DNA of 64,000 nt from Thalassospira sp. MCCC 1A03138. Its GTDB lineage: Bacteria > Pseudomonadota > Alphaproteobacteria > Rhodospirillales > Thalassospiraceae. Position 1 is the stretch's first letter. Every line of letters starts with the position of its first letter. The DNA lies in assembly GCF_002115785.1 (NCBI RefSeq), contig NZ_JFJY01000005.1:1-64000 (forward strand), given 5' to 3'. The position numbers and the translations under genes are program-made. This document shows positions 1-64,000 of the stretch, piece after piece. The notes beneath the pieces were generated by a model. The model was not told the origin of the DNA, made no database searches, and saw nothing but the letters and a program-made list of their open reading frames with translations.

Positions 1-501
1 GACCTGTAAACACCTTTTTCGAGAAAAAATGCATTTCGACGTCTTTTTTATCAAAATTCATTAAATTCAATGACTTAGTATTTTACGCTTCACCAACCGG
101 GGCAACAAGTCGACGGCGGGATTCGGACTTTAAGTTGAATAATCGCAAATCCGTCTGGCAAAATACGGCGCAAGTCGGCCATTCAGACCGCAAGAAAAAC
201 CCGAAACCCGAATAATGATTCGCCATTAAGGCCACTTTTTTATCCGGGTTCGACCAAATTACCCCCTGCCCCGATCCACTTTCTTGATCCGGATCAGATG
301 ATCGATGGCAATTTTGATGCTTTATATATGATGTTTGCGGTGCAATGATCGCTTGCAGGAAAACCGGACGGGATCCGCAATATTGCCAATTGGTCTTTGA
401 AAAGATGGACAAAAGGCAATATGTGAACCTTTCCTTTACATAATGACCTGATTATGGGGCGAGATAACAGTGCCTGAACGGCATTAGGGGACCGAAGGAA
501 G
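1..501. other. Non-coding left edge
   Basis: No gene is supported here. The two possible minus-strand reading frames (83-412 and 294-620) lack a recognisable domain, a plausible leader or a convincing ribosome site, and the second runs into the lipoprotein gene. The stretch is AT-rich, especially in the first 80 bases, and presumably carries the promoter of the lipoprotein gene. I could not pick a convincing -35/-10 pair. Confidence 0.5.
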
Positions 502-951
502 ATGATGAGACTGCGACATTCATTTATTTGTGCAGCCGCACTGGCGAGCCTTGCGCTTGCGGGGTGCTCCGGTTCGAACCTTGTTCCGAATACTTCGTCA
601 AACAACGGATCGGATAGCAAGGGCGGCGGTCAGCCGATCCCGTCCTTTACCCAGTTCACCGATATTCCGATGCCGTCCAATTCCTCGCTGGATATGGATC
701 GCAGCATCATTTTCGGGGCATCCGATGCGTGGCACGGGCGTCTTGTGATCAATGCCGGTGGCACACCCGCCCAGATGTATGATTTCTATGAACGTGAAAT
801 GCCCAATTTCGGCTGGAGCAAGGTCACCGTGGTCCGCGCCGATATATCGGTGATGGTTTATGACCGCGAAAGTCGCGTTGCCACGATCAAGCTGCAAGGC
901 GGATCGTTTGCCGGATCAACGGTTGATATCACGGTATCGCCAAAAGGCTGA
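502..951 (+). CDS. Small secreted lipoprotein of unknown function
   Basis: A 149-residue protein with a type II signal peptide: basic start, hydrophobic stretch and a LALAGC lipobox, so Cys22 should be lipidated. A Ser/Asn/Gly-rich linker (about 24-45) follows, then a compact domain (about 50-149) with charged strands ending in a VDITVSPKG tail. A GAAGGAAG ribosome site directly precedes the first ATG; a second ATG follows immediately. I recognise the general type (short alphaproteobacterial lipoproteins with a domain about 100 residues long) but not a function. The gene is monocistronic and ends at a bidirectional terminator facing upp. Membrane location follows from the lipobox; anything further would be a guess. 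Confidence 0.8.
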   Translation: MMRLRHSFICAAALASLALAGCSGSNLVPNTSSNNGSDSKGGGQPIPSFTQFTDIPMPSNSSLDMDRSIIFGASDAWHGRLVINAGGTPAQMYDFYEREMPNFGWSKVTVVRADISVMVYDRESRVATIKLQGGSFAGSTVDITVSPKG

Positions 952-984
952 TCACGGCACCGACGAGATCCGAATAGACCAGAC

Positions 985-1009
985 AAAAGGGCGCCGACGG
1001 CGCCCTTTT
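985..1009. terminator. Bidirectional terminator, lipoprotein gene / upp
   Basis: An 11-bp perfect stem (AAAAGGGCGCC with GGCGCCCTTTT) closes a 3-base loop, with A and T runs on opposite sides. It lies between the convergent genes ending at 951 and 1034 and can serve both. Confidence 0.85.
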
Positions 1010-1033
1010 GTATTACGGTATCATGCGATCAGA

Positions 1034-1684
1034 TCAGCGGGTGCCAAACAGACGGTCGCCGGCATCGCCAAGGCCCGGCACGATATAGGCCTTTTCATTC
1101 AGCTTCTCGTCAAGGCCCGCGGTATAGACCGGTACATTCGGATGCGCATCATGGAAGACCTTGACCCCTTCGGGGGCCGCGACCAGCGCCATGAAACGAA
1201 TGTCTTCGTCCTTCACGCCATATTTGTTCAGCGTATCAATCGCCGCCACCGCCGAATTCCCGGTTGCCAGCATCGGGTCGACCAGGATGAAGGTCCGGCC
1301 TTCGACTTCGGGCAGCTTCACCAGATATTCGACCGGCATGTGGGTTTCGGGATCACGATACAGGCCGATATGACCGATGCGCGCGGACGGCATCAGCTCG
1401 ATCAGGCCATCGGCCATACCAAGACCGGCGCGCAGGATCGGCACAACGGCCAGTTTGCGGCCCTGGATCATCGGTGCCTTCATCGGGCAGATCGGGGTGA
1501 CGATATCCTCATAGCTGACCGGCAATTCGCGGGTGATCTCGTATCCCATCAGCAGCGCAATTTCCTTCAGCAACTGACGGAAGGTCTTGGTCGAGGTATC
1601 AACCTTGCGCATATGCGTCAGTTTGTGCTGGATCAGCGGGTGATCGAGAATATGAAGATTGGGAAAATCGTTCTGTGTGGTCAT
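1034..1684 (-). CDS. upp: Uracil phosphoribosyltransferase
   Basis: Makes UMP from uracil and PRPP in the pyrimidine salvage pathway; cytosolic. The 216-residue product has the family's usual length (E. coli Upp is 208). Visible landmarks are the PRPP-binding segment [13 protein letters not shown], the [10 protein letters not shown] strand and the C-terminal [16 protein letters not shown] uracil-binding tail. I chose the ATG at 1684 (MTTQNDFPN) because homology starts there; an in-frame ATG nine codons upstream gives an atypical extension. The gene stands alone between convergent neighbours, and no uraA-type permease is adjacent. Confidence 0.95.
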
Positions 1685-1846
1685 GTTTCTGCCAACCATC
1701 CTGATGTGCAAAGCTGCCCGCGTGGCACGTCACGGCTTTGCTTTCCGAAAAACTCTGGCGTACCGCCTAAAGCCTTTGCCCTGAGATGGCAAGTAGAATG
1801 CCGCAAAGACGGCGCAAAAACAAACCCGTTCATCAGAAAACGGCAA

Positions 1847-1873
1847 GGGCCGATGCAGCATCTGCACCGGCCC
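1847..1873 (-). terminator. Probable terminator of the SPOR-domain gene
   Basis: On the minus strand a GGGCCG-x-TGCA stem with one mismatch and a 5-base loop is followed by TTGCCGTTTT, about 40 bases beyond the SPOR gene stop. An AT-rich imperfect palindrome of alternating TA steps (1891-1915) lies between the stop codon and this hairpin. Confidence 0.5.
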
Positions 1874-1914
1874 CGGTATCGTATCTTGCGACACTATATA
1901 TATGTATATATGTG

Positions 1915-2976
1915 TCAGTTGACTTCGCGATCATTGGGTTCGGCCCGGACCGGGAAACCTTCAAGATTCTGGTCCTTTTTGACCGCAACCGCCTTGTCGC
2001 GTGCTTCTTTCATGGTCGTGTATCTGCCAATCCGGACATAATACCAGGTGGCATCACCTTCCGGACCACGGGCAACAACCGCAACTTCAAGGCCAAGCTT
2101 GCGCAGTTCCTCGGCCCGCTGGCTGGCATTTTCATGCACCTTGAAGGCGCCGACCTGAACCGAGAACGGGGCCGCTGCCCCGGACGTGGATGCTTTTGGT
2201 GCAGACGTCGCTGCCGGTTCAGTCTTTTTGGCAACCGTGGTGTTTTCTGCCGGTACCGCCGGGGCTTCTGGTGCCTCTGGCGCGGAGGTTGTCGATGACT
2301 TGGCCGCATCATCGGATGATTTGATTTCCGGTGCCTGAAGCTTACGCGGGGCATTCGTGCCCTGATCGGCCTGTTCCGCACGGGCTGCCGCCTTTTCGGC
2401 GTCGCTCATTTCCGGGGCTGCCGGGGCATCATTTGCGTCGGTCGTACCTTCATTGGCCGCGTCACCGTTTTCCGCGGAATTGCCCGCATCATCGCCCTCG
2501 ATCGCGGCACTGCGTTCAGCAATCAGATCGCCCACCGGATCATCGGTGGCCACCGGTACAGCCGGAGTTGCAGGTGACGTTTCCGTCCCCGGCAGAGACC
2601 CCGTATCGGGCGTTTCAGTTGTCGGTGCCGGGCTTGATGCCGGGCTTTCGGGCAGGGTTGCCAGAATTTCGGCCTGCCCGGCCGGTTTTTCGTTGGCAGC
2701 CATCTGTTCATCAGGGTCCATAAACAGCCCTGCGCCGACCAGCATGCCGACAAAGAACAAGACCAGACCGAGCATGCCGGCACCGGTTGCGAGACCCAGT
2801 AAGGTTTTGCGATCCATTTCTGCTATCCGCCCATTTTGTGACTGTCGATGACGCCCGCCGTCCTCGCCATGACCATTGCGGCCATAAATAAACGCCGGTA
2901 AGGGCGCGTCTTTCTGCGGTTCCGGTTTCGGGTCCGCATGCAAATCGGTGCGGTTGTTTTCGTCTTCGCCAGCCAT
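1915..2976 (-). CDS. SPOR-domain inner-membrane protein
   Basis: A 353-residue bitopic membrane protein. It has a charged cytoplasmic N-terminus (1-55), one transmembrane helix (about 57-80), a long low-complexity periplasmic linker rich in Ala, Pro, Glu and Thr (about 85-265), and a C-terminal SPOR domain (271-345) starting FSVQVGAF. SPOR domains bind glycan strands stripped of peptide stems at division septa (FtsN, DedD, DamX), so a role in division or envelope maintenance is likely. The linker length and single helix resemble DedD/FtsN-like proteins. No division gene is adjacent, so a specific name is not justified. Confidence 0.85.
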   Translation of the reverse strand: MAGEDENNRTDLHADPKPEPQKDAPLPAFIYGRNGHGEDGGRHRQSQNGRIAEMDRKTLLGLATGAGMLGLVLFFVGMLVGAGLFMDPDEQMAANEKPAGQAEILATLPESPASSPAPTTETPDTGSLPGTETSPATPAVPVATDDPVGDLIAERSAAIEGDDAGNSAENGDAANEGTTDANDAPAAPEMSDAEKAAARAEQADQGTNAPRKLQAPEIKSSDDAAKSSTTSAPEAPEAPAVPAENTTVAKKTEPAATSAPKASTSGAAAPFSVQVGAFKVHENASQRAEELRKLGLEVAVVARGPEGDATWYYVRIGRYTTMKEARDKAVAVKKDQNLEGFPVRAEPNDREVN

Positions 2977-3206
2977 TTTCTGCCGGTCCTTTACGACTGA
3001 TTACCTGTAAATATCGCGCGTATCCGCAATGGCGATCATGTCCCGCCACGGGTTACCCTGCTTCTTTTAGGACACAGGCCGTTTATAAAACGCTAAAAAC
3101 ATGCACGCCTGATCGCGTCACAAGTGCGCGCCGATACGCAGATTGCGGATGTCATGAAACTTTGGCGATTTCAAAGCACGGATGTCACAAACCCGGTATG
3201 CAGGAC
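2977..3206. other. Intergenic region upstream of the SPOR gene
   Basis: Contains the presumed promoter of the minus-strand SPOR gene and the end of the candidate small RNA that follows. No coding signal was seen. Confidence 0.4.
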
Positions 3207-3269
3207 AAAAAAAGGGAGGCTGGTATATAGCCCGGAATTGTCCCGCACAATTTCCGGATACCAGCCCCC
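3207..3269 (-). terminator. Rho-independent terminator of the small RNA
   Basis: Outer stem GGCTGGTAT/ATACCAGCC, inner CCGGAA-type stem and a short loop, followed on the minus strand by CCC and seven Ts. No protein gene ends just upstream on this strand, which argues for a dedicated RNA gene. Confidence 0.8.
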
Positions 3270-3384
3270 TCGAGTGAGAGAGATCGACCTTCGGGGAGAG
3301 AGAGTCCCGAAGAACAGTGACCATCAGGTACGCCATGTCAGCCTGATGGCCCGTCGCAAACGACATTGCCGTCTGCATTTGACA
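3207..3384 (-). ncRNA. Candidate iron-regulated small RNA
   Basis: Read on the minus strand, about 175 nt fold into a series of hairpins. In order these are a short GTCG/CGAC stem, an 8-bp CCATCAGG/CCTGATGG stem (3321-3349), and a 7-bp CTTCGGG/CCCGAAG stem (3289-3312) whose 10-base loop is ACUCUCUCUC. An unpaired linker with a second CUCUCUC follows (3276-3282), then a long terminator stem (3218-3266) and seven Ts (3207-3213). No open frame there has a ribosome site or a recognisable protein. A promoter with a Fur-like box over its -35 lies just upstream. The architecture (loop-exposed CU repeats plus a Rho-independent end) resembles trans-acting regulatory RNAs. I could not assign it to a known family. 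Confidence 0.6.
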
Positions 3385-3390
3385 AAGACA

Positions 3391-3419
3391 GTCATAGAGC
3401 ATCAAAAACCTAATTGCAA
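3391..3419 (-). promoter_or_regulatory. Predicted sigma-70 promoter of the small RNA
   Basis: On the minus strand TTGCAA (3414-3419) and TATGAC (3391-3396) are 17 bp apart, each with 4 of 6 consensus matches. Transcription would start near 3384. Confidence 0.5.
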
Positions 3420-3431
3420 ACGATTATCACA
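3414..3431. promoter_or_regulatory. Fur-like box over the small-RNA promoter
   Basis: TTGCAAACGATTATCACA on the plus strand; its complement contains TGATAATCGTTTGCA, 12 of 15 matches to the Fur 7-1-7 core TGATAATCATTATCA. It covers the predicted -35 element, a position suited to repression. Similar sites lie at 34021 and 46783. Confidence 0.5.
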
Positions 3432-3679
3432 CGCGTTCGCATATTTTTTTGAGTTTTTTCAATAGCCATTGGAAATTCGCAGGATTTTCTCCCCGGATTT
3501 CACGCCCGCCCCGAATATATAGAATACTGTATACCGCGAAAAACATGGGGTTTGGGGCAATAGCGCTATTGTGTTTGCCGCAAAGCTCTGTTTGGATCAG
3601 GTCAATTACCCCTTAAGAGGTAGTCCGGGGAACGAAGCACCAAAAGAACCATAAAAAAACTGGCTCTGGAGTGTAAAGA

Positions 3680-5983
3680 ATGACGGGAGACAAAGCCGCG
3701 AAGACGGCTATTGCAGGGGGCGCTACGGGCCTCCTGACGTTACGGCGTATTTTGCTCGTAACAGGTTTGCTTTTATCGGGTGCAGTCACATGGATGCTAC
3801 TGTGGACCGGCGACACCTATCGAAACTTTGCCGTTGATACGCTGAACAATTCGGTCAGCGGCACAGTCAATTTCTTTGTCCGTTCACGCGTGGCACAGGA
3901 TTACGCAGACAAGGTCACACCCATCGTCAATGAATGGTCGCGCCTTGGCAGTTTGGTCAAAAGCTATCAGGATAACGATCAGGCCCGCATGAAGGCCGAA
4001 CTTAACATCCTTTCCAATGCCAGCCAGGTCGTTCAGGGCGAACTGGTTCTGGTCGAAACCATCGCCTATGACACCGATTTCAACCAGCTTGCGACCTCGG
4101 ATGCCAATCTGGGTGCCAGTGTGACCGATGATCCGGCGGTCATGGATTACCTTAAAACACGCGACAAGGCCGATGCCCGCAAACCGGTGACCTATATGTG
4201 GGCAACCCCTACCGGCAAACCGGTTTTCAGCACCATCGTTCCGGTCGGCGGTTTTCGTGCTGTCGGTTTTATGGAAGTCATCACCGATCCCCTGCCTACC
4301 CTTACAGGTATCGGCAAGGTGCTTGGCGGTAATTTCCGCATTCTTGGCGATGATGGCACCGTTCTGTTTGAAAGCCTTGAAGACGGTAAAACGACGGAAG
4401 GCGGCGAGTTCCTGCCCGGAGCCACCAGCACCGAGGCCCCTACCCCAGAAAATAAGGCAGAAGATACAAACGCAGCAGCCGTGACACCGGCCGACGGCAC
4501 CCGGCGTGCCACGGTCGATATCGAAATCGGCAATGACCGTGGCGGGGTTTGGGCCACCGCCACGTTTGATCGCGATATTACCGACTTCTATTCCCAGACC
4601 GACGATCTTCGGACCCTGTCGATCGAAATTCTGGTGGCCGTCCTTCTGGTTGGCTGGATCGCTGGCTGGATATTGCTCAGAACCACGGTATTTCGCAATC
4701 TGCGCGCCTTTGCCGGGGCGATGACATCGATCTCGAACGGGGACACCAATGTCCGTCTGCCCCGCGTCGGGTCCGATGAAATCGGTGAAATGCGCAAGGC
4801 CCTTGTCGGCCTGCGTGAAGCCGTGCGTCAGGCAATGATCCTGCAAAACATGGTCGAAAACACCCCAACCATGACCGCCCTGATCACGCCTGAAGGCGAA
4901 CTGACATATATTAATGCCAGTGCGCAAACCTATGTCGGTGGTGATGCCAGATCGGTTTCCGGCGACTTCCTGAAAGTCGGTGCGGAATTCCAGAAACGGC
5001 TTTCAAATCCAGCCAACCTGCCCTTTACCGAGGTGGTCGAGACCGAACGCGATCACCTTGAACTTCTGGCAGCGCCGGTGCGTGACAAGGACAATGTCCT
5101 TCTGGGCACCATGCTGGCCTGGAATGTGGTAACCGAACGCGAAGAAAGCCGCATCGCGGTTACGGAAATGATGGCCGAGGTCGCCCGCGTTGCGCAATCG
5201 GTCACCGAACAGTCCGAAGGGCTTCTTGGCCTTGCCCGTGATCTGACCAGCCAGTCGGAAAATACGGTCGATCAGTCGGGCAGCGCGCTTGACGTCTCGC
5301 GCGAGGCGGCAAGCAACACCCAGAACGTCGCCACCGCGGTCGAGGAACTGTCATCCTCGATTGCAGAAATCAACCGTCAGGCAACAGAGGCCGCAGACGT
5401 GACCAACCGGGCACGCTCCGAGGCCGAAGAAAGCCAGCGCAATATCGTCTCGCTTGAAAAGGCAAGTTCGGAAATCGGATCGATCATTGATCTGATCAAC
5501 GATATCGCGCATCGCACCAAGCTTCTGTCGCTAAACGCGACCATCGAAGCCGAACGTGCGGGCGAACTGGGGCGTGGCTTTGCCGTTGTCGCAAACGAGG
5601 TCAAATCGCTTGCCGATCAGACCGCGAGTGCAACCGGCCAGATCGGCGATCTGACCACCGCGATCCAGCAGGAAGTCCAGAAAGCCGCCCATTCCATCAG
5701 CACGGTGGGCGACGTTATTCATCAGGTCAACGACATCCAGTCGACCATCACCCATTCGGTGGATGAACAGCGTCGTGCCACCAGCGAGATTTCGGAAAAC
5801 GTGCAGCGCATTGCATCGGGGGCCGGATCGATGGACCAGATGATCCGGTTTGTGAATGACGGTGCGCAAAGCACGGGCCGCTCGGCCCATGACCTCAACA
5901 CCGCCAGCCGCGAACTTTCCGACATGGCGCGCAATCTTTCCGAACGCATGAAGGAATTCAGCGAACGGATGAAACTGACCTGA
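3680..5983 (+). CDS. Methyl-accepting chemotaxis protein with atypical tip
   Basis: A 767-residue chemoreceptor: transmembrane helix about 24-43, a roughly 270-residue periplasmic sensing region, a second helix about 313-333, HAMP (about 335-387), a PAS-like segment (about 395-490) and a long cytoplasmic coiled coil (about 510-760). The CheA/CheW-binding hairpin tip near 608 reads IAHRTKLLSLNATIEAERAG, where most receptors have QTNLLALNA and EAARAG. The Q-to-R, N-to-K and A-to-E changes are unusual. A GGAG site precedes the ATG. No CheR-binding pentapeptide is visible at the C-terminus. The gene is monocistronic with its own terminator. The ligand is unknown. Confidence 0.9.
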   Translation: MTGDKAAKTAIAGGATGLLTLRRILLVTGLLLSGAVTWMLLWTGDTYRNFAVDTLNNSVSGTVNFFVRSRVAQDYADKVTPIVNEWSRLGSLVKSYQDNDQARMKAELNILSNASQVVQGELVLVETIAYDTDFNQLATSDANLGASVTDDPAVMDYLKTRDKADARKPVTYMWATPTGKPVFSTIVPVGGFRAVGFMEVITDPLPTLTGIGKVLGGNFRILGDDGTVLFESLEDGKTTEGGEFLPGATSTEAPTPENKAEDTNAAAVTPADGTRRATVDIEIGNDRGGVWATATFDRDITDFYSQTDDLRTLSIEILVAVLLVGWIAGWILLRTTVFRNLRAFAGAMTSISNGDTNVRLPRVGSDEIGEMRKALVGLREAVRQAMILQNMVENTPTMTALITPEGELTYINASAQTYVGGDARSVSGDFLKVGAEFQKRLSNPANLPFTEVVETERDHLELLAAPVRDKDNVLLGTMLAWNVVTEREESRIAVTEMMAEVARVAQSVTEQSEGLLGLARDLTSQSENTVDQSGSALDVSREAASNTQNVATAVEELSSSIAEINRQATEAADVTNRARSEAEESQRNIVSLEKASSEIGSIIDLINDIAHRTKLLSLNATIEAERAGELGRGFAVVANEVKSLADQTASATGQIGDLTTAIQQEVQKAAHSISTVGDVIHQVNDIQSTITHSVDEQRRATSEISENVQRIASGAGSMDQMIRFVNDGAQSTGRSAHDLNTASRELSDMARNLSERMKEFSERMKLT

Positions 5984-6013
5984 TCGAAGCCTCGTTCAAA
6001 CAGGCCAGGACAC

Positions 6014-6045
6014 AAAAAGGCGGCATATCACGTGCCGCCTTTTTT
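6014..6045. terminator. Bidirectional terminator after the chemoreceptor gene
   Basis: AAAAAGGCGGCA and TGCCGCCTTTTTT form a long stem around a 7-base loop, between the chemoreceptor gene and the convergent FMN dehydrogenase gene. Confidence 0.85.
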
Positions 6046-6084
6046 CATTTGCATCAATCGGTTTTGCCGCACCAACTGCCCCCA

Positions 6085-7230
6085 TCAGGCAATGGCGTTT
6101 TCTTTGAAATCTTCCACACGGCCAATACCGGCAAAGATCAGGTTGCTTTGCATTTCATCAAGAAGCATCGCAAGGACATCTATCGCCCCCTGCTCTCCGC
6201 CAGCGGCAAGGCCATAAAGCGGCAACCGGCCAATCAGAACCGAACGGCTGCCCAGCGCCAGATATTTAAGAACATCACTGCCGCGACGAACGCCACTATC
6301 GGCCATAATTTCAAGCCTGCCACCGACCTTGGCCACAATTTCCGGAAGAACGGTCGCCGGTGCGGGTGCAAGGTCAAAGTTCCGCCCGCCATGTGCGGAC
6401 ACCACAATACCATCGGCACCGATCTGGGCGGCACGCTCGGCATCAACCGTCGACAATATGCCTTTAAGGATAAGCCGCCCCTGCCAGCGATCCCGGATCT
6501 CCGCAATGTCATCCCAACTGAGCGTCTTTTCGATTTTGACATCGTCCGCCGCCGTTTGGCGGGTAATCGCAGTTCTGTATTCAGGTGGGTAATGCGCATA
6601 GCTCGGCATGCCCGTCGTCATCAGATACCGCAACATGACCGAACATAACCAGCCCGGATGACGCAGCACATCGGAAATGCCACGCACAGTTGGGACGAAG
6701 GGAATGGCAAATCCGTTACGCTGGTTATAATCGCGCTTGGGTCCCTGCGGCGTATCAACCGTCACAATCAGGGTTTCCGCATTACAGCCCTGTGCCCGAT
6801 CCAGCAAGTTCCACGTCAAAGCCCGGTTCTGCCACACATAAAGCTGAAGCCACAATTCCGCATCGGGCGCCCCTTTGCGAATGTCTTCGATGGTCATCAC
6901 GGACTGGGTCGAAACACAGAAAGGTATGCCGAACGTTCCGGCTGCCCGGGCAAGCTTCGCCTCCCCGTCATGCGACACCAGACCGGCCAAAGCCGTCGGC
7001 GCAATGATCAGCGGGCAGGAATACTTGCGATCAAACAGCGAAACCGACAGGTCGACATTGTCATGCCCCGCCAGAACAACCTGCTGCAATTTAATACGGT
7101 CAAGGGATTGGCGGATATCGCCCAAGGCCAGCTCGGCCTCGGTCCCGCGATCGATATATTCAAACAGCCCTTTGGGAAGCCGTTTGCGTGCTACCGCACG
7201 ATAATCGTCGCCATTCAATAGCCCTGCCAT
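6085..7230 (-). CDS. FMN-dependent L-2-hydroxyacid dehydrogenase
   Basis: A 381-residue TIM-barrel flavoprotein of the lactate dehydrogenase (LldD) / mandelate dehydrogenase / glycolate oxidase family, oxidising an L-2-hydroxyacid to the 2-oxoacid. The catalytic His280 is in SAHGGRNFD and FMN-phosphate contacts are in DSGVRRGSDVLKYLALGS. The substrate-recognition region differs from textbook LldD, so lactate is not assured. The start codon lies 4 bp after the XRE-cupin gene stop, implying one transcript. The context (TRAP transporter, lyase and a second hydroxyacid dehydrogenase across the divergent promoter) suggests a dedicated hydroxyacid pathway. Family is clear; substrate is inference. 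Confidence 0.85.
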   Translation of the reverse strand: MAGLLNGDDYRAVARKRLPKGLFEYIDRGTEAELALGDIRQSLDRIKLQQVVLAGHDNVDLSVSLFDRKYSCPLIIAPTALAGLVSHDGEAKLARAAGTFGIPFCVSTQSVMTIEDIRKGAPDAELWLQLYVWQNRALTWNLLDRAQGCNAETLIVTVDTPQGPKRDYNQRNGFAIPFVPTVRGISDVLRHPGWLCSVMLRYLMTTGMPSYAHYPPEYRTAITRQTAADDVKIEKTLSWDDIAEIRDRWQGRLILKGILSTVDAERAAQIGADGIVVSAHGGRNFDLAPAPATVLPEIVAKVGGRLEIMADSGVRRGSDVLKYLALGSRSVLIGRLPLYGLAAGGEQGAIDVLAMLLDEMQSNLIFAGIGRVEDFKENAIA

Positions 7231-7234
7231 TCGA

Positions 7235-7852
7235 TCAACTCGTCAGAACCCACAGGACAACCGCTTCTTCCGGCCCGCTTCGGGTCCAGACATGCTCTGC
7301 ACTGGCATCGTAATACATCGAATCGCCTTCATGAAGCTCCAGCGGTTCATAGATTTTGCTATGCACGATGACCGTTCCGCTCAGCACGGTCATAAAAATC
7401 TCGGCATCCGTCTTGGGCCAGACATCGTATTCCTCTACATCCCTGGCAACGACACGGGTTTTGATCGGCGTCATGCGCTTGTTTTTCAGATCAGAACACA
7501 GAAGCTTGTTATCGCAGCTTCCCGAAAGATGCGGTTTACCTTCGTTCGCACGTGTAACACTTCGACGTCCCAACAGGGATGGCTGTTCATCCGGATCAGC
7601 CAGAAGGCTGATGACATCCATATCAAAGCCCCTCGCGATCCGCTGGATCGTCGAGATGGTCGGCGACAGTTCGCTACGTTCAATCTTTGAGAAAGCGGAT
7701 GCCGAAATCCCCGAAGCCTTGCTGGCATCCTGTAATGTCCAGTTGCGCGCCTTGCGCAATTGATGCAATCGCGGACCAAACGCATCAGGCCTGTCACCCG
7801 ATGAACTCGTCTGTCGGCGGTTGGACTGGAAATCTTCCAGATCGACGTTCAT
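7235..7852 (-). CDS. XRE-cupin transcriptional regulator
   Basis: A 205-residue regulator with an N-terminal helix-turn-helix of the XRE/Cro type (about 22-77; LRKARNWTLQDASKASGIS) and a C-terminal cupin (about 130-200) with a metal/ligand-type segment LHEGDSMYYDASAEHVW. Proteins of this layout usually sense a small molecule in the cupin and control the adjacent catabolic genes. I prefer the ATG at 7852, with GGGGA upstream, over a longer 232-residue form starting at 7933. It is transcribed with the FMN dehydrogenase and divergently from the TRAP operon. Confidence 0.85.
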   Translation of the reverse strand: MNVDLEDFQSNRRQTSSSGDRPDAFGPRLHQLRKARNWTLQDASKASGISASAFSKIERSELSPTISTIQRIARGFDMDVISLLADPDEQPSLLGRRSVTRANEGKPHLSGSCDNKLLCSDLKNKRMTPIKTRVVARDVEEYDVWPKTDAEIFMTVLSGTVIVHSKIYEPLELHEGDSMYYDASAEHVWTRSGPEEAVVLWVLTS

Positions 7853-8265
7853 GCCTTGATATTCCCCTTGTTCATAATCAATGCCCTTTCGTGTCAGAAG
7901 CCGCTGCCTGTTGAACAACCGAAGCCTGAACACCCCCTTCGCTTTTTACAGCATCAGTAGCATATACCATATCGGAAAATATGCCATATTTGACAAAAAA
8001 TATACTATAGGAAATTTTTTATCGTATTTTATTGACTTCGATTGTATCGGATATATTCTGAATTCACCGGATGCATTTCGAACCTTGCGAAAACTTCTCG
8101 CCCAATCTTCGCAGCACAACCTTTCGCGATGCGTCCGGCACCAAACCGACTTTGCGGCCAATAAGAAACTCAACCAAACGCAAGTGTCTGAAAATTTATC
8201 AGGGAAATACCAGGCCGACATCAAAGCACCATTGCTCTGTGCGCTGCCCGGTATAAGGAGAAAAT
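7853..8265. promoter_or_regulatory. Divergent control region, XRE-cupin / TRAP operon
   Basis: About 410 bp, very AT-rich at 7950-8060. It contains two similar elements, ATATACCATATC (7962-7973) and ATATGCCATATT (7979-7990), about 17 bp apart, which could be an operator of the XRE-cupin protein. The 200 bp before the TRAP receptor gene show no further gene and would form a long 5' leader. Confidence 0.45.
8032..8059 (+). promoter_or_regulatory. Predicted sigma-70 promoter of the TRAP operon
   Basis: TTGACT (8032-8037) and TATTCT (8054-8059) are separated by 16 bp. This is the best promoter match in the divergent region. Confidence 0.45.
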
Positions 8266-9300
8266 ATGAACATCACTCGAAAGCTTCGGCATGTCACCCT
8301 CGCCGCCACCGTTGGCCTGAGTGCATTGTTTTCCATATCTGCGCATGCTCAAACGATCGTCAAATTTGCCCATGTCGATGGCGAAGGCGACCTTCTTGAT
8401 AACCCGTACTGGACCTTTACCGAGGTTTTTGACAACGTCCTTCAGACCCAATCGGGCGGTCGTTTCAAGCTCGAAGTTTATCCAAACGGCCAGCTTGGGG
8501 ACCTTGAATCCCTTGCGGAACAGAATTCCATCGGTCTGGTTGACATGGTTGGCGGCCTGAATGCCGGCCACCTCGCGGCATATTATCCGCCCGCACAGAT
8601 CCTTGAAATGCCCTACACCTTCCCGACCACCGAAGTCGCGCGCAAGGTGCTGAACGAGGGGCCGTTTGGCAAAAAACTCTCGGACATGATTGCCGAAGGC
8701 AGCGGTGTACGCGTGCTCAGCTATCTGACCGGCGCGTTCCGCAACTTCTCGAACTCGGTCCGTCCGATCCACACCCCCGAAGACATGAAGGGCCTGAAAA
8801 TCCGGACCCAGACCGTTCCGCTGCATATGGAAATGGTCAAGGCACTTGGTGCCTCCCCGACCCCGATTGCATGGGCGGAACTATACAGCGCCCTGCAGAC
8901 CGGCGTTGTCGATGGTCAGGAAAACGCGCCCTACACCATGCTTCTGACCAATCTTCAGGAAGTCCAGAAGTACTACACGCTTGATCATCACCTGATCAAC
9001 ATGCCGCTCATCACCATTAACGATGACTTCTATCAAGGCCTGAGTACCGAAGACAAAGTTATCTTTGACACCGCGACCGCTAAGGCGACTTTTGCAATGC
9101 TCGGCATTATCGCGGCCAAGGAATCACAGGACCTCAAGGTCATTCGTGACGCTGGCGTCGAGATTTATCAGCCGACCCCGGCAGAATTCCAGAAATTCGT
9201 CGATGCCACCAAGGAACCGATCCGTGCCTTCATGGAAGAAAAGGTTGGTGCCCAGTTGATCGATGAACTCGAAGCTGCTGTCAAAGAAGCACAGAAATAA
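8266..9300 (+). CDS. TRAP transporter substrate-binding protein (DctP family)
   Basis: A 344-residue periplasmic receptor for an organic acid. It has a Sec signal peptide (cleavage near SISAHA-QT, residue 28), a DctP fold and the conserved ligand-carboxylate arginine in LKIRTQ, followed by the family's AWAELYSALQTGVVDGQEN block. Ribosome site AAGGAG precedes the ATG. It heads an operon with both permease subunits, a DapA-family lyase and an FAD dehydrogenase. A terminator-like hairpin after its stop codon would leave it more abundant than the permease, as is usual for binding proteins. The operon suggests a 2-hydroxy or 2-oxo acid ligand. Confidence 0.92.
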   Translation: MNITRKLRHVTLAATVGLSALFSISAHAQTIVKFAHVDGEGDLLDNPYWTFTEVFDNVLQTQSGGRFKLEVYPNGQLGDLESLAEQNSIGLVDMVGGLNAGHLAAYYPPAQILEMPYTFPTTEVARKVLNEGPFGKKLSDMIAEGSGVRVLSYLTGAFRNFSNSVRPIHTPEDMKGLKIRTQTVPLHMEMVKALGASPTPIAWAELYSALQTGVVDGQENAPYTMLLTNLQEVQKYYTLDHHLINMPLITINDDFYQGLSTEDKVIFDTATAKATFAMLGIIAAKESQDLKVIRDAGVEIYQPTPAEFQKFVDATKEPIRAFMEEKVGAQLIDELEAAVKEAQK

Positions 9301-9307
9301 GATTACG

Positions 9308-9338
9308 GGCCCGGCTGACTTTCCGCCGGGCCTTTCTT
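9308..9338 (+). terminator. Attenuating hairpin between receptor and permease genes
   Basis: GGCCCGGC/GCCGGGCC stem with a 9-base loop and TTTCTT tail, directly after the receptor stop codon and inside the operon. Likely gives partial termination. Confidence 0.65.
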
Positions 9339-9432
9339 GTTCCTGCTTGTTCTGCGAATGCCATCTGGTCCATTTGCGCGACGTTCCGTGATCCGTGTTC
9401 CCCGTCAGAACCCGATCCGAAAGAGGCCCCTC

Positions 9433-9951
9433 ATGCTTCAGACCCTCGATAAACTCTCATCGACTGTCGCCCGTGCAACCTCGGTCGTAGCCCGGCTGAT
9501 GCTTGCATCCGTTGCGGTCATCCTGTTCATACAGGTCGTCTTGCGATTTGGCTTCAACTTCTCCCTGCCCTGGCCCGAAGAAGCATCACGCTTCCTGATG
9601 GTCTGGGTGGTGATGCTGGGCGGCAGCCTGCTTGTCCGTGATGAGCAGCTCGTTTGTGTCGACTTCTTTGACAGCTTCTGGCCGCGCCGCTGGCTGGGTT
9701 ATCGCAACGCTTTCTTCCGTCTGCTGCTCGCACTGCTGCTGGGCGTGCTTCTGGTCAAAGGCATTGATTCTGCCATCTTCGGCCTGCGGCGCACCTCGGC
9801 AGCACTGAACCTGTCATGGTTCTGGATCTATCTTTCGGTCCCGGTAGGTGCCGCTCTGATGCTGTTTCACATGGTCATCCTCGCCATTCGTGACCTGTTC
9901 AGAGGCCCCGACACCGAGCAGGAAGCCTCACTTCTGCGTGCCGAGCTCTAG
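9433..9951 (+). CDS. TRAP transporter small permease (DctQ family)
   Basis: A 172-residue inner-membrane protein with four predicted helices (about 15-35, 50-68, 90-110, 130-152). It carries the family's PWPEEASRFLMVWVVMLGG segment between the first two helices. It pairs with the large permease encoded 10 bp downstream. I chose the ATG at 9433 because the family begins there; an upstream ATG at 9337 would add 32 atypical residues overlapping the terminator region. Confidence 0.9.
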   Translation: MLQTLDKLSSTVARATSVVARLMLASVAVILFIQVVLRFGFNFSLPWPEEASRFLMVWVVMLGGSLLVRDEQLVCVDFFDSFWPRRWLGYRNAFFRLLLALLLGVLLVKGIDSAIFGLRRTSAALNLSWFWIYLSVPVGAALMLFHMVILAIRDLFRGPDTEQEASLLRAEL

Positions 9952-9961
9952 GGGGGATATT

Positions 9962-11266
9962 ATGGATTACGCACTTCTTACCATGATCGGGTTGCTGCTG
10001 CTGCTGATGTTCCTTGGCAGCCCCGTGATCTTTGCGATTGGCTTTGCCGGCCTTTCCTATTTCTTCGTCAAGCCCGGCATGGTCGACATGCTGCACATGT
10101 ATTCGCATAAATTCTTCACCGGGATGGATGTGTTTATCTGGCTCTCGATTCCGCTTTTCATCATAGCCGGTGAAATCATGACATCGGTCGGCATGACAGA
10201 ACGGTTGGTGCAGTTCTCCCGCCTTCTGGTCGGTCGCTGGCGCGGCGGACTGGCCTATGTCAACGTTGTCGGCTCCATGATGTTTTCGGGCGTGTCCGGC
10301 TCGGCACTGGCTGATATCTCGGCCCTTGGCCCTGTCGAAATCGACATGATGAAAAAGGATGGATACCGCGCGGACTTTGCCGCCGCTGTCACCGTCAGCT
10401 CAGCCATTCAGGGGCCGATCATTCCGCCCTCAATCCCGCTGATCATTTTCTCAAGCCTGACCAACACATCGGTTGCGGCCCTCTTCCTTGGCGGGGCCGT
10501 GCCCGGCGCAATGATGGGGATCGCCCAGATCATCGTCATCTATTTCATCGCGCGCAGAAACAACTTCCCCGCCAACCCGATCAAGGCCCTGACGCTGGCG
10601 CTGGCATTCAAGATTTTCTACAACGCGTTCTGGGCGCTGTTCATGCCGCTGATCATTATCGGCGGGATCATTTCGGGCATCTTCACCGCGACCGAGGCCG
10701 CCTCAATCGCCGTTGCCTATGCCATTCTGGTCGGCATCTGTGCCTATCGCACCCTGTCTCTCAAACAGATATGGGACATTCTTGATCGCGCGGTCCGCAC
10801 GTCGGCTTCGGTCTATCTGATTGTCGGCTTTGCGAGTGTGATCAGCTGGATTCTGGCAACCGAACGTGTGCCGTCCGAACTGACCATGCTGGTTGAAACG
10901 CTTGATATGCAGCCATGGATGCTGCTGCTGTGTCTGAACGTCTTTTTCCTGATCAATGGACTTTGGATCGGGGATTCCGTTCAGCTGCTTCTGTTTGCCC
11001 CGCTTTTCACCCCGATCGTGGCTGCCATGGGTGTCGACCCGGTACAATTCGGTGTCATCATGGTGGTTAACGTGATGATCGGGCTCATGACTCCCCCTTA
11101 CGGACTGGGACTTTACCTTGGCTCGGCCATAAGCGGCCAACCGCTTGCCGCGATTGTCCGCAAAAGCTTCCCGTTCCTGATTTCCAATATCGTCGTTCTG
11201 TTGATCGTAACCTACGTGCCTGCTGTCTCCCTGACGCTGCCGCGCATGTTCGGTTTCCTGAACTGA
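9962..11266 (+). CDS. TRAP transporter large permease (DctM family)
   Basis: A 434-residue, roughly 12-helix inner-membrane protein that imports the receptor-delivered substrate with sodium. Family landmarks include SGVSGSALADISALGPVEIDMM, SSAIQGPIIPPSIPLI and a C-terminal MTPPYGLGLYL. The ATG at 9962 follows GGGGGA; a longer frame from 9890 overlaps the DctQ gene and is not needed. Length and motifs are normal, so the transporter should work. Confidence 0.93.
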   Translation: MDYALLTMIGLLLLLMFLGSPVIFAIGFAGLSYFFVKPGMVDMLHMYSHKFFTGMDVFIWLSIPLFIIAGEIMTSVGMTERLVQFSRLLVGRWRGGLAYVNVVGSMMFSGVSGSALADISALGPVEIDMMKKDGYRADFAAAVTVSSAIQGPIIPPSIPLIIFSSLTNTSVAALFLGGAVPGAMMGIAQIIVIYFIARRNNFPANPIKALTLALAFKIFYNAFWALFMPLIIIGGIISGIFTATEAASIAVAYAILVGICAYRTLSLKQIWDILDRAVRTSASVYLIVGFASVISWILATERVPSELTMLVETLDMQPWMLLLCLNVFFLINGLWIGDSVQLLLFAPLFTPIVAAMGVDPVQFGVIMVVNVMIGLMTPPYGLGLYLGSAISGQPLAAIVRKSFPFLISNIVVLLIVTYVPAVSLTLPRMFGFLN

Positions 11267-11296
11267 TCGCCACCACCCGAAAGACACGAGACTGAA

Positions 11297-12196
11297 ATGA
11301 CTCTTACAAAAAACGATATCTCCGGCCTTTACACCGCGATTGTCACCCCGTTCAAAAGTGACAAATCCATTGATCACAAGGCACTTGCCGACCTTGTCAC
11401 CCGGCAGCTTTCTGCGGGTGCTACCGGCATCGTTCCGATTGGCGGTACGGGTGAATATCCGGCCCTCTCGCGCGAAGAACGCAAGGACATCGTAAAAACC
11501 TGTGTCGATGCCGCCGGAACCGCCCCGGTCATTCCTGGCGTTCTTTCCACCGGCTTCCCCGACGCCGTCGAAGCTGGCAGGGACTTCGCAAAAGTCGGGG
11601 CTGCCGGGGTCATGACCGTGACCCCCTATTACGCGGCCGGCACCCAGGACGGCATGCGCGAATATTTTGCCAATTATCGTAACGAAGTTGGCGTCCCTGT
11701 TCTGCTTTATGAAATCCCCCGCCGCACAACCGTTTCAACCAAGGCCGAAACCATTCAGGCAATGGCCGAAGACGGTTCGATCATCGGCATGAAATGTTCG
11801 AACTATGACATGCCGGAATTCATCAAGACGATGAAACTGGCCGGTGATAAAATGGCCATTCTCAGCGGCGAAGAACCGCTGTTTGCCACCCATGTAACCC
11901 TTGGTGCCAAGGGCGGTGTTCTGGCATCCGCAAACGTCTATCCGAAAATCTGGATCGAGATTTTCAACCTTGCGCGTAACGGCAAACTGCACGAGGCGCT
12001 TAACCTTCAGAAGCAGCTCGATAACGCAATCGATGCCATTTTCCGCGAAACCAATCCCGGCCCCCTGAAGAAATACATGGAAATGGCCGGACAGCCGGTT
12101 GGCGGTGTGCGCCTGCCCCTTGAAGACCCGTCAGAAGTCACGATCAAGGCGCTGAAATCCGCCTTTGATACCGCTTCTCTTGCCAACGTAGCCTGA
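11297..12196 (+). CDS. DapA/NanA-family lyase or aldolase
   Basis: A 299-residue class I aldolase of the dihydrodipicolinate synthase / N-acetylneuraminate lyase superfamily. The Schiff-base Lys166 (IGMKCS) and catalytic Tyr138 (YEIPRRT) are spaced 28 apart, as in E. coli DapA (Tyr133/Lys161). The 2-oxoacid-binding loop is GGTGEYPAL where DapA has GTTGES. These enzymes cleave, condense or dehydrate 2-oxo acids. Here, between a TRAP transporter and an FAD-linked hydroxyacid dehydrogenase, a catabolic retro-aldol or dehydratase step is more likely than lysine synthesis. Substrate unknown. Confidence 0.85.
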   Translation: MTLTKNDISGLYTAIVTPFKSDKSIDHKALADLVTRQLSAGATGIVPIGGTGEYPALSREERKDIVKTCVDAAGTAPVIPGVLSTGFPDAVEAGRDFAKVGAAGVMTVTPYYAAGTQDGMREYFANYRNEVGVPVLLYEIPRRTTVSTKAETIQAMAEDGSIIGMKCSNYDMPEFIKTMKLAGDKMAILSGEEPLFATHVTLGAKGGVLASANVYPKIWIEIFNLARNGKLHEALNLQKQLDNAIDAIFRETNPGPLKKYMEMAGQPVGGVRLPLEDPSEVTIKALKSAFDTASLANVA

Positions 12197-12219
12197 TCAC
12201 TTCTTTCCAAGGACCTGCC

Positions 12220-13653
12220 ATGATTGATCGTCTCCACCAAATCCTCGGCGATAAAGGTTTGATCACCGATCCAAAGGATATGCACCCTTATCTGATAGAT
12301 TGGCGTGATCGAAGGAAAGGCAAAGCCCTGTGCGTTGCCCTTCCAGCCAATGTCGAGGAGGTCTCCCGGACGATGAAAGTGGCGGCCGAGGAAGGACAGC
12401 CTGTATTCCCCCTCGGGGGGAATACAGGCCTCTGCTACGGCGGTGTCCCCGAAAGCCCCGCGGATGACAAACCGGGCATCGTCATCAGCCTGCAGCGCAT
12501 GAAACAGATCCGCGAATTTGACGCGGCGGCAAATATCGTCACCGTCGATGCCGGCGTCATCCTTGCCGACCTACATGAAAAGAGTAAGCCCTACAAACGC
12601 CAGTTCCCGCTCTATCTCGGCAGCGAAGGCAGTGCGCAGATCGGTGGCCTGATCTCGACCAATGCCGGGGGTACCGGCGTTGTCAAATATGGCCCGATGC
12701 GTGATCTCGTCTGCGGGATCGAGGTTGTTCTGGCCGATGGCCGGATTCTAAGCGATCTTGAGGGGCTCAAGAAAAACAATACCGGCTATGACCTCAAACA
12801 TCTGTTCATCGGGGCCGAAGGCACACTTGGCATTGTTACCGGTGCGGCATTGCGCCTGCATCCGGAAAACACCAATGATGCGCATGCCTGGGTGTCAGTT
12901 GATTCTCCCGAAACCGCCGTCCGCCTGTTTACCGAGTTTCAGGATAAATGCGGCCCCTATATCGAAGCCTTCGAACTCGTTTCCGGCACCGAAATTGACG
13001 CGGTTGTCCGCCACATTGACCGCATCCGCGTGCCTTTCGATACCGTTCCCGACTGGTCCCTGATGATCGAACTGACTGCAACCGATGCATCGGTCGATCT
13101 GAACGGCATCTTTGAAGAGGTTCTTGGCGAAAACCTTGAGAACGGATCGGTCCTTGATGCCTTCATCGCCAGCAACGCCCAGCAGGCCGAACAGATATGG
13201 CACGTCCGCCATTCCGTCACAGAGGCCAACAAGCTCGAAGGCATGGGCCTTGTCCACGATGTTGCGGTACGCGTCTCAAAGGTCCCGGCCTTCATCGCCA
13301 GGGCCAAGGAAGTCACCGCCGAAAAATTCCCGATGGCAACCCCGCTTCTGGTCAACCATCTGGGCGACGGCAATGTGCATTACATCCTGATGTTCCCGCA
13401 CGATTACTGGAACCAGCTTTCCGATCCCGAACAGGTCACACATGACGTCCAATGCTGCGTCCACGACATCGCAGCAAGCTTCAGCGGAACTTTCAGCGCC
13501 GAACACGGCGTTGGCCGAAAACTGACCGACGAACTCGAACGCCTCTGCGATCCGCTGCGCTACGAACTGATGATCGGCATCAAGAAAAGCCTCGATCCGG
13601 AAAACAGAATGAATCCCGGCGTTCTTTTCAGGAACCTGACCACAGGCTGCTAA
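12220..13653 (+). CDS. FAD-linked D-2-hydroxyacid dehydrogenase (GlcD/D2HGDH type)
   Basis: A 477-residue flavoprotein of the FAD_binding_4 / FAD-oxidase-C family (D-lactate, glycolate and D-2-hydroxyglutarate dehydrogenases). The FAD-binding PLGGNTGLCYGG and GLISTNAGGTGVVKYG segments lie in the first 160 residues. Metal/active-site HLGDGNVHY and the C-terminal FSAEHGVGR...DPENRMNPG block complete the family. It probably oxidises a D-2-hydroxyacid and passes electrons to quinone or ETF. AAGGA precedes the ATG, 23 bp after the lyase gene. Codons 60-70 contain an unusually strong inverted repeat. Confidence 0.88.
   Translation: MIDRLHQILGDKGLITDPKDMHPYLIDWRDRRKGKALCVALPANVEEVSRTMKVAAEEGQPVFPLGGNTGLCYGGVPESPADDKPGIVISLQRMKQIREFDAAANIVTVDAGVILADLHEKSKPYKRQFPLYLGSEGSAQIGGLISTNAGGTGVVKYGPMRDLVCGIEVVLADGRILSDLEGLKKNNTGYDLKHLFIGAEGTLGIVTGAALRLHPENTNDAHAWVSVDSPETAVRLFTEFQDKCGPYIEAFELVSGTEIDAVVRHIDRIRVPFDTVPDWSLMIELTATDASVDLNGIFEEVLGENLENGSVLDAFIASNAQQAEQIWHVRHSVTEANKLEGMGLVHDVAVRVSKVPAFIARAKEVTAEKFPMATPLLVNHLGDGNVHYILMFPHDYWNQLSDPEQVTHDVQCCVHDIAASFSGTFSAEHGVGRKLTDELERLCDPLRYELMIGIKKSLDPENRMNPGVLFRNLTTGC
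12399..12429. repeat. Perfect inverted repeat inside the FAD dehydrogenase gene
   Basis: A 14-bp perfect stem (GCCTGTATTCCCCC with its complement) around a 3-base loop, lying over the codons for the FAD-binding PLGGNTG loop. It is far stronger than expected by chance in coding sequence. Confidence 0.8.
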
Positions 13654-13672
13654 ATACCAGTCCGAAACAAAA

Positions 13673-13701
13673 AAAGGCGGCACATATCGCGTGCCGCCTT
13701 T
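13673..13701. terminator. Bidirectional terminator, FAD dehydrogenase / cupin
   Basis: AAAGGCGGCAC/GTGCCGCCTTT stem with a 7-base loop. Seven Ts follow on the minus strand, so it is strongest for the cupin gene. Confidence 0.85.
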
Positions 13702-13724
13702 CGCGTTTTCCATTGGTCGGCTGT

Positions 13725-14027
13725 TTAAGCCAGCGGTTCAGGATCAAGCAATATGAACGATCCGCGGCAACCGGGCAAAATGCTATGCCGGACCCCGCGT
13801 GGGATCAGGTGAAAATCACCAGCCTTAAGGTGCATCGGCACCTGATCAAGCTCCAGCACCAGTTCACCCTCCAGCATCAGGATCGCTTCATCCCAATCCG
13901 AATGCATTTCCTCGGCAAGGCCGACGGCATCTGCCTTGAAAAGTTTCATCCGGACACAGCCAAAATCGGCAAGAACCCGGCCCTTCCATCCGTCGGAAAG
14001 CTGTGCTGCAACGGCGGCCAAATTCAT
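13725..14027 (-). CDS. Small single-domain cupin protein
   Basis: A 100-residue protein that is almost entirely one cupin barrel: EEMHSDWDEAILMLEGELVLELD forms the first cupin motif (one His/Asp/Glu set) and HLIPRGVRHSI the second, so a metal site is plausible. GGGAT precedes the ATG. Such proteins are usually sugar or acid isomerase-like enzymes or binding proteins of unknown role. It lies downstream of pepN on the same strand (gap about 100 bp) and converges with the hydroxyacid operon, so membership in that pathway is possible but unproven. Confidence 0.75.
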   Translation of the reverse strand: MNLAAVAAQLSDGWKGRVLADFGCVRMKLFKADAVGLAEEMHSDWDEAILMLEGELVLELDQVPMHLKAGDFHLIPRGVRHSILPGCRGSFILLDPEPLA

Positions 14028-14126
14028 ATTCTATCCCTTTCCATTCGCAACAACTCCCATCGCAAATCATGCATATCGGGCGCATGGGCCTTATGAAGAA
14101 AGGCGTTCACGCAATGACCCACGGCC

Positions 14127-16754
14127 TCATACCGCCCGCGATTTCGATGCGATTTCATACAGATCACGCGAAATATCCGGCTTGGCGAGGATACGATCAA
14201 GCGCTTCCTTCATCAGGTCGGCCCGCGCCTCATCATATTTCGCCCATTTGCCAAGCGGCGCACAAAGACGTGCTGCGACCTGCGGGTTGATATCGTCAAG
14301 TTCGATCAGGCGGTCGGTATAAAACGCATATCCGCTGCCATCAGCCGCATGGAAATGCCGCGGGTTGGCCATGGCGAACGCCCCGATAAGCGATCTGACC
14401 TTGTTCGGATTGCGCATGGTGAAGAGCGGATGGCTCATAAGGTCCTTCACACGCGACAGCGTATCATCCCGCGATGACATCGCCTGAAGCCCGAACCATT
14501 TATCCATCACCACGGTATCCTTGCCAAAGCGCGCCTCGAAATCGGCAAGCGCCTCGGCCCGGCCCGGATGCTCCAGATGGTTCAGCACAGAAAGCGCTGC
14601 CATCCGATCCGTCATGTTATCCGCGCTGCGATATTGCTCGGCTGCCAGATCGGCAAACTCGCCCTCGCCGCTTGCGACCAGATAGGAAAGTGCGGTTGCG
14701 CGCAAAGCCCGCTGCCCGGCCGATTCCGCATCCGGGGTAAAGGCCGCGTTTGACGCGTTCTGGTGATAGGCATTGCCAAATTCGGCCCGAAGGTCCGATC
14801 CGATCCGCTTGCGCAGCGCATTGCGCACCTGATGGATCGCTTCCGGGTTGGCCGGTTTGCGCTGCTCGGAAAGGAATTCTTCGCCCGGCAGGACAAGCGC
14901 ATCAGCGCGAAACGCCTTATCCAGATCATCATTGATCAGGGTCGCACGCATCGCCGCCACAAATTCGGTCACATCGCCCAATGCCGCGTCCACATCGCCA
15001 CCATTCTTTTCAAATTCGGCAATGGCTGAAAGCATCAACGCGGTTGCATATTTCTGCCCCGCTTCCCAGCGATTGAACGCATCGCTGTCATGCCCCATCA
15101 GGAACACAAGCTCTTCATGCGGCTGCTCGGTCGCGGCATTGACGGGGGCCGAAAAACCACGGTTGAACGAAACCACCGGCATCTGATCGATATTGTCGAA
15201 CACGAATTCCTGCTCGGCTTCGGTCAGTTGGACGGTGCGCGAAACGAGCTCCCTGCCATCCCGGCCCAAAAGCCCAATCGCAATTGGCATATGAAGTGCG
15301 ACCTTGTCGGGCTGCCCAGGTGTCGGTTCGGTTTTCTGCGCGACGGTCAGGTGGAACTGCTTGGTATCCGCATCATGTTCGCCGTGCCAGCTAAGGCTTG
15401 GCGTGCCTGCCTGCGAATACCAGATTTTAAGCTGGCTCAGGTCAACATCATTGGCATCTTCCATCGCCTTGGCAAAATCATCGCAGGTCACCGCCTGCCC
15501 GTCATGGCGATCGAAATAAAGGTCTATCCCCTTGCGATAGCCATCCGCCCCCAAAAGGGTATGCATCATGCGGATCAGCTCCGCCCCCTTTTCATAGACC
15601 GTCGCGGTATAGAAATTGTTGATTTCCATATAGCTGTCCGGGCGCACCGGGTGGGCCAATGGCCCGCCATCCTCAGGGAACTGGCGCGCACGAAGCTGCG
15701 CGACATCCTTGATGCGCTGCACCGGGCGGGAACGCTGATCGGCCGAAAATTCCTGATCCCGGAAAACCGTAAGCCCCTCTTTAAGAGATAACTGGAACCA
15801 GTCCCGGCACGTCACCCGGTTGCCCGACCAGTTGTGGAAATATTCATGCGCAACAATCGATTCGATCAATTCATAATCCGTATCGGTCGCGGTATCGGGC
15901 TTGGCTAGGATGTATTTGGCATTAAACACATTCAGGCTCTTGTTTTCCATCGCCCCCATATTGAAGTCGGAAACCGCGACGATGTTGAAAAGGTCCAGAT
16001 CGTATTCAAGCCCATAGACCTCCTCATCCCACTTCATCGACCGTTTCAGGCTGTCCATCGCGTAATCGCAACGGTCCTCATTGCCATGTTCGACAAAAAT
16101 GCGCAGCGCAACATCACGACCCGACATGGTCTTGAAGCTGTCCTCAACACAGGCCAAGTCACCCGCCACCAGTGCAAAAAGGTAACTCGGCTTCGGGAAC
16201 GGATCTTCCCACACCGCAAAGTGCCGGTTGCCGTCAAAATCACCGCTATCGATCAGATTGCCGTTGGATAACAGAACCGGACAGCTCGCCTTGTCGGCAT
16301 GGATAGTGACTTTATAGGTCGCCATCACATCCGGGCGATCCGGGAAATAGGTAATGCGCCGGAACCCTTCCGCCTCGCACTGCGTGCAGAACGCGCTTTG
16401 CGATACATAAAGTCCCTCAAGCCGCGTATTGGCTGCGGGCGATATCTGGGTTTCGATATCCACAACAAAGGTTTCACCCGGCGCGGCAAAGCTTAAACCC
16501 GATGGGTCGACACTATATTCATCAACGCCAAGCTTGCGATCATCAACCGCAATCGAAACCAGCTTCATGTCTTCGCCGTCAAGATGGACCATGTCCCCGC
16601 CGCCAGTCCCACGCACAGGATTCGCATGCACGAACAGCCGCGATTTCACATTTGTGACATCCCGATCAAGCTCGAATACCAGTTCGACCTTTTCGATCAG
16701 AAAGGCCGGTGCGGTGTAATCTTCGCGGCGGATGACTTGCGGTTGATCAGACAT
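14127..16754 (-). CDS. pepN: Aminopeptidase N
   Basis: An 875-residue M1-family zinc aminopeptidase that removes N-terminal residues from peptides in the cytosol (E. coli PepN is 870). It has the GAMEN exopeptidase motif (MGAMENKSLNVF), the zinc site HEYFH (His303, Glu304, His307) with the third ligand Glu326 in LSLKEGLT, and the C-terminal helical half typical of bacterial PepN. The ATG at 16754 (MSDQPQ) follows AGGA at good spacing; an upstream ATG at 16814 adds 20 unlike residues. All catalytic residues are present. Confidence 0.95.
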   Translation of the reverse strand: MSDQPQVIRREDYTAPAFLIEKVELVFELDRDVTNVKSRLFVHANPVRGTGGGDMVHLDGEDMKLVSIAVDDRKLGVDEYSVDPSGLSFAAPGETFVVDIETQISPAANTRLEGLYVSQSAFCTQCEAEGFRRITYFPDRPDVMATYKVTIHADKASCPVLLSNGNLIDSGDFDGNRHFAVWEDPFPKPSYLFALVAGDLACVEDSFKTMSGRDVALRIFVEHGNEDRCDYAMDSLKRSMKWDEEVYGLEYDLDLFNIVAVSDFNMGAMENKSLNVFNAKYILAKPDTATDTDYELIESIVAHEYFHNWSGNRVTCRDWFQLSLKEGLTVFRDQEFSADQRSRPVQRIKDVAQLRARQFPEDGGPLAHPVRPDSYMEINNFYTATVYEKGAELIRMMHTLLGADGYRKGIDLYFDRHDGQAVTCDDFAKAMEDANDVDLSQLKIWYSQAGTPSLSWHGEHDADTKQFHLTVAQKTEPTPGQPDKVALHMPIAIGLLGRDGRELVSRTVQLTEAEQEFVFDNIDQMPVVSFNRGFSAPVNAATEQPHEELVFLMGHDSDAFNRWEAGQKYATALMLSAIAEFEKNGGDVDAALGDVTEFVAAMRATLINDDLDKAFRADALVLPGEEFLSEQRKPANPEAIHQVRNALRKRIGSDLRAEFGNAYHQNASNAAFTPDAESAGQRALRATALSYLVASGEGEFADLAAEQYRSADNMTDRMAALSVLNHLEHPGRAEALADFEARFGKDTVVMDKWFGLQAMSSRDDTLSRVKDLMSHPLFTMRNPNKVRSLIGAFAMANPRHFHAADGSGYAFYTDRLIELDDINPQVAARLCAPLGKWAKYDEARADLMKEALDRILAKPDISRDLYEIASKSRAV

Positions 16755-17172
16755 CAGATGGTCCTTTTTCCCTTGGTCTGCGCGGCGTTGCCGGTGATTG
16801 TATAAAATCGCCAATGTTGCAATGCGGTGCAGTTCTTCAAAACTGAATTTCGTTCATTAACCCAACAGATAAGGTAAATTTCACTTTCGGACAAATGCAG
16901 AGTTTACGAGCCCGATTTTAGTCGTCATAATCATCAGTGGTGGCGCGAGGGGGGCCGAAGTTTCACATTTCGTGGGGCGAGAGTGATCTTTGGTTTCCCT
17001 CACTCCTTTCTGCCAAAGCAGAGGGACGCATCAGGGTCGCACCACACCAGACAAACAATGTCATCCCGGTCTATCGTCCCCTCACCTTAATATTATCGTG
17101 AGACGCCGTTAAAAGATAACGGGATGGAATAATCGCGACCTTTCGGGGAAATAACTTCCGGGGAAATCGCCA
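16755..17172. other. Divergent intergenic region, pepN / response regulator
   Basis: About 418 bp with no gene. A direct repeat CGGGGAAAT occurs just before the response-regulator start (about 17145 and 17160), the second copy lying next to the ribosome site. No convincing promoter pair or RNA structure was recognised. Confidence 0.4.
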
Positions 17173-17844
17173 ATGGCTGACAGCTTCCAGATTCTGATCG
17201 CAGACGATCATCCGCTTGTGCGCGGTGCACTCAAACAGGCCCTGTCATCAGAATTGGAAAATGTCACACTCTACGAGGCCGGAAGCTTGGCTGAGGCCAT
17301 CGAACAGATCGAAGCCCATAGCGGCGATATCGATCTTGTCCTGCTTGATCTTCACATGCCCGGCATGAACGGCTTTACCGGCCTGTTCAGCCTGCGTGCC
17401 TCCTATCCCGACATTCCCGTTTCCATCGTCTCGGCCAGTCAGGAACTGCCGGTCGTCCGCCGTTCGATTGAATATGGCGCATCGGCCTTCGTGCCAAAAT
17501 CCGCCCCGGTTGATCAGATCGGGACAGCCATCCGCACCGTTCTGAATGGCGATATGTGGATGCCCGACTGGGCGCGCGATGCCATCGAAAACGGCCCCGC
17601 CGATGACGAGGCCACCGGCCTTGCCGAAAAAATCGGTCAATTGACGCCACAGCAATTGCGTGTGCTCAACATGCTGACCGAAGGCAAGCTGAACAAACAG
17701 ATCGCCTACGAGCTTGACGTGACCGAGGCCACCGTAAAGGCCCACGTTTCCGCCATCCTGCGCAAACTCTCGGTCCATAGCCGCACACAGGCCGTTATCA
17801 TGGCCCGCGAACTGCAATTGCAGGAACCCGCGATCGAGGCGTAA
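17173..17844 (+). CDS. NarL/LuxR-type response regulator, orphan
   Basis: A 223-residue two-domain regulator. The receiver domain (about 5-125) has the acidic pocket IADDHP, phospho-acceptor Asp59 in VLLDLHMPGMNG, and Lys in FVPKSAP. The C-terminal LuxR helix-turn-helix (about 152-215) reads LTPQQLRVLNMLTEGKLNKQIAYELDVTEATVKAHVSAI... and ends in a normal dimer helix. No sensor kinase is adjacent, so it is an orphan here. The secreted coiled-coil gene 117 bp downstream is on the same strand and could be co-transcribed or a target. Confidence 0.9.
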   Translation: MADSFQILIADDHPLVRGALKQALSSELENVTLYEAGSLAEAIEQIEAHSGDIDLVLLDLHMPGMNGFTGLFSLRASYPDIPVSIVSASQELPVVRRSIEYGASAFVPKSAPVDQIGTAIRTVLNGDMWMPDWARDAIENGPADDEATGLAEKIGQLTPQQLRVLNMLTEGKLNKQIAYELDVTEATVKAHVSAILRKLSVHSRTQAVIMARELQLQEPAIEA

Positions 17845-17961
17845 GGGTTAACGCCCGTCGCCCTGCTGTCACGTCCCTGCCAGACCGGCACCAATTTATC
17901 ACCGCAATTGCGCGTGATGCTTCCTGTGCAAAGCCCTCTGCCCCGCACAGGAGATCACCCG

Positions 17962-18480
17962 ATGAAGAAATCCCTTTCGCTGTCTGCCATGGCGGTTGCC
18001 GCATCGCTTGCCGTCACGGCCCCCGCCCCGGCCTTTGCCCAACAAAACCCGGAAACCACCGCCGCCATGGCCAAAATTCTGGGTGACGTCATCGGCAATA
18101 CCATCCGCAAGGCCGCCGAAGATGTGCGCGCCAATACCGGCATTGATCCGCTGACGCGTGGTTATGGCGATGATGGAAACGCGGCATCTGCACCTGTCCC
18201 CACCAATCCATCCGATGCCCTTCGCCGTGAACTGGCAACCCTGAATGCCGCCCATGATCAGGCGATCACCAGCCATCTTGAAGACCTGCATGGTGAACTG
18301 GAAAAAGCCGAACTGGAATTTCAGAACTTTGCCGAACGCGCAGATGATGCCGACGAAGTACGCGACAGGCGCGACAGCCTTCAGACCAAGGCCGACACCG
18401 CCTATGAAAAATTTGCCAGAAACATTGCCGCGGAAAATGCCCGCTTCGATGAAAAACGCGCCGCCATCCTTCAGGGCTGA
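17962..18480 (+). CDS. Secreted coiled-coil protein of unknown function
   Basis: A 172-residue protein with a clear Sec signal peptide (cleavage near PAFA-QQ, residue 28), a Pro/Ala/Asp-rich middle and a C-terminal half (about 90-172) of heptad-like charged helices (LHGELEKAELEFQNFAERA and similar), suggesting a periplasmic coiled coil. I do not recognise a family. The ATG at 17962 follows GGAG; an upstream ATG at 17908 would hide the signal peptide. It converges with the TetR gene, only 13 bp apart. Confidence 0.7.
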   Translation: MKKSLSLSAMAVAASLAVTAPAPAFAQQNPETTAAMAKILGDVIGNTIRKAAEDVRANTGIDPLTRGYGDDGNAASAPVPTNPSDALRRELATLNAAHDQAITSHLEDLHGELEKAELEFQNFAERADDADEVRDRRDSLQTKADTAYEKFARNIAAENARFDEKRAAILQG

Positions 18481-18493
18481 TGCGCCCCTGCGC

Positions 18494-19072
18494 CTAGGCC
18501 CGCAACAAATCGGTGGCCGCATTCTTTACCGCGCCCGATACCGCATCAATCGCGGTATCGTCACTTAGTGCCCGCGTCACCGTAAGCCCGCCGATCAATA
18601 TCCCCAGAAACGCCCACGCCTTTGCCAACCGCTGATCGGCGGGGAATTGCGGCAACCCTTTCGCCACCAGTCCGGCAATGGTCTGCATTTTCCGGTCATA
18701 CAATGCGCGGCTTTTGGCATCGGCGCGTGACATTTCCGGCGACAGGCTGGTCATCGCGCACCCGCATGCCAGATCGTCCCTATGATCGCGCCCCAGATAA
18801 TAATCGATAAAGGCATCGGTCCAGCCATCGCCAAAATCGCGCTGAAACTGCGGAACCCCGTCAATCACCTCGTCAAGGCCAAGTTCAAGCGCTGCCAGAA
18901 ACGCCCCGTCCTTTGATCCGAAATGGGCGTAAAACGCGCCCGATGTCGCCTGTGCCGCCTTGGAAATCCCGTCAACACCGACCCCGGCAAAGCCCTTTTC
19001 GCGAAATCCACGGCTTGCCGCGTCAAGGATATTGCGCCGGGTTTCCTCTTTGCGTGTCTGGTTTTTGACCAT
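18494..19072 (-). CDS. TetR-family repressor
   Basis: A 192-residue regulator with an N-terminal TetR helix-turn-helix (about 10-57: RRNILDAASRGFREKGFAGVGVDGISKAAQATSGAFYAHFGSK as a typical layout) and an all-helical ligand domain containing DLACGCAMTSLSPEMSR, a segment shared by many TetR proteins linked to reactive or lipophilic compounds. It is divergent from the Tat-exported YdhR-like gene. Two matching palindromes in the 113-bp gap are likely its operators, so it probably represses both genes. Confidence 0.88.
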   Translation of the reverse strand: MVKNQTRKEETRRNILDAASRGFREKGFAGVGVDGISKAAQATSGAFYAHFGSKDGAFLAALELGLDEVIDGVPQFQRDFGDGWTDAFIDYYLGRDHRDDLACGCAMTSLSPEMSRADAKSRALYDRKMQTIAGLVAKGLPQFPADQRLAKAWAFLGILIGGLTVTRALSDDTAIDAVSGAVKNAATDLLRA

Positions 19073-19086
19073 CGGACCCTCAAAAA

Positions 19087-19102
19087 TATATTGATCGTTA
19101 TA
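19087..19102. promoter_or_regulatory. TetR operator, copy 1 (imperfect)
   Basis: TATATTGATCGTTATA, matching the copy at 19143 except for two bases in the left half-site. It lies just upstream of the TetR start codon. Confidence 0.6.
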
Positions 19103-19141
19103 TTTTTAATTGACAGGCCCGGATTTGTCGATCAGTTACTT

Positions 19142-19159
19142 ATATAACGATCGTTATAT
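19142..19159. promoter_or_regulatory. TetR operator, copy 2 (perfect palindrome)
   Basis: ATATAACGATCGTTATAT is a perfect 18-bp palindrome, 26 bp before the YdhR-like gene start. A TTGACA box at 19110-19115 lies between the two copies. Confidence 0.7.
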
Positions 19160-19185
19160 TTCTTAACCTCAAACGGATCACAATC

Positions 19186-20016
19186 ATGACAACAGATCCA
19201 GAACCCCACAACCAAACCCACAACCAGACCGGCCACAACCGGCTCGGGCGGCGCGACTTCCTGAAACGCGCCACCGGCACGGCCATTACCGCCGCCACCG
19301 CCGCGATGGCGGGCACGGGCCTCCTTCTGCCGTCCCCCTCACGTGCGGCGGCCATCACTTCAAATCCGGGAAACACTCAGATGTCACAGAACGCCTTCGT
19401 CTATACCGAACTGCAAATCTCCGCCCCCTTTGATCAGGTGCCATGGCAAAACATCAACCAAACCATCAAGACCCAGCCGGGATTCCTCAACAAAACCTGG
19501 CTATCGGGGCTTGGTAATAATTCGGCGGGTGGCATTTATGCCTTTGACACCATCGAAAATGCCAAAAAGTTCGTCACCGGCTATTTCCCGGCCGAAGCAC
19601 GGAATTTCGGCGTGGCGCAAACCACCCGTGTGTTTGATGCGCTTGCCACCAGCGAAGCCAGCATTGATATGAATTCGGTGCATTACGGTGCCAGGGTTGA
19701 TGTCAAACCGGCGGCCTTTGTCTATACCGAAGTCCAGCTTCACGTGCTGCCGTTTGACAATGGCCCGTGGCGGACCTTCAACCCGGTCCTGAAACAGCAG
19801 CCGGGTCTTCTGTCAAAAACCTGGCTAAGCGGCCTTCACACCGGCACGGTCGGTGGTTTCTATGCCTTTGACAGTATCGAAAACGCCAAACGCTTTGCCC
19901 TTGATTACTTCCCGACGGAAACCAGGGCCCTTGATGCCGCCTTCTATACCCGGATTTTCGACGCCACCGTGACCGAGGCCGCCAGCCGCGACATGGCATC
20001 GCCATTCTATCGCTGA
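19186..20016 (+). CDS. Tat-exported protein with two YdhR-like monooxygenase domains
   Basis: A 276-residue protein. A twin-arginine leader (Arg22-Arg23 in GRRDFLKRA, hydrophobic to about 45, cleavage near SRAAA) is followed by two tandem repeats (about 69-160 and 176-270). Each repeat carries the pattern FVYTE-Q...PFD...QPGFL-KTWLSGL...GG-YAFD-IENAK, which I match from memory to the YdhR (ABM-like) fold: PGFL-K-W, GGIY-F and a C-terminal FD. YdhR-type proteins are small dimeric ferredoxin-like barrels of uncertain enzymatic role and normally cytoplasmic. A fused pair mimics the dimer. Control by the divergent TetR suggests a response to an organic compound. Confidence 0.75.
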   Translation: MTTDPEPHNQTHNQTGHNRLGRRDFLKRATGTAITAATAAMAGTGLLLPSPSRAAAITSNPGNTQMSQNAFVYTELQISAPFDQVPWQNINQTIKTQPGFLNKTWLSGLGNNSAGGIYAFDTIENAKKFVTGYFPAEARNFGVAQTTRVFDALATSEASIDMNSVHYGARVDVKPAAFVYTEVQLHVLPFDNGPWRTFNPVLKQQPGLLSKTWLSGLHTGTVGGFYAFDSIENAKRFALDYFPTETRALDAAFYTRIFDATVTEAASRDMASPFYR

Positions 20017-20041
20017 TTTTAAATATCGGATCAAAACCGTT

Positions 20042-20070
20042 CGGGTGCGCGGCAATTAACCGCGTACCCG
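20042..20070. terminator. Hairpin after the YdhR-like gene
   Basis: CGGGTGCGCGG/CCGCGTACCCG stem (one mismatch) with a 7-base loop and only a weak T-rich tail. A possible terminator. Confidence 0.4.
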
Positions 20071-20179
20071 TTCCGTTTCAGACGATTGCGGAACATCCCA
20101 CCGCGGCAATACGTTACACTCACGATATTCTCCTGCCGACTGCATCATGCCCGGCAGAATTCCGCCCGGAGCATATTGC

Positions 20180-21361
20180 ATGACCGATCCGATCAAGGCA
20201 TCCGACACCCCCGCCATTGAAAACGGTGCTGCGGATGCCCCTACCGAAATCGACGAAGCTGAAGAAGCCGAACAAAGAATGTTAAGCGCGCGTGCACGCG
20301 CCTATCGCCGGGCGCGCACGGTATCGGTTATCGGCACCTTCGTCATTCTGGCCTTCGGGTGTTTTTACGTCGCCCAAAGCCTGATCCTGCCGGTGATACT
20401 GGCCTTCCTGCTGGCACTGGTGTTTTCCCCGGTCGTCCGCACACTCGCCCGCTATCGCATCCCGCAAAGCCTGACCGCGCTTGCGATTGTCCTGACCCTG
20501 ACGACATCCGTCATCGCCGGGATTTATGGCCTGAGCGAACCGGTATCGAAATGGATCGATGACGCCCCCAGGATCGAACGTCAGTTGCGCCTGCGTCTTG
20601 CCGATCTGGGCGGACCGCTTGAAAAGCTCCGCGATGTACAAAAACAGGTTGAAAAAGCCACCAATCAGAATGACGGGACCGACACGCAAAAGGTCGTGGT
20701 TCAGGAACCCACCATGATCAGTCAGGCAGCACAGGGTGCACCGGAAATCGTTGCCGGTATTGCGCTGATGCTCGTGCTGCTGCTGTTCATTCTGTCATCG
20801 GGGGATATGGTCTATGAAAAAATGGTCCGGGCCCTGCCAACCTTTGGCGACCGCCGAAAGGGACTGCGCATTGCGCATGATATCGAACGCGAAGTCTCGC
20901 GCTATCTCCTGACCATATCGGCAATCAATATCGGGCTTGGCATCATTATCGGAAGCCTCCTTGCCATTGTCGGCATGCCCAACCCGGTTTTATGGGGCAT
21001 TGTTGCGGCGATCCTGAATTTCGTGCCGCTTCTGGGCGCTGTTGTCGGCATCGGCATCGTCGGTATGGTCGCACTGGTTTCCATGCCGACCACCACCGCC
21101 GCCCTGCTGCCCCCGGCAATCTATCTCGCCTGCACCGCGCTTGAAGGCCAGTTTCTCACCCCCGCCCTTGTCGGCAACCGGCTGCGCATCAATTCGGTCG
21201 CGATCATCCTCGCCATTGCGTTCTGGGGCTGGATATGGGGTTTCATCGGTGTGCTTGTCGCAGTCCCCCTTCTGATCGTCATGAGCGTCTTTGCAAAACA
21301 TGTCGCGGGTCTCGGCGGCCTGCGCGAGATGCTCGGCCCCAACAACAATAACGGCAACTGA
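20180..21361 (+). CDS. AI-2E family (PerM/UPF0118) membrane transporter
   Basis: A 393-residue inner-membrane protein with a charged N-terminus (1-45), about eight helices and the AI-2E family's features: a paired helix block at about 50-110, a soluble coiled segment (about 120-185), and a C-terminal NFVPLLGAVVGI...PPAIYLACTALEGQFLTPALVGNRLRINSV stretch. Members export quorum signals or act as Na+/H+ antiporters, so the substrate is open. The ATG at 20180 follows GGAG at 8-bp spacing, better than the ATG at 20147. Confidence 0.85.
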   Translation: MTDPIKASDTPAIENGAADAPTEIDEAEEAEQRMLSARARAYRRARTVSVIGTFVILAFGCFYVAQSLILPVILAFLLALVFSPVVRTLARYRIPQSLTALAIVLTLTTSVIAGIYGLSEPVSKWIDDAPRIERQLRLRLADLGGPLEKLRDVQKQVEKATNQNDGTDTQKVVVQEPTMISQAAQGAPEIVAGIALMLVLLLFILSSGDMVYEKMVRALPTFGDRRKGLRIAHDIEREVSRYLLTISAINIGLGIIIGSLLAIVGMPNPVLWGIVAAILNFVPLLGAVVGIGIVGMVALVSMPTTTAALLPPAIYLACTALEGQFLTPALVGNRLRINSVAIILAIAFWGWIWGFIGVLVAVPLLIVMSVFAKHVAGLGGLREMLGPNNNNGN

Positions 21362-21429
21362 TTGCGCCCCGATGACAACCCGATGGCAACCCGATTGCGA
21401 AACGGCGCAAAAACTGCCAGTCTTCTGGC

Positions 21430-22272
21430 ATGTCAGACGCATCAAACGAACCGTTTCGAATCCTGTCTCATGACTGCACCGGCGTTTTGGCCCTCAAGGC
21501 CAGAACATGCCACAGCTTTGCCAAACACAGTCATGAACAGTTCGGCATCGGCTTCATGTTTGAGGGCGCGCAAAAATCGCTTTCGGGGCGCGGTATGGTG
21601 GAAGCCGGGGCAGGCAATATCCTCACGGTCAATCCCCGCGAAGTCCATGACGGCACCCCGATTGGTCAAAGCCCGCGTGGCTGGAACATGCTGTATCTGG
21701 ACCCGGACCTGATCCGTGATACGGCGCGTGACATGTCAGATGGCAAATCAGACCATTACGAATTCACAAGCCCGGTCATCACATCGCCCGCCGTCGCGCA
21801 CTGCTTTGCTGATCTTTTTGCCGCCATCACCAAAGGCGATCATGAAAATGCAGGCCTGCGGCGCGAGGAAATGCTGTTTCTTCTGCTCCATCACGCGATC
21901 ATTGTGCCGGGCGAACCCGATCATTATCGCTACCGGTCACGAAGCGGTGCCGATGCCAGTATCGCGCGCGCCATATCCATGATTGATGATGCCCCGGACG
22001 AAAACCTCTCGCTGGCCGATCTTGCCGATGCGGCGGGGCTAAGCCGCTTTCAGACCGTCCGCCATTTCACCCGCGCAACGGGCCTCACTCCGCATGCCTA
22101 TATCATCCAGCGCCGCCTTGATCTCGCCCGCCGCCTGATCGCAACCGGCACCCCACTGGCCGAGGTCGCCGCCACCGCAGGCTTTGCCGATCAAAGCCAC
22201 CTGAACCGGCATTTCATCCGCGCCTATGGCCTGTCACCGGGGCGCTATGCCAAAGCCGTAAGGACAAACTGA
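21430..22272 (+). CDS. AraC-family regulator (cupin sensor type)
   Basis: A 280-residue regulator with an N-terminal cupin sensor (about 12-100; CHSFAKHSHEQFGIGFM and NPREVHDGTP) and a C-terminal double helix-turn-helix (about 178-275; LADAAGLSRFQTVRHFTRATGLTPHAYIIQRRLDLARRLI... and ADQSHLNRHFIRAYGLSPGRY). It lies 94 bp upstream of a LysE-type exporter gene on the same strand. AraC plus LysE pairs are common, the regulator inducing the amino-acid exporter. Confidence 0.88.
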   Translation: MSDASNEPFRILSHDCTGVLALKARTCHSFAKHSHEQFGIGFMFEGAQKSLSGRGMVEAGAGNILTVNPREVHDGTPIGQSPRGWNMLYLDPDLIRDTARDMSDGKSDHYEFTSPVITSPAVAHCFADLFAAITKGDHENAGLRREEMLFLLLHHAIIVPGEPDHYRYRSRSGADASIARAISMIDDAPDENLSLADLADAAGLSRFQTVRHFTRATGLTPHAYIIQRRLDLARRLIATGTPLAEVAATAGFADQSHLNRHFIRAYGLSPGRYAKAVRTN

Positions 22273-22366
22273 TCCTTCTCCGGCCTGCAATTCCGTTCAA
22301 GAATACCGGATCAAAACGCGCTTAACTGGGCTGATCAGGTTAAACCAAAAACGGAACCATGCCATC

Positions 22367-22984
22367 ATGATCAGCCCCGAATATCTCCTGACCTCACTTG
22401 TTGTCGTCCTGCTGCCCGGCACGGGGGTGATCTATACCCTTGCCATTGGGCTTGGGCGCGGCATGAGGGCGAGCATCTGGGCGGCCTTTGGTTGCACGCT
22501 CGGCATCCTGCCCGCCATGGGGGCAAGCATCCTTGGCCTTGCGGCCCTGCTGCACACAAGCGCCCTTGCCTTTGAAACCCTGCGCTATCTCGGCGTGGCG
22601 TGGCTGCTTTACATGGCGTGGGGCATGTGGCGTGGCACGGGTGCGATGAAAGTCACCGCCAAATCCGATCCCGTCAACGCCGCCAAAATCATCCGCGACG
22701 CCATCCTGATCAACGCGCTCAACCCGAAACTGTCCCTGTTCTTCCTGGCCTTCCTGCCGCAATTCATCACCCCGAATGCCGGCGGAACCACCGCCCAGAT
22801 GACCCTGCTCGGCCTGACCTTCATGGCACTCACCTTTGCGGTTTTCATCGTCTACGGTTTGTTTGCCAGTGCGCTTCGAAGCCACGTGGTCGAACGGCCA
22901 AAGGTCATGAACTGGTTGGGGAAAAGTTTTGCCGGGGTGTTCGCCCTTCTTGCTGCAAAGCTGGTGCTCGCCGGGCGACCATAA
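22367..22984 (+). CDS. LysE/RhtB-family exporter
   Basis: A 205-residue, six-helix inner-membrane protein of the LysE/RhtB amino-acid efflux family. It has the family's PGTGVIYTLAIGLGRGMRAS opening (usually PGPN), a hydrophilic loop near 100-110 and the NPKLSLFFLAFLPQFI motif. Length is typical (about 205). It is probably exporting an amino acid or homoserine-like compound under the AraC regulator upstream. Substrate not predictable from sequence. Confidence 0.88.
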   Translation: MISPEYLLTSLVVVLLPGTGVIYTLAIGLGRGMRASIWAAFGCTLGILPAMGASILGLAALLHTSALAFETLRYLGVAWLLYMAWGMWRGTGAMKVTAKSDPVNAAKIIRDAILINALNPKLSLFFLAFLPQFITPNAGGTTAQMTLLGLTFMALTFAVFIVYGLFASALRSHVVERPKVMNWLGKSFAGVFALLAAKLVLAGRP

Positions 22985-23633
22985 TCCGCTGGATACGCAA
23001 CACCTCGAACCGGGCCAGACGCACTGCATGGGCCTCTGGTTCACGGTTCCGGCTGCAAGCCAAACACCCGGCCCACCTGCCGATGACACAGGATGCCCGC
23101 ACCAGTGACGGTCGATGAACGTAAGGCAGGCGCACTTGTCGCCGTCGGTGACTGACCTTCCCGCATTTCCGAACGCAATCATAGACCCCGTCGCCAAGCC
23201 AAGCTGGATGATCCCCGCTATTGCCTCGCCCCGGCCCCCTTCGCTCCGAACGGCCCGCCCTCACTCAAAGGGCACATTTCTCCCGTCATGATTCACACAA
23301 ATTTTCCGCAAGTTTCCCTGGGCCTCACGGCCGGGACGCAATACCGCCGTAATGACTTTTCCACACGCCATTGATGCCCCTTTGGCGATGTCGCCGTCGT
23401 CCTTTCGACCTGTCAGATCGTTGCACCGTCATCGTCGTTTTCCTGTCTTTGGCCCAAAACGCAAAAACCCGCGAAAGCGAATCACGCTTTGCGGGTTTTG
23501 GGTCCGGGTGCATTTCTCCCGTTGACTTTGTCTTTATGCCATAAACAAAAGAACAAATCAAGAACAATTTTCAGGAAATTTGCAAAAAATCCGAAACCCT
23601 TGAAAAGATGTTATTTTTCAAAACCATATGCCC
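22985..23633. other. Long intergenic region with repeated CATTTCTCCCGT
   Basis: About 650 bp between two convergent genes (LysE + and hybrid kinase -). The GC-rich left half shows codon-like bias in several frames, but no frame has a domain or start context; it may be a decayed gene. The 12-base word CATTTCTCCCGT occurs near 23278 and 23513, flanking a 235-bp segment that includes a strong hairpin. Confidence 0.4.
23464..23499. terminator. Nested hairpin, bidirectional terminator
   Basis: AAAACCCGC/GCGGGTTTT outer stem and AAAGCG/CGCTTT inner stem. It could terminate the kinase transcript (minus) and read-through from the LysE gene (plus). Confidence 0.65.
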
Positions 23634-26600
23634 CTACTCCGCCGCATCCGAACTTTGCCGGGTCAATGCCCGGGTCATAAGGGCGCGCAATTTGGCCGGG
23701 CGCAGCGGCTTGTTCAGCAAGGCGAATCGCTGTGCCTTGATCAGTTCCGCCGTCTCGGTACTGCGGTCCGCCGTGATCACCACACCGGGAATATCAAGCC
23801 CGCGTTGGTCCCGCAGCCGGATCAGCACATCCAGCCCGGTTTCCCCGGAACTCAGATGATAATCAGCAAGGATGATATCTGGGACAAAGCCGATGTTATC
23901 ACCGTTATCATTCAGCAGGATTTTCTCGGCCTCCGCGCCTGAGCGTGCGGTCGCCACCACGCAATTCCAGTTTTCCAGCATGGCCCGCATGCCATCCAGG
24001 ATATCGGGTTCGTTATCGATGCAAAGGACGCGTAACCCGCCCAGTTCGCCTGCCATCCGGCGGCGTGGTTTGGGCATTGCGGCCTCGTCAACAATGCCAA
24101 TCGGCACATCGACCGAGAAAACCGTCCCTCGCCCCGGGCGGGATCGCACCGAAACCGTATGATCCAGCGACCGGCCAAGACGATCGACAATCGCAAGGCC
24201 AAGGCCAAGCCCCTTCACATCGGTGGTTTCCGGGCCCTCAAGGCGATGGAATTCGCGGAAGATGATTTTAAGCTTGTCCTCGGGGATGCCCGGCCCGCTA
24301 TCCCAGACCTCGATCCTGACCTTGTTCCCCCGCATCCGGCACCCGACCACCGCCCCGCCATGGCGGGTATAGCGCAGCGCGTTGGAGATGAAGTTTTGCA
24401 GGATGCGGCGCAGAAGCCGACTGTCGCTTTTAACCCACACATCGCGCGGATGAACCGCAAACCGAAGCCCGGCCTTTTCGGCCACCGGGGTAAATTCGGT
24501 CTTGAGCGCATTAAGCACATCCGAAACCCGGAAATCACGGATGGTGGGTTGCATGGCCCCGGCATCAAGTTTGCAGATATCCAGAAGCTCGTTAAGCAGT
24601 TCCTCAACCCCCTTCAGCGACAGATCAACCTTGTTGACCAGATCATGGATATCGTCGCGAAGCTCCTTGCCGCCCAGCGCCACGGTAAACAGCCGGGCGG
24701 CATTTAATGGCTGCAAAAGGTCATGGCTGGCCGCGGCAAAGAACCGGGTTTTGGTATCGTTCGCGGTTTCGGCCTGTTCCTTGGCAACCGAAAGTTCCGA
24801 GTTCAGCTCCTCAAGCGCGTGGGTACGTTCCGTCACGCGCGCCTCAAGCCCCTCGTTGGCGTCCTTAAGCGCGCGTTCGGCATTCCGGCGTTCGGTGATG
24901 TCGTGATAGATACAGAAATAACCAAGCACTTCGCCGGTTTCGTCAAAGTGCGGGATATATGTCCCCTCGGCATAGCGGGCTTCGCGTTCGCTGCCGTCAC
25001 TTGCCCCCCAGCCTTCTTTGGGGGCGGGAAAATCGATCTCGAAGCTTTGGCGATAGCCTTCCAGTACCGCGCGGATCATCGGCTCCAGCCGGACATAGCG
25101 TTCTTCGCCCACCGCTTCGCGCACCGCCATTCCATGCGCCTCGATGCGGCGGATGCCAAACATCCGCTCATACGGGCGGTTGGTAAAACGCAGCCGCTGG
25201 TTCTTATCGGCATAGGCGATCATGACCGGGATGTTATCGGTATAGATACGAATGTTGCGCTCGCTTTCGCGCAATGCCTCCTCGGTCCGGACACGGGCCG
25301 TGATGTCGGCAATGGTCGCGACAAACCCGCCATCGGGCATCGGGTTGGTCCGCATTTCAAGCACCATGCCGTCCGCCCGCTTGCGCTCATAGGTATGGGG
25401 CAATCGTCGCATCTGCGGGGCGGCATTGCGCCCCAGAAGGATATCGATATCGACCGCACGCGCCCCGTTGTCACGGCAGATATCGACCAGTTCCGCAAGC
25501 GGCATCGTGACCTGAATATCGCTTGCGGTGATGCCCAAAAGATCGATAAAGCGATGGTTCCAGGTCGCCAGACGCAAATTCTGGTCAAACACCCCGACCC
25601 CTTGCGAAATGTTTTCCAGCGTGTTGAGCAAAAGGTCCCGGTTGAATTTGATCGCCTCGGACGCCTCATCCAGAAGCTCCATCGCATCGCGCCGCGACAC
25701 CGCCTTATCGGGCAGTAGCAAAGCCATCACCACACGCGATGACGCCGCCCCGACCGCGCCCGAAAGCAGATGTTCGGTAAAATTCGCCGCATCAAAATCG
25801 GCAATATCGGATCGTTTGCAACCATCGCCGCGCTGGCTAAGGTAGGTGCGAAACGCGCGCTCTGCCCAATGTTTGCCAAGGAAGCGCGCGGCAAGGTCTT
25901 CAAGATCGCCAAGGGTCACGCGGCCGGGCCATGTGTCATTTCTGGCCTTGGTATCCTTGCGATAGATATCGACAAAAAGCTGGGCTTGACGGCGCTGGGT
26001 AACGCCTTGCACGCCAATCGCCGATCCGACAAACATCAGAACGAAATTAACCCCAAGCGACCAGACAACCCCGTGCGTCAGATGGTCCTCGATCCCCACA
26101 CCCAGCAACGCCTGCGGGCGCAGAATCCCGATGCCAAGCGGCCCGTCCGTCAGGATCGACATCGGCAACAGACCGCTCTGGATAAAGCTTGGCAGAAGTA
26201 GGGTATAGGTCCAAAGCACAAAACCGGAAATCAGACCGATGCGAACCCCGGTGCGGTTGATCGATTTAAGGTAAATCGCCGCCAGAACCGCCGGGCCGAA
26301 CTGCGCCACCGCGGCAAAGGACAAAAGCCCGATATCAGCAAGCGCATATTTTTCCGACAGGAACCGGTAAAAGCCATAGGCCAGAAACAGGATGGCAATG
26401 ATCGCCGCGCGCCGGATTTTCAGAAGAACCTGGCTGACATCGCCTGCGAACCGCCCCTGCAATTTCTGCGACCGCAGCAAAAGCGGCATGACCAGATCGT
26501 TACACACCATCGTCGATACCGCGACACACGATACGATCACCATGCCGGTACTGGCCGAAAGCCCCCCGACAAAGGCAATCACCGCCAGCCAGTTTTCCCC

Positions 26601-27593
26601 ACCCAGCAATGGCAGAGTCAAAACAAACGTATCGGGATTGACTGCCGGATCACCGCCAAACAGCAATATCCCGGCAATCGCAATCGGCACGACGAAAATA
26701 TTGATCGCAATCAGATAGCCCGGAAAAAGCCAGCGCGCCGATTTCAAATTCCGGCTGTCGTCATTTTCAACGAATGTCACATGGAACTGACGCGGCAGAC
26801 AGAAAATCGCAAACAGCGCCAACAGGGTCGAAATAAAGAAATGCGATGTCAGCCAGGCATCGGGCTTGAACATCTCGGTAATGTCAGGGTCGGCTGCGGC
26901 CCGGATGCGCATGTCGCCAAAGCCATCAAACAGCCCGTAAACCGCAAACAGCCCGACGAACAAAAGCGCCACCAGCTTGACCATGCTTTCGAACGCCACC
27001 GCAAGGATCAGCCCGTCATGATGTTCGGAAGCGTGGATATAGCGCACCCCGAACAGGATCGCGAAAACCGCCATCAGGATCGTGACGTAAAACGCGGTAT
27101 CCTTGGAAAAATCGGTCGCACTGTGGCGCACGATCTGCTCGCCGACCTCGCCGATCAGAACATCAAATGATAACGACACCGCCTTAAGCTGAAGCGCGAT
27201 ATAGGCCAGAACCCCAATCACCGCAATGATCGCCACAAGGGCGGCCAGACTTTGGCTTTTGCCATAGCGCGAGCCAAGAAAATCAGCAATCGAGGTAATG
27301 TTCTGTTCGCGACATACGGTGGCGATCTTGGTCATCACGCCAAAACCGACAATCATCATGATGATCGGGCCGATATAGATCGGCAAAAACGCCCAGCCGC
27401 GGGTCGCCGCTGTCCCGACCGAGCCAAAGAACGTCCAGCTCGTGCAATAGACCGCCATCGACAGCGCATAGATGCTGGGCTTCAGCCGCGACGCCCGCCA
27501 TTTTTCGGCATATTTGTCGCCATAATGCGCAATCGCAAACAGAAGCCCGATATAGGCCATGGCAACAATGAAAATAAGTCCGCCCTGAAGCAT
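23634..27593 (-). CDS. Transporter-sensor hybrid histidine kinase
   Basis: A 1319-residue membrane kinase. Residues 1 to about 500 form a sodium/solute-symporter (PutP-like) domain with about 13 helices. Two PAS regions follow (about 640-740 and 775-905), then a coiled-coil linker, a HisKA domain with His957 in AASHDLLQPLNAARLF, an HATPase domain (VWDSGPGIP, GLGLGLAI) and a C-terminal receiver with Asp1244 in ILADYHL. This layout matches the CbrA/NahK-like family, where the transporter part may sense or carry the stimulus. No cognate response regulator gene is adjacent; a 130-residue gene is divergent 134 bp away. All phosphotransfer residues are present. Confidence 0.9.
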   Translation of the reverse strand: MLQGGLIFIVAMAYIGLLFAIAHYGDKYAEKWRASRLKPSIYALSMAVYCTSWTFFGSVGTAATRGWAFLPIYIGPIIMMIVGFGVMTKIATVCREQNITSIADFLGSRYGKSQSLAALVAIIAVIGVLAYIALQLKAVSLSFDVLIGEVGEQIVRHSATDFSKDTAFYVTILMAVFAILFGVRYIHASEHHDGLILAVAFESMVKLVALLFVGLFAVYGLFDGFGDMRIRAAADPDITEMFKPDAWLTSHFFISTLLALFAIFCLPRQFHVTFVENDDSRNLKSARWLFPGYLIAINIFVVPIAIAGILLFGGDPAVNPDTFVLTLPLLGGENWLAVIAFVGGLSASTGMVIVSCVAVSTMVCNDLVMPLLLRSQKLQGRFAGDVSQVLLKIRRAAIIAILFLAYGFYRFLSEKYALADIGLLSFAAVAQFGPAVLAAIYLKSINRTGVRIGLISGFVLWTYTLLLPSFIQSGLLPMSILTDGPLGIGILRPQALLGVGIEDHLTHGVVWSLGVNFVLMFVGSAIGVQGVTQRRQAQLFVDIYRKDTKARNDTWPGRVTLGDLEDLAARFLGKHWAERAFRTYLSQRGDGCKRSDIADFDAANFTEHLLSGAVGAASSRVVMALLLPDKAVSRRDAMELLDEASEAIKFNRDLLLNTLENISQGVGVFDQNLRLATWNHRFIDLLGITASDIQVTMPLAELVDICRDNGARAVDIDILLGRNAAPQMRRLPHTYERKRADGMVLEMRTNPMPDGGFVATIADITARVRTEEALRESERNIRIYTDNIPVMIAYADKNQRLRFTNRPYERMFGIRRIEAHGMAVREAVGEERYVRLEPMIRAVLEGYRQSFEIDFPAPKEGWGASDGSEREARYAEGTYIPHFDETGEVLGYFCIYHDITERRNAERALKDANEGLEARVTERTHALEELNSELSVAKEQAETANDTKTRFFAAASHDLLQPLNAARLFTVALGGKELRDDIHDLVNKVDLSLKGVEELLNELLDICKLDAGAMQPTIRDFRVSDVLNALKTEFTPVAEKAGLRFAVHPRDVWVKSDSRLLRRILQNFISNALRYTRHGGAVVGCRMRGNKVRIEVWDSGPGIPEDKLKIIFREFHRLEGPETTDVKGLGLGLAIVDRLGRSLDHTVSVRSRPGRGTVFSVDVPIGIVDEAAMPKPRRRMAGELGGLRVLCIDNEPDILDGMRAMLENWNCVVATARSGAEAEKILLNDNGDNIGFVPDIILADYHLSSGETGLDVLIRLRDQRGLDIPGVVITADRSTETAELIKAQRFALLNKPLRPAKLRALMTRALTRQSSDAAE

Positions 27594-27727
27594 CCGGCTT
27601 ATGGCTCCGCGTATCGATCATGCCGCCAAAACAGTTGGTTGGCGTTTGGACTATACCACGACGCGCTTATGGACTAAAACGGCGCAAATCCAAACCCGAC
27701 CAAAGACCAAGAACGATCAGGATTGTC

Positions 27728-28120
27728 ATGTCTTCCGATTACGGCTTTTACGCAGGAATCCTGCGCTTTGTGGCAAAGAAAACCGAAAGCGACGACCGCG
27801 AGATAAAGGTCATGATGGGCCATCTTTCCGGCATCGCCGCCGCCATCGAACAGTCCGGGCGCTTTGTTGTTGAACGTGCCAATTGCGAAAGTGCCGCCCG
27901 TGCCTTCGCCGGGGTAGCCAAATTCCTTCAGGAACGCATCCTGTCCGAGGCGCTGGCCGCCGGCAATGAAGGTGCGGTAAATCAGCTCAAATGGGCGATT
28001 GAAACCTCGCTCGCACTGGGCTCGGAACTGGTCAAACGCATCGCACTTGAAGAATATGAAGGGCAGGACAAATTCACCTTCGACCTACCCCTGCCCCCCG
28101 GCGCGCCGACCATGCATTGA
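27728..28120 (+). CDS. Small helical protein of unknown function
   Basis: A 130-residue soluble, mostly helical protein (FVAKKTESDDREIKVMMGHL...) with no signal peptide or metal motif. AGGA precedes the ATG at 27728, giving a better start than an upstream in-frame ATG at 27620 that would overlap the divergent promoter. It lies back-to-back with the hybrid kinase gene and converges on a TRAP receptor gene. I do not recognise a family. The divergent arrangement suggests shared control or a partner role with the kinase, but that is inference. Confidence 0.65.
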   Translation: MSSDYGFYAGILRFVAKKTESDDREIKVMMGHLSGIAAAIEQSGRFVVERANCESAARAFAGVAKFLQERILSEALAAGNEGAVNQLKWAIETSLALGSELVKRIALEEYEGQDKFTFDLPLPPGAPTMH

Positions 28121-28151
28121 AAAGGCTGCCGGACCGGACACCATTCACATG

Positions 28152-28181
28152 AAAAAGCGGCGCCCGAAGGTGCCGCTTTTT
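28152..28181. terminator. Bidirectional terminator, small protein / TRAP receptor
   Basis: AAAAAGCGGC/GCCGCTTTTT stem with a 10-base loop between convergent genes. Confidence 0.85.
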
Positions 28182-28210
28182 CCTTATCCGGTCATATTGG
28201 CCGAAAGTTC

Positions 28211-29305
28211 TCAGGCGTCGGCCCAGACATTGGCACGTTGCAGAAGCCCGGTGGCTTCGAACTCTTTGCCATACGGCGCGGCCTTTTTCACGAAATCCAT
28301 GTAGGACGCATAGATACGGCCGTTCAGTTCGTTCTGATCGGCGATTTCCTTGACCGCTGCCTTGACCTCGGTGGCAAGGGCTGCAATCACATCGTCGCTG
28401 AAATGACGGATTTCCGCACCCTTGGCCAAGACGGCCTGATAGGATTGAATGTTGTGGAAGGTGAAATCAGCCAGCGTCTGTTCAAGATTGGCCTGTGCGG
28501 CGACGGCAAAGATTTCCTGAAGGTCTTCGGGCAATTCCGCGAATTTGTCCTTGTTGACAAACACTTCAATCCCTGTGCCCGGCTCGGCGAATGCCGGAGT
28601 GTAATAATATTTGCCAACCTGGGTCAGACCAAACGCATAATCGTTCCATGGGCCAACCCATTCGGCGGCATCAATTGCACCCGACTGCATGGCCGGCAGG
28701 ATTTCGGCTGCGGGCAACATCGTCACATTGGCGCCCAGACGGCGCATCGCTTCGCCACCGATCCCGGCATAGCGCATCTTGATGCCCTTGATGTCGTCAA
28801 CGGTGTTGATTTCCTTGTTGAACCAGCCACCGGCCTGCAAACCGGTATTCCCGGCCGCGAACGGCTTGACGTTGAACTGGGCATAAAGCTCGTCCCAAAG
28901 TTCCTGCCCGCCGCCAAAACGCAGCCAGCCCGACAGTTCCCAGCCCATCAGACCGAATGGAATGGTCGAGAAGAAGTTTACACCCGCATCCTTGCCTGCC
29001 CAGTAATAAGGGGTGCCATGCGCCAGTTCGGCCACACCCTGCTCGACCGCATCCATGCATTCGAATGCCGGAACAAGTTCGCCTGCGCCGTAAACGGTAA
29101 TTTTAAGACGGCCGCCCGACATTTTGGTCACGCGCTCGGCGAATTTTTCACCATTGGCACCAAGGCCCGGCGTACCTTTCGGCCATGGCATGACCATGCG
29201 CCAGTGGATCTGTTCATCGGCTTTGGCAATTGAAGGTGCGGCACTGCTGGCGACAAAGGCACCGGCGGCCATGCTGGCACCCGTCAGGAACTGACGACGT
29301 TTCAT
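28211..29305 (-). CDS. TakP-like TRAP substrate-binding protein, copy B
   Basis: A 364-residue Tat-exported solute receptor (twin-arginine MKRRQFL leader, cleavage near AKA-DE) of the TakP/DctP7-like TRAP family. Its blocks MVMPWPKGTPGLG, GGWFNKEI, YAGIGGEAMRRLG and EWVGPWNDYAFGL are those that form the 2-oxoacid/sodium site in TakP. A paralogue with about two-thirds identity by eye is encoded directly upstream. No TRAP permease is in the neighbourhood, so it must use a permease elsewhere or serve another role such as sensing. A leader element TTTTTTGCGCAA lies 29 bp before its start. Confidence 0.9.
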   Translation of the reverse strand: MKRRQFLTGASMAAGAFVASSAAPSIAKADEQIHWRMVMPWPKGTPGLGANGEKFAERVTKMSGGRLKITVYGAGELVPAFECMDAVEQGVAELAHGTPYYWAGKDAGVNFFSTIPFGLMGWELSGWLRFGGGQELWDELYAQFNVKPFAAGNTGLQAGGWFNKEINTVDDIKGIKMRYAGIGGEAMRRLGANVTMLPAAEILPAMQSGAIDAAEWVGPWNDYAFGLTQVGKYYYTPAFAEPGTGIEVFVNKDKFAELPEDLQEIFAVAAQANLEQTLADFTFHNIQSYQAVLAKGAEIRHFSDDVIAALATEVKAAVKEIADQNELNGRIYASYMDFVKKAAPYGKEFEATGLLQRANVWADA

Positions 29306-29333
29306 TGTGGGGCTCCCAAATTCATATTGGCAA

Positions 29334-29345
29334 TTTTTTGCGCAA
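29334..29345. promoter_or_regulatory. Shared leader element, copy 1
   Basis: TTTTTTGCGCAA with a TTGCGCAA palindrome, 29 bp upstream of the copy B receptor gene. The identical 12-mer is 32 bp before the other receptor gene. Confidence 0.45.
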
Positions 29346-29492
29346 ATCTGCTTCTAAAATAGCATTCGTAACTTTGCAAGGGATTGAAGTTGCGGCTTTT
29401 GCTGTCTTTGACACGTCATATTCAAAGTTTCCAACATCCCGTAACGTCGATGACATCGCGCAAAGTTTGCTTGAACTTTGCCAGAAAACAAA

Positions 29493-29521
29493 AAAACGGG
29501 GCCGCCCGAAAGCAGCCCCAA
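29493..29521 (-). terminator. Terminator of TRAP receptor copy A
   Basis: On the minus strand GGGGCTGC and GCGGCCCC pair around a TTTCGG loop, followed by G and seven Ts. It separates the two receptor genes into independent transcripts. Confidence 0.85.
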
Positions 29522-29556
29522 ATTTCCAGCATGTCGCTTTCCGGATTTCGCGGGGC

Positions 29557-30651
29557 TCAGTATCCCCACACTTTCGCACGATGCAAAAGTCCGGTTGCTT
29601 CGAACTCCTTGCCATAGCGCGCCGCCTTCTTGACCAGAGCAAGATAGCTATCCGCGATCCTGCCGCTCAGGTCGTTCTTAGCAGCAATTTCCTGGACCGC
29701 AGCATTCGACTGTTCAGCCAGCGCCAGAATGACATCATCCGAGAACTGGCGCACTTCAACACCCTTGTCGATCAGCGGCTGGTAGGATTGCAGGTTGTTG
29801 AAGGTAAAATCAGCCAGTGTATTTTCGGCAATCGCCTGAGCTGCATAACGAATGATCGCCTGCATATCCTTGCCAAGCGCGTCGAACTTTTCCTTGGAAA
29901 TAAAGATTTCAAGGCCCGGTCCGGGCTCATGGAATGCCGGGGTATAATAGAATTTGGCAACCTGATAGAGACCAAATGCAAGGTCATTCCAAGGACCAAC
30001 CCATTCGGCGGCGTCAATCGCACCGGACTGCATCGCAGGCAGGATTTCGCCCGGCGGCAACATGGTGATGTTGGCACCAAGGCGACGCATGGCTTCGCCA
30101 CCAAGACCGGCATAACGGGCTTTCAGGCCCTTAAGGTCCTCAACCGAATTGATTTCCTTGTTGAACCAGCCACCAGCCTGCATGCCCGAGTTACCGGCAT
30201 AAAACGGCACAACGTTAAATTCGGCATAGGCTTCTTCCCAAAGCTCCTGCCCGCCGCCGAAGCGAAGCCAGGCGGAAAGCTCCCACGCGGTCAAACCAAA
30301 CGGAATGGTCGAAAAGAAGTTCAGCGCCGGGTTCTTGCCCTGCCAGTAATAAGGGGTGCCGTGCGCCATTTCGACCACGCCCTGCTCGACCGCATCCATG
30401 CATTCGAACGGCGGGACGATTTCACCAGCGCCAAAAACCGAAATATTCAGGCGGCCATTGGACATTTCCTTGACCATGGCAGCGAACTTTTCGGCATTGG
30501 TGCCAAGGCCCGGCGTTCCTTTGGGCCACGGCATGACCATCCGCCAATTCAGGCTTTCCTGCGCGGATACGATGGCCGGTGCGGCAACCGTAGCCGCAAC
30601 CGCGGCACCGGCACCAATACCGGCCCCTTTAAGGAACTGACGACGTTTCAT
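29557..30651 (-). CDS. TakP-like TRAP substrate-binding protein, copy A
   Basis: A 364-residue paralogue of the downstream receptor, with the same Tat leader type (MKRRQFLKG), the same MVMPWPKGTPGLG, GGWFNKEI and EWVGPWNDLAFGL blocks, and equal length. Differences cluster in the N-terminal leader, the middle (FNVVPFYAGNSGMQ) and the last 60 residues, so ligand range may differ. Its own terminator follows, so it is transcribed separately from copy B. Like copy B it has no linked permease genes. Tandem duplication followed by divergence is the simplest explanation. Confidence 0.9.
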   Translation of the reverse strand: MKRRQFLKGAGIGAGAAVAATVAAPAIVSAQESLNWRMVMPWPKGTPGLGTNAEKFAAMVKEMSNGRLNISVFGAGEIVPPFECMDAVEQGVVEMAHGTPYYWQGKNPALNFFSTIPFGLTAWELSAWLRFGGGQELWEEAYAEFNVVPFYAGNSGMQAGGWFNKEINSVEDLKGLKARYAGLGGEAMRRLGANITMLPPGEILPAMQSGAIDAAEWVGPWNDLAFGLYQVAKFYYTPAFHEPGPGLEIFISKEKFDALGKDMQAIIRYAAQAIAENTLADFTFNNLQSYQPLIDKGVEVRQFSDDVILALAEQSNAAVQEIAAKNDLSGRIADSYLALVKKAARYGKEFEATGLLHRAKVWGY

Positions 30652-30682
30652 TGTAACCCCCTAAACTCTTTTACTTTGGTGA

Positions 30683-30694
30683 TTTTTTGCGCAA
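30683..30694. promoter_or_regulatory. Shared leader element, copy 2
   Basis: Same 12-mer as at 29334, here inside a larger GGTGATT...AATCACC inverted repeat. A third partial copy (TTTTTGCGCA) lies near 30747. Confidence 0.45.
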
Positions 30695-30792
30695 TCACCA
30701 TCATGCGTTAGGGGATTTTGGCGAAAAGATCGCGCATATGCCACAATTTTTGCGCATAACGATGCGGATTTTTTCGCCGACACTACCGCAGC

Positions 30793-31269
30793 TTAGCTAT
30801 TGCCAACATATCGATTGTAATTGGCAACGAATTCATCCGTTTCGCCCTTGCCCCCGGCGGTATTGTAATATTGCTTCCAATAGGCTGCGAGCCCCGCGAT
30901 ATCGTTGGCATCGGGCAACGGGGCACTGACCCGCATATATCGCACCCGGCACATTGCAGCCGCATAGGCATTATTGGTTGCAAGCTGGGTGGCCTTGTCA
31001 GGCTGCGGCGCAAGATAGGCATCAATCTTGGCTTTCAGATTCGCGCGGTAATCCAGAAAATTGACATAGCAATCATTCAGAGTTGCCGGTTCCATCTGAA
31101 AAATACCGCGGGCCGGACCGCCGCCAAGCTGTTCAACATAGGTCCCTAATCCGCTTTCCTGGGCAGCGGTCCCCATAAGCAGGTTTTCAGCAGCCTGTGA
31201 CCACAAAGCAAGATTTTGCAAAACCGGTCGAATGATGGTGAGCCGCAATTGGCTAGTATTGATGGGCAT
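30793..31269 (-). CDS. Lysozyme/transglycosylase-like small protein
   Basis: A 158-residue protein without a signal peptide. The segment GTAAQESGLGTYVEQLGGGPARGIFQMEPAT has the look of a lysozyme-like glycosidase (catalytic Glu near residue 37, then a G-G-x-A-x-GIFQMEP core), a type I associate with phage-tail or virion transglycosylases. The ATG at 31269 follows AGGA; a longer frame to 31353 lacks this. It is a single gene with no phage neighbours, so it may be a domesticated or relic phage gene. No holin, tail or integrase gene is nearby. Confidence 0.6.
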   Translation of the reverse strand: MPINTSQLRLTIIRPVLQNLALWSQAAENLLMGTAAQESGLGTYVEQLGGGPARGIFQMEPATLNDCYVNFLDYRANLKAKIDAYLAPQPDKATQLATNNAYAAAMCRVRYMRVSAPLPDANDIAGLAAYWKQYYNTAGGKGETDEFVANYNRYVGNS

Positions 31270-31557
31270 GATGTTTCCTTTGCGTTCATCAAAACTGAAT
31301 TGATCAGCCTGACGACGCACGAGAACCACATTCGTGATCCCGGTCACATCCAACTCTTCCTATACTTGTATAGCTTTCTGTTATCCGTTTGCTAAAAGAA
31401 ACAAGTACCTGACGGAAAACGGTATCTTTTGACACAACCCCAACAGAAGACAGATATTCCCACCCTTATGGATAGTTAACATCATAATATTTTTAACCAA
31501 CCTAAGGTAATGCCCCGCCAACCAATTGTTTATGACAGATATCGACGAGGGACCCGC

Positions 31558-32883
31558 ATGCATCAGGAAATTAAACGCCGTCTTGAATTCATTGACTTCA
31601 ATGAAAAGAAGGCAGCCAACCTCAAAAAGGCGTGGCCGATAATTGACAAACACCTGGCACCGATACTGGACGAATTTTATCAGAAGGTGATGGCGCGTGG
31701 CGATCTGGCCAAAATTATTGGCGATCCATCGAACATTGAACGACTGAAAAATGCGCAGCGAAAACACTGGGCAAAGTTATTTGATGGCACTTTTGACCAG
31801 TCATATTACGACGATGTCCGCCGGATCGGTAAAGCTCACGAAATCATCGGCCTAACCCCGGAAGCCTATGTTTCTGCCTACAACTTTATCATGGCCAAGC
31901 TTTGCGATATTCTTTTTGCACATTTCCGCAAAGACGCATCAGTTTCGCAGATTGTAACCGCCTCGACCAATGCCATTCTGATCGATATGGAAATGGCGAT
32001 TACGGTCTATTATGAAGAAACCCAGAAAACATACAGCAACCGACTGGCGAAAATGTCGGGCGAGTTCGAAGCAACCGTATCAAAGGTTGTCGAGGCATTG
32101 TCCAGTTCGGCAGAAGACATGTCCAGTGCTTCAGAAACCTTGATCAGCAGCATGGGCCAAACCACCGAACAGGTGGAAAGTGCAAAATCAGCAGCCGAGA
32201 TTTCGGCGGAAAACGCATCAACGGTGGCAGGATCCGCCGAGGAGCTCGATAGTTCTATCCGCGAAATTTCAAGCCAGATTTCACGCGCTTCGAGTGTCTC
32301 GAACGAAGTTGAAAGTTCCGTACAGTCCACATCGGATGTCATTGCATCGCTGAATGTCTCCGCCGAAGAAATCGGCACAGTCGTCGACCTGATCGACAAG
32401 ATCGCCAACCAAACCAACCTTCTGGCACTGAACGCGACCATCGAAGCCGCCCGTGCGGGTGATGCAGGCAAGGGCTTTGCGGTTGTCGCAAGCGAGGTCA
32501 AAAACCTTGCCAATCAGACAGCCAAGGCCACCGGCGACATCACAGCCCAGATCAACAATGTGCAGCAAAACACAGCTGCAGCAGTGACAGCCATCCGTGA
32601 GGTCGCCGGTCAGATCAGCTCGATCGTTGATTCGATCACCGCCATTTCGGCCGCCGTTGAACAACAAGCCGCCGCCACCACGGAAATCAGCACCAATATC
32701 ACGTCGGTTTCATCAGCCAACAGCAACGTAAACAGCAGCCTGGAATCGGTAAGCGGCACGGCACACCGGACAGGTACGGTTGCCGAAGAGGTTTACAAGG
32801 TCTCACAGGTCTTAAAACAGCATTCACGCCAGCTTAAGACGGATGTGAATGCCTTTGTCTCGCGCCTGACCGAACCCAATTGA
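31558..32883 (+). CDS. Globin-coupled chemoreceptor (HemAT-like)
   Basis: A 441-residue soluble chemoreceptor with no transmembrane segment. The N-terminal globin-sensor domain (about 1-155) has the proximal haem ligand His94 in [20 protein letters not shown], a signature of aerotaxis transducers. The C-terminal MCP domain (about 165-430) has a canonical tip, [20 protein letters not shown]. It likely senses oxygen through haem and signals to CheA. GAGGGA precedes the ATG at 31558. It converges with the AraC gene of the iron locus, 10 bp apart with no terminator visible between. Confidence 0.92.
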
Positions 32884-32893
32884 TCCTCCGCCC

Positions 32894-33901
32894 TTAACGC
32901 CCCCGCGCGTCAGAGGGCGAAATGCCAAAAACCCGCTTGAACGCGGTTGCAAAATTAGCCGGACTTGAATAACCAGCCATCCAGGCGGCCTGACCAATCG
33001 TCAGGCCGTCTTTTTCCATAGCATCACGCGCGGCAATCAGGCGACTTTCGCGGATGAAATCCTTGACCGTCGTGCCATAGGCATTTTTGAAAATACGTTG
33101 CAGGCTGGCTATGCTCATCCCGCACTTTTCCGCCAGGCCGGACAATGTCAGGTCATCAAAAATATGTTCCAGCACATAGTTGCGAATTTCCTGCGCCTTC
33201 CGATGCTGATCAATCGCATCCGGCTCGACACTTGCCTCGCCCATGTCAGAACCAAGTGATCCAAGCGCCTCGGCGAAAATTTCCAACCCGCGGCTTTCGG
33301 CATAAAGATCACGGAATAGCGGATCATCCGTCGGCGGATACAGCAACTGGTCCGCAAGGGCGATGGCACGACGTGACGGTTGCCATCTCCGAACCGAGAT
33401 CCCGGCATGAATGAAATCATCAATTGCGGCATGCCGACTATCATTGCGGCCAATTCGACTGGCAACCCAATCGAATTTCGCGGAAATCATCACTTTGCTA
33501 ACATCGTCACCCTGTTTAAGTTGCCGATGCAACATAACCGGTTGCGATAGGGACCAAATAAACCCCACTGGTTGATCCCGTGCATCCAGATCAAACGGAA
33601 CATCATCGAATGCCCCGCAAACGCGCCCTCGCAACACAATCGCAGCCGTGACGGCAGCTTTGACGGGAAATTTCACGTCCGCATCTTGCATGCTAACAGT
33701 ATCGGTCGTGTGGATATTCAAAAATGACTGAAGGTTGTCGTTTGACAGTCGGCCGCTCATCACCGGACGACGTCGAATACCCTCGGATGCATTGCGCGGT
33801 AGCGATGTTCCGAAATCTTCAAGCTGCTGACCGGTGATGGTTTCCCGCCGCGTCACATTACGCCGTAAACGTTGCGGCGCATGCTGCCGATCAAACGCCA
33901 T
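32894..33901 (-). CDS. AraC-family regulator of the iron-uptake locus (PchR-like)
   Basis: A 335-residue regulator with a long N-terminal effector domain (about 1-230) and a C-terminal AraC double helix-turn-helix (about 240-332; LSGLAEKCGMSIASLQRIFKNAYGTTVKDFIRESRLIAARDAM and AGYSSPANFATAFKRVFGISP). This layout and its position, divergent from a TonB-dependent receptor gene, resemble PchR-type activators that respond to a ferric siderophore. Two TCGCAAAC direct repeats 21 bp apart in the gap are plausible AraC half-sites. AAGGG precedes the ATG. Confidence 0.85.
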   Translation of the reverse strand: MAFDRQHAPQRLRRNVTRRETITGQQLEDFGTSLPRNASEGIRRRPVMSGRLSNDNLQSFLNIHTTDTVSMQDADVKFPVKAAVTAAIVLRGRVCGAFDDVPFDLDARDQPVGFIWSLSQPVMLHRQLKQGDDVSKVMISAKFDWVASRIGRNDSRHAAIDDFIHAGISVRRWQPSRRAIALADQLLYPPTDDPLFRDLYAESRGLEIFAEALGSLGSDMGEASVEPDAIDQHRKAQEIRNYVLEHIFDDLTLSGLAEKCGMSIASLQRIFKNAYGTTVKDFIRESRLIAARDAMEKDGLTIGQAAWMAGYSSPANFATAFKRVFGISPSDARGR

Positions 33902-33952
33902 ATGGGTGCCCTTCCAAGCCTGAATATCCCGTCAAAAGCAATATCTGCGTTT

Positions 33953-33981
33953 TCGCAAACATCATTGGCGATCTCGCAAAC
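33953..33981. promoter_or_regulatory. Direct repeats, candidate AraC binding sites
   Basis: TCGCAAAC at 33953-33960 and again at 33974-33981, two helical turns apart, as AraC-family dimers usually require. Confidence 0.5.
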
Positions 33982-34007
33982 GGTATTCCGATTGCCCGAA
34001 CCATCAC

Positions 34008-34034
34008 GATAATAATATTCAAAATCATTCGCAA
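34008..34034. promoter_or_regulatory. Fur-like box before the TonB-dependent receptor gene
   Basis: The 19 bp from 34008 to 34026 match 15 of 19 positions of the Fur consensus GATAATGATAATCATTATC. It overlaps AAAATCATTCGCAA (34021-34034), whose complement is identical over 14 bases to a site at 46783. Confidence 0.6.
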
Positions 34035-34063
34035 TTGGCAATTTATTTGATAAGGAAATCAGC

Positions 34064-36088
34064 ATGTCGCAGCCATCAAGACCGGTCTTGCCCGAAAAAT
34101 ACCGCCAACCGTTTTATGGCCTGTGCCGCGCAACCCTGCTTGCCGGTGTCGCCCTAACAGTACTTCCGGTAGCAGCCGTCGCACAAGAAACCAAAGCCAA
34201 AGACGAAACCGTTCTGGCACCAATCGAAGTCACAGCAAGCCAGAATAGCGCCCCAACTACGGCCGGGAGTGTAACGGTTACGCAGGATGATCTTGATCGC
34301 ATCAATCCGCAAACCATCAAGGATGTGTTTGCGAACGAACCATCGGTTCAGGTTGGCGGCCCGACCGCCATCGCGCAAAAGGTTTATGTGCAGGGCATCG
34401 AAAACACCAAGCTGAACGTTCAGGTAGACGGCACCCGGCAGGTCGATTCCACCTATCATCATATAGGCACCGCGATCATTGATCCGGGAATGCTGAAATC
34501 GGTAAAGGTTGAGTCCGGGATCGCCCCCGCCGATGCTGGACCAAATGCATTGGGCGGTTCAATGGCCTACGAAACCAAGGATGCCCGCGATATTCTTGCC
34601 CCGAATGATCCGTTCGGCGGCTTTGCCAAAATCCAGTATAACAGCAATACCAAAGGCCTCACCGAATGGCTGACCTTGGCCGGTCAGCACGACGGCTTCG
34701 AAGCTCTTGCCTATATCCAGAACAGCAATCAGGGCAATTACAAGGACGGCGATGACAACGAAGTTGCTGGCACGGCAGATGGCAGCGAAAACGGACTTGG
34801 CAAAATAGCCTTCACCGGCACCGAAGGTTCACGGATTGAAGCATTTGCAAGCCATTTTGAAGACGAAGGTGTGCGCCCTGCCCGGCCAAACTTTGGAACC
34901 CTTACCAGCGGTGCCTCGCCGCAGTGGATTTCATACAAAGATACCTCGCTTGGCATCAGTTATGTCGATGAACAGCCAACCGATCTTCTGGCACCGGAAC
35001 TGAGCCTCAATTACAGCAAAACGCATCTTGATGTTCCCAAACTGAACGGCAACACACACCTTGAAGCAGAAATTGAAACCCTGAACGGTAAGGCTGCCAA
35101 TACTTTTGACGTTGGAATGGGCGGGATAACAACTGGCGTCGATTTCTATCATGATGAAGCAACCGGCGGCGGCGACACGGCCCGCCCGGCTGGACGTGCC
35201 GGGCGATTTACCGAAGAAACAACCAATATCGGCGTCTTTTCGCAGGCACGCCTTTCGCTGACCGATCGCTGGCGCGTCTCGTTCGGCGGGCGCGGCGATC
35301 AACAGTGGTTCGAAGGTATTGACGGAACCGATTTCAGCGAATTCGGACTTAGCGGTAACGCCAATACCGAATATGACCTGACCGATGACCTGATGATCTA
35401 TGGCGGATTGGGTACAAGCTTTGGTGGACTTCCGCTGGGTGAGTCTGCGATCTACAACTATACCGGCATCTGGACCTATGACGGTTTCAAACCGTCCCGG
35501 TCGCATAACTACAAGGCGGGCGCACGCTATCAGTTGGCGGAATGGGATTTCGATGGAAACCTGTTCTACAACAAGATCAACGGTTCCCATTCGCTTGAAT
35601 ATACAACACGAAATACGACCAGCGATCTTGCAACACGTGGGATCAATCTGTCCGCCACCTGGACATACGGGCCCGGCTTTGTCCGCGCTGCCTATACCCA
35701 TACCGATGTAGAAAGAAATGGCAAAGTCCCGCTGAGCAACGATGCGTCCTATCAAGGCGTCATCGTCGGTGACATTGCAAACTTTGAAGTCGCCCACCGG
35801 TTTGATGCCCTTGGCATTCAGGTCGGCTCGACATCTGAACTGGCCCTGTCTGACGACGATCCCGAAAAGAACGGCAATGCCAAGCTCGACACTTACTTTG
35901 TTGCCAACCTGTATGGTGAATGGACGCCAGAGGCATTGTCGAATGCGGTAACCCTACGCGTCGATGCGCTGAATATTTTTGATCGTGACTATGTCGCCCG
36001 GACCACGCCGGGCTACGACAGCAGTGCAATTGAACCCTATCACGAGCCGGGGCGCACCTTCCTTGTTTCAGCAAAGGTGGCGTTCTGA
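34064..36088 (+). CDS. TonB-dependent outer-membrane receptor
   Basis: A 674-residue outer-membrane receptor: signal peptide (about 20-42, VAAVA-QE), a TonB box-like APIEVTAS segment near 50, plug domain (about 55-170; VYVQGIENTKLNVQVDGTRQ...PADAGPNALGGSMAYETKDA) and a 22-strand-type barrel ending in the aromatic LVSAKVAF. It probably imports an iron complex, given the Fur-like box and the linked iron-complex binding protein. I do not see the FRAP/NPNL haem-receptor motif, so a siderophore is more likely than haem. AAGGA precedes the ATG. The terminal Phe and the barrel look intact. Confidence 0.9.
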   Translation: MSQPSRPVLPEKYRQPFYGLCRATLLAGVALTVLPVAAVAQETKAKDETVLAPIEVTASQNSAPTTAGSVTVTQDDLDRINPQTIKDVFANEPSVQVGGPTAIAQKVYVQGIENTKLNVQVDGTRQVDSTYHHIGTAIIDPGMLKSVKVESGIAPADAGPNALGGSMAYETKDARDILAPNDPFGGFAKIQYNSNTKGLTEWLTLAGQHDGFEALAYIQNSNQGNYKDGDDNEVAGTADGSENGLGKIAFTGTEGSRIEAFASHFEDEGVRPARPNFGTLTSGASPQWISYKDTSLGISYVDEQPTDLLAPELSLNYSKTHLDVPKLNGNTHLEAEIETLNGKAANTFDVGMGGITTGVDFYHDEATGGGDTARPAGRAGRFTEETTNIGVFSQARLSLTDRWRVSFGGRGDQQWFEGIDGTDFSEFGLSGNANTEYDLTDDLMIYGGLGTSFGGLPLGESAIYNYTGIWTYDGFKPSRSHNYKAGARYQLAEWDFDGNLFYNKINGSHSLEYTTRNTTSDLATRGINLSATWTYGPGFVRAAYTHTDVERNGKVPLSNDASYQGVIVGDIANFEVAHRFDALGIQVGSTSELALSDDDPEKNGNAKLDTYFVANLYGEWTPEALSNAVTLRVDALNIFDRDYVARTTPGYDSSAIEPYHEPGRTFLVSAKVAF

Positions 36089-36200
36089 TCAGACCATCTT
36101 CCAACAGATCATCTATCAGCGATGGGGGGCATGCCGTGCCACCCATTTCGGCGTTTCTGACTTTTCTGCAATTTTTGCCTATTTCAACAGGACTTTCCCA

Positions 36201-37337
36201 ATGACATTCAAACGCGTTTTAACGCTGGCCGCCGTCGCCTCAATGATCACCTGTCAGGCTCATGCTGGCGAAACCATTACCCTGACCGATGTTTCCGGTC
36301 GCGAAGTCACGGTCGAAGTACCGGTCAAGCATATGATCCTTGGCGAAGGGCGTTTTTTGCCAAGTCTTGGCATCCTTGATCCTGAAAATACGGTCCGTTG
36401 GGTCGCCGGTATGATGGGGGAATTCAAAAAACTTGATCCTGCAACCTTTGCACAATACCAGGCAAAATTCCCTGAGATTGACGACATCCCGCTGGTCGGC
36501 CGCAGTGGCGAGGCAACATTCAGCGTCGAAAAGGCGATTACAGTTGAACCCGATGTCGCAATTTTCGGCATTGATGGCGGTCATGGTCCGGGATCAGACA
36601 GCCATGAAGTCCTGAGGCAATTTGGCGCAGCTCACATTCCGGTTGTCATGATCGATTTTCGCAGTGCCCCATTTGGAAACACCCCAAAAAGCATTCGTAT
36701 CCTTGGCAAATTGATGGGCAAGGAAGATCAGGCAGAGGCTTTCGTCAAATTCTATGAAGACAATCTGGCGAAGGTCAGAACAGGTCTAAAGGGTTTAACG
36801 GATAAACCCAAAGTCTTCCTCGAAAGCCGGGTTGGCCTGCATGGCAACTGCTGCGAGGCGATGGGCAACCAAATGATCGGAAGGTTTGTGGAGCTTGCCG
36901 GTGGCGACAATATCCTTGCAGACCGGATTCCGGGCGTCATCAGCCAGATTTCAGTTGAACAACTGCTCGTCGATCAGCCCGATATTTATGTCGCAACTGC
37001 AATTGGCGGGGCAACAATGACTGCCGAACAGAATGTCGGCCGCATCATACTTGGAGCCTACGCCGATGCCGAAACATCACGCGCGTCTTTGGCCAAAAGC
37101 ATGGAACGCACCGGCTTGCCCGAACTCGACGCCATTAAAAACGGCAAAGTCTATTCCGCGTGGCACCACTTCTATAACACGCCCATGAATGTGACACTGT
37201 TACAAGCCATGGCGAAATGGTTCCATCCCGATCAGTTTGCCGATCTTGATCCAGACGCAACCCTTGCCGAATTCTTTGACCGGTTCCAGCCGGTAGCACT
37301 GAATGGTGTTTACTGGATCGGCCTTGGTCGGCCATGA
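36201..37337 (+). CDS. Periplasmic iron-complex-binding protein (FepB/FhuD type)
   Basis: A 378-residue protein with a Sec signal peptide (cleavage near AHA-GE, residue 23) and the FepB/FhuD/BtuF ABC-type binding fold: N-lobe TLTDVSGREVTVEVPVKHMILGEG, a linking helix, and a C-lobe. The segment GLHGNCCEAMGNQMIGRF is typical of iron-siderophore binders. AGGA precedes the ATG. It follows the TonB-dependent receptor gene (gap 112 bp) and precedes the DUF2218 gene. The usual FecCD permease and ATPase genes are absent from this locus, so delivery must depend on a transporter elsewhere. Confidence 0.85.
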   Translation: MTFKRVLTLAAVASMITCQAHAGETITLTDVSGREVTVEVPVKHMILGEGRFLPSLGILDPENTVRWVAGMMGEFKKLDPATFAQYQAKFPEIDDIPLVGRSGEATFSVEKAITVEPDVAIFGIDGGHGPGSDSHEVLRQFGAAHIPVVMIDFRSAPFGNTPKSIRILGKLMGKEDQAEAFVKFYEDNLAKVRTGLKGLTDKPKVFLESRVGLHGNCCEAMGNQMIGRFVELAGGDNILADRIPGVISQISVEQLLVDQPDIYVATAIGGATMTAEQNVGRIILGAYADAETSRASLAKSMERTGLPELDAIKNGKVYSAWHHFYNTPMNVTLLQAMAKWFHPDQFADLDPDATLAEFFDRFQPVALNGVYWIGLGRP

Positions 37338-37382
37338 CCGGCCCGAACATCCCCCAAGAAACCATCAGAGATCGATAAATCA

Positions 37383-37673
37383 ATGTTCAAAACCACAGGA
37401 TCGGTTCAGACCGAGCAGTCCAGTAAATACATGCAACAACTCTGCAAGCACTTTGCCCACAAGGTAGAAGTCGATTTCACGCCCCACGAGGCCCATGTGA
37501 GCTTTCCGATGGGCCCATGCATCATTCTGGCCGATGACGTTACCCTGCGCTTTCAGGGACAGTCTGAGAAAGCCGAGGGGATTGAAGCCATGAAGGACGT
37601 TATTGTCTCGCATCTCGATAAATTCGCATGGCGCGAGCAGATCGAATATGTCTGGGAAGACAGTTCGGATTAA
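37383..37673 (+). CDS. DUF2218-family protein
   Basis: A 96-residue cytosolic protein: TEQSSKYMQQLCKHFAHKVEVDFTPHEAHVSFPMGPCIILAD...LRFQGQSEKAEGIEAMKDVIVSHLDKFAWRE matches DUF2218, a family often found beside siderophore uptake genes. Its Cys and His residues (Cys21, His23, His26) are conserved-looking and could bind metal, but no activity is known to me. It is the last plus-strand gene of the iron locus, 45 bp after the binding-protein gene, before a strong terminator. Confidence 0.8.
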   Translation: MFKTTGSVQTEQSSKYMQQLCKHFAHKVEVDFTPHEAHVSFPMGPCIILADDVTLRFQGQSEKAEGIEAMKDVIVSHLDKFAWREQIEYVWEDSSD

Positions 37674-37691
37674 ACCTGCCCGCCCCGTAAA

Positions 37692-37727
37692 ACAAAGAAG
37701 CCAGCCTTTCGGAGCTGGCTTCTTTGT
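37692..37727. terminator. Bidirectional terminator, DUF2218 / tonB
   Basis: ACAAAGAAGCCAGC/GCTGGCTTCTTTGT, a 14-bp perfect stem with an 8-base loop, between convergent arms of the iron locus. Confidence 0.9.
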
Positions 37728-38621
37728 TTAGCGCAAGTCGTAGATCACAGGGATCGTCAGGGTCATTTCTGTGCGCGCCATATCTTCGGGGAATGGTGGG
37801 AAACGTTTAACCCGCTCGATCATATCCTGCGTCGCACGATCAAGAATAGACGAACCACTCGGACTGGTCATTTCAAAGAATGAAACAGTGCCGTCACGCT
37901 GGATGACCAGCCGGACCATGTTCTGTCCTTCTATACCGCGGCGTTTGGCACGATCTGGATATTCGCGATAACGCATCAACATCTGAACCACAGCTGCTTG
38001 ATAGTCGGTAAAGGCCGCGCTGCTCATTGCCGCACCTCCGCCACTTCCCGATGCGGAACTTGCGGCCTGGCTTTGGGTTGCTTCGCCGACCGTGCCTTCT
38101 GATTTTACTGAATCGACGGGGCCGCCGGATGGTTGCACGACCGGTTTGACTTCAGCCTTTTCAACAGGTTTGGGGGCCTTTGCCCGTTCCGGTGTCGCTT
38201 TGGGGGGCTCCGGCTTTCTGCGGACCGGCATGACATCGGCCAAAAGCGGACTGATTTCCGGTTCCGGTTCAACCACTTCCTCGACCACCGGCTCAGGAAC
38301 AGGTTCCGGCTCAACGATCGGTTCGGGATCGGGTTCAGGCACGGTTTCAACAACCGGCTCGGGGACCGGTTCTGGTTGGGGTTCGACTTCGTTGACGGGT
38401 TTTTCACCCTGCTTACTGTCTTCGGAATCAGCACTTTCTTCGGGTGTCTCGGCCTCGCCCTGGGTCGCCTGACCACTGCCCAGCGATATGCTGATACTTT
38501 GAACGGCCCCTGCCCCGCCCCAACCGGCAGGTTGCGGTTCAGGCATGGCTAGAACGATCCCACCGGCAAGAACAATACCGGTCAACCCGGTCGCAATCAG
38601 GAAATCAATGCGTTTCGACAT
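37728..38621 (-). CDS. tonB: TonB energy-transducing protein
   Basis: A 297-residue protein: N-terminal transmembrane anchor (about 8-27), a long Pro/Glu/Val-rich spacer (about 60-150, with VEPEPVPEPVVEEVVEPEPE-like repeats), a Lys/Pro stretch (about 140-170), and a C-terminal TonB domain (about 205-297) with the YREYPDRAKRRGIEGQNMVRL signature. It energises the TonB-dependent receptor encoded on the other arm, together with ExbB and two ExbD proteins (ExbD-ExbD-ExbB, all on the minus strand). The spacer repeats are also visible as DNA repeats at 38260-38370. Confidence 0.92.
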   Translation of the reverse strand: MSKRIDFLIATGLTGIVLAGGIVLAMPEPQPAGWGGAGAVQSISISLGSGQATQGEAETPEESADSEDSKQGEKPVNEVEPQPEPVPEPVVETVPEPDPEPIVEPEPVPEPVVEEVVEPEPEISPLLADVMPVRRKPEPPKATPERAKAPKPVEKAEVKPVVQPSGGPVDSVKSEGTVGEATQSQAASSASGSGGGAAMSSAAFTDYQAAVVQMLMRYREYPDRAKRRGIEGQNMVRLVIQRDGTVSFFEMTSPSGSSILDRATQDMIERVKRFPPFPEDMARTEMTLTIPVIYDLR

Positions 38622-38624
38622 ATT

Positions 38625-39041
38625 CTATCCGTCTTGGTCCTGATCTGCTTGCATCGCGGTCATCAGTTGCACCTTTTCGACGCCCAGTTCCTGCAACCGC
38701 TTCAAAAGGGCAACAACGCTGGCACCTTCTGTGGTGCGGTCAGCACGAATTTCGACTGGACGATCGGCATAATCAGCCGGTAGCAACCCCGCAAGATCCG
38801 CAAGGTCTCCCTGCCGATTTTCAATCCCGACTTCGGCATTTTTGCCAAACCAAAGGACAATCGTGTCTTCTGGCTGGCCTTCGGCCGTGCTGCTTGCGGG
38901 CGGATCCACGTCAAATGGCCCCAGCTTTTGCAGACTTCCGGCTATCATGAAGAAAATCAGCAGAAGAAAGACGATGTTGATCAATGGCAACATCGGTTCC
39001 TGGGCCGGGCTGTCATCGGTGATCTGGATGCGGCGCTTCAT
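38625..39041 (-). CDS. exbD: ExbD-family protein 1
   Basis: A 138-residue protein of the ExbD/TolR family: one transmembrane helix (about 20-42; PLINIVFLLLIFFMIAGSL) after a short cytoplasmic tail, and a periplasmic domain of about 90 residues. The helix carries the NIVF-type start instead of the DVVF form; the usual proton-path Asp is replaced by Asn22. It overlaps the second ExbD gene by 4 bp, implying translational coupling. Confidence 0.85.
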   Translation of the reverse strand: MKRRIQITDDSPAQEPMLPLINIVFLLLIFFMIAGSLQKLGPFDVDPPASSTAEGQPEDTIVLWFGKNAEVGIENRQGDLADLAGLLPADYADRPVEIRADRTTEGASVVALLKRLQELGVEKVQLMTAMQADQDQDG

Positions 39042-39427
39042 TCGATCAGATCCACATCCGTCACACCGCCACGTCCCAGCGCATCCATCACAACAATAAG
39101 ATGCTGCAAATCGGCACCATTGACGGGCCGCAGATGAACACTGGCCCCGGCATGGTTACGCAAAATTGTCACGGCAAGATTGGAAACAGCCACGGCTTCA
39201 CCATTCAGCGACAAACCACCATTGGCATCAACATTGACCGTTACCGGGCGAATATCGCTGCTGGCCCGTGCCTGACCGTCCGTAACAGTCACCGACATTT
39301 CAAACCCCTTCCAGTCAAGAAAACTGGAAGCCAGCATGAAAAAGATCAGTAGGATGAAGACAACATCAATCAGCGGCGTCAGGCCGATCATCGGCGAAGC
39401 ACCGCGACTTCGATCGCGCAATTGCAT
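39038..39427 (-). CDS. exbD: ExbD-family protein 2
   Basis: A 129-residue ExbD/TolR-family protein with the proton-translocating Asp in LTPLIDVVFILLIFFMLASSF (about 17-37) and a periplasmic domain. Here the canonical Asp is present, unlike in the first ExbD. It lies 26 bp downstream of exbB and overlaps the next gene by 4 bp. A pair of non-identical ExbD proteins, one with the Asp and one without, could form a mixed pentamer/dimer with ExbB. Confidence 0.85.
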   Translation of the reverse strand: MQLRDRSRGASPMIGLTPLIDVVFILLIFFMLASSFLDWKGFEMSVTVTDGQARASSDIRPVTVNVDANGGLSLNGEAVAVSNLAVTILRNHAGASVHLRPVNGADLQHLIVVMDALGRGGVTDVDLIE

Positions 39428-39453
39428 AAGGCGTATTCCGACCTTGTTCGGGC

Positions 39454-40335
39454 TTATTCCGCAGCCTGGCGCAGTTCAGCGACATTTGACGCGCGAAGCG
39501 CACCCTTCCGAGCCAACTCACCACGATTGATCACCATGGTGCAGACATCTTCCATCACGGCCGCAGCACGCGCGATAACGCCCTGCATCCACATATGGAA
39601 CGCGGTTGCCGGGATCGCGACGACAAGGCCGATCGCCGTCGTCAAAAGTGCTAGCCAGATACCGCCTGAAAGGACAGAAGGATCAATACGACTTCCGGCA
39701 CCTTCCATCTTCTGGAAAGCTTCAATCATGCCCATAACGGTTCCAAGCAGCCCCAAAAGAGGGCTCAAGACCGCAATTGCCGACATAATCCGCAACCCGC
39801 TGTTCAGGCCATCGATTTCCTTGCGTGCATGGGAAGCAATGATATCCGACGCCGCTTCACGGTTTTCCGGGTTGGCAACGGACAAGGTCATGCCAAACAG
39901 ACCGATGCGAGCAGCCGGATGACGGCGGCGCGACAGAATCTGCGCGACCTGCTTATCATCACCATTGGAAAGATGACGTTCGACATCCTTGGCAAAACCA
40001 TCCGCGAAAATTCCACGCCGGATAAAGCCGACCAGCTTGTAGAAGAATATCAGCATCCCGACCAATGCGAGCGCGGCCAGAACCCAGCCGACAACACCGG
40101 CACGATCCACAAGATCAAAAACCGGCAAGCCACTGATAGCATCCGGAACGATTGTGCTTTCGGTGATGGCAGCTGCGTCATCCGCCATCGGCAAGCCGGT
40201 TTGCGGATCAAGGGTTATGGCCCCACCTTCTGTTTGCGTGATCGCACCATTGGCGGCATCCGTGGTTACACCTTCAAGGCCAAGCGGAGTCTGCGCATCT
40301 GGCGATGCGGACATCGGATTTACGGGTTCAGGCAT
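39454..40335 (-). CDS. exbB: ExbB/MotA/TolQ-family proton channel protein
   Basis: A 293-residue inner-membrane protein: N-terminal extension (about 1-70), then three transmembrane helices (about 75-98, 185-205, 220-245) with the family's ALLTTAIGLVVAIPATAF and SPLLGLLGTVMGMIEAF segments. It forms the ExbB channel that uses the proton motive force to drive TonB. The ATG at 40335 follows GGAAGAG; an ATG at 40389 is less likely. First gene of the exbB-exbD-exbD-tonB operon. The N-terminal extension is longer than in E. coli ExbB (244). Confidence 0.9.
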   Translation of the reverse strand: MPEPVNPMSASPDAQTPLGLEGVTTDAANGAITQTEGGAITLDPQTGLPMADDAAAITESTIVPDAISGLPVFDLVDRAGVVGWVLAALALVGMLIFFYKLVGFIRRGIFADGFAKDVERHLSNGDDKQVAQILSRRRHPAARIGLFGMTLSVANPENREAASDIIASHARKEIDGLNSGLRIMSAIAVLSPLLGLLGTVMGMIEAFQKMEGAGSRIDPSVLSGGIWLALLTTAIGLVVAIPATAFHMWMQGVIARAAAVMEDVCTMVINRGELARKGALRASNVAELRQAAE

Positions 40336-40424
40336 GTAACTCTTCCGATCCAAAATTCGATCAGCACCGGACGTCCTGCTCCGGTGCATTTGAAACTGAT
40401 TTGCATTACTTACAAGAAATCACA

Positions 40425-40441
40425 TTGCGATGCAATCGCAA
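40425..40441. promoter_or_regulatory. Perfect inverted repeat before exbB
   Basis: TTGCGA-TGCAA-TCGCAA, 90 bp before the exbB start. A candidate regulator site; its half-site resembles the left half of the Fur-like boxes (TTGCRA). The rest of the 266-bp gap before the tRNA terminator shows nothing clear. Confidence 0.45.
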
Positions 40442-40566
40442 CAGCGAAAAGACGAGCATTTTTCGTGTGTGGCCGTATTGCATCGCACGTAAAACAGCGC
40501 CCGTCGCAGGCGCTAAAACCGGGTGGAATCGATTTTTGAAAACAGAAAGGACCTCGGAAAAGCAAA

Positions 40567-40598
40567 ACCCCCGGAACATCTAGGTTCCGGGGGTTTTG
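40567..40598 (-). terminator. Terminator of tRNA-Lys copy 1
   Basis: On the minus strand an AACCCCCGGAACC-type stem pairs with GGTTCCGGGGGTT around a short loop, followed by TTTTGCTTTT. Confidence 0.8.
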
Positions 40599-40601
40599 AA
40601 A

Positions 40602-40677
40602 TGGTGAGCCCGACAGGATTCGAACCTGTGGCCAACTGATTAAAAGTCAGTTGCTCTACCAACTGAGCTACGGGCCC
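40602..40677 (-). tRNA. tRNA-Lys (UUU), copy 1
   Basis: 76 nt including encoded CCA. Acceptor GGGCCCG/CGGGCTC, anticodon loop CTTTTAA (anticodon TTT) and T-loop GGTTCGAATCC. Identical over its full length to the other two copies. Confidence 0.97.
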
Positions 40678-40695
40678 TCAACGTTGGTGAGCGGC

Positions 40696-40724
40696 CTTTT
40701 AATGTGCTGATCGCAAAGGGTCAA
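40696..40724 (-). promoter_or_regulatory. Promoter of tRNA-Lys copy 1
   Basis: TTGACC (40719-40724) and TAAAAG (40696-40701) on the minus strand with a 17-bp spacer, about 19 bp before the mature tRNA. Confidence 0.65.
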
Positions 40725-40870
40725 CCCCCCTTTTTCGATCAAACTGCATGACAGCCATTCAAATGGTAAAAAATATCAAAACCCGGCCCGTTCCCAATCC
40801 ACCCCAAATTGACATTCGCATCGGCTGGAAAGCGGCATGACAGTGATCGCAATAAAAATCATGAAAAAGA

Positions 40871-40906
40871 AAAAGCCCCCGAAACCGATTGGGTTTCAGG
40901 GGCTTA
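40871..40906 (-). terminator. Terminator of tRNA-Lys copy 2
   Basis: On the minus strand AAGCCCCTGAAACC pairs with GGTTTCGGGGGCTT, followed by TTTCTTTTTC. Confidence 0.85.
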
Positions 40907-40907
40907 T

Positions 40908-40983
40908 TGGTGAGCCCGACAGGATTCGAACCTGTGGCCAACTGATTAAAAGTCAGTTGCTCTACCAACTGAGCTACGGGCCC
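40908..40983 (-). tRNA. tRNA-Lys (UUU), copy 2
   Basis: 76 nt, identical to copy 1. Confidence 0.97.
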
Positions 40984-41001
40984 TCAACGTTGGTGAACGG
41001 C

Positions 41002-41030
41002 CTTTTAATGTGCTGATCGCAAAGGGTCAA
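41002..41030 (-). promoter_or_regulatory. Promoter of tRNA-Lys copy 2
   Basis: Same TTGACC-17-TAAAAG element as copy 1, offset by exactly 306 bp. Confidence 0.65.
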
Positions 41031-41176
41031 CCCCCCTTTTTCGATCAAACTGCATGACAGCCATTCAAATGGTAAAAAATATCAAAACCCGGCCCGTTCC
41101 CAATCCACCCCAAATTGACATTCGCATCGGCTGGAAAGCGGCATGACAGTGATCGCAATAAAAATCATGAAAAAGA

Positions 41177-41212
41177 AAAAGCCCCCGAAACCGATTGGGT
41201 TTCAGGGGCTTA
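41177..41212 (-). terminator. Terminator of tRNA-Lys copy 3
   Basis: Identical hairpin to that of copy 2. Confidence 0.85.
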
Positions 41213-41213
41213 T

Positions 41214-41289
41214 TGGTGAGCCCGACAGGATTCGAACCTGTGGCCAACTGATTAAAAGTCAGTTGCTCTACCAACTGAGCTACGGGCCC
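41214..41289 (-). tRNA. tRNA-Lys (UUU), copy 3
   Basis: 76 nt, identical to copies 1 and 2. It is the furthest upstream copy in the direction of transcription and is likely the ancestral one, since only its promoter flank is unique. Confidence 0.97.
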
Positions 41290-41307
41290 TCAACGTTGGT
41301 GAAGCGC

Positions 41308-41336
41308 GTTTTAATGGGACTGGCGGCTGCGGTCAA
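41308..41336 (-). promoter_or_regulatory. Promoter of tRNA-Lys copy 3
   Basis: TTGACC (41331-41336) and TAAAAC (41308-41313), 17-bp spacer. The spacer differs completely from the duplicated units while the boxes are conserved, which supports the promoter call. Confidence 0.65.
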
Positions 41337-41387
41337 CACCTGTTTTCCATATTTTCCCGGTTTTTGCACTTTCAGCCCCCAAAACGC

Positions 41388-41416
41388 GAAAGCCGCCCTG
41401 ATCAAGAACGGCTTTC
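41388..41416 (-). terminator. Terminator after the cyclophilin gene
   Basis: GAAAGCCG/CGGCTTTC stem with a 13-base loop, then GCGTTTTGG on the minus strand. Confidence 0.6.
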
Positions 41417-41441
41417 GGTTGCATTATAGGGGTCAAAGCGC

Positions 41442-42026
41442 TTATTGCGCGTCAGCCGCGACCTGCATTTTTACAATATGGTCCGGGTCTGCAACCCGGC
41501 CATTGGCCCAAGGTGCACCCTTTTTCAGGCCATCGACATATTCCATACCCGATACGACCTGCCCCCATATGGTATATTGTCCATCAAGATGCGGCGCATC
41601 GGCAAAGACGATGAAGAACTGCGAATCAGCGCTGTTCGGGTTGGACGAACGTGCCATCGAAACCGTACCGCGCACATGATTCTCGTTCGAAAATTCCGCC
41701 GGAAGTTTCTGGCCCGAACCACCGGTACCGTCCCCTTTGGGGTCACCGCCCTGCGCCATGAAGCCTTCGATCACACGATGGAAAGTCAGACCATCATAGA
41801 AACCTTCACGAGTCAGTTCCTTGATACGCTCGACATGCTTGGGCGCCAGATCCGGACGCAGCTTGATCACAACGCGACCTGCTTCAAGATCCAGATACAG
41901 GGTGTTTTCCAGATCCTGCGATGCATCGGCCGACTGGGCCTGAGCACCGCCGCCGATACCACCGTTCGACATGGTCACTATTCCTAATACGAGTACAAAA
42001 AGAGATGCGAGACGAATAAGACGCAT
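41442..42026 (-). CDS. Periplasmic cyclophilin-type peptidyl-prolyl isomerase
   Basis: A 194-residue protein with a signal peptide (about 1-30, cleavage near AQA-QS) and a cyclophilin domain (about 42-190) with the family's FHRVIEGFMAQGGDP, FFIVFADAPHLDGQYTIWGQVVSGM core. It catalyses proline cis/trans isomerisation during folding. Loop lengths are of the bacterial type. It is the last gene of gyrA-coaD-cyclophilin, 7 bp after coaD. The first-strand catalytic Arg is in FHRV and the pocket Phe/Met/Gln set is present. Confidence 0.93.
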   Translation of the reverse strand: MRLIRLASLFVLVLGIVTMSNGGIGGGAQAQSADASQDLENTLYLDLEAGRVVIKLRPDLAPKHVERIKELTREGFYDGLTFHRVIEGFMAQGGDPKGDGTGGSGQKLPAEFSNENHVRGTVSMARSSNPNSADSQFFIVFADAPHLDGQYTIWGQVVSGMEYVDGLKKGAPWANGRVADPDHIVKMQVAADAQ

Positions 42027-42033
42027 GGGTGCG

Positions 42034-42561
42034 CTATTCCTTTTCTTCGGCCAGCTTTTCGTGCAGTCGCTTCAGCACGTTTGCCGGCACAAATTCGGTA
42101 ACATTACCGCCCAGACGGGCGATTTCCTTCACAAAGCGCGAAGACACGAATTGCTGTTTGTCGGACGCCATCAGAAAGACCGTCTCTACCTTTGGGGCAA
42201 GACGGGCATTCATTCCGGCCATCTGGAATTCATATTCAAAGTCAGACACAGCCCTCAGACCACGAATAATGATGCTCGACCCGTTTTCCTGGGCAAACTG
42301 CATCAGAAGTGACCCGAACGGCTTTACGATGGTGCGGGCAGCAACCTCGCCGCCCGCAGCCTTAAGAGCCTCTTCGACCAGAGCACAACGTTCTTCGACC
42401 CCAAACATCGGGCCCTTTCCCGCATTGACCGCAACGCCGACAATAAGCTTGTCGACGATGCGGGTCGCGCGACGAATAATGTCCATATGCCCCTGGGTTA
42501 CCGGGTCAAAAGTGCCCGGATAAATCCCGATACGCGAGGCGTTTGAAGACTGTTCGTTCAT
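42034..42561 (-). CDS. coaD: Phosphopantetheine adenylyltransferase
   Basis: A 175-residue enzyme for the fourth step of coenzyme A synthesis, making dephospho-CoA from ATP and 4'-phosphopantetheine. Landmarks are the nucleotide-binding GTFDPVTQGHMDIIRRA (with the HxGH-type TQGHMD), IIRGLRAVSDFEYEFQMA and the C-terminal FVSSRFVKEIARLGG. Normal length (E. coli 159). GGAAG lies just before the ATG. It starts 12 bp after the gyrA stop, consistent with one operon. Confidence 0.95.
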   Translation of the reverse strand: MNEQSSNASRIGIYPGTFDPVTQGHMDIIRRATRIVDKLIVGVAVNAGKGPMFGVEERCALVEEALKAAGGEVAARTIVKPFGSLLMQFAQENGSSIIIRGLRAVSDFEYEFQMAGMNARLAPKVETVFLMASDKQQFVSSRFVKEIARLGGNVTEFVPANVLKRLHEKLAEEKE

Positions 42562-42573
42562 TGATCTTCCGTT

Positions 42574-45375
42574 TTATTCGTCGGTGTCGTCTGAACCGGT
42601 TTCCACTGCCTCGCTACTATCCTCGGCAACGGTCGGTGCATCTTCGCCGGATGCGATTTCGGTGCCTTCTGCACCTTCTTCGCCTTCAAGCTCTTCTTCA
42701 CCATTGTCACCCAGATTGGACAGACGTTCGACAGCAACAACCTGTTCGTCTTCGGCCGTACGGAACAGGGTAACACCCTGTGTCTTGCGCCCGGCAATGC
42801 GGATATCGTGTGTCGGCATACGAATGACCTTACCACCATTGGTGACCATCATCAGTTCGTCGCCTTCCTCGATCACGAAGGATGCCGCGACATTGCCATT
42901 GCGTTCCGACATCTCGATATTGGCAAAGCCCTGCCCGCCACGACCGGTTACGCGGTATTCATAGGCAGACGTACGTTTGCCATAACCATTTTCGGTAACC
43001 GAAAGGATCAGCTGATCGCCTGCCAACAGTTCGTCGTAACGTTCCTGAGAAAGGATTTCCAACGGCAGACTATCATCAGCCGAGATTTCCTCGCGACGCA
43101 GCTTGCTTGCGATCGACAGATACTCGTCACGTTCTTCCATAGAGGCATGATTGCCAAACAGGACGGACATCGCAATGACCGCATCCTCGTCAGCCAGACG
43201 AATACCGCGTACACCGACCGAGTTACGGCCAGTAAAGACACGAACATCTGCAACACGGAAACGAATGCATTTACCCAGACGGGTCGTCAGCAGAATATCG
43301 TCATCGTCCGAGCAGGTCTGAACCGCAATCAGCTTGTCACCACGATCTTCTTCAAGCTTCATGGCGATCTTGCCGTTTGATTTCACATTCACGAAATCGG
43401 CAAGGCTGTTGCGGCGGACGTTACCGGTCGAAGTCGCAAACATCACGTGCAGGTTCGGCCACTCTTCCTCGTCGGGAAGTGGCAGAACCGTTGTGATATA
43501 TTCGCCTTCTGAGAGCGGCAGCAGGTTCACAAGCGCCTTGCCACGCGATTGCGGCGTGCCCAACGGCAGGCGCCAGACTTTCATTTTGTAGACCATCCCC
43601 TCGGAACTGAAGAACAGAACCGGGGTGTGGGTGTTGGCGACGAACAGTTTGGATACGAAATCCTCTTCGCGCGTTGCCATGCCCGAACGGCCTTTGCCGC
43701 CACGACGCTGTGCGCGATAGGTCGACAGCGGAACACGCTGGATATAGCCGGTGTGCGATACGGTCACGACCATATCTTCACGGGCAATCAGGTCTTCGAT
43801 GTCATGTTCGAATTCGGCTTCAAGGATTTCACTGCGACGTTCATTGGCGAACTCGTTCCGCATTTCCGTCAGCTCATCCTTCAGGATGATCATCTTGCGT
43901 TCGCGTGACCCAAGGATATCAAGGAAATCTTTGATCTTCTCGCCCAATTCGGTCAATTCGGACGCGATTTTATCGCGTTCCAGACCGGTCAGGCGATGCA
44001 GACGCAGTTCAAGGATTGCGCGCGCCTGCGCTTCGGACAGGCGATAATTGCCATCGTCCGAACCAACTTGGTTCGGGTCGGCGATCAGCTCGATCAACGG
44101 CACAATATCGCCCGCCGGCCAGCTACGCTCCATCAGTTGTTCACGTGCAATCTGCGGGTCAGCCGCAGCACGGATCAAGCGGATGACTTCGTCGATATTG
44201 GCCACCGCAATGCCAAGGCCCACCACTAGATGGGCGCGCTCACGTGCCTTTTTCAGCAGGTGAATGGTCCTGCGCGTAATGACTTCTTCGCGGAATTCGA
44301 CAAAGGCCTGAATGATTTCTTTCAGGTTCATCAATTCCGGCTTGCCACGGTTCAGCGCCAGCATATTGACGCCAAACGACGTCTGAAGCGCGGTAAAGCG
44401 GAACAACTGGTTCAGAACGACATCGGCAACTGCATCACGTTTGATTTCGATCACCATGCGAACGCCCGAACGGTCGGACTCGTCACGCAGATCGGAAATA
44501 CCTTCGATCTTCTTGTCACGGACCAGTTCGGCGATCTTTTCCATCAGGGTTGCCTTGTTCACCTGGAAGGGAACTTCGGTAACAATGATGGCTTCACGGT
44601 TGGCACGGATTTCCTCGACATGGGTACGTGCGCGCATGACGACAGAACCGCGACCGGTTTTAAAGGCCGAATGAATGCCCGAACGGCCCAGAATCAATGC
44701 ACCGGTCGGAAAATCCGGACCATGCACGAATTCCATCAGGCCTTCGACGGTAATGGCCGGATTATCGACATAGGCCATACAGCCATCGATAACTTCGCCA
44801 AGGTTATGCGGCGGAATATTGGTGGCCATACCAACAGCAATGCCACCTGCACCATTAACCAGCATGTTCGGAAAACGTGCTGGCAGAACCGATGGCTCCT
44901 TAGTGGTTTCGTCGTAGTTATCGCGGAAATCGATGGTTTCCTTATCGATATCATCGAGCAGATAATGGGCTGACTTGGCCATGCGGGCTTCGGTGTAACG
45001 CATGGCGGCGGCCTTATCGCCGTCCATTGAGCCGAAGTTGCCCTGCCCGTCAATCAGTGGCAGGCGCATGGAGAATCCCTGCGCCATACGAACCATCGCG
45101 TCGTAAATCGCGCTGTCGCCATGCGGGTGGTATTTACCCATCACATCCCCGACCACACGGGCCGATTTACGGAATGGTTTGTTCCATTCAAAGCCGTTTT
45201 CATGCATTGCATAAAGGATGCGTCGATGCACGGGCTTCAAACCGTCGCGGACGTCGGGCAGCGCACGGCTGACGATCACGCTCATCGCGTAATCGAGGTA
45301 GCTGCGGCGCATTTCTTGTTCGATGGATACCGGGATAATATCGCGGCTATCTGGATTGGTCTCTTTGGTGGACAA
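42574..45375 (-). CDS. gyrA: DNA gyrase subunit A
   Basis: A 933-residue type II topoisomerase subunit, which cuts and passes DNA with GyrB. Catalytic Tyr127 is in [13 protein letters not shown]. The quinolone-resistance region reads [17 protein letters not shown] with Ser and the acidic residue in place, so no resistance change is evident. The C-terminal beta-pinwheel includes the GyrA box QRRGGKG. An acidic tail (from about 885; [14 protein letters not shown]) follows. The start is TTG at 45375 (AGAGG upstream); no ATG fits the N-terminus. It heads the gyrA-coaD-cyclophilin operon. Confidence 0.96.
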
Positions 45376-45567
45376 AAGCCGTGACCTCTTAAACGCTTGA
45401 TCAGAAATGCTTCAATCGGCGTGACATATGGACATATGCCTGACCAGTGAGCCGGAAAGTATCAGGTTTGTCCGGCACAAACAATATTGACAAATCTGCC
45501 TGTCCCGGCATTCGGTACAAACGGCGGAAATAATCGTAATTTACGCAAAAATGCCCACCCCGAAGAG

Positions 45568-46530
45568 TTATTTTTTGGTCCCGGGTGCGGTCATGATCGG
45601 TGTTACCGGGTCACATTCCATTTCGGCAACATCACCAGCCCTGACAGGCTTTCGACCGAAACGCAGCTGGGAAACGGCAATCCCGGCCAAAATAACGCCG
45701 AGTGCAATCACGCTGGTCGGCTTGGGAACTTCGTTCAGAACAAGAAAACCGATCATCACGCCGACTGCAGGTACAAGGTAATTGTTAAACACCACAAAGC
45801 TCGCTCCGGCGCGCGCAATCAGATACAGGATCAGGAACATGGCAATGCCAGTCGGGAAAATCCCCAGATACAGGATCGAAAGCGCCCCGTCGACGTCCCA
45901 CCCCATATTCCAGGGCTGATCAACAAACAGCGCAAAGGGTGCGAGCATCACTGCAGCGAAAGTCAGGATCACCGCCGCAGACCCAACACGCGGCTGATCA
46001 CGCAGATTTCGCGCCACCAGTGATGAAATCGCGTAGCACACGGCCGCGATCAAAACTGCCAACTGAAAAACAAGCTGCCCGCCAAGCCCGGTCAGGGTTT
46101 CCGGCCCGACCAGAACAATCACGCCAATGGTGCCAAGCACCACACCAAGCGCCTTTCCCGTCGAAAGTTTTTCATCATTCGTAACGAAATGTGCCAGCGC
46201 CACCGTTGTCAGCGGCACGACAGACATCAGAATTGCCGCTAGCCCGGCATCGATTTCCGTTTCGCCATAGCTGATCAGGAAAAAGGGCGCAGAGTTCCCC
46301 AACAACGCGACAAAGAAGGTCGACCACCACGCGCGCCGTCCCTTGGGAAGGTCACTTTTGCGGATAAAGGCAAAGGCCCAAAGCACGAGCGCGGCAACAC
46401 TCAATCGTCCTGCTGCGACCACCAGCGGCGAATAGGCATGCACACCAATCTTGATGAAGGTGAATGAACTGCCCCACATCAGCGCCAGTAAAAACAGCAA
46501 CGCAAATTCACGAATTCCCGGACGTGTCAT
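45568..46530 (-). CDS. EamA/DMT-family exporter
   Basis: A 320-residue, ten-helix inner-membrane protein with two EamA repeats (about 5-140 and 150-290), of the drug/metabolite transporter superfamily. Typical pieces are FLLALMWGSSFTFIKIG at the start and FNNYLVPAVGVMIGFLVLNEVP near the ninth helix. Substrate (amino acid, purine or drug-like) cannot be told. Single gene with its own upstream region; the ribosome site GGGAAG lies very close to the ATG. Confidence 0.88.
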   Translation of the reverse strand: MTRPGIREFALLFLLALMWGSSFTFIKIGVHAYSPLVVAAGRLSVAALVLWAFAFIRKSDLPKGRRAWWSTFFVALLGNSAPFFLISYGETEIDAGLAAILMSVVPLTTVALAHFVTNDEKLSTGKALGVVLGTIGVIVLVGPETLTGLGGQLVFQLAVLIAAVCYAISSLVARNLRDQPRVGSAAVILTFAAVMLAPFALFVDQPWNMGWDVDGALSILYLGIFPTGIAMFLILYLIARAGASFVVFNNYLVPAVGVMIGFLVLNEVPKPTSVIALGVILAGIAVSQLRFGRKPVRAGDVAEMECDPVTPIMTAPGTKK

Positions 46531-46832
46531 CTTCCCAGCCTATTCTTGCCACAGTTATTGGGCTTTATCGGATTTCGAAAGCCAGATGACAGCGTTAGAG
46601 CCAGAAAACACGAGAATCAAGAAAATAGCTGAAAACCAGCCACCGCAGGATGTGGTCCGTTATCAACAGCGCCCCAGCACAAGAAACACCTTATCAAGCG
46701 TAAAATCGCCCGGCTGGATTTGACGCAGCACAACGCGACTACAGCAAAAAGATGAAAAAAGGCAGTTGACACAACTTATTTGTTGCGAATGATTTTCAAT
46801 CGCTTTATTGTGGGCGTAACAATAGGAATGGG
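46531..46832. other. Divergent region, EamA exporter / Fur-boxed small gene
   Basis: About 300 bp. The right end holds TTGACA (about 46765) and the Fur-like box at 46783-46800. The left part shows no clear element beyond the expected promoter of the exporter gene. Confidence 0.4.
46783..46800. promoter_or_regulatory. Fur-like box before the small gene
   Basis: TTGCGAATGATTTTCAAT. Its complement matches TGATAATCATTATCA at 12 of 15 positions; the first 14 bases are identical to the complement of 34021-34034. It lies 33 bp before the start codon. Confidence 0.55.
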
Positions 46833-47045
46833 ATGCGAGCAATGAAATATGTGGATCAGGAACTGACCATTGAGGAAATGCTGGCCGATCCGATCGTCCA
46901 GACATTAATGCGCTATGATGGTATTTCTGCCAGTGACGTTCGTCACACGATTGATCAGGTTTTGCAAAATCGCCTGCCATCACCCCCTGTTCGCGTCCGA
47001 AGCAGCCGCGCCCCCCACCATAACTGGCGCATGAAAGCGGCGTAA
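46833..47045 (+). CDS. Small protein behind a Fur-like box, unknown function
   Basis: A 70-residue basic protein: an acidic N-terminal half with TIEEMLADPIVQTLMRYDGISASDVRHTIDQVLQ (helical, resembling a small adaptor domain) and a C-terminal basic tail PPVRVRSSRAPHHNWRMKAA. AGGA precedes the ATG at correct spacing. I do not recognise a family. The Fur-like box 33 bp upstream suggests iron-repressed expression, so an iron-response adaptor is possible. It converges closely (11 bp) on the DUF547 gene. Confidence 0.6.
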   Translation: MRAMKYVDQELTIEEMLADPIVQTLMRYDGISASDVRHTIDQVLQNRLPSPPVRVRSSRAPHHNWRMKAA

Positions 47046-47056
47046 ACAACGCGACC

Positions 47057-47914
47057 TCAGGGATGGCTATCGTTCAATGACCAGTCATAATGATAGAAGC
47101 TGATGGACAGGTCATCGCCGTGAACGCTCAGCCATGTTGCAAGCTCCAATCCGGCATAACGCGCCAGATGATCGGAAAATGCCGCATCGCTTTTGCCAAA
47201 ATCGGACCGATACCAGTCAAAAATCGAAGACAGTTCGATCTCTGATCCGTCTTCGACCAATCTCACCGCCCGTTCATCCTGGATGAAAGCAAGAGCCGCC
47301 TTATCAAGCTGCTCTTCGATCCGGGTTCCGTCATAGGCCGTCGCTGCCAACGCCGGACAACCAATTGACGCACAATTAAGAGCATAGTGAATACGCGCAT
47401 CCTGCCAGATCGGACGCAGGATACGATGTTCGATATCGTTCAGGCTCAAAGACCTGCCTTCGACGGTCAAAAGTTTTTTGTCCCAAGGGCCTGACGAAAA
47501 TAATCCAAGCGAAAAAAGCCCCGGTGAAATGTCGATATCCCGAATGCTGTCGACCGGGTAATGATCCATGACCACCGCAACAGTCTGCGCATTGTAAAGA
47601 TTGATCCAGAAAGCCATTTGCTGATCGCGGTTATATCCGTCAATTTTAACCGCCTGCATGACATCAAGGTAATCTGAGAGTTGCGTAAGGCTTGAAGATT
47701 TGGCACCTGCATAATCAAATGCCGTGACGCCAGACGAAACCACCACCAGATGATGATCAAGGATCGTCTGCCAGACAGAATGATCAATGATGGCGTCGTT
47801 CGAATCATCATGCGCCTGCCAATCGGACCATAGATCAGCATCAGGTGCGGCAATTGCAGGTGCCGACACCATCGCCCAAAGCATGATCAAAACAGGCATA
47901 AGCAGATGTTTCAA
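47057..47914 (-). CDS. DUF547-family exported protein
   Basis: A 285-residue protein with a Sec signal peptide (cleavage near AIA-AP, residue 23) and a DUF547 domain (about 70-250): NRDQQMAFWINLYNAQTVAVVMDHYPVDSIRDI, LTVEGRSLSLNDIEHRILRP and HYALNCASIGCPALAATAYDG are typical. The Cys residues in NCASIGCP are characteristic of the family. The function is unknown; related proteins are periplasmic and sometimes linked to glutaredoxin-like genes. Intact length. Confidence 0.82.
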   Translation of the reverse strand: MKHLLMPVLIMLWAMVSAPAIAAPDADLWSDWQAHDDSNDAIIDHSVWQTILDHHLVVVSSGVTAFDYAGAKSSSLTQLSDYLDVMQAVKIDGYNRDQQMAFWINLYNAQTVAVVMDHYPVDSIRDIDISPGLFSLGLFSSGPWDKKLLTVEGRSLSLNDIEHRILRPIWQDARIHYALNCASIGCPALAATAYDGTRIEEQLDKAALAFIQDERAVRLVEDGSEIELSSIFDWYRSDFGKSDAAFSDHLARYAGLELATWLSVHGDDLSISFYHYDWSLNDSHP

Positions 47915-48053
47915 ACGGCTATTTCCCCTACACCATATCGACCGCGTTCCTGCATTCTATGATCGATCAGCAATTCAAGATCACATCAAACTGCCGTGAT
48001 TGCAGTGATGCCAATCATATACACTTAACCATAAGTTGATATACAATACCCCC

Positions 48054-48848
48054 ATGACACAGGCCGGTGCAATTCAGCTTATCCCCGGCAGTGGCGGGCA
48101 ATTGGGGCAAGTCATTGCCACCCGTGCCCTTCCCGATGCCGGACACCAATCGGCGGATTCTGGTCCTGCCGGTAGTGGTTCTGTTGCGCCGCGATTAAGG
48201 TCTGCCGCCGTTTCGATCCGGCAGATCAATGAAGCCACCTCTGCCGCACAGGCACCAGATACAGCGGCAAAGACACCTTCCGCACCGGTCAACAGCGCAG
48301 CGTCAATTGTAACCATCATTCAGCAGCTTGATCCCCGTACCCTGCCCGGTGCAGCAGCACCCGATACCCGAAGTCCTACCACGCAACAGCGCGAAACGCG
48401 CGAGGAAACACCTGAAAGTACACGCCGACCAACACGCAACCTGGCCATTTTGACAGATCGGGAACGCGAAGTTGTTCGGGAATTACAGGCCCGGGACGCC
48501 AATGTCCGGACCGAGGAAGAAAGCCATCAGACCCTTGCTGGCGCGAATGCCGGTATGATCAGTTACAGCTATACCGCCGGTCCCGACGGGCGGCTTTATG
48601 CCACGGGCGGCAAAGTCAGCATCCACCCGCTTCAGGGCCTTGACGGGATTGCAGCGATTGCCAATCAGGCCGCCATATCGCGGGCCGCCTCTATGCCCGG
48701 CACATCATCGGCCGATTTCAATGTTGCAAAGGGTGCGTCACGCAACATCAGTGCGATGATCGCAACACAGGCGATTGCGGCAGCCGAAAGCTATCGCATG
48801 ACATTAGGGCTGAGCGCGGCACCAGCCAATATTGATATCACGGGCTGA
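48054..48848 (+). CDS. SprA-like protein lacking the HExxH motif
   Basis: A 264-residue protein with a low-complexity N-terminus (about 1-130) and a C-terminal half (about 130-250) matching the SprA-related putative metalloprotease family: LTDREREVVRELQARDANVR..., YSYTAGPDGRLYATGGKVSI and a helical ending. In the canonical family the next segment is VRAHEQAH; here it is VRTEEESH (Glu154-Glu155-Glu156-Ser157-His158), so the first zinc His is gone. It is probably inactive as a metalloprotease or has another role. The ATG at 48054 is preferred; an upstream TTG at 48036 is not needed. Confidence 0.75.
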   Translation: MTQAGAIQLIPGSGGQLGQVIATRALPDAGHQSADSGPAGSGSVAPRLRSAAVSIRQINEATSAAQAPDTAAKTPSAPVNSAASIVTIIQQLDPRTLPGAAAPDTRSPTTQQRETREETPESTRRPTRNLAILTDREREVVRELQARDANVRTEEESHQTLAGANAGMISYSYTAGPDGRLYATGGKVSIHPLQGLDGIAAIANQAAISRAASMPGTSSADFNVAKGASRNISAMIATQAIAAAESYRMTLGLSAAPANIDITG

Positions 48849-48870
48849 CCATCACCGTAGAAGCCACAAA

Positions 48871-48899
48871 AAAAGGGGCCTGCATAACAAGCCCCTTTT
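48871..48899. terminator. Bidirectional terminator, SprA-like gene / pyrC
   Basis: AAAAGGGGC/GCCCCTTTT stem with an 11-base loop between the convergent genes. Confidence 0.85.
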
Positions 48900-48918
48900 G
48901 AACATGATCGACGCAAAC

Positions 48919-49974
48919 CTAACCGGCATAGTGCCAGTAAATCGGGAAGCCAGGATCAAACACCGTGACGGGGCCCTCACCGGTTTCAATTCTGGCCGGG
49001 AAAGTTGCCGCCGCATCGCGTTTTTCCAATGTAATCTTGTCGCCATTCAACGGCAGACCATAAAACTGCGGACCATTGACCGAGGCAAAGCCTTCAAGCT
49101 TGTCCAATGCCCCCTCTTCCTCGAACACATGTGCCAGAAGTTGGACAGTATTACTGGCGGTAAAGATACCGGCACAACCACACGCGCTTTCCTTGCGATC
49201 ATCGGTATGCGGTGCAGAGTCCGTGCCCAAGAAGAAGCGGACATCGCCGCTAGCCGCCGCCTTGCGCAGTGCCAGACGATGCTTTTCACGCTTTGCCACC
49301 GGCAGGCAATAGAAATGCGGATGAATGCCGCCAACCAGAATGGCATTGCGGTTGATGATCAGGTGATGGGTCGTGATGGTCGCGCCAAGGTTCCTGTCAT
49401 TGGCTTTTACATATTCGACACCGTCTTCGGTGGTAATATGCTCCATGATCACGCGCAATTCCGGCAAACGCTTACGTAGCGGATCAAGAACGCGGTCGAT
49501 GAACACGGCCTCGCGGTCGAAAATATCAATCTCGGGATCGGTTACTTCGCCGTGCACGCAAAGGGGAATACCAAGACTTGCCATACGTTCCAGTACCGGC
49601 ATCGCCTTGTCGAAATCGCGCACACCGCTTGCCGAATTGGTCGTTGCCCCGGCCGGATACAGCTTCAGTGCGGTAATCACACCGGACTTGTAGCCTTCCT
49701 CGACATCATCGGGATTGGTACCTTCGGTCAGGTAAAGCGTCATCAATGGTGTAAAGTCGTGCCCCTGCGGGATGACCGCGTTAATCCGGTCACGATAGGC
49801 AATAGCATCCGCGGTCTTGACCACCGGCGGCACGAGGTTCGGCATAATGATCGCGCGTGCAAAATGTTCGCTGGTTTCGCCAATAACCCCTGCAAGCATC
49901 GCGCCATCGCGCAGATGCAAATGCCAGTCATCAGGACGGCGAAGGGTAATGCGATTTACTGTATTTGCGGACAT
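48919..49974 (-). CDS. pyrC: Dihydroorotase
   Basis: A 351-residue zinc enzyme of pyrimidine synthesis, closing carbamoyl-aspartate to dihydroorotate. The class II type (E. coli PyrC, 348 residues) is clear: metal-binding [10 protein letters not shown] at the N-terminus, the carboxylated Lys in [23 protein letters not shown], the metal His-His in TTHHL, and GTDSAPH near the C-terminus. The ATG at 49974 follows GAGGAGG. A longer frame to 50022 has no homology. Together with upp, the window holds both a de novo and a salvage pyrimidine gene, but far apart. Confidence 0.95.
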
Positions 49975-50076
49975 GGGGGCGACCTCCTCGGAACCGGAAC
50001 AAACGAATGGGCGCGAGCGCAAAGGCTAACTAGCAGATCAGTCCCGGTTTTGGAATTGGAAAGCGGCCCGAAAGAC

Positions 50077-50106
50077 AAAAGGCCAGGCATTTCTGCCTGA
50101 CCTTTT
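50077..50106 (-). terminator. Terminator of tRNA-His
   Basis: On the minus strand AAAAGGTCAGGC pairs with GCCTGGCCTTTT (one G-U), followed by GTCTTTC. Confidence 0.75.
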
Positions 50107-50110
50107 CACA

Positions 50111-50188
50111 TGGGGCGAGTGATGGGACTTGAACCCACGGCCCCCAGAGCCACAATCTGGTGCTCTAACCACCTGAGCTACACCCGCC
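50111..50188 (-). tRNA. tRNA-His (GUG)
   Basis: 78 nt including encoded CCA. An 8-bp acceptor stem with the extra G at -1 paired to C73, the hallmark of tRNA-His; anticodon loop TTGTGGC (GTG). Confidence 0.97.
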
Positions 50189-50505
50189 ATCGTGTGGCGC
50201 GGTTTTTATCGCCGGGAGCCCCGGACGTCAAGCGCATATTTTTACTTTTTTGCCCTGTTTTCCCCGGAACTTCGCAAAGTCGCGCAATCCGGGGGACTGC
50301 GGGTTTTACATCGGGTATATCATTCCATCCAATCCGACCGGACAGGCATCCCATCCGTTTGAACATCTTGCGTGATCGCGCAAGTGGCCTAATTAAATCA
50401 ATTCAATATCTTGAACACGCCCGCCATTCCGGGCGAAATTAACACGGCGCGCAGACGCAAAAGGCCATGCGCGCCACAAAAGAGAAAACAATACGGAGTA
50501 TCGGA
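50189..50505. other. Intergenic region, tRNA-His / Gfo-Idh gene
   Basis: About 317 bp. It includes CTTGCG-N6-CGCAAG (about 50368-50385), a symmetric element that could be a regulator site. No RNA gene or open frame is supported. Confidence 0.4.
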
Positions 50506-51507
50506 ATGAGGTGGGGCGTCATTAGCACGGCAAAGATCGGCACGGAAAAAGTCATTCCGGCCATGCAGGAAAGCGACAAGCTTGAAATCCTTGCCATTGC
50601 CGGACGTGACCTGGAAAAAACGCGTGAAACCGCCCAAAGCCTGCGCATTCCGCGCGCCTATGGCTCCTATGAGGAACTGCTGGCCGATCCGTCAATCGAA
50701 GCAATCTACAATCCCCTGCCCAACCACTTGCATGTCGAATGGACGATCAAGGCGCTGGAAGCCGGAAAACACGTGCTGTGCGAAAAACCCATCGGTTTGG
50801 ACACCGAAGACGCCAAACGCCTGATCGCGGCCCGCGATAAAAGCGGCAAACACGTGCTTGAGGCTTTTATGGTTCGTCATCATCCGCAATGGCAGGAAGC
50901 ACGTCGGCTCGTCGAAAGCGGTCAGATCGGCACGATCACCACGGTGCAAAGCATCTTTACCTATTTCAATGCCGACCCAAACAATGTGCGTAACAAAAAG
51001 GATATCGGCGGCGGCGGTTTACTTGACATTGGCTGTTACTGCATTGTCGGCCCACGCTATATCACTGGCAAGGAACCGGTGCGTGTGGTTTCCCTGATGG
51101 ACAAGGATCCGAAATTCGGTACTGACCGGCTTGTTTCGGGCATGCTCGATTTCGGAAGCGGCGTTCAGGCAAGTTTTGTTTGCGGCACACAGTCGGCTGC
51201 CGTGCAGCGCGTTCATATCCTTGGGACCGAAGGCCGCATTGAAATCATCATGCCGTTCAACCCGGTGCCGGAAAATCCGGCAGTGATCAGGGTCGGTACG
51301 CAAAAGCAGCCAGGTTTTGACGAAGCGCGCGAAATCAAATTCCCGATTGGCAGCCACTACACTCTGCAAGGCGAGAACGCGACGGCGATCTTTAACGGCA
51401 AAAGCCCGGTCGACTACCCGATTGAAGACGGGATTGCCAATATGCAGATTCTGGATGCGCTGGCCCGCTCGGCCCGTACCGGAAGCTGGGAAATGGTCAA
51501 TTCCTGA
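50506..51507 (+). CDS. Gfo/Idh/MocA-family oxidoreductase
   Basis: A 333-residue NAD(P)-dependent dehydrogenase: N-terminal Rossmann domain (MRWGVISTAKIGTEKVIPAM as the dinucleotide loop) with the catalytic-lysine motif in VLCEKPIGL, and a C-terminal alpha/beta domain (from about 125) including GGGGLLDIGCY. Such enzymes act on sugars, inositols or related alcohols. GGAG precedes the ATG at 50506; an upstream ATG at 50467 adds 13 residues without fit. Single gene followed by a strong terminator; substrate unknown. Confidence 0.88.
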   Translation: MRWGVISTAKIGTEKVIPAMQESDKLEILAIAGRDLEKTRETAQSLRIPRAYGSYEELLADPSIEAIYNPLPNHLHVEWTIKALEAGKHVLCEKPIGLDTEDAKRLIAARDKSGKHVLEAFMVRHHPQWQEARRLVESGQIGTITTVQSIFTYFNADPNNVRNKKDIGGGGLLDIGCYCIVGPRYITGKEPVRVVSLMDKDPKFGTDRLVSGMLDFGSGVQASFVCGTQSAAVQRVHILGTEGRIEIIMPFNPVPENPAVIRVGTQKQPGFDEAREIKFPIGSHYTLQGENATAIFNGKSPVDYPIEDGIANMQILDALARSARTGSWEMVNS

Positions 51508-51543
51508 TCTCCTCTCGCGAAACGTGATGGATACAACAAATTC

Positions 51544-51573
51544 AAAGGTCGCTGCCAACCGGCAGCGACCTTT
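51544..51573. terminator. Bidirectional terminator, Gfo-Idh / LysR
   Basis: AAAGGTCGCTGCC/GGCAGCGACCTTT, a 13-bp perfect stem with a 4-base loop. Confidence 0.9.
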
Positions 51574-51635
51574 GTCTCAGGAATGCCCATTGGCACCTGG
51601 ACGAGAGACGCTCCTTTACACTCTGTCTGAGAGTT

Positions 51636-52514
51636 TCAGCCCGCACCGGCAAAAAGTGCGGCCTTGGCCTTTAATCTTGGAAACATGAATTCATTGAACG
51701 CCCGGATGCGCGGCACCGTCTGCAAGTCATGATGGATCAGAACCCATAGATCATTGTCCAATCCATCAATCGGCTTACCCAGCCCCCGGATATTGGCAAA
51801 GGCATGTGCCAAGAAATACGGCAGAACCGCCATCCCCGCCCCGCTATCGACAAGACGTGCGACATTCAAAAGCGAATTGCTGCGCAATGCCACCCGGCCA
51901 TCGGCAAAGTTTTTATCGCGCCATCGGGCGGCAGCGATATGCGCGAGGCTTTCATCGCAGGTGATCCATGGTGCGCTTTCCGGATCGTCAAAAACGTCCG
52001 ATCCGCAAATCACCGATGTGATTGCACCGATCCTGCGTCCGACAAGGCTGCCGTCAGGTGCGTTCGCCGGGCGGATGGCAATATCGGCATCATGCCGGTT
52101 CAAATCATAAAAACGGTTATCGGTGACAACCTGCAGCGTGATTTCGGGAAAAGCCGCCCCAAACGCGGCAAGGTCGGGGGCCAGAACCGCATGAAGCAGT
52201 GTATCGGTGGTGGTCAGCCTGACCGTGCCGCTCGGGCGGATATCCGTCCCGGCCAGCTTGCGCGACAAAATTGACAATTCGCCTTCCAGCTTTTCGGCGG
52301 CCTCGATCGCCACCTGCCCGGCATTGGTTGGCTGATAGTCTCCCTGATTGCGCTCGAACAGTTTATTGCCCAACCGCTTTTCGATATCCGCAAGACGCCG
52401 AAACAGGGTTGAATGGTGCAGTCCTGTTTGGTGTGCAGCCTGCGTCACACTGCGTGCCCGTGCCACAGACAGAACCAGCCGCAAATCATCCCATTCCAGC
52501 ATCGAAACCACCAT
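51636..52514 (-). CDS. LysR-family regulator
   Basis: A 292-residue regulator with an N-terminal winged helix-turn-helix (LEWDDLRLVLSVARARSVTQAAHQTGLHHSTLFRRLADIEKRLG) and a C-terminal periplasmic-binding-protein-like effector domain (about 95-290). A start at 52502 (MLEWDD) is equally possible and is supported by GGTGG upstream. It is divergent from the rhodanese gene with a 104-bp gap, so it may control that gene as well as itself. Effector unknown. Confidence 0.88.
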   Translation of the reverse strand: MVVSMLEWDDLRLVLSVARARSVTQAAHQTGLHHSTLFRRLADIEKRLGNKLFERNQGDYQPTNAGQVAIEAAEKLEGELSILSRKLAGTDIRPSGTVRLTTTDTLLHAVLAPDLAAFGAAFPEITLQVVTDNRFYDLNRHDADIAIRPANAPDGSLVGRRIGAITSVICGSDVFDDPESAPWITCDESLAHIAAARWRDKNFADGRVALRSNSLLNVARLVDSGAGMAVLPYFLAHAFANIRGLGKPIDGLDNDLWVLIHHDLQTVPRIRAFNEFMFPRLKAKAALFAGAG

Positions 52515-52618
52515 TCGCTTTTATGCACATAATATGTGATTTATCACGAATTTACTTCGCAAAATAGCACATCAATAATCAAGCCATCAAACACCCCGTC
52601 ACATAAAGGAGACGATAG

Positions 52619-52969
52619 ATGGTTGTTAAAATCACGCGTGATGAACTTAAGGCCGCCCTGACCGGTCCGAACGCTCCGACCCTGATCGAGGCACTTCCGG
52701 CAAAATATTATCTTGATGCTCATTTGCCGGGCGCGATCAATATTCCACATGATCTAATTGCCGAGATGGTCACTCAGGTCCTGCCTGATAAAACGTCACC
52801 AATCGTCGTTTATTGCGCCAGCGGGCCCTGCCGTAATTCTTGCCTTGCGGCGGAGACGCTGACCGGTCTTGGTTACAGCAATGTTCGCGATTACCACGAA
52901 GGCAAACAGGATTGGCGTGATGCAGGCCTTCCTCTGCAAGGTCAGAGTGCGCAGATGCAGACCGCCTGA
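52619..52969 (+). CDS. Rhodanese-domain protein
   Basis: A 116-residue single-domain sulfurtransferase. The active loop is VVYCASGPCRNS with the catalytic Cys66, and DAHLPGAINIPHD matches the family's substrate segment. No signal peptide. Short rhodaneses move sulfur between persulfide carriers or relieve cyanide. It is divergent from a LysR regulator and separated from the aminotransferase gene by a perfect terminator palindrome. The active-site loop holds a second Cys (Cys71), which could act as a resolving thiol. Confidence 0.88.
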   Translation: MVVKITRDELKAALTGPNAPTLIEALPAKYYLDAHLPGAINIPHDLIAEMVTQVLPDKTSPIVVYCASGPCRNSCLAAETLTGLGYSNVRDYHEGKQDWRDAGLPLQGQSAQMQTA

Positions 52970-52988
52970 TCAATCCCACCTTAAACGT

Positions 52989-53016
52989 AAACAGGCCGAC
53001 AATTGTCGGCCTGTTT
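52989..53016. terminator. Bidirectional terminator, rhodanese / aminotransferase
   Basis: AAACAGGCCGACAA joined directly to its complement, a 28-bp perfect palindrome between convergent genes. Confidence 0.85.
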
Positions 53017-53038
53017 CATAATGCGCCAAGGCATTGCG

Positions 53039-54211
53039 CTATTTCGCAAAGGCCTTCTTCATCCGTTCGATGGCTTCGGTCATTTTTTCTTCCTGCTTGC
53101 AGAAGCAGAACCGCACAAAGTTCCGAACCCCGCCATCTTTGCCCTGATAGAAGGCCGAAACCGGGATCGCCACAACACCGGCTTCCTTGATCATGATCTG
53201 ACAAAACTCGACATCGTCGCAGTCATAGCCCAGTGGTCGGAAATCGCAGGTGATGAAATAAGTACCCTGCGAATCCAGAACCCCAAAACCGACTTCCTTC
53301 AGTCCCTTCATCAGGAAATCACGCTTTGCCTGCATTTCAGCCGTAAAGCCTTCGAAATAATCATCGCCCTTGTTCAGGCCATAGGCCACACCATGCTGCA
53401 ACCCCGGCGGCACGGTGAAGACAAGGAACTGGTGGGCCTTTTTGATTGGCTCCATCAATTTGGCACATGCCGTGATGTAGCCGATCTTCCAGCCGGTCAG
53501 CGAGAATGTCTTGCCCGCTGACCCGATGCGCACGGTGCGATCATGCATACCGGGAAAGGTCATCAACGGTTTGTGTTTGCGCCCGTCAAAGACAAGATGT
53601 TCATACACCTCGTCACACAGTGCGATCACATCATGCTTGATGCATAGATCGGCAATGAATTGCAGTTCATCATCGCCATAGACCTTTGAACAGGGGTTCT
53701 GCGGCGAGTTTATCAGAATCAGCTTGGTTTTTTCCGAGAAGGCCGCAGAAAGTTCTTCGCGTGGCAGATCCCAGCTTGGCGGTGTGACACGTACCAGTTT
53801 GGGGATACCGCCCGCAAGCTTCACCATCGGAAGGTAGCTGTCATAAAGGGGTTCGATCAGGATCACTTCATCGCCGGGCGCAACAAGACCAAGGATCACA
53901 TCAGCCAGCGCCTCGGTCGCACCGACCGCGACAAGGACTTCTTTCTTCGGATCGACCTCGATATCATAGAAACGCTTGTTATGGTCGGCAACCGCCTGAA
54001 GCAATTCCGGAACACCTGCCAACGGAGGATATTGATTGGACAGTTCCATCGTCGCCTTGGCCGCAGCTTCGCGAATATCAGCCGGACCGTCAGTATCGGG
54101 CGCTCCCTGCCCCAGATTGATGGCATTATGTTTCTGAGCCAGTTCGTTCATCACTTCAAAAATCGTGATGCCGCCTGAAGCGAAAAGAGGATTGCCGATA
54201 AATTCGGTCAT
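53039..54211 (-). CDS. Class I/II PLP-dependent aminotransferase
   Basis: A 390-residue fold-type I aminotransferase, with PLP-lysine Lys234 in GSAGKTFSLTGWKIGY, the NPQNPCSKVYGDDEL-type cofactor segment and the C-terminal Arg in NFVRFCFCKQEEKM. The glutamine-transaminase K / kynurenine aminotransferase-like branch (YbdL-type) is the closest fit by eye. It is expected to transfer amino groups between amino and 2-oxo acids; the exact pair is unknown. No biosynthetic partner is adjacent. Divergent from glnB, across 419 bp. Confidence 0.85.
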   Translation of the reverse strand: MTEFIGNPLFASGGITIFEVMNELAQKHNAINLGQGAPDTDGPADIREAAAKATMELSNQYPPLAGVPELLQAVADHNKRFYDIEVDPKKEVLVAVGATEALADVILGLVAPGDEVILIEPLYDSYLPMVKLAGGIPKLVRVTPPSWDLPREELSAAFSEKTKLILINSPQNPCSKVYGDDELQFIADLCIKHDVIALCDEVYEHLVFDGRKHKPLMTFPGMHDRTVRIGSAGKTFSLTGWKIGYITACAKLMEPIKKAHQFLVFTVPPGLQHGVAYGLNKGDDYFEGFTAEMQAKRDFLMKGLKEVGFGVLDSQGTYFITCDFRPLGYDCDDVEFCQIMIKEAGVVAIPVSAFYQGKDGGVRNFVRFCFCKQEEKMTEAIERMKKAFAK

Positions 54212-54969
<758 letters not shown>

Positions 54970-55033
54970 TCGGTCCGTTACCTGACATTGAACATCGTAC
55001 GATCACTAATTTTGAGTTTTAAAGGGTTGCATC

Positions 55034-56443
55034 ATGTCTGACGCTGCTTCTGTACTTAAGCTTATCAAAGAAAAAGGCATCCAGTTTGTCGATCTGCGCT
55101 TTACCGATTCCAAAGGTAAATGGCAGCACACCGCGCAGGACATCTGCACAATCGACGAAGACGTTTTTGTTGACGGCATCATGTTCGACGGTTCGTCGAT
55201 TGCTGGCTGGAAAGAAATCAACGAATCTGACATGATCCTTATGCCGGATCCGTCGACCGCTGTTGTTGACCCGTTCACCGCGCAGCCGACCCTGATCATC
55301 GTTTGCGACGTTATCGAACCGGCCACAGGTCAGGGTTATGAGCGTTGCCCGCGTTCGACTGCGAAACGCGCACTCGCATACATGAAATCGGCCGGTATCG
55401 GCGACACCGCATATTTCGGTGCAGAGCCGGAATTCTTCATGTTTGATGACGTTCGCTGGACCACAGCAGGCGAAGGCATGGGTTATCAGCTGGACTCCGA
55501 AGAAGGTCCGTACAACACCGGCACCGAATTCGAAGGCGGCAACCGCGGCCACCGTCCGGGTCCGAAGGGCGGCTATTTCCCGGTACAGCCGGTTGACTCG
55601 GCCAACGACATTCGCGCCGAAATGGTCAACTACATCAACGAAATGGGCGTGCGTTGCGAAAAGCACCACCACGAAGTTGCACCGTCGCAGCACGAACTGG
55701 GTATCGCTTTCGGCACCCTGATCGAACATGCTGATGCCGTTCAGGTTTACAAATACTGCATCCACATGGTTGCACATCAGTATGGCAAAACTGCAACCTT
55801 CATGCCGAAGCCGGTCTTTGGCGACAACGGCTCGGGCATGCACGTTCACCAGTCGATCTGGCACGAAGGCAAGCCGCTGTTCGCTGGTAACGGCTATGCG
55901 GACCTGTCTGACACCGCTCTGTACTATATCGGCGGCATCATCAAGCACGCCAAAGCACTGAACGCTTTCACCAACCCGACGACCAACTCTTACAAGCGTC
56001 TGGTCCCGGGCTTCGAAGCACCGGTTCTGCTGGCATACTCGGCCCGTAACCGTTCGGCTTCCTGCCGTATCCCCTACACCGCATCCCCGAAGGGCAAGCG
56101 CGTCGAGATTCGCTTCCCTGATCCGCTTGCCAACCCGTATCTCGCATTCACCGCAATGCTGATGGCTGGCCTTGACGGTATCGAGAACAAGATCCACCCG
56201 GGCGATGCAATGGACAAAAACCTCTATGACCTTCCGCCGGAAGAGCTCAAAGAAGTTCCGACCGTTTGCCGCTCGCTGCACGAAGCACTTGACAGCCTCG
56301 ACGCAGACCGCGACTTCCTGAAAAAAGGCGATGTGATGAGCGACGACCTGATCGACGCTTACATCGCTCTGAAAATGGAAGAAGTTATCCGCTTCGAACA
56401 GTCGCCGCACCCGGTCGAATTCGACATGTACTACAGCGGCTGA
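55034..56443 (+). CDS. glnA: Glutamine synthetase type I
   Basis: A 469-residue dodecameric GS-I (E. coli 469) that makes glutamine from glutamate, ammonia and ATP. Catalytic blocks include [20 protein letters not shown], the ATP-site [18 protein letters not shown], and [34 protein letters not shown]. The regulatory adenylylation Tyr398 is in [11 protein letters not shown], so activity should be controlled by GlnE. AAGGG precedes the ATG. It follows glnB and shares its sigma-54 promoter; a strong terminator follows. Confidence 0.98.
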
Positions 56444-56474
56444 TCCTTTCACCAGAAAGGACGCATCGAACACG

Positions 56475-56507
56475 AAACGCCCGGCCATGTGCCGGGCGTT
56501 TTTGTTT
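56475..56507 (+). terminator. Terminator of glnB-glnA
   Basis: AAACGCCCGGC/GCCGGGCGTTT stem, 5-base loop, then TTTGTTT on the plus strand. Confidence 0.9.
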
Positions 56508-56678
56508 ATGCCAACCACCAGCTTCCCGGCAAAAATGCGTCTGGTTAGCCCTATTGGCTAATTGAAAGTCTCGGCAAAACCGCAGTACTGGCGGATGCAA
56601 CTGATCAAATCAGCAAAGGAAAAGGCGGGATGATCACATCACCCCACCCCAAATTCCACTTGAGCAAACCAATCGGAC

Positions 56679-58355
56679 CTAGACAGTATCATCCCTGTGC
56701 AAATCGGGTTCAAGCTCTGGCCGATAGAGACAGGCCCGCCCCTTGCCGGCTTCTTTGGCTTCGTACATAGCCTTGTCAGCACGGCGCAATTGCTCGGTCA
56801 TGTCGCAATAGCCTGCGTCGAAAACGGTAAAACCAATCGATGCACCAATATCACAACGATTCCCCTCCCACATATACGGTTTGGAAATCTCGGCAAGAAT
56901 GTCATCGGCCAGTGCCGCCATTTCCTTTTCATCACCTTTATTAATGAAAAACAGGGTAAATTCATCACCGCCCAGACGCGCCACTTCCTCCGCCCGACGG
57001 GCAACACGCTTGAGCCGCTTTGCCGTTTCAACCAGAACCCAATCGCCAGCACCATGCCCCAATGTATCGTTCACGGTCTTGAAGCCATCAAGATCAAGCA
57101 GGAAGATTGACGCTGGCGTATCCGTGCCGCGCAAGACAGTTTCACATTGTGAAAGCTTCTGAATGTAACGCGCACGGTTTGCCAGGCCGGTCAGTTCGTC
57201 GTTATTTGCCTTGTTCTGCAGCTCTCGTGCGGCAAGCTTCTGCTTGGTGATATCACTTATCCACCAGAGCACAGATTCCTGCCCCTCAAATGTCAGCGGC
57301 TCCATCGATGCCTTCAACCAGCGCGCATCTGAATCTGCCGGACGGCGAATGCGTAATTCCACATCCTGCAGTTCGCCAAGCATATCCATATCCTGAAGAC
57401 TCTTTTCTCGGTATCGCTCCGAAAGAAGCACTGTGTCCGTTGGCACCGCCCCATCACTATCAAGAGACAGAAGAGTCTCGAACATCTTGTTATAAAACTG
57501 GAATTCCCCGCCATCCCGGTTGGAAATGCCAACACCGATTGGTGCCTTTTCCAAAAGCCCTGTCAGACGTTGTGCTGCCGCGGCGACTTCGGCCTGAGCC
57601 TGTTTTAGCGATGTCACATCAATCAACGAGCCAATCGTACCGGCAATTGCGCCACTTGGCCCCTTCAGGCTGGCTGCGGCAAACAATGCGGATTTTTCGA
57701 CACCGTCCATTTCGAAATCAATTTCATGACGCACATTGCCTTCCGATTTCAGCAACGGCGCCTCGTAATCGAAAATGCGGCTAGCAAGCGGTGCCGGGGC
57801 CACATCGGCAAATTTGCCGCCAATCACATTTTTGGGATCCTGCCCCAGCAACTTGGCAAAAGCATCATTACAACGGTTGATCACACCATCCAGATTCTTG
57901 AGGTAAACCGGAATGGGCAACACATCGATCAGATGCTGAATGAAAATCTTGTGATCGGCCAATGCCTTGGCAAGTTCTTCTGCCTTGCCAGCCTCGCGAA
58001 AGACCAGTGCGGTCACACCTTCGGGACCTTCGGCCTTACGCCACGTAACTTTTCTGCCATTCATTTGAAAGGCTGGCAAATCGGCCTTGGCGTCCTTGCC
58101 AGAAATGAGGCTAAGCGCTTCACGTGCCGCGCCAACACTGTCGCCAGACGAAAATTCTGCATTTTTGGCAAGAAAAGCAAGGAACTGCTTGATTTCGGTT
58201 CCGTCTCGGAGGGCCGATTTCGATGCGTTAAAAAGATTAACCGCAACCGAGTTGGCATGGGCGATTTTCAGATCGGAGGAACCGATGAATATAATGCCGT
58301 CACGCGATAGTGCTGCTGTGGCGACAATGTCTGGAGCAATTGACAATACACGCAC
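56679..58355 (-). CDS. PAS-GGDEF diguanylate cyclase
   Basis: A 558-residue signalling protein with PAS regions (about 15-60, 145-250, 265-375) and a C-terminal GGDEF domain (about 395-550) whose active-site loop GGDEF is intact at 462-466, so c-di-GMP synthesis is likely. The inhibitory I-site RxxD five residues before it reads RAEE, so product inhibition may be weakened. No transmembrane helix and no EAL domain are seen. The GTG at 58355 is the first usable start after an in-frame stop, but its ribosome site is poor, so the start is uncertain. Confidence 0.85.
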   Translation of the reverse strand: MRVLSIAPDIVATAALSRDGIIFIGSSDLKIAHANSVAVNLFNASKSALRDGTEIKQFLAFLAKNAEFSSGDSVGAAREALSLISGKDAKADLPAFQMNGRKVTWRKAEGPEGVTALVFREAGKAEELAKALADHKIFIQHLIDVLPIPVYLKNLDGVINRCNDAFAKLLGQDPKNVIGGKFADVAPAPLASRIFDYEAPLLKSEGNVRHEIDFEMDGVEKSALFAAASLKGPSGAIAGTIGSLIDVTSLKQAQAEVAAAAQRLTGLLEKAPIGVGISNRDGGEFQFYNKMFETLLSLDSDGAVPTDTVLLSERYREKSLQDMDMLGELQDVELRIRRPADSDARWLKASMEPLTFEGQESVLWWISDITKQKLAARELQNKANNDELTGLANRARYIQKLSQCETVLRGTDTPASIFLLDLDGFKTVNDTLGHGAGDWVLVETAKRLKRVARRAEEVARLGGDEFTLFFINKGDEKEMAALADDILAEISKPYMWEGNRCDIGASIGFTVFDAGYCDMTEQLRRADKAMYEAKEAGKGRACLYRPELEPDLHRDDTV

Positions 58356-58511
58356 GCGCCGCTTTGCGACGCACTCCCTTTCCCGTGTTATCTATAATGC
58401 CCCAAAACCATCGGATTTTATAACAAAGGCCACTTGGCAGGCCCTTTCTGAAAGCTCTTATTCCATACGTAAGTATATGACAAGCTTAGTCTTGCGACCA
58501 GCGCCAATGCG

Positions 58512-58853
58512 TCACGATTTTTTATCGCCGACCGGCAAGTCAATATATCCCCGATCAATGCAATGTTCGAGTTCACGCGCAGCCGCAAGCATTTCCTGAT
58601 AGCTCTCGCGAAGAAGTTTAAGCTTCGCCAGTTCCTCTGCCGTCGGATGATTGTCCTTGCGATCTGCACTGAGCTTGAAGGCATATCTCAGATAGTCGGC
58701 ACGCAACTTGGCAACGTTGATAATCAGCGGCAAAGCGCTGTCAACGCTCATATCAGGGATCGCAGGGCTGATGACTTCATGGTTCACTTCACGCAAAACA
58801 TGTTCCATAGCCATCATGAAACGGCTTTTGCTGCGTCCGGCATCCTGCGTCAT
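58512..58853 (-). CDS. Small helical protein of unknown function
   Basis: A 113-residue soluble protein, largely helical (MEHVLREVNHEVISPAIP..., AEELAKLKLLRESYQEMLAAARELEHCI), with no signal peptide. AAGGAGG before the ATG is the strongest ribosome site in its area, so it is surely translated. It lies upstream of the PAS-GGDEF gene on the same strand, 156 bp apart, and may be a partner of that signalling system. I do not recognise a family. Confidence 0.7.
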   Translation of the reverse strand: MTQDAGRSKSRFMMAMEHVLREVNHEVISPAIPDMSVDSALPLIINVAKLRADYLRYAFKLSADRKDNHPTAEELAKLKLLRESYQEMLAAARELEHCIDRGYIDLPVGDKKS

Positions 58854-59050
58854 GATTTACCCTCCTTGGTGATAACGGTCTGGAATGACATACATTATCT
58901 CTTGTTAAGGTAAAAACTCCTATAACAGTTTTACACCCCTGCACCTGATGTTTTTCAACCTGTAACTGCCTTATGTGATCACGGCTTGCACGAACTGGTC
59001 AGGCAGGCTAGACGATGAAGCATGCAATTCTCGAGACAAGGAACCCGATC

Positions 59051-59455
59051 ATGGAAGCACGCGTAAAGTGGCTTGAAAATCTGACCTTCACTGGCACCAG
59101 CGGATCTGGCCACGGAGTGGTCATGGACGGCAACAGGGACACCGGCTTTGGGCCAAGCCCGATGGAAATGCTGCTTCTTGGTCTGGCAGGGTGTTCGTCG
59201 ATTGACGTCGTGCATATTCTTCAGAAAGGCCGCGAGAAAATCATTGATGTCCAAGCCGATGTCAAAGCCGAGCGTGCAGAAACCGACCCCAAGGTTTTCA
59301 CGAAAATCCATCTGCATTTCAAGGCCAAGGGTGAAAACCTGAACGAAGCCAAACTGGCCCGCGCGGTTGAACTGTCCGCCGAGAAATATTGCTCGGCCTC
59401 GATCATGCTGTCGAAGGCGGCCGAAATCACGCATAGCTGGGAAATCATGGAATAA
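59051..59455 (+). CDS. OsmC/YhfA-family protein
   Basis: A 134-residue member of the OsmC/Ohr superfamily, YhfA branch, with LLLGLAGCSSIDVVHILQ (containing one of the two redox-active cysteines) and KYCSASIMLSKAAEITHSWEI (the second), so a peroxidase Cys pair is available. OsmC proteins reduce organic hydroperoxides; YhfA-type members are less well known. AAGGA precedes the ATG at 59051; an upstream frame from 59015 adds 12 residues. Single gene with a strong terminator. Confidence 0.85.
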   Translation: MEARVKWLENLTFTGTSGSGHGVVMDGNRDTGFGPSPMEMLLLGLAGCSSIDVVHILQKGREKIIDVQADVKAERAETDPKVFTKIHLHFKAKGENLNEAKLARAVELSAEKYCSASIMLSKAAEITHSWEIME

Positions 59456-59488
59456 GCCAGCTTTCGGGCGTGTTCTGCCACCGATTTC

Positions 59489-59517
59489 AAAGCGGTCCGT
59501 TTCGGGCCGCTTTTTTT
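59489..59517 (+). terminator. Terminator after the OsmC-family gene
   Basis: AAAGCGGTCC/GGGCCGCTTT stem (one G-U), 5-base loop and seven Ts on the plus strand. Confidence 0.85.
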
Positions 59518-59596
59518 GTTGGTCGCGTCATAATGCAGCCTGAGTTAGAGTTTATCGGACAAGCCACCACATCGAAACGAAACGGGGAAGCTTTCC

Positions 59597-60901
59597 ATGT
59601 CCGCAAACGGCCTTTTGCGTTCGACACTTGTCGCTATGACCATTCCGGCGACGATTGCACTGTCGGGATGCTTTTTCGAAGACCCGCAACATGATCCGTC
59701 CGGCCTTGCCATTGGTGCCCCCGCCGAGAACCAATCATTTGACGATTATGTCCAGAAAACCCGCGAACAGCTTCGCACGGCACTTAAAGCAAAGCGCTTT
59801 GACAAGGAAGTCGCGCCATTTGGCCAATACGATCTTGATCAGGTGGTCGCAATGCGGGCTCCCTTCGCATCCGGTCCGAACAAAGCAGTTTGTGACGCGG
59901 CGGGCAATAACACCGCGCACGGCAAGGATGTCGGCTTTCTGATGGTGCATGGCCTGACAGACAGTCCGTTCCTGATGACCGATGTCCGCGATACGCTGCT
60001 ATCGAAATTCCCCTGCGCGACGTTCCATGGATTGTTGCTTCCGGGGCACGGCACGGTACCGGGTGATTTGCGTGATGTCAGTTACGAAGACTGGATCAAA
60101 ACCGTACGTTACGGCATGGACGGGTTTGCAAGTGGCACGGAGCATATCATCACAATCGGCTATTCAATGGGGGCAGCCCTGATCGGGCGGGAATTTGATG
60201 CCCGTCGCCGAGACACACGGATGACAGCAATGGTTTTGCTATCCCCCGGCTTTTCGGCCAAAAGCGATCAGGCTTGGCTGACACCCTATGCGCGTTATGC
60301 TCAAAGCTGGGTTGGCAAAGGCGAAAACAGCGATGCTGCCAAATATGGTTCGATGGCAATGAATGCCGCGGCCGAGTTCCATCTGCTGACAGAGCCCTAT
60401 CGCGACGGCACCATGGATGCGTTCGATATTCCCATCTTCATGGTGGTCAGTTCCGATGACAGAACTGTTGACCCCATGTTGGCCGCTGATTTCTTCTGCA
60501 GCAAGGTCACAAACGACAACAAACGCCTGATCTGGTACCAGGGCGAAGAACACCTAATTGACGAACATCCACTGTGCGACGGTGTCGACATTGTCAAATC
60601 TGCGGCCCCGGACTGGCGGACGCTTAATCATGCCCATACCGCCATTACCATCCGCCCGGATAATCCGCATTACGGTATGGATGGCATTATCCGTCGTTGT
60701 GATCATTACGACGAACAAAGCGCAAACAGCAAATGCCAGACCAGCGGCGACGCGGTTTATGGCGAATTGAATCTGGCAGATTCCGCATCTCCTGGGAGTT
60801 TGCGCCGCGGTACTTTCAACCCGGATTTTGTCAGCATGCTCGATAAAATGACCCATTTCATCGAAGTGTCACTGGAAGTCCCGGGAAAGACCGCAAATTG
60901 A
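59597..60901 (+). CDS. Lipoprotein alpha/beta hydrolase
   Basis: A 434-residue esterase/lipase-like enzyme, exported as a lipoprotein (lipobox ALSGC, Cys25). The alpha/beta fold shows the oxyanion HGLTDSPF, the nucleophile Ser190 in GYSMGAA, and the catalytic acid and His regions VVSSDDRTVDP and GEEHLIDEHP. A Cys-containing C-terminal extension (about 360-434; RRCDHYDEQSANSKCQTSG) may form a disulfide. It is followed 54 bp later by a second hydrolase gene on the same strand, perhaps in one operon. The substrate is not predictable. Confidence 0.83.
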   Translation: MSANGLLRSTLVAMTIPATIALSGCFFEDPQHDPSGLAIGAPAENQSFDDYVQKTREQLRTALKAKRFDKEVAPFGQYDLDQVVAMRAPFASGPNKAVCDAAGNNTAHGKDVGFLMVHGLTDSPFLMTDVRDTLLSKFPCATFHGLLLPGHGTVPGDLRDVSYEDWIKTVRYGMDGFASGTEHIITIGYSMGAALIGREFDARRRDTRMTAMVLLSPGFSAKSDQAWLTPYARYAQSWVGKGENSDAAKYGSMAMNAAAEFHLLTEPYRDGTMDAFDIPIFMVVSSDDRTVDPMLAADFFCSKVTNDNKRLIWYQGEEHLIDEHPLCDGVDIVKSAAPDWRTLNHAHTAITIRPDNPHYGMDGIIRRCDHYDEQSANSKCQTSGDAVYGELNLADSASPGSLRRGTFNPDFVSMLDKMTHFIEVSLEVPGKTAN

Positions 60902-60955
60902 TGAACAGAGTGAGTAACTGATCATCCCCCGCCCTAATAAGAAGCTTTCACAGTC

Positions 60956-61879
60956 ATGACCTTTGCCATTGATCAATTGACCGGACGAAGCGGCCTGACA
61001 TTGCGTTATGCCCTGCATTCGCCCGAAAATGCCATTGGCCATGTCCTGATCCTTCAGGGACGCGGCGAGTTTATCGAGCGGTACGGCGAAACGGCTCATG
61101 AACTCGCCGAACGCGGCCTTGGCTGCGTCACTTTCGATTTCCGTGGACAGGGTGGATCAACCCGCGAAGTCACCGAAAGCCATATGGGGTATGTCCGTGA
61201 TATCACCCACTACATCGAAGACACGCATGATGTGCTTTCGCACCTTGCCAATCATCACAACATCCGTTGCGATCTGCTTCTGACCCACTCGACCGGTGGC
61301 TTGGTGGGCATGAACATGCTGCTTGAAAACCCGGCACTGTTTAAAAGCGCCATCATGATCGCCCCGTTTTTCGGGCTTGGCGGGCCGGACTGGATTGCAC
61401 TTGCCGCACAGTTTTTATCAGCCGGACTTTGCCGGTATGGTTTCGACAAGCAATTTCTGCCCGGCCAAAAGCTGCTGTCCCCATTGCAACCCTTTGCCGA
61501 TAACAATCTGCTGACGTCGGATCGGGCGCGCTATGAACGCAATGTCACCTGCCTGCAGGAAAATCCGGATCTGGTGGTTGGCGGCGTTTCGGCGGGATGG
61601 CTTGACGCCTGTTTCAGGGCACAGGCCGATTTATCCCGGCGTGTGGTACCTGTCAATGATTTTGCGACCGCCACGCTACCCCCGATAACGATGGCGTTGT
61701 CAGGCAACGATCAGGTCGTCAGCAATCGTGCAACACAGGAACTGTTTGGCGATCACCCATCAGTTGCAATGATCGAAATCCCCGAAGCCCGTCATGAAAT
61801 ACTTCAGGAAAGCGATCCTTTGCGAAGCCTTTTCTGGCAGGCATTTGATCGGCACCTGGCAAACCATCATACGGACTGA
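60956..61879 (+). CDS. Lysophospholipase-like alpha/beta hydrolase (PldB type)
   Basis: A 307-residue cytosolic hydrolase with a PldB/monoacylglycerol-lipase layout: GRGEFIERYGETAHELAERG, CVTFDFRGQGGS, nucleophile Ser112 in LTHSTGGLVGM, then acid and His (GNDQVVSN and EARHEILQESD) near the C-terminus. No signal peptide. It follows the lipoprotein hydrolase gene. A monoacylglycerol lipase or lysophospholipase activity is a good guess; the pair could hydrolyse related lipids on two sides of the membrane. Confidence 0.85.
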   Translation: MTFAIDQLTGRSGLTLRYALHSPENAIGHVLILQGRGEFIERYGETAHELAERGLGCVTFDFRGQGGSTREVTESHMGYVRDITHYIEDTHDVLSHLANHHNIRCDLLLTHSTGGLVGMNMLLENPALFKSAIMIAPFFGLGGPDWIALAAQFLSAGLCRYGFDKQFLPGQKLLSPLQPFADNNLLTSDRARYERNVTCLQENPDLVVGGVSAGWLDACFRAQADLSRRVVPVNDFATATLPPITMALSGNDQVVSNRATQELFGDHPSVAMIEIPEARHEILQESDPLRSLFWQAFDRHLANHHTD

Positions 61880-61914
61880 CCCCTGTCTCATTTCGAACCA
61901 GCACGTTTTCCGTG

Positions 61915-62853
61915 TCAGACAGCTTGCGACATTCCCCTTTCAAACCGTTCACGCCGGAACCGGCTGGGTGACATGCCGCGATGACGGGCAAATTGTCGAT
62001 TGAAATGCGACAAGTTCTGAAACCCTGATTCCTCCGCCACCCGATAAATCGGCAAATCGGACGACAGCAGCAACGACATCGCCCGCCCCAACCGCAATCC
62101 CATTAGATAATCCTGAATGCTTGACCCTGTATGACGTTTGAAAAAACGGCGCAGGGTCCGTTCACTTATGCCAGTCTGATTGGCAATTTCAGCACTTCCG
62201 ATTTGTTCGACATAACGCGAATGCAAAATATCCAGAACCCGGCCAAGCCGGGTTGCCTCATGATAATCGGGTACCGTTGCATCAAATCGCTCGGATGCCA
62301 GCGGTATCCGTTCCCGCGCATCCAGCAAAACCCGCAATACCTCTACCAGCAACAATAACCGGTCGGCCGGATCACCAGCATCAAACCGAGGCGTATAGGC
62401 CGCAACCTTTCGTGCGGTCAGCGCATCGAATTTCACCCCCCGCCGTGCATCTGTCAGGACAGGTCGCAATCGTGCAAATTCCGGCATGGTTACACAAACA
62501 TTATCGATCCACTCTGCCGTAAACCAGAAGACAAAGGCCTGATGTGGCCGTTCACCCGGCTTTGCCTGCAAATCAAGATCATATGCCCCCGTATCAATTT
62601 TCCCCGCTGCTGGCGGGGCGGCATTGTCCGAATGCCATGTGTGGGGCAGGTTCGGCCCCAACAACACCAAATCATCGTTGCCATAAGATCCGATATGATC
62701 CCCGACATAGCGTTGCCCTTCGCTTCCAAGCGTCAGGGTCAGTTCATATTCCGGATGGAAATGCCACTCGAACGGGATCGCACGCAGATTCCGGTGCAGG
62801 CCACGCCACGACCGATCCGGTGCAATTTTCACATGTTCGAACAGCAGTTTCAT
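61915..62853 (-). CDS. AraC-family regulator (cupin sensor type)
   Basis: A 312-residue regulator with an N-terminal cupin-like sensor (about 15-110; HFHPEYELTLTLGSEGQRYVGDHIGSYGNDDLVLLGPNLPHTW) and a C-terminal double helix-turn-helix (about 215-300; IGSAEIANQTGISERTLRRFFKRHTGSSIQDYLMGLRLGRAM and SGFQNLSHFNRQFARHRGMSPSRF). It is divergent from a phytanoyl-CoA-dioxygenase-family gene (gap 140 bp) and likely controls it. Confidence 0.88.
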   Translation of the reverse strand: MKLLFEHVKIAPDRSWRGLHRNLRAIPFEWHFHPEYELTLTLGSEGQRYVGDHIGSYGNDDLVLLGPNLPHTWHSDNAAPPAAGKIDTGAYDLDLQAKPGERPHQAFVFWFTAEWIDNVCVTMPEFARLRPVLTDARRGVKFDALTARKVAAYTPRFDAGDPADRLLLLVEVLRVLLDARERIPLASERFDATVPDYHEATRLGRVLDILHSRYVEQIGSAEIANQTGISERTLRRFFKRHTGSSIQDYLMGLRLGRAMSLLLSSDLPIYRVAEESGFQNLSHFNRQFARHRGMSPSRFRRERFERGMSQAV

Positions 62854-62993
62854 TCAAATACTCGCTTATACGGCTATCAAAATCGATTAATTTGGCCGAA
62901 TAGTATCATATTATGTCCGCCCTGTCAGTGGGCGCGACCATCGTGGCCCTCTAGAATGGTTCCAACGTCATGAACCATGCGGGAGGAAAAATC

Positions 62994-63977
62994 ATGAGCA
63001 TGCTGGCAAACGCAACTAGGGCAACAATAGCCCCGACCGGCCCGAATGCGAACCGGCCGGGCAATTCCTCGGTCAAGGAAGTCACTGGCACGCAATTGCG
63101 TGATCTTGAAAAATCGCTGCCGTTGCGCGTGCTATCAGATGCGGACTTCAAACACTGGCAAACCTATGGCTATGTTGTCGTGAAAAATGCCGCCCTGCAG
63201 GAACAGATCAAGGCCACCATCGACTTCCTCTGGGAATTTCAGGAAATGGACCCGAATGATCCGGCAAGCTGGGCCCGGCCGCAAATGCGCGACCATGCCA
63301 TGACCGAATTGAACAATTCCGGCATGGTCGAAGCCTATCATCATCAATCAATGTGGAATAACCGCCAGACACCACGGGTTTATGACGCGTTTGTCGATAT
63401 CTGGGATCGCACTGATCTTTGGGTATCGATCGATCGCGCCAACCTTAATACCCCCAATGTTGGCGCACGTGCATTTGACGGTTTTATCCACTGGGACGCC
63501 GATACCAGCCAGGCCCCGTTGCCAATCAATGTGCAGGGGGTTTTATCGCTGGTCGATACCAATGATGATATGGGTGGGTTCCAGTGTGTACCGGACCTGT
63601 TTGCCAATTTCGCAGAATGGCTTTCCACCGCACCAAAGGACCGAGACCCGTTCCGGCCGGACATCGCCAATATACCGTATGAACCCAAACGCATCCCGAT
63701 GCAGGCGGGCGATCTTCTGATTTTCAATAGCCTGCTTGCACATGGCATTCGCGCCAACCGGTCCAACCAGACCCGCGTTGCGCAATATATATCCATGGCC
63801 CCGGCAACGCCCGAGGAACAGGAACTTGTTGATTGGCGGACCAAAAGCTGGTCGGAACGCCTGCCGGCACGCGGCCATGCCTTCCCGGGTGACCCGCGCA
63901 ATTGGGAACAGACGCGCTATGAACGCGCAAAGCTGACACCGCTTGGTGAAAAGCTTCTGGGTAAAGTTGCCTGGTAA
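62994..63977 (+). CDS. Phytanoyl-CoA dioxygenase-family Fe(II)/2-oxoglutarate enzyme
   Basis: A 327-residue oxygenase. The iron ligands are visible as His166-x-Asp168 in HWDAD and distal His250 in LLAHGIRAN, with the 2-oxoglutarate-binding Arg261 in QTRVAQY eleven residues later, as expected. The phytanoyl-CoA dioxygenase family also includes ectoine hydroxylase and other small-molecule hydroxylases, so acyl-CoA need not be the substrate. GGGAGG precedes the ATG at 62994, favouring it over the ATG at 62970. Divergent from an AraC regulator. The gene is complete inside the window. Confidence 0.88.
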   Translation: MSMLANATRATIAPTGPNANRPGNSSVKEVTGTQLRDLEKSLPLRVLSDADFKHWQTYGYVVVKNAALQEQIKATIDFLWEFQEMDPNDPASWARPQMRDHAMTELNNSGMVEAYHHQSMWNNRQTPRVYDAFVDIWDRTDLWVSIDRANLNTPNVGARAFDGFIHWDADTSQAPLPINVQGVLSLVDTNDDMGGFQCVPDLFANFAEWLSTAPKDRDPFRPDIANIPYEPKRIPMQAGDLLIFNSLLAHGIRANRSNQTRVAQYISMAPATPEEQELVDWRTKSWSERLPARGHAFPGDPRNWEQTRYERAKLTPLGEKLLGKVAW

Positions 63978-64000
63978 CAGAACAAAAAATGCCCCGGATT

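Follow-up and report, generated by a model that had tools for sequence, protein, structure and literature searches.

A putative Fur-controlled small RNA of Thalassospira predicted to mask Shine-Dalgarno sequences of iron-protein genes

The Fur-repressed RNAs RyhB and PrrF spare iron by blocking the mRNAs of iron-using proteins. Superoxide dismutase and aconitase are the classical targets of such iron-sparing small RNAs (sRNAs). PrrF is made up of two siblings, PrrF1 and PrrF2, which are arranged in tandem.

IsrR of Staphylococcus is a Fur-controlled, genus-wide RNA composed of hairpins. Its unpaired C-rich regions are directed against the Shine-Dalgarno (SD) sequences of mRNAs that encode Fe-S proteins, among them glutamate synthase (PMC9410917). 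FsrA of Bacillus subtilis is likewise Fur-regulated and has a C-rich motif against SD sequences (PMC9410917, PMC3751524). RusT of Caulobacter crescentus is an alphaproteobacterial sRNA that is induced by iron starvation and has four stem-loops (PMC11005374). The Thalassospira RNA described here was likened to IsrR, FsrA, and RusT by description.

In the open-access literature, no Fur-controlled RNA of Thalassospira, the Rhodospirillales, Magnetospirillum, or the alphaproteobacteria was found among the matches listed, as judged from titles and the starts of abstracts. Nine Thalassospira species under "the normal growth condition" have been surveyed by small-RNA sequencing, and the main text of that study contains none of six stretches of the sRNA (PMC6413936).

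The locus lies in a window of 64,000 nucleotides, the whole stretch of DNA analyzed, from Thalassospira sp. MCCC 1A03138 (the source genome). Comparison with related genomes suggests that it is probably a trans-acting, Fur-repressed iron-sparing sRNA that masks SD sequences.

Locus, parts, and conservation of the RNA

The reading of window 3384-3207 (minus strand) as an intergenic RNA gene with an intrinsic terminator holds when the locus is compared across the genus. The preliminary description had claimed a promoter-like pair separated by 17 nt, three to four hairpins, a long terminal stem followed by seven Ts, and a Fur-like box covering the -35 box. All four were recovered. The promoter pair is conserved in the genus, three hairpins are clear, and a weak fourth of 4 bp appears in the consensus fold. 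The terminal stem and its seven Ts are present, and the box does not vary among the 29 genomes. The parts are as follows.

3207..3384, minus: small RNA, some 178 nt long, its inferred start lying 6-8 nt 3' of the -10 box
3415..3429, minus: Fur-like 7-1-7 box TGATAATCGTTTGCA, overlapping the -35 box; 15 of 15 columns invariant among 29 sequences
3430..3441, minus: conserved 12 nt directly 5' of the Fur-like box (mean identity 0.98), a possible candidate for a second Fur half-site
3414..3419, minus: -35 box TTGCAA, conserved in the genus
3391..3396, minus: -10 box TATGAC, conserved in the genus
3353..3383, minus: hairpin 1, with 3 pairs changed on both sides
3319..3351, minus: hairpin 2, with 3 pairs changed on both sides
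3288..3313, minus: hairpin 3, bearing the first CU-repeat loop; predicted in single-sequence and consensus folds
3296..3305, minus: loop ACUCUCUCUC of hairpin 3, predicted anti-SD seed 1 from conservation and accessibility
3274..3283, minus: linker UCUCUCUCAC, the loop of weak hairpin 4, predicted seed 2 from conservation and accessibility
3207..3268, minus: intrinsic terminator (stem 3268-3216, T7 at 3213-3207), with 8 both-side pair changes in two helices
1915..2976, minus: downstream neighbor, a SPOR-domain protein (Pfam SPOR), adjoining the sRNA in 29 of 29 loci
3680..5983, plus: divergent upstream neighbor, a methyl-accepting chemotaxis protein (Pfam MCPsignal), in 28 of 29 loci

The SPOR and chemotaxis-receptor neighbors are not thought to belong to the system. 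Elsewhere in the window, at 40602-41316, three tRNA-Lys(ttt) genes lie within a tandem repeat with a unit of 306 bp (2.3 copies, 99% matches).

Among 60 genomes searched at the DNA level (the source genome and 59 relatives), the sRNA was found in all 29 of Thalassospira, the source genome and 28 others, and in none of the 31 from other genera of the order. An exact scan of genome contigs for a 21-base piece of the sRNA returned 22 contigs, 21 from Thalassospira and one from a Rhodospirillales MAG. When 297 genomes of the order were searched with the covariance model, 29 of 29 genus genomes were matched, together with 3 of the 268 others at E 0.02-0.07. This search scored the best eight candidates per genome and missed a sibling RNA in the source genome (see below), so the absence of the sRNA outside the genus is not proven by these counts. 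Of the three matches outside the genus, the one inspected (L080) was set aside because no T run follows its stem.

The 185 nt of 3391-3207 fold with -76.1 kcal/mol (z -4.61), and none of 200 dinucleotide shuffles folded as well. The covariation alignment is composed of 29 sequences, 25 of them distinct, with 97.8% paired cells. The stem covariation in relatives that the preliminary description had proposed as a check is present. Both sides are changed in 14 of 55 pairs (7.1 on average in shuffles; 0 of 500 as high) and in 60 cells (13.8 in shuffles; 0 of 500 as high), and further pair types number 38 (34.4 in shuffles; 8 of 500 as high), although these significances are overstated because the shuffles ignore relatedness. 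When the structure is shifted by 1-3 columns, just 1-4 both-side pair changes are left. The changes back hairpins 1 and 2 and the terminator. In hairpin 3, 7 of 8 pairs never vary and the eighth is unpaired in one sequence; with its pairs nearly frozen, the alignment is uninformative on this stem. The loop of hairpin 2, ACAUGGCGU (3338-3330), is invariant in 29 of 29 although its stem covaries.

A match to a known housekeeping RNA, which was to be checked in Rfam, was not found, as no family reached its cut-off. At the gathering score the sRNA region gave nothing, RyhB-type families included, and a permissive limit of E 10 brought up four unrelated chance matches, all sub-threshold. Just one of the four is an sRNA-type family, mmgR/suhB (RF00519); scoring 13.3 bits where the cut-off is 41 (E 3.8), it was rejected as chance level.

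Promoter, Fur-like box, and regulator

The -35 box is TTGCAA in 24 of 29 genomes and TTGCAT in 5 (mean identity 0.97). The -10 box is TATGAC in 27, TATCAC in one, and TATAAC in one of the 29 (mean identity 0.99). Their spacing is 17 nt in all 29, while only 3 of the 17 spacer columns are invariant (mean identity 0.70), and identity further upstream, beyond 3441, falls to 0.46. An invariant box and a nearly invariant promoter in drifting surroundings form the pattern left by a regulated promoter that functions and by an RNA that stands alone. A consensus promoter scanner did not report this promoter, so the call rests on conservation.

The box TGATAATCGTTTGCA matches the E. coli 7-1-7 Fur consensus at 11 of 14 positions, a fit reached by 10 of 2000 dinucleotide-shuffled promoters. 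With up to two mismatches the box word occurs at 17 sites in the source genome, the sRNA's own included, versus 2 for the reversed word. One of these sites precedes an imelysin ORF, 36 nt 5' of its first start codon, and another is the promoter of the sibling RNA. Many of the others lie inside ORFs and are presumably chance occurrences. A further Fur-like word, with one mismatch to the sRNA box, is located between YbjQ-type and NAD synthase genes (C1:498281-498295, L033 1501-1515).

The core of the box had been reported as shared with two other sites in the window. The resemblance to the site upstream of a TonB-dependent receptor gene (34021) stands in a modest form, with 11 of 15 positions matching the sRNA box and 7 of 200 mononucleotide shuffles as good. 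Against the Fur consensus this site reaches 12 of 15, with the consensus N counted as a match, and 2 of 200 shuffles were as good. At 46783 the word is present, but it carries three mismatches, and the window holds three such words versus 2.3 expected by chance. The 67-aa ORF behind it (46784-47045) has no Pfam or NCBIfam match. Upstream of the TonB-dependent receptor gene, window 34000-34064 contains two overlapping Fur-like words.

A search with the Plug family found eight TonB receptors in the source genome. Fur-consensus matches are good 5' of L084, L088, and L086 (equalled by 0, 1, and 2 of 200 mononucleotide shuffles) and fair 5' of L087 and L085 (6 and 11 of 200). Upstream of L082, L083, and L089, no Fur-consensus match was found.

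Three Fur-family proteins are encoded in the source genome. L048 is Fur-like and falls below every NCBIfam cut-off. Its best PDB matches are 4ray/4raz (212 and 206 bits, E 4e-62 and 3e-60), which we take to be Magnetospirillum Fur, followed by 5fd5/5fd6 (190 bits, 3e-55), presumably rhizobial Fur/Mur. L049 is Irr and passes the cut-offs of two NCBIfam Irr models. L050 is Zur-like and lies below the NCBIfam cut-off. In the Rhodospirillales, Fur remained the global iron regulator according to PMC3751524. Fur control of the sRNA promoter is likely.

CU-repeat loops, the sibling RNA, and predicted targets

The sRNA possesses two CU-repeat loops that are antisense to the SD word GAGAGAGA. The loop of hairpin 3 contains UCUCUCUC in 24 of 29 genomes and CUCUCUC in 29 of 29, being shorter in the remaining five. 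The linker UCUCUCUCAC is identical in all 29. Mean unpaired probabilities in the source RNA are 0.97-1.0 for the hairpin-3 loop and 0.93-0.95 for the linker; in the divergent RNA of genome G027 they are 0.85-0.99 for both segments.

A sibling RNA is located outside the window in the source genome (contig C1, about 47,390-47,610; L036 1480-1700) and is also present in G009 (L081, L327). It was traced through a second weak covariance match in G009 (22.9 bits). The DNA upstream of that match resembles one of the Fur-like sites of the source genome (L036, C1 about 47,411), where the covariance model scores 29.5 bits. In both genomes the promoter is TTGCGC, 17 nt, TATAAC, with a Fur-like box directly 5' of the -35 box (10 of 14 consensus positions matched in the source genome, 12 of 14 in G009). 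The hairpin CCUGCGGG-UCUCUCUC-CCCGCAGG has its loop in common with the main RNA and a different stem, in which one pair is exchanged from G-C to A-U between the two genomes. Next come a linker, CUCUCA, and a long stem whose UGCGGGA loop is that of the main RNA. The T-rich tail is interrupted (TTTCTCTTTT in the source genome, TTCCTCTTTCC in G009), which makes termination less certain. The folds have z -5.62 (source genome) and z -6.80 (G009). A DUF1513 gene lies upstream of the sibling in both genomes, and in the source genome about 4 kb separate the sibling from the end of a preceding imelysin gene. Rfam gave no family at cut-off for the sibling region and two matches at a permissive threshold. 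From its shared loop and promoter layout, the sibling probably acts together with the main RNA.

The pattern GAGAGAGA-N2-12-ATG occurs 14 times in the source genome, versus 3 for the reversed pattern, and 10-22 times in each of the 29 genus genomes (reversed, 1-6). At 10-22 per genome, it is not commoner in the genus than in four relatives (9-17), so any difference lies in the kind of gene behind the word. A longer antisense site, AGTGAGAGAGATCGACC, was also tried with up to three mismatches. One of its eight matches is the sRNA itself and only that of QueG is placed as a ribosome-binding site, so the 8-mer was preferred.

Pfam was applied to 13 of the 14 source genes behind GAGAGAGA; the fourteenth, a 20-codon ORF, was left out. 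Six were counted as iron genes: an IorA-type [2Fe-2S] subunit, a PreA-type dehydrogenase with a 4Fe-4S dicluster domain, a NuoI-type Fer4 protein, QueG, PhoX, and a GltB-type N-terminal domain (first 500 aa scanned). PhoX is an iron enzyme and GltB carries a 3Fe-4S cluster. Sites also precede a CxxCxxCC putative zinc-or-iron protein and the complex I protein NDUFA12. The genes without an iron link are an ABC ATPase, an ABC permease, MnhG, a MauE/glutaredoxin-like protein, and an RMF-like ORF.

Eight of the 29 genus genomes were examined site by site. These are the source genome and 7 of the 10 relatives with complete lists; G005, G015, and G028 were omitted as close to other genomes. The eight genomes contain 109 sites in 56 ortholog groups, 48 of which have an ORF of at least 60 aa. 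Pfam was run on 47 of these, the exception being one group of 79 aa (G001_L225). Twelve groups are found in at least three of the eight genomes, and seven of them are iron proteins: PreA (8 of 8), GltB (7), PhoX (5), IorA, RlmN, and a KatG-type peroxidase (4 each), and a 2Fe-2S thioredoxin-like subunit (3). The recurring groups not counted as iron are NDUFA12 (8 of 8), CxxCxxCC (7), an ABC permease and a CBS protein (4 each), and an FAD oxidase (3).

In 11 of the 18 iron groups the exact word is present in a single one of the eight genomes. These groups are NuoI, QueG, class I fumarase, cytochrome c, cytochrome c', di-haem peroxidase, ferredoxin, cytochrome b561, SdhB, ETF-QO, and serine dehydratase, the last below the Pfam cut-off. 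Fumarase, ETF-QO, serine dehydratase, and peroxidase have iron cofactors, as do GltB and PhoX. The iron count excludes NDUFA12, NuoJ, CxxCxxCC, an RlmD-like protein, and two FAD oxidases. Over half of the ortholog groups lack a known iron link, and no superoxide dismutase or aconitase was seen with the GAGAGAGA word.

As a control, the word was followed in four genomes of the order in which no sRNA copy had been detected (9-17 rows each, 56 rows, 53 distinct sites). Their 36 ORFs of at least 60 aa, 25 scanned with Pfam and 11 judged by eye, include three iron proteins (radical SAM, cytochrome c, PhyH); given the share judged by eye, a further iron protein may have gone unnoticed in this control. 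Six of the by-eye ORFs resemble FtsA, EF-Tu, Amt, TrpG, thiolase, and SucB, and five were unrecognized. Another SD word of equal composition, GAAGGAGA, has no iron protein behind its 11 distinct sites (13 rows), all of which were scanned.

Among ORFs of at least 60 aa, iron genes make up 6 of 13 in the source genome versus 3 of 36 in the relatives (p 0.0065, one-sided Fisher) and versus 0 of 9 for GAAGGAGA (p 0.023, one-sided Fisher). For the groups of the eight genomes the count is 18 of 48 versus 3 of 36 (p 0.0018, one-sided Fisher), for groups without a source-genome member 12 of 35 (p 0.0076), and for G027 alone 5 of 11 (p 0.011). A strict count took in only those Pfam families that are of the Fe-S, radical-SAM, or haem kind. 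It gives 13 of 48 groups versus 2 of 36 (p 0.0095), 4 of 13 in the source genome (p 0.036), 9 of 35 in groups without a source-genome member (p 0.02), and 3 of 11 in G027 (p 0.076). The spread of iron groups over the genomes does not clearly exceed that of non-iron groups (Mann-Whitney p 0.052). The sorting into iron and non-iron was unblinded, with the hypothesis known, and related genomes are not independent. The enrichment of iron genes behind GAGAGAGA is consistent but moderate.

Comparative genomics, with CU loops antisense to SD words before iron genes, supports the iron-sparing interpretation of the preliminary description. When iron is plentiful, Fur-Fe would sit on the box over the -35 element and keep the sRNA gene off. 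As iron falls, Fur would leave and both RNAs would be made. Their CU loops would then pair with GAGAGAGA SD words in mRNAs of iron-sulphur, haem, and other iron proteins, block ribosomes, and so free iron for essential uses. The predicted targets in the source genome are the PreA-type 4Fe-4S dehydrogenase, GltB, NuoI, the IorA-type 2Fe-2S subunit, QueG, and PhoX, with NDUFA12 and the CxxCxxCC protein as further candidates. Hfq would be a likely helper; the source genome has an hfq gene (E 3.5e-31), and the sRNA has a T7 tail.

Alternative readings and comparison with known systems

An open frame of 95 codons crosses the sRNA, as would be expected of a small protein or a dual-function RNA. This frame runs on beyond the terminator, however, and the invariant loops and compensatory stem changes are those of an RNA. 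The earlier statement that no plausible protein is encoded agrees with the 1- and 2-base indels among relatives and with the lack of any apparent conserved short protein, and a coding role is hardly credible. The RNA could also be a cis-acting leader, an attenuator of the SPOR-domain gene with termination or conditional read-through from the Fur-controlled promoter. In all 29 loci that gene follows the RNA on the same strand, so synteny cannot separate a leader from a trans-acting sRNA. Yet 230 nt lie between the RNA and the SPOR gene, and the 60 nt past the T run are at chance level (0.33 ungapped identity). The SPOR protein has no evident iron link, and the sibling RNA adjoins other genes. 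A leader is thus very unlikely.

Control by Irr, Zur, or NtrX in place of Fur draws on the presence of Irr, with two NCBIfam cut-offs passed, and of a Zur-like protein, on the imperfect 7-1-7 palindrome of the box, and on the source-genome sibling box with only 10 of 14 positions. The box nevertheless fits the 7-1-7 Fur layout, and similar words lie 5' of imelysin and TonB receptor genes, which leaves another regulator improbable. The targets themselves could be different, for example outer-membrane transporters as for RusT, with the link between GAGAGAGA and iron a coincidence or the work of another CU-rich RNA. The invariant hairpin-2 loop has no assigned role, the iron-target statistics are moderate with most iron groups in one genome, and the linker pairs, less well, with an unrelated SD word too. 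Against this, the enrichment recurs in groups without a source-genome member and is weaker in the four relatives without a detected copy, and none of the 14 source sites is at the start of any of the eight TonB receptor genes found. Other targets are unlikely, if less so than another regulator. The trans-acting, SD-masking RNA is the preferred reading.

Two features of Fur-repressed iron-sparing sRNAs as a functional class are found at the locus, a Fur-type box over the promoter and a structured RNA with its own putative promoter and terminator. A third, of the IsrR and FsrA type, is the pair of unpaired pyrimidine-rich motifs antisense to the SD sequence (unpaired probability 0.93-1.0 in the source RNA). 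With RyhB, PrrF1-PrrF2, and NrrF the RNA would share the Fur-repressed iron-sparing logic, and PrrF likewise has two siblings. The PrrF pair is in tandem, whereas the siblings here are on different contigs.

IsrR belongs to another phylum and has C runs where CU repeats are found here. The targets of IsrR were tested by reporters and probing (PMC9410917), whereas those of the Thalassospira RNA are predicted. FsrA is of another lineage and acts with the FbpABC proteins (PMC9410917, PMC3751524). RusT is 118 nt long and NtrYX-controlled, with membrane proteins as its largest target class, and its locus is between lolA and xth (PMC11005374); the sRNA here lies between SPOR and MCP genes. For Caulobacter, PMC3751524 contains a speculation on processed Fur-repressed transcripts.

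If the preferred reading is true, the regulon would be marked by one common ribosome-binding word, and the circuit would be directly testable in a culturable marine alphaproteobacterium. The habitat of Thalassospira is seawater, which is often iron-poor, and the circuit would thus bear on iron rationing by marine bacteria. Tentatively, Thalassospira may possess a two-gene family of Fur-controlled RNAs that reads a GAGAGAGA code, on which its iron genes have converged so that a single loop could shut down an entire iron-consuming regulon, and that arose independently of RyhB, PrrF, FsrA, and IsrR. Going by the open-access matches listed, and the Caulobacter speculation aside, no Fur-controlled iron-sparing RNA would have been shown in the Alphaproteobacteria before this family. 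The family would then be another case of iron-sparing RNAs invented convergently.
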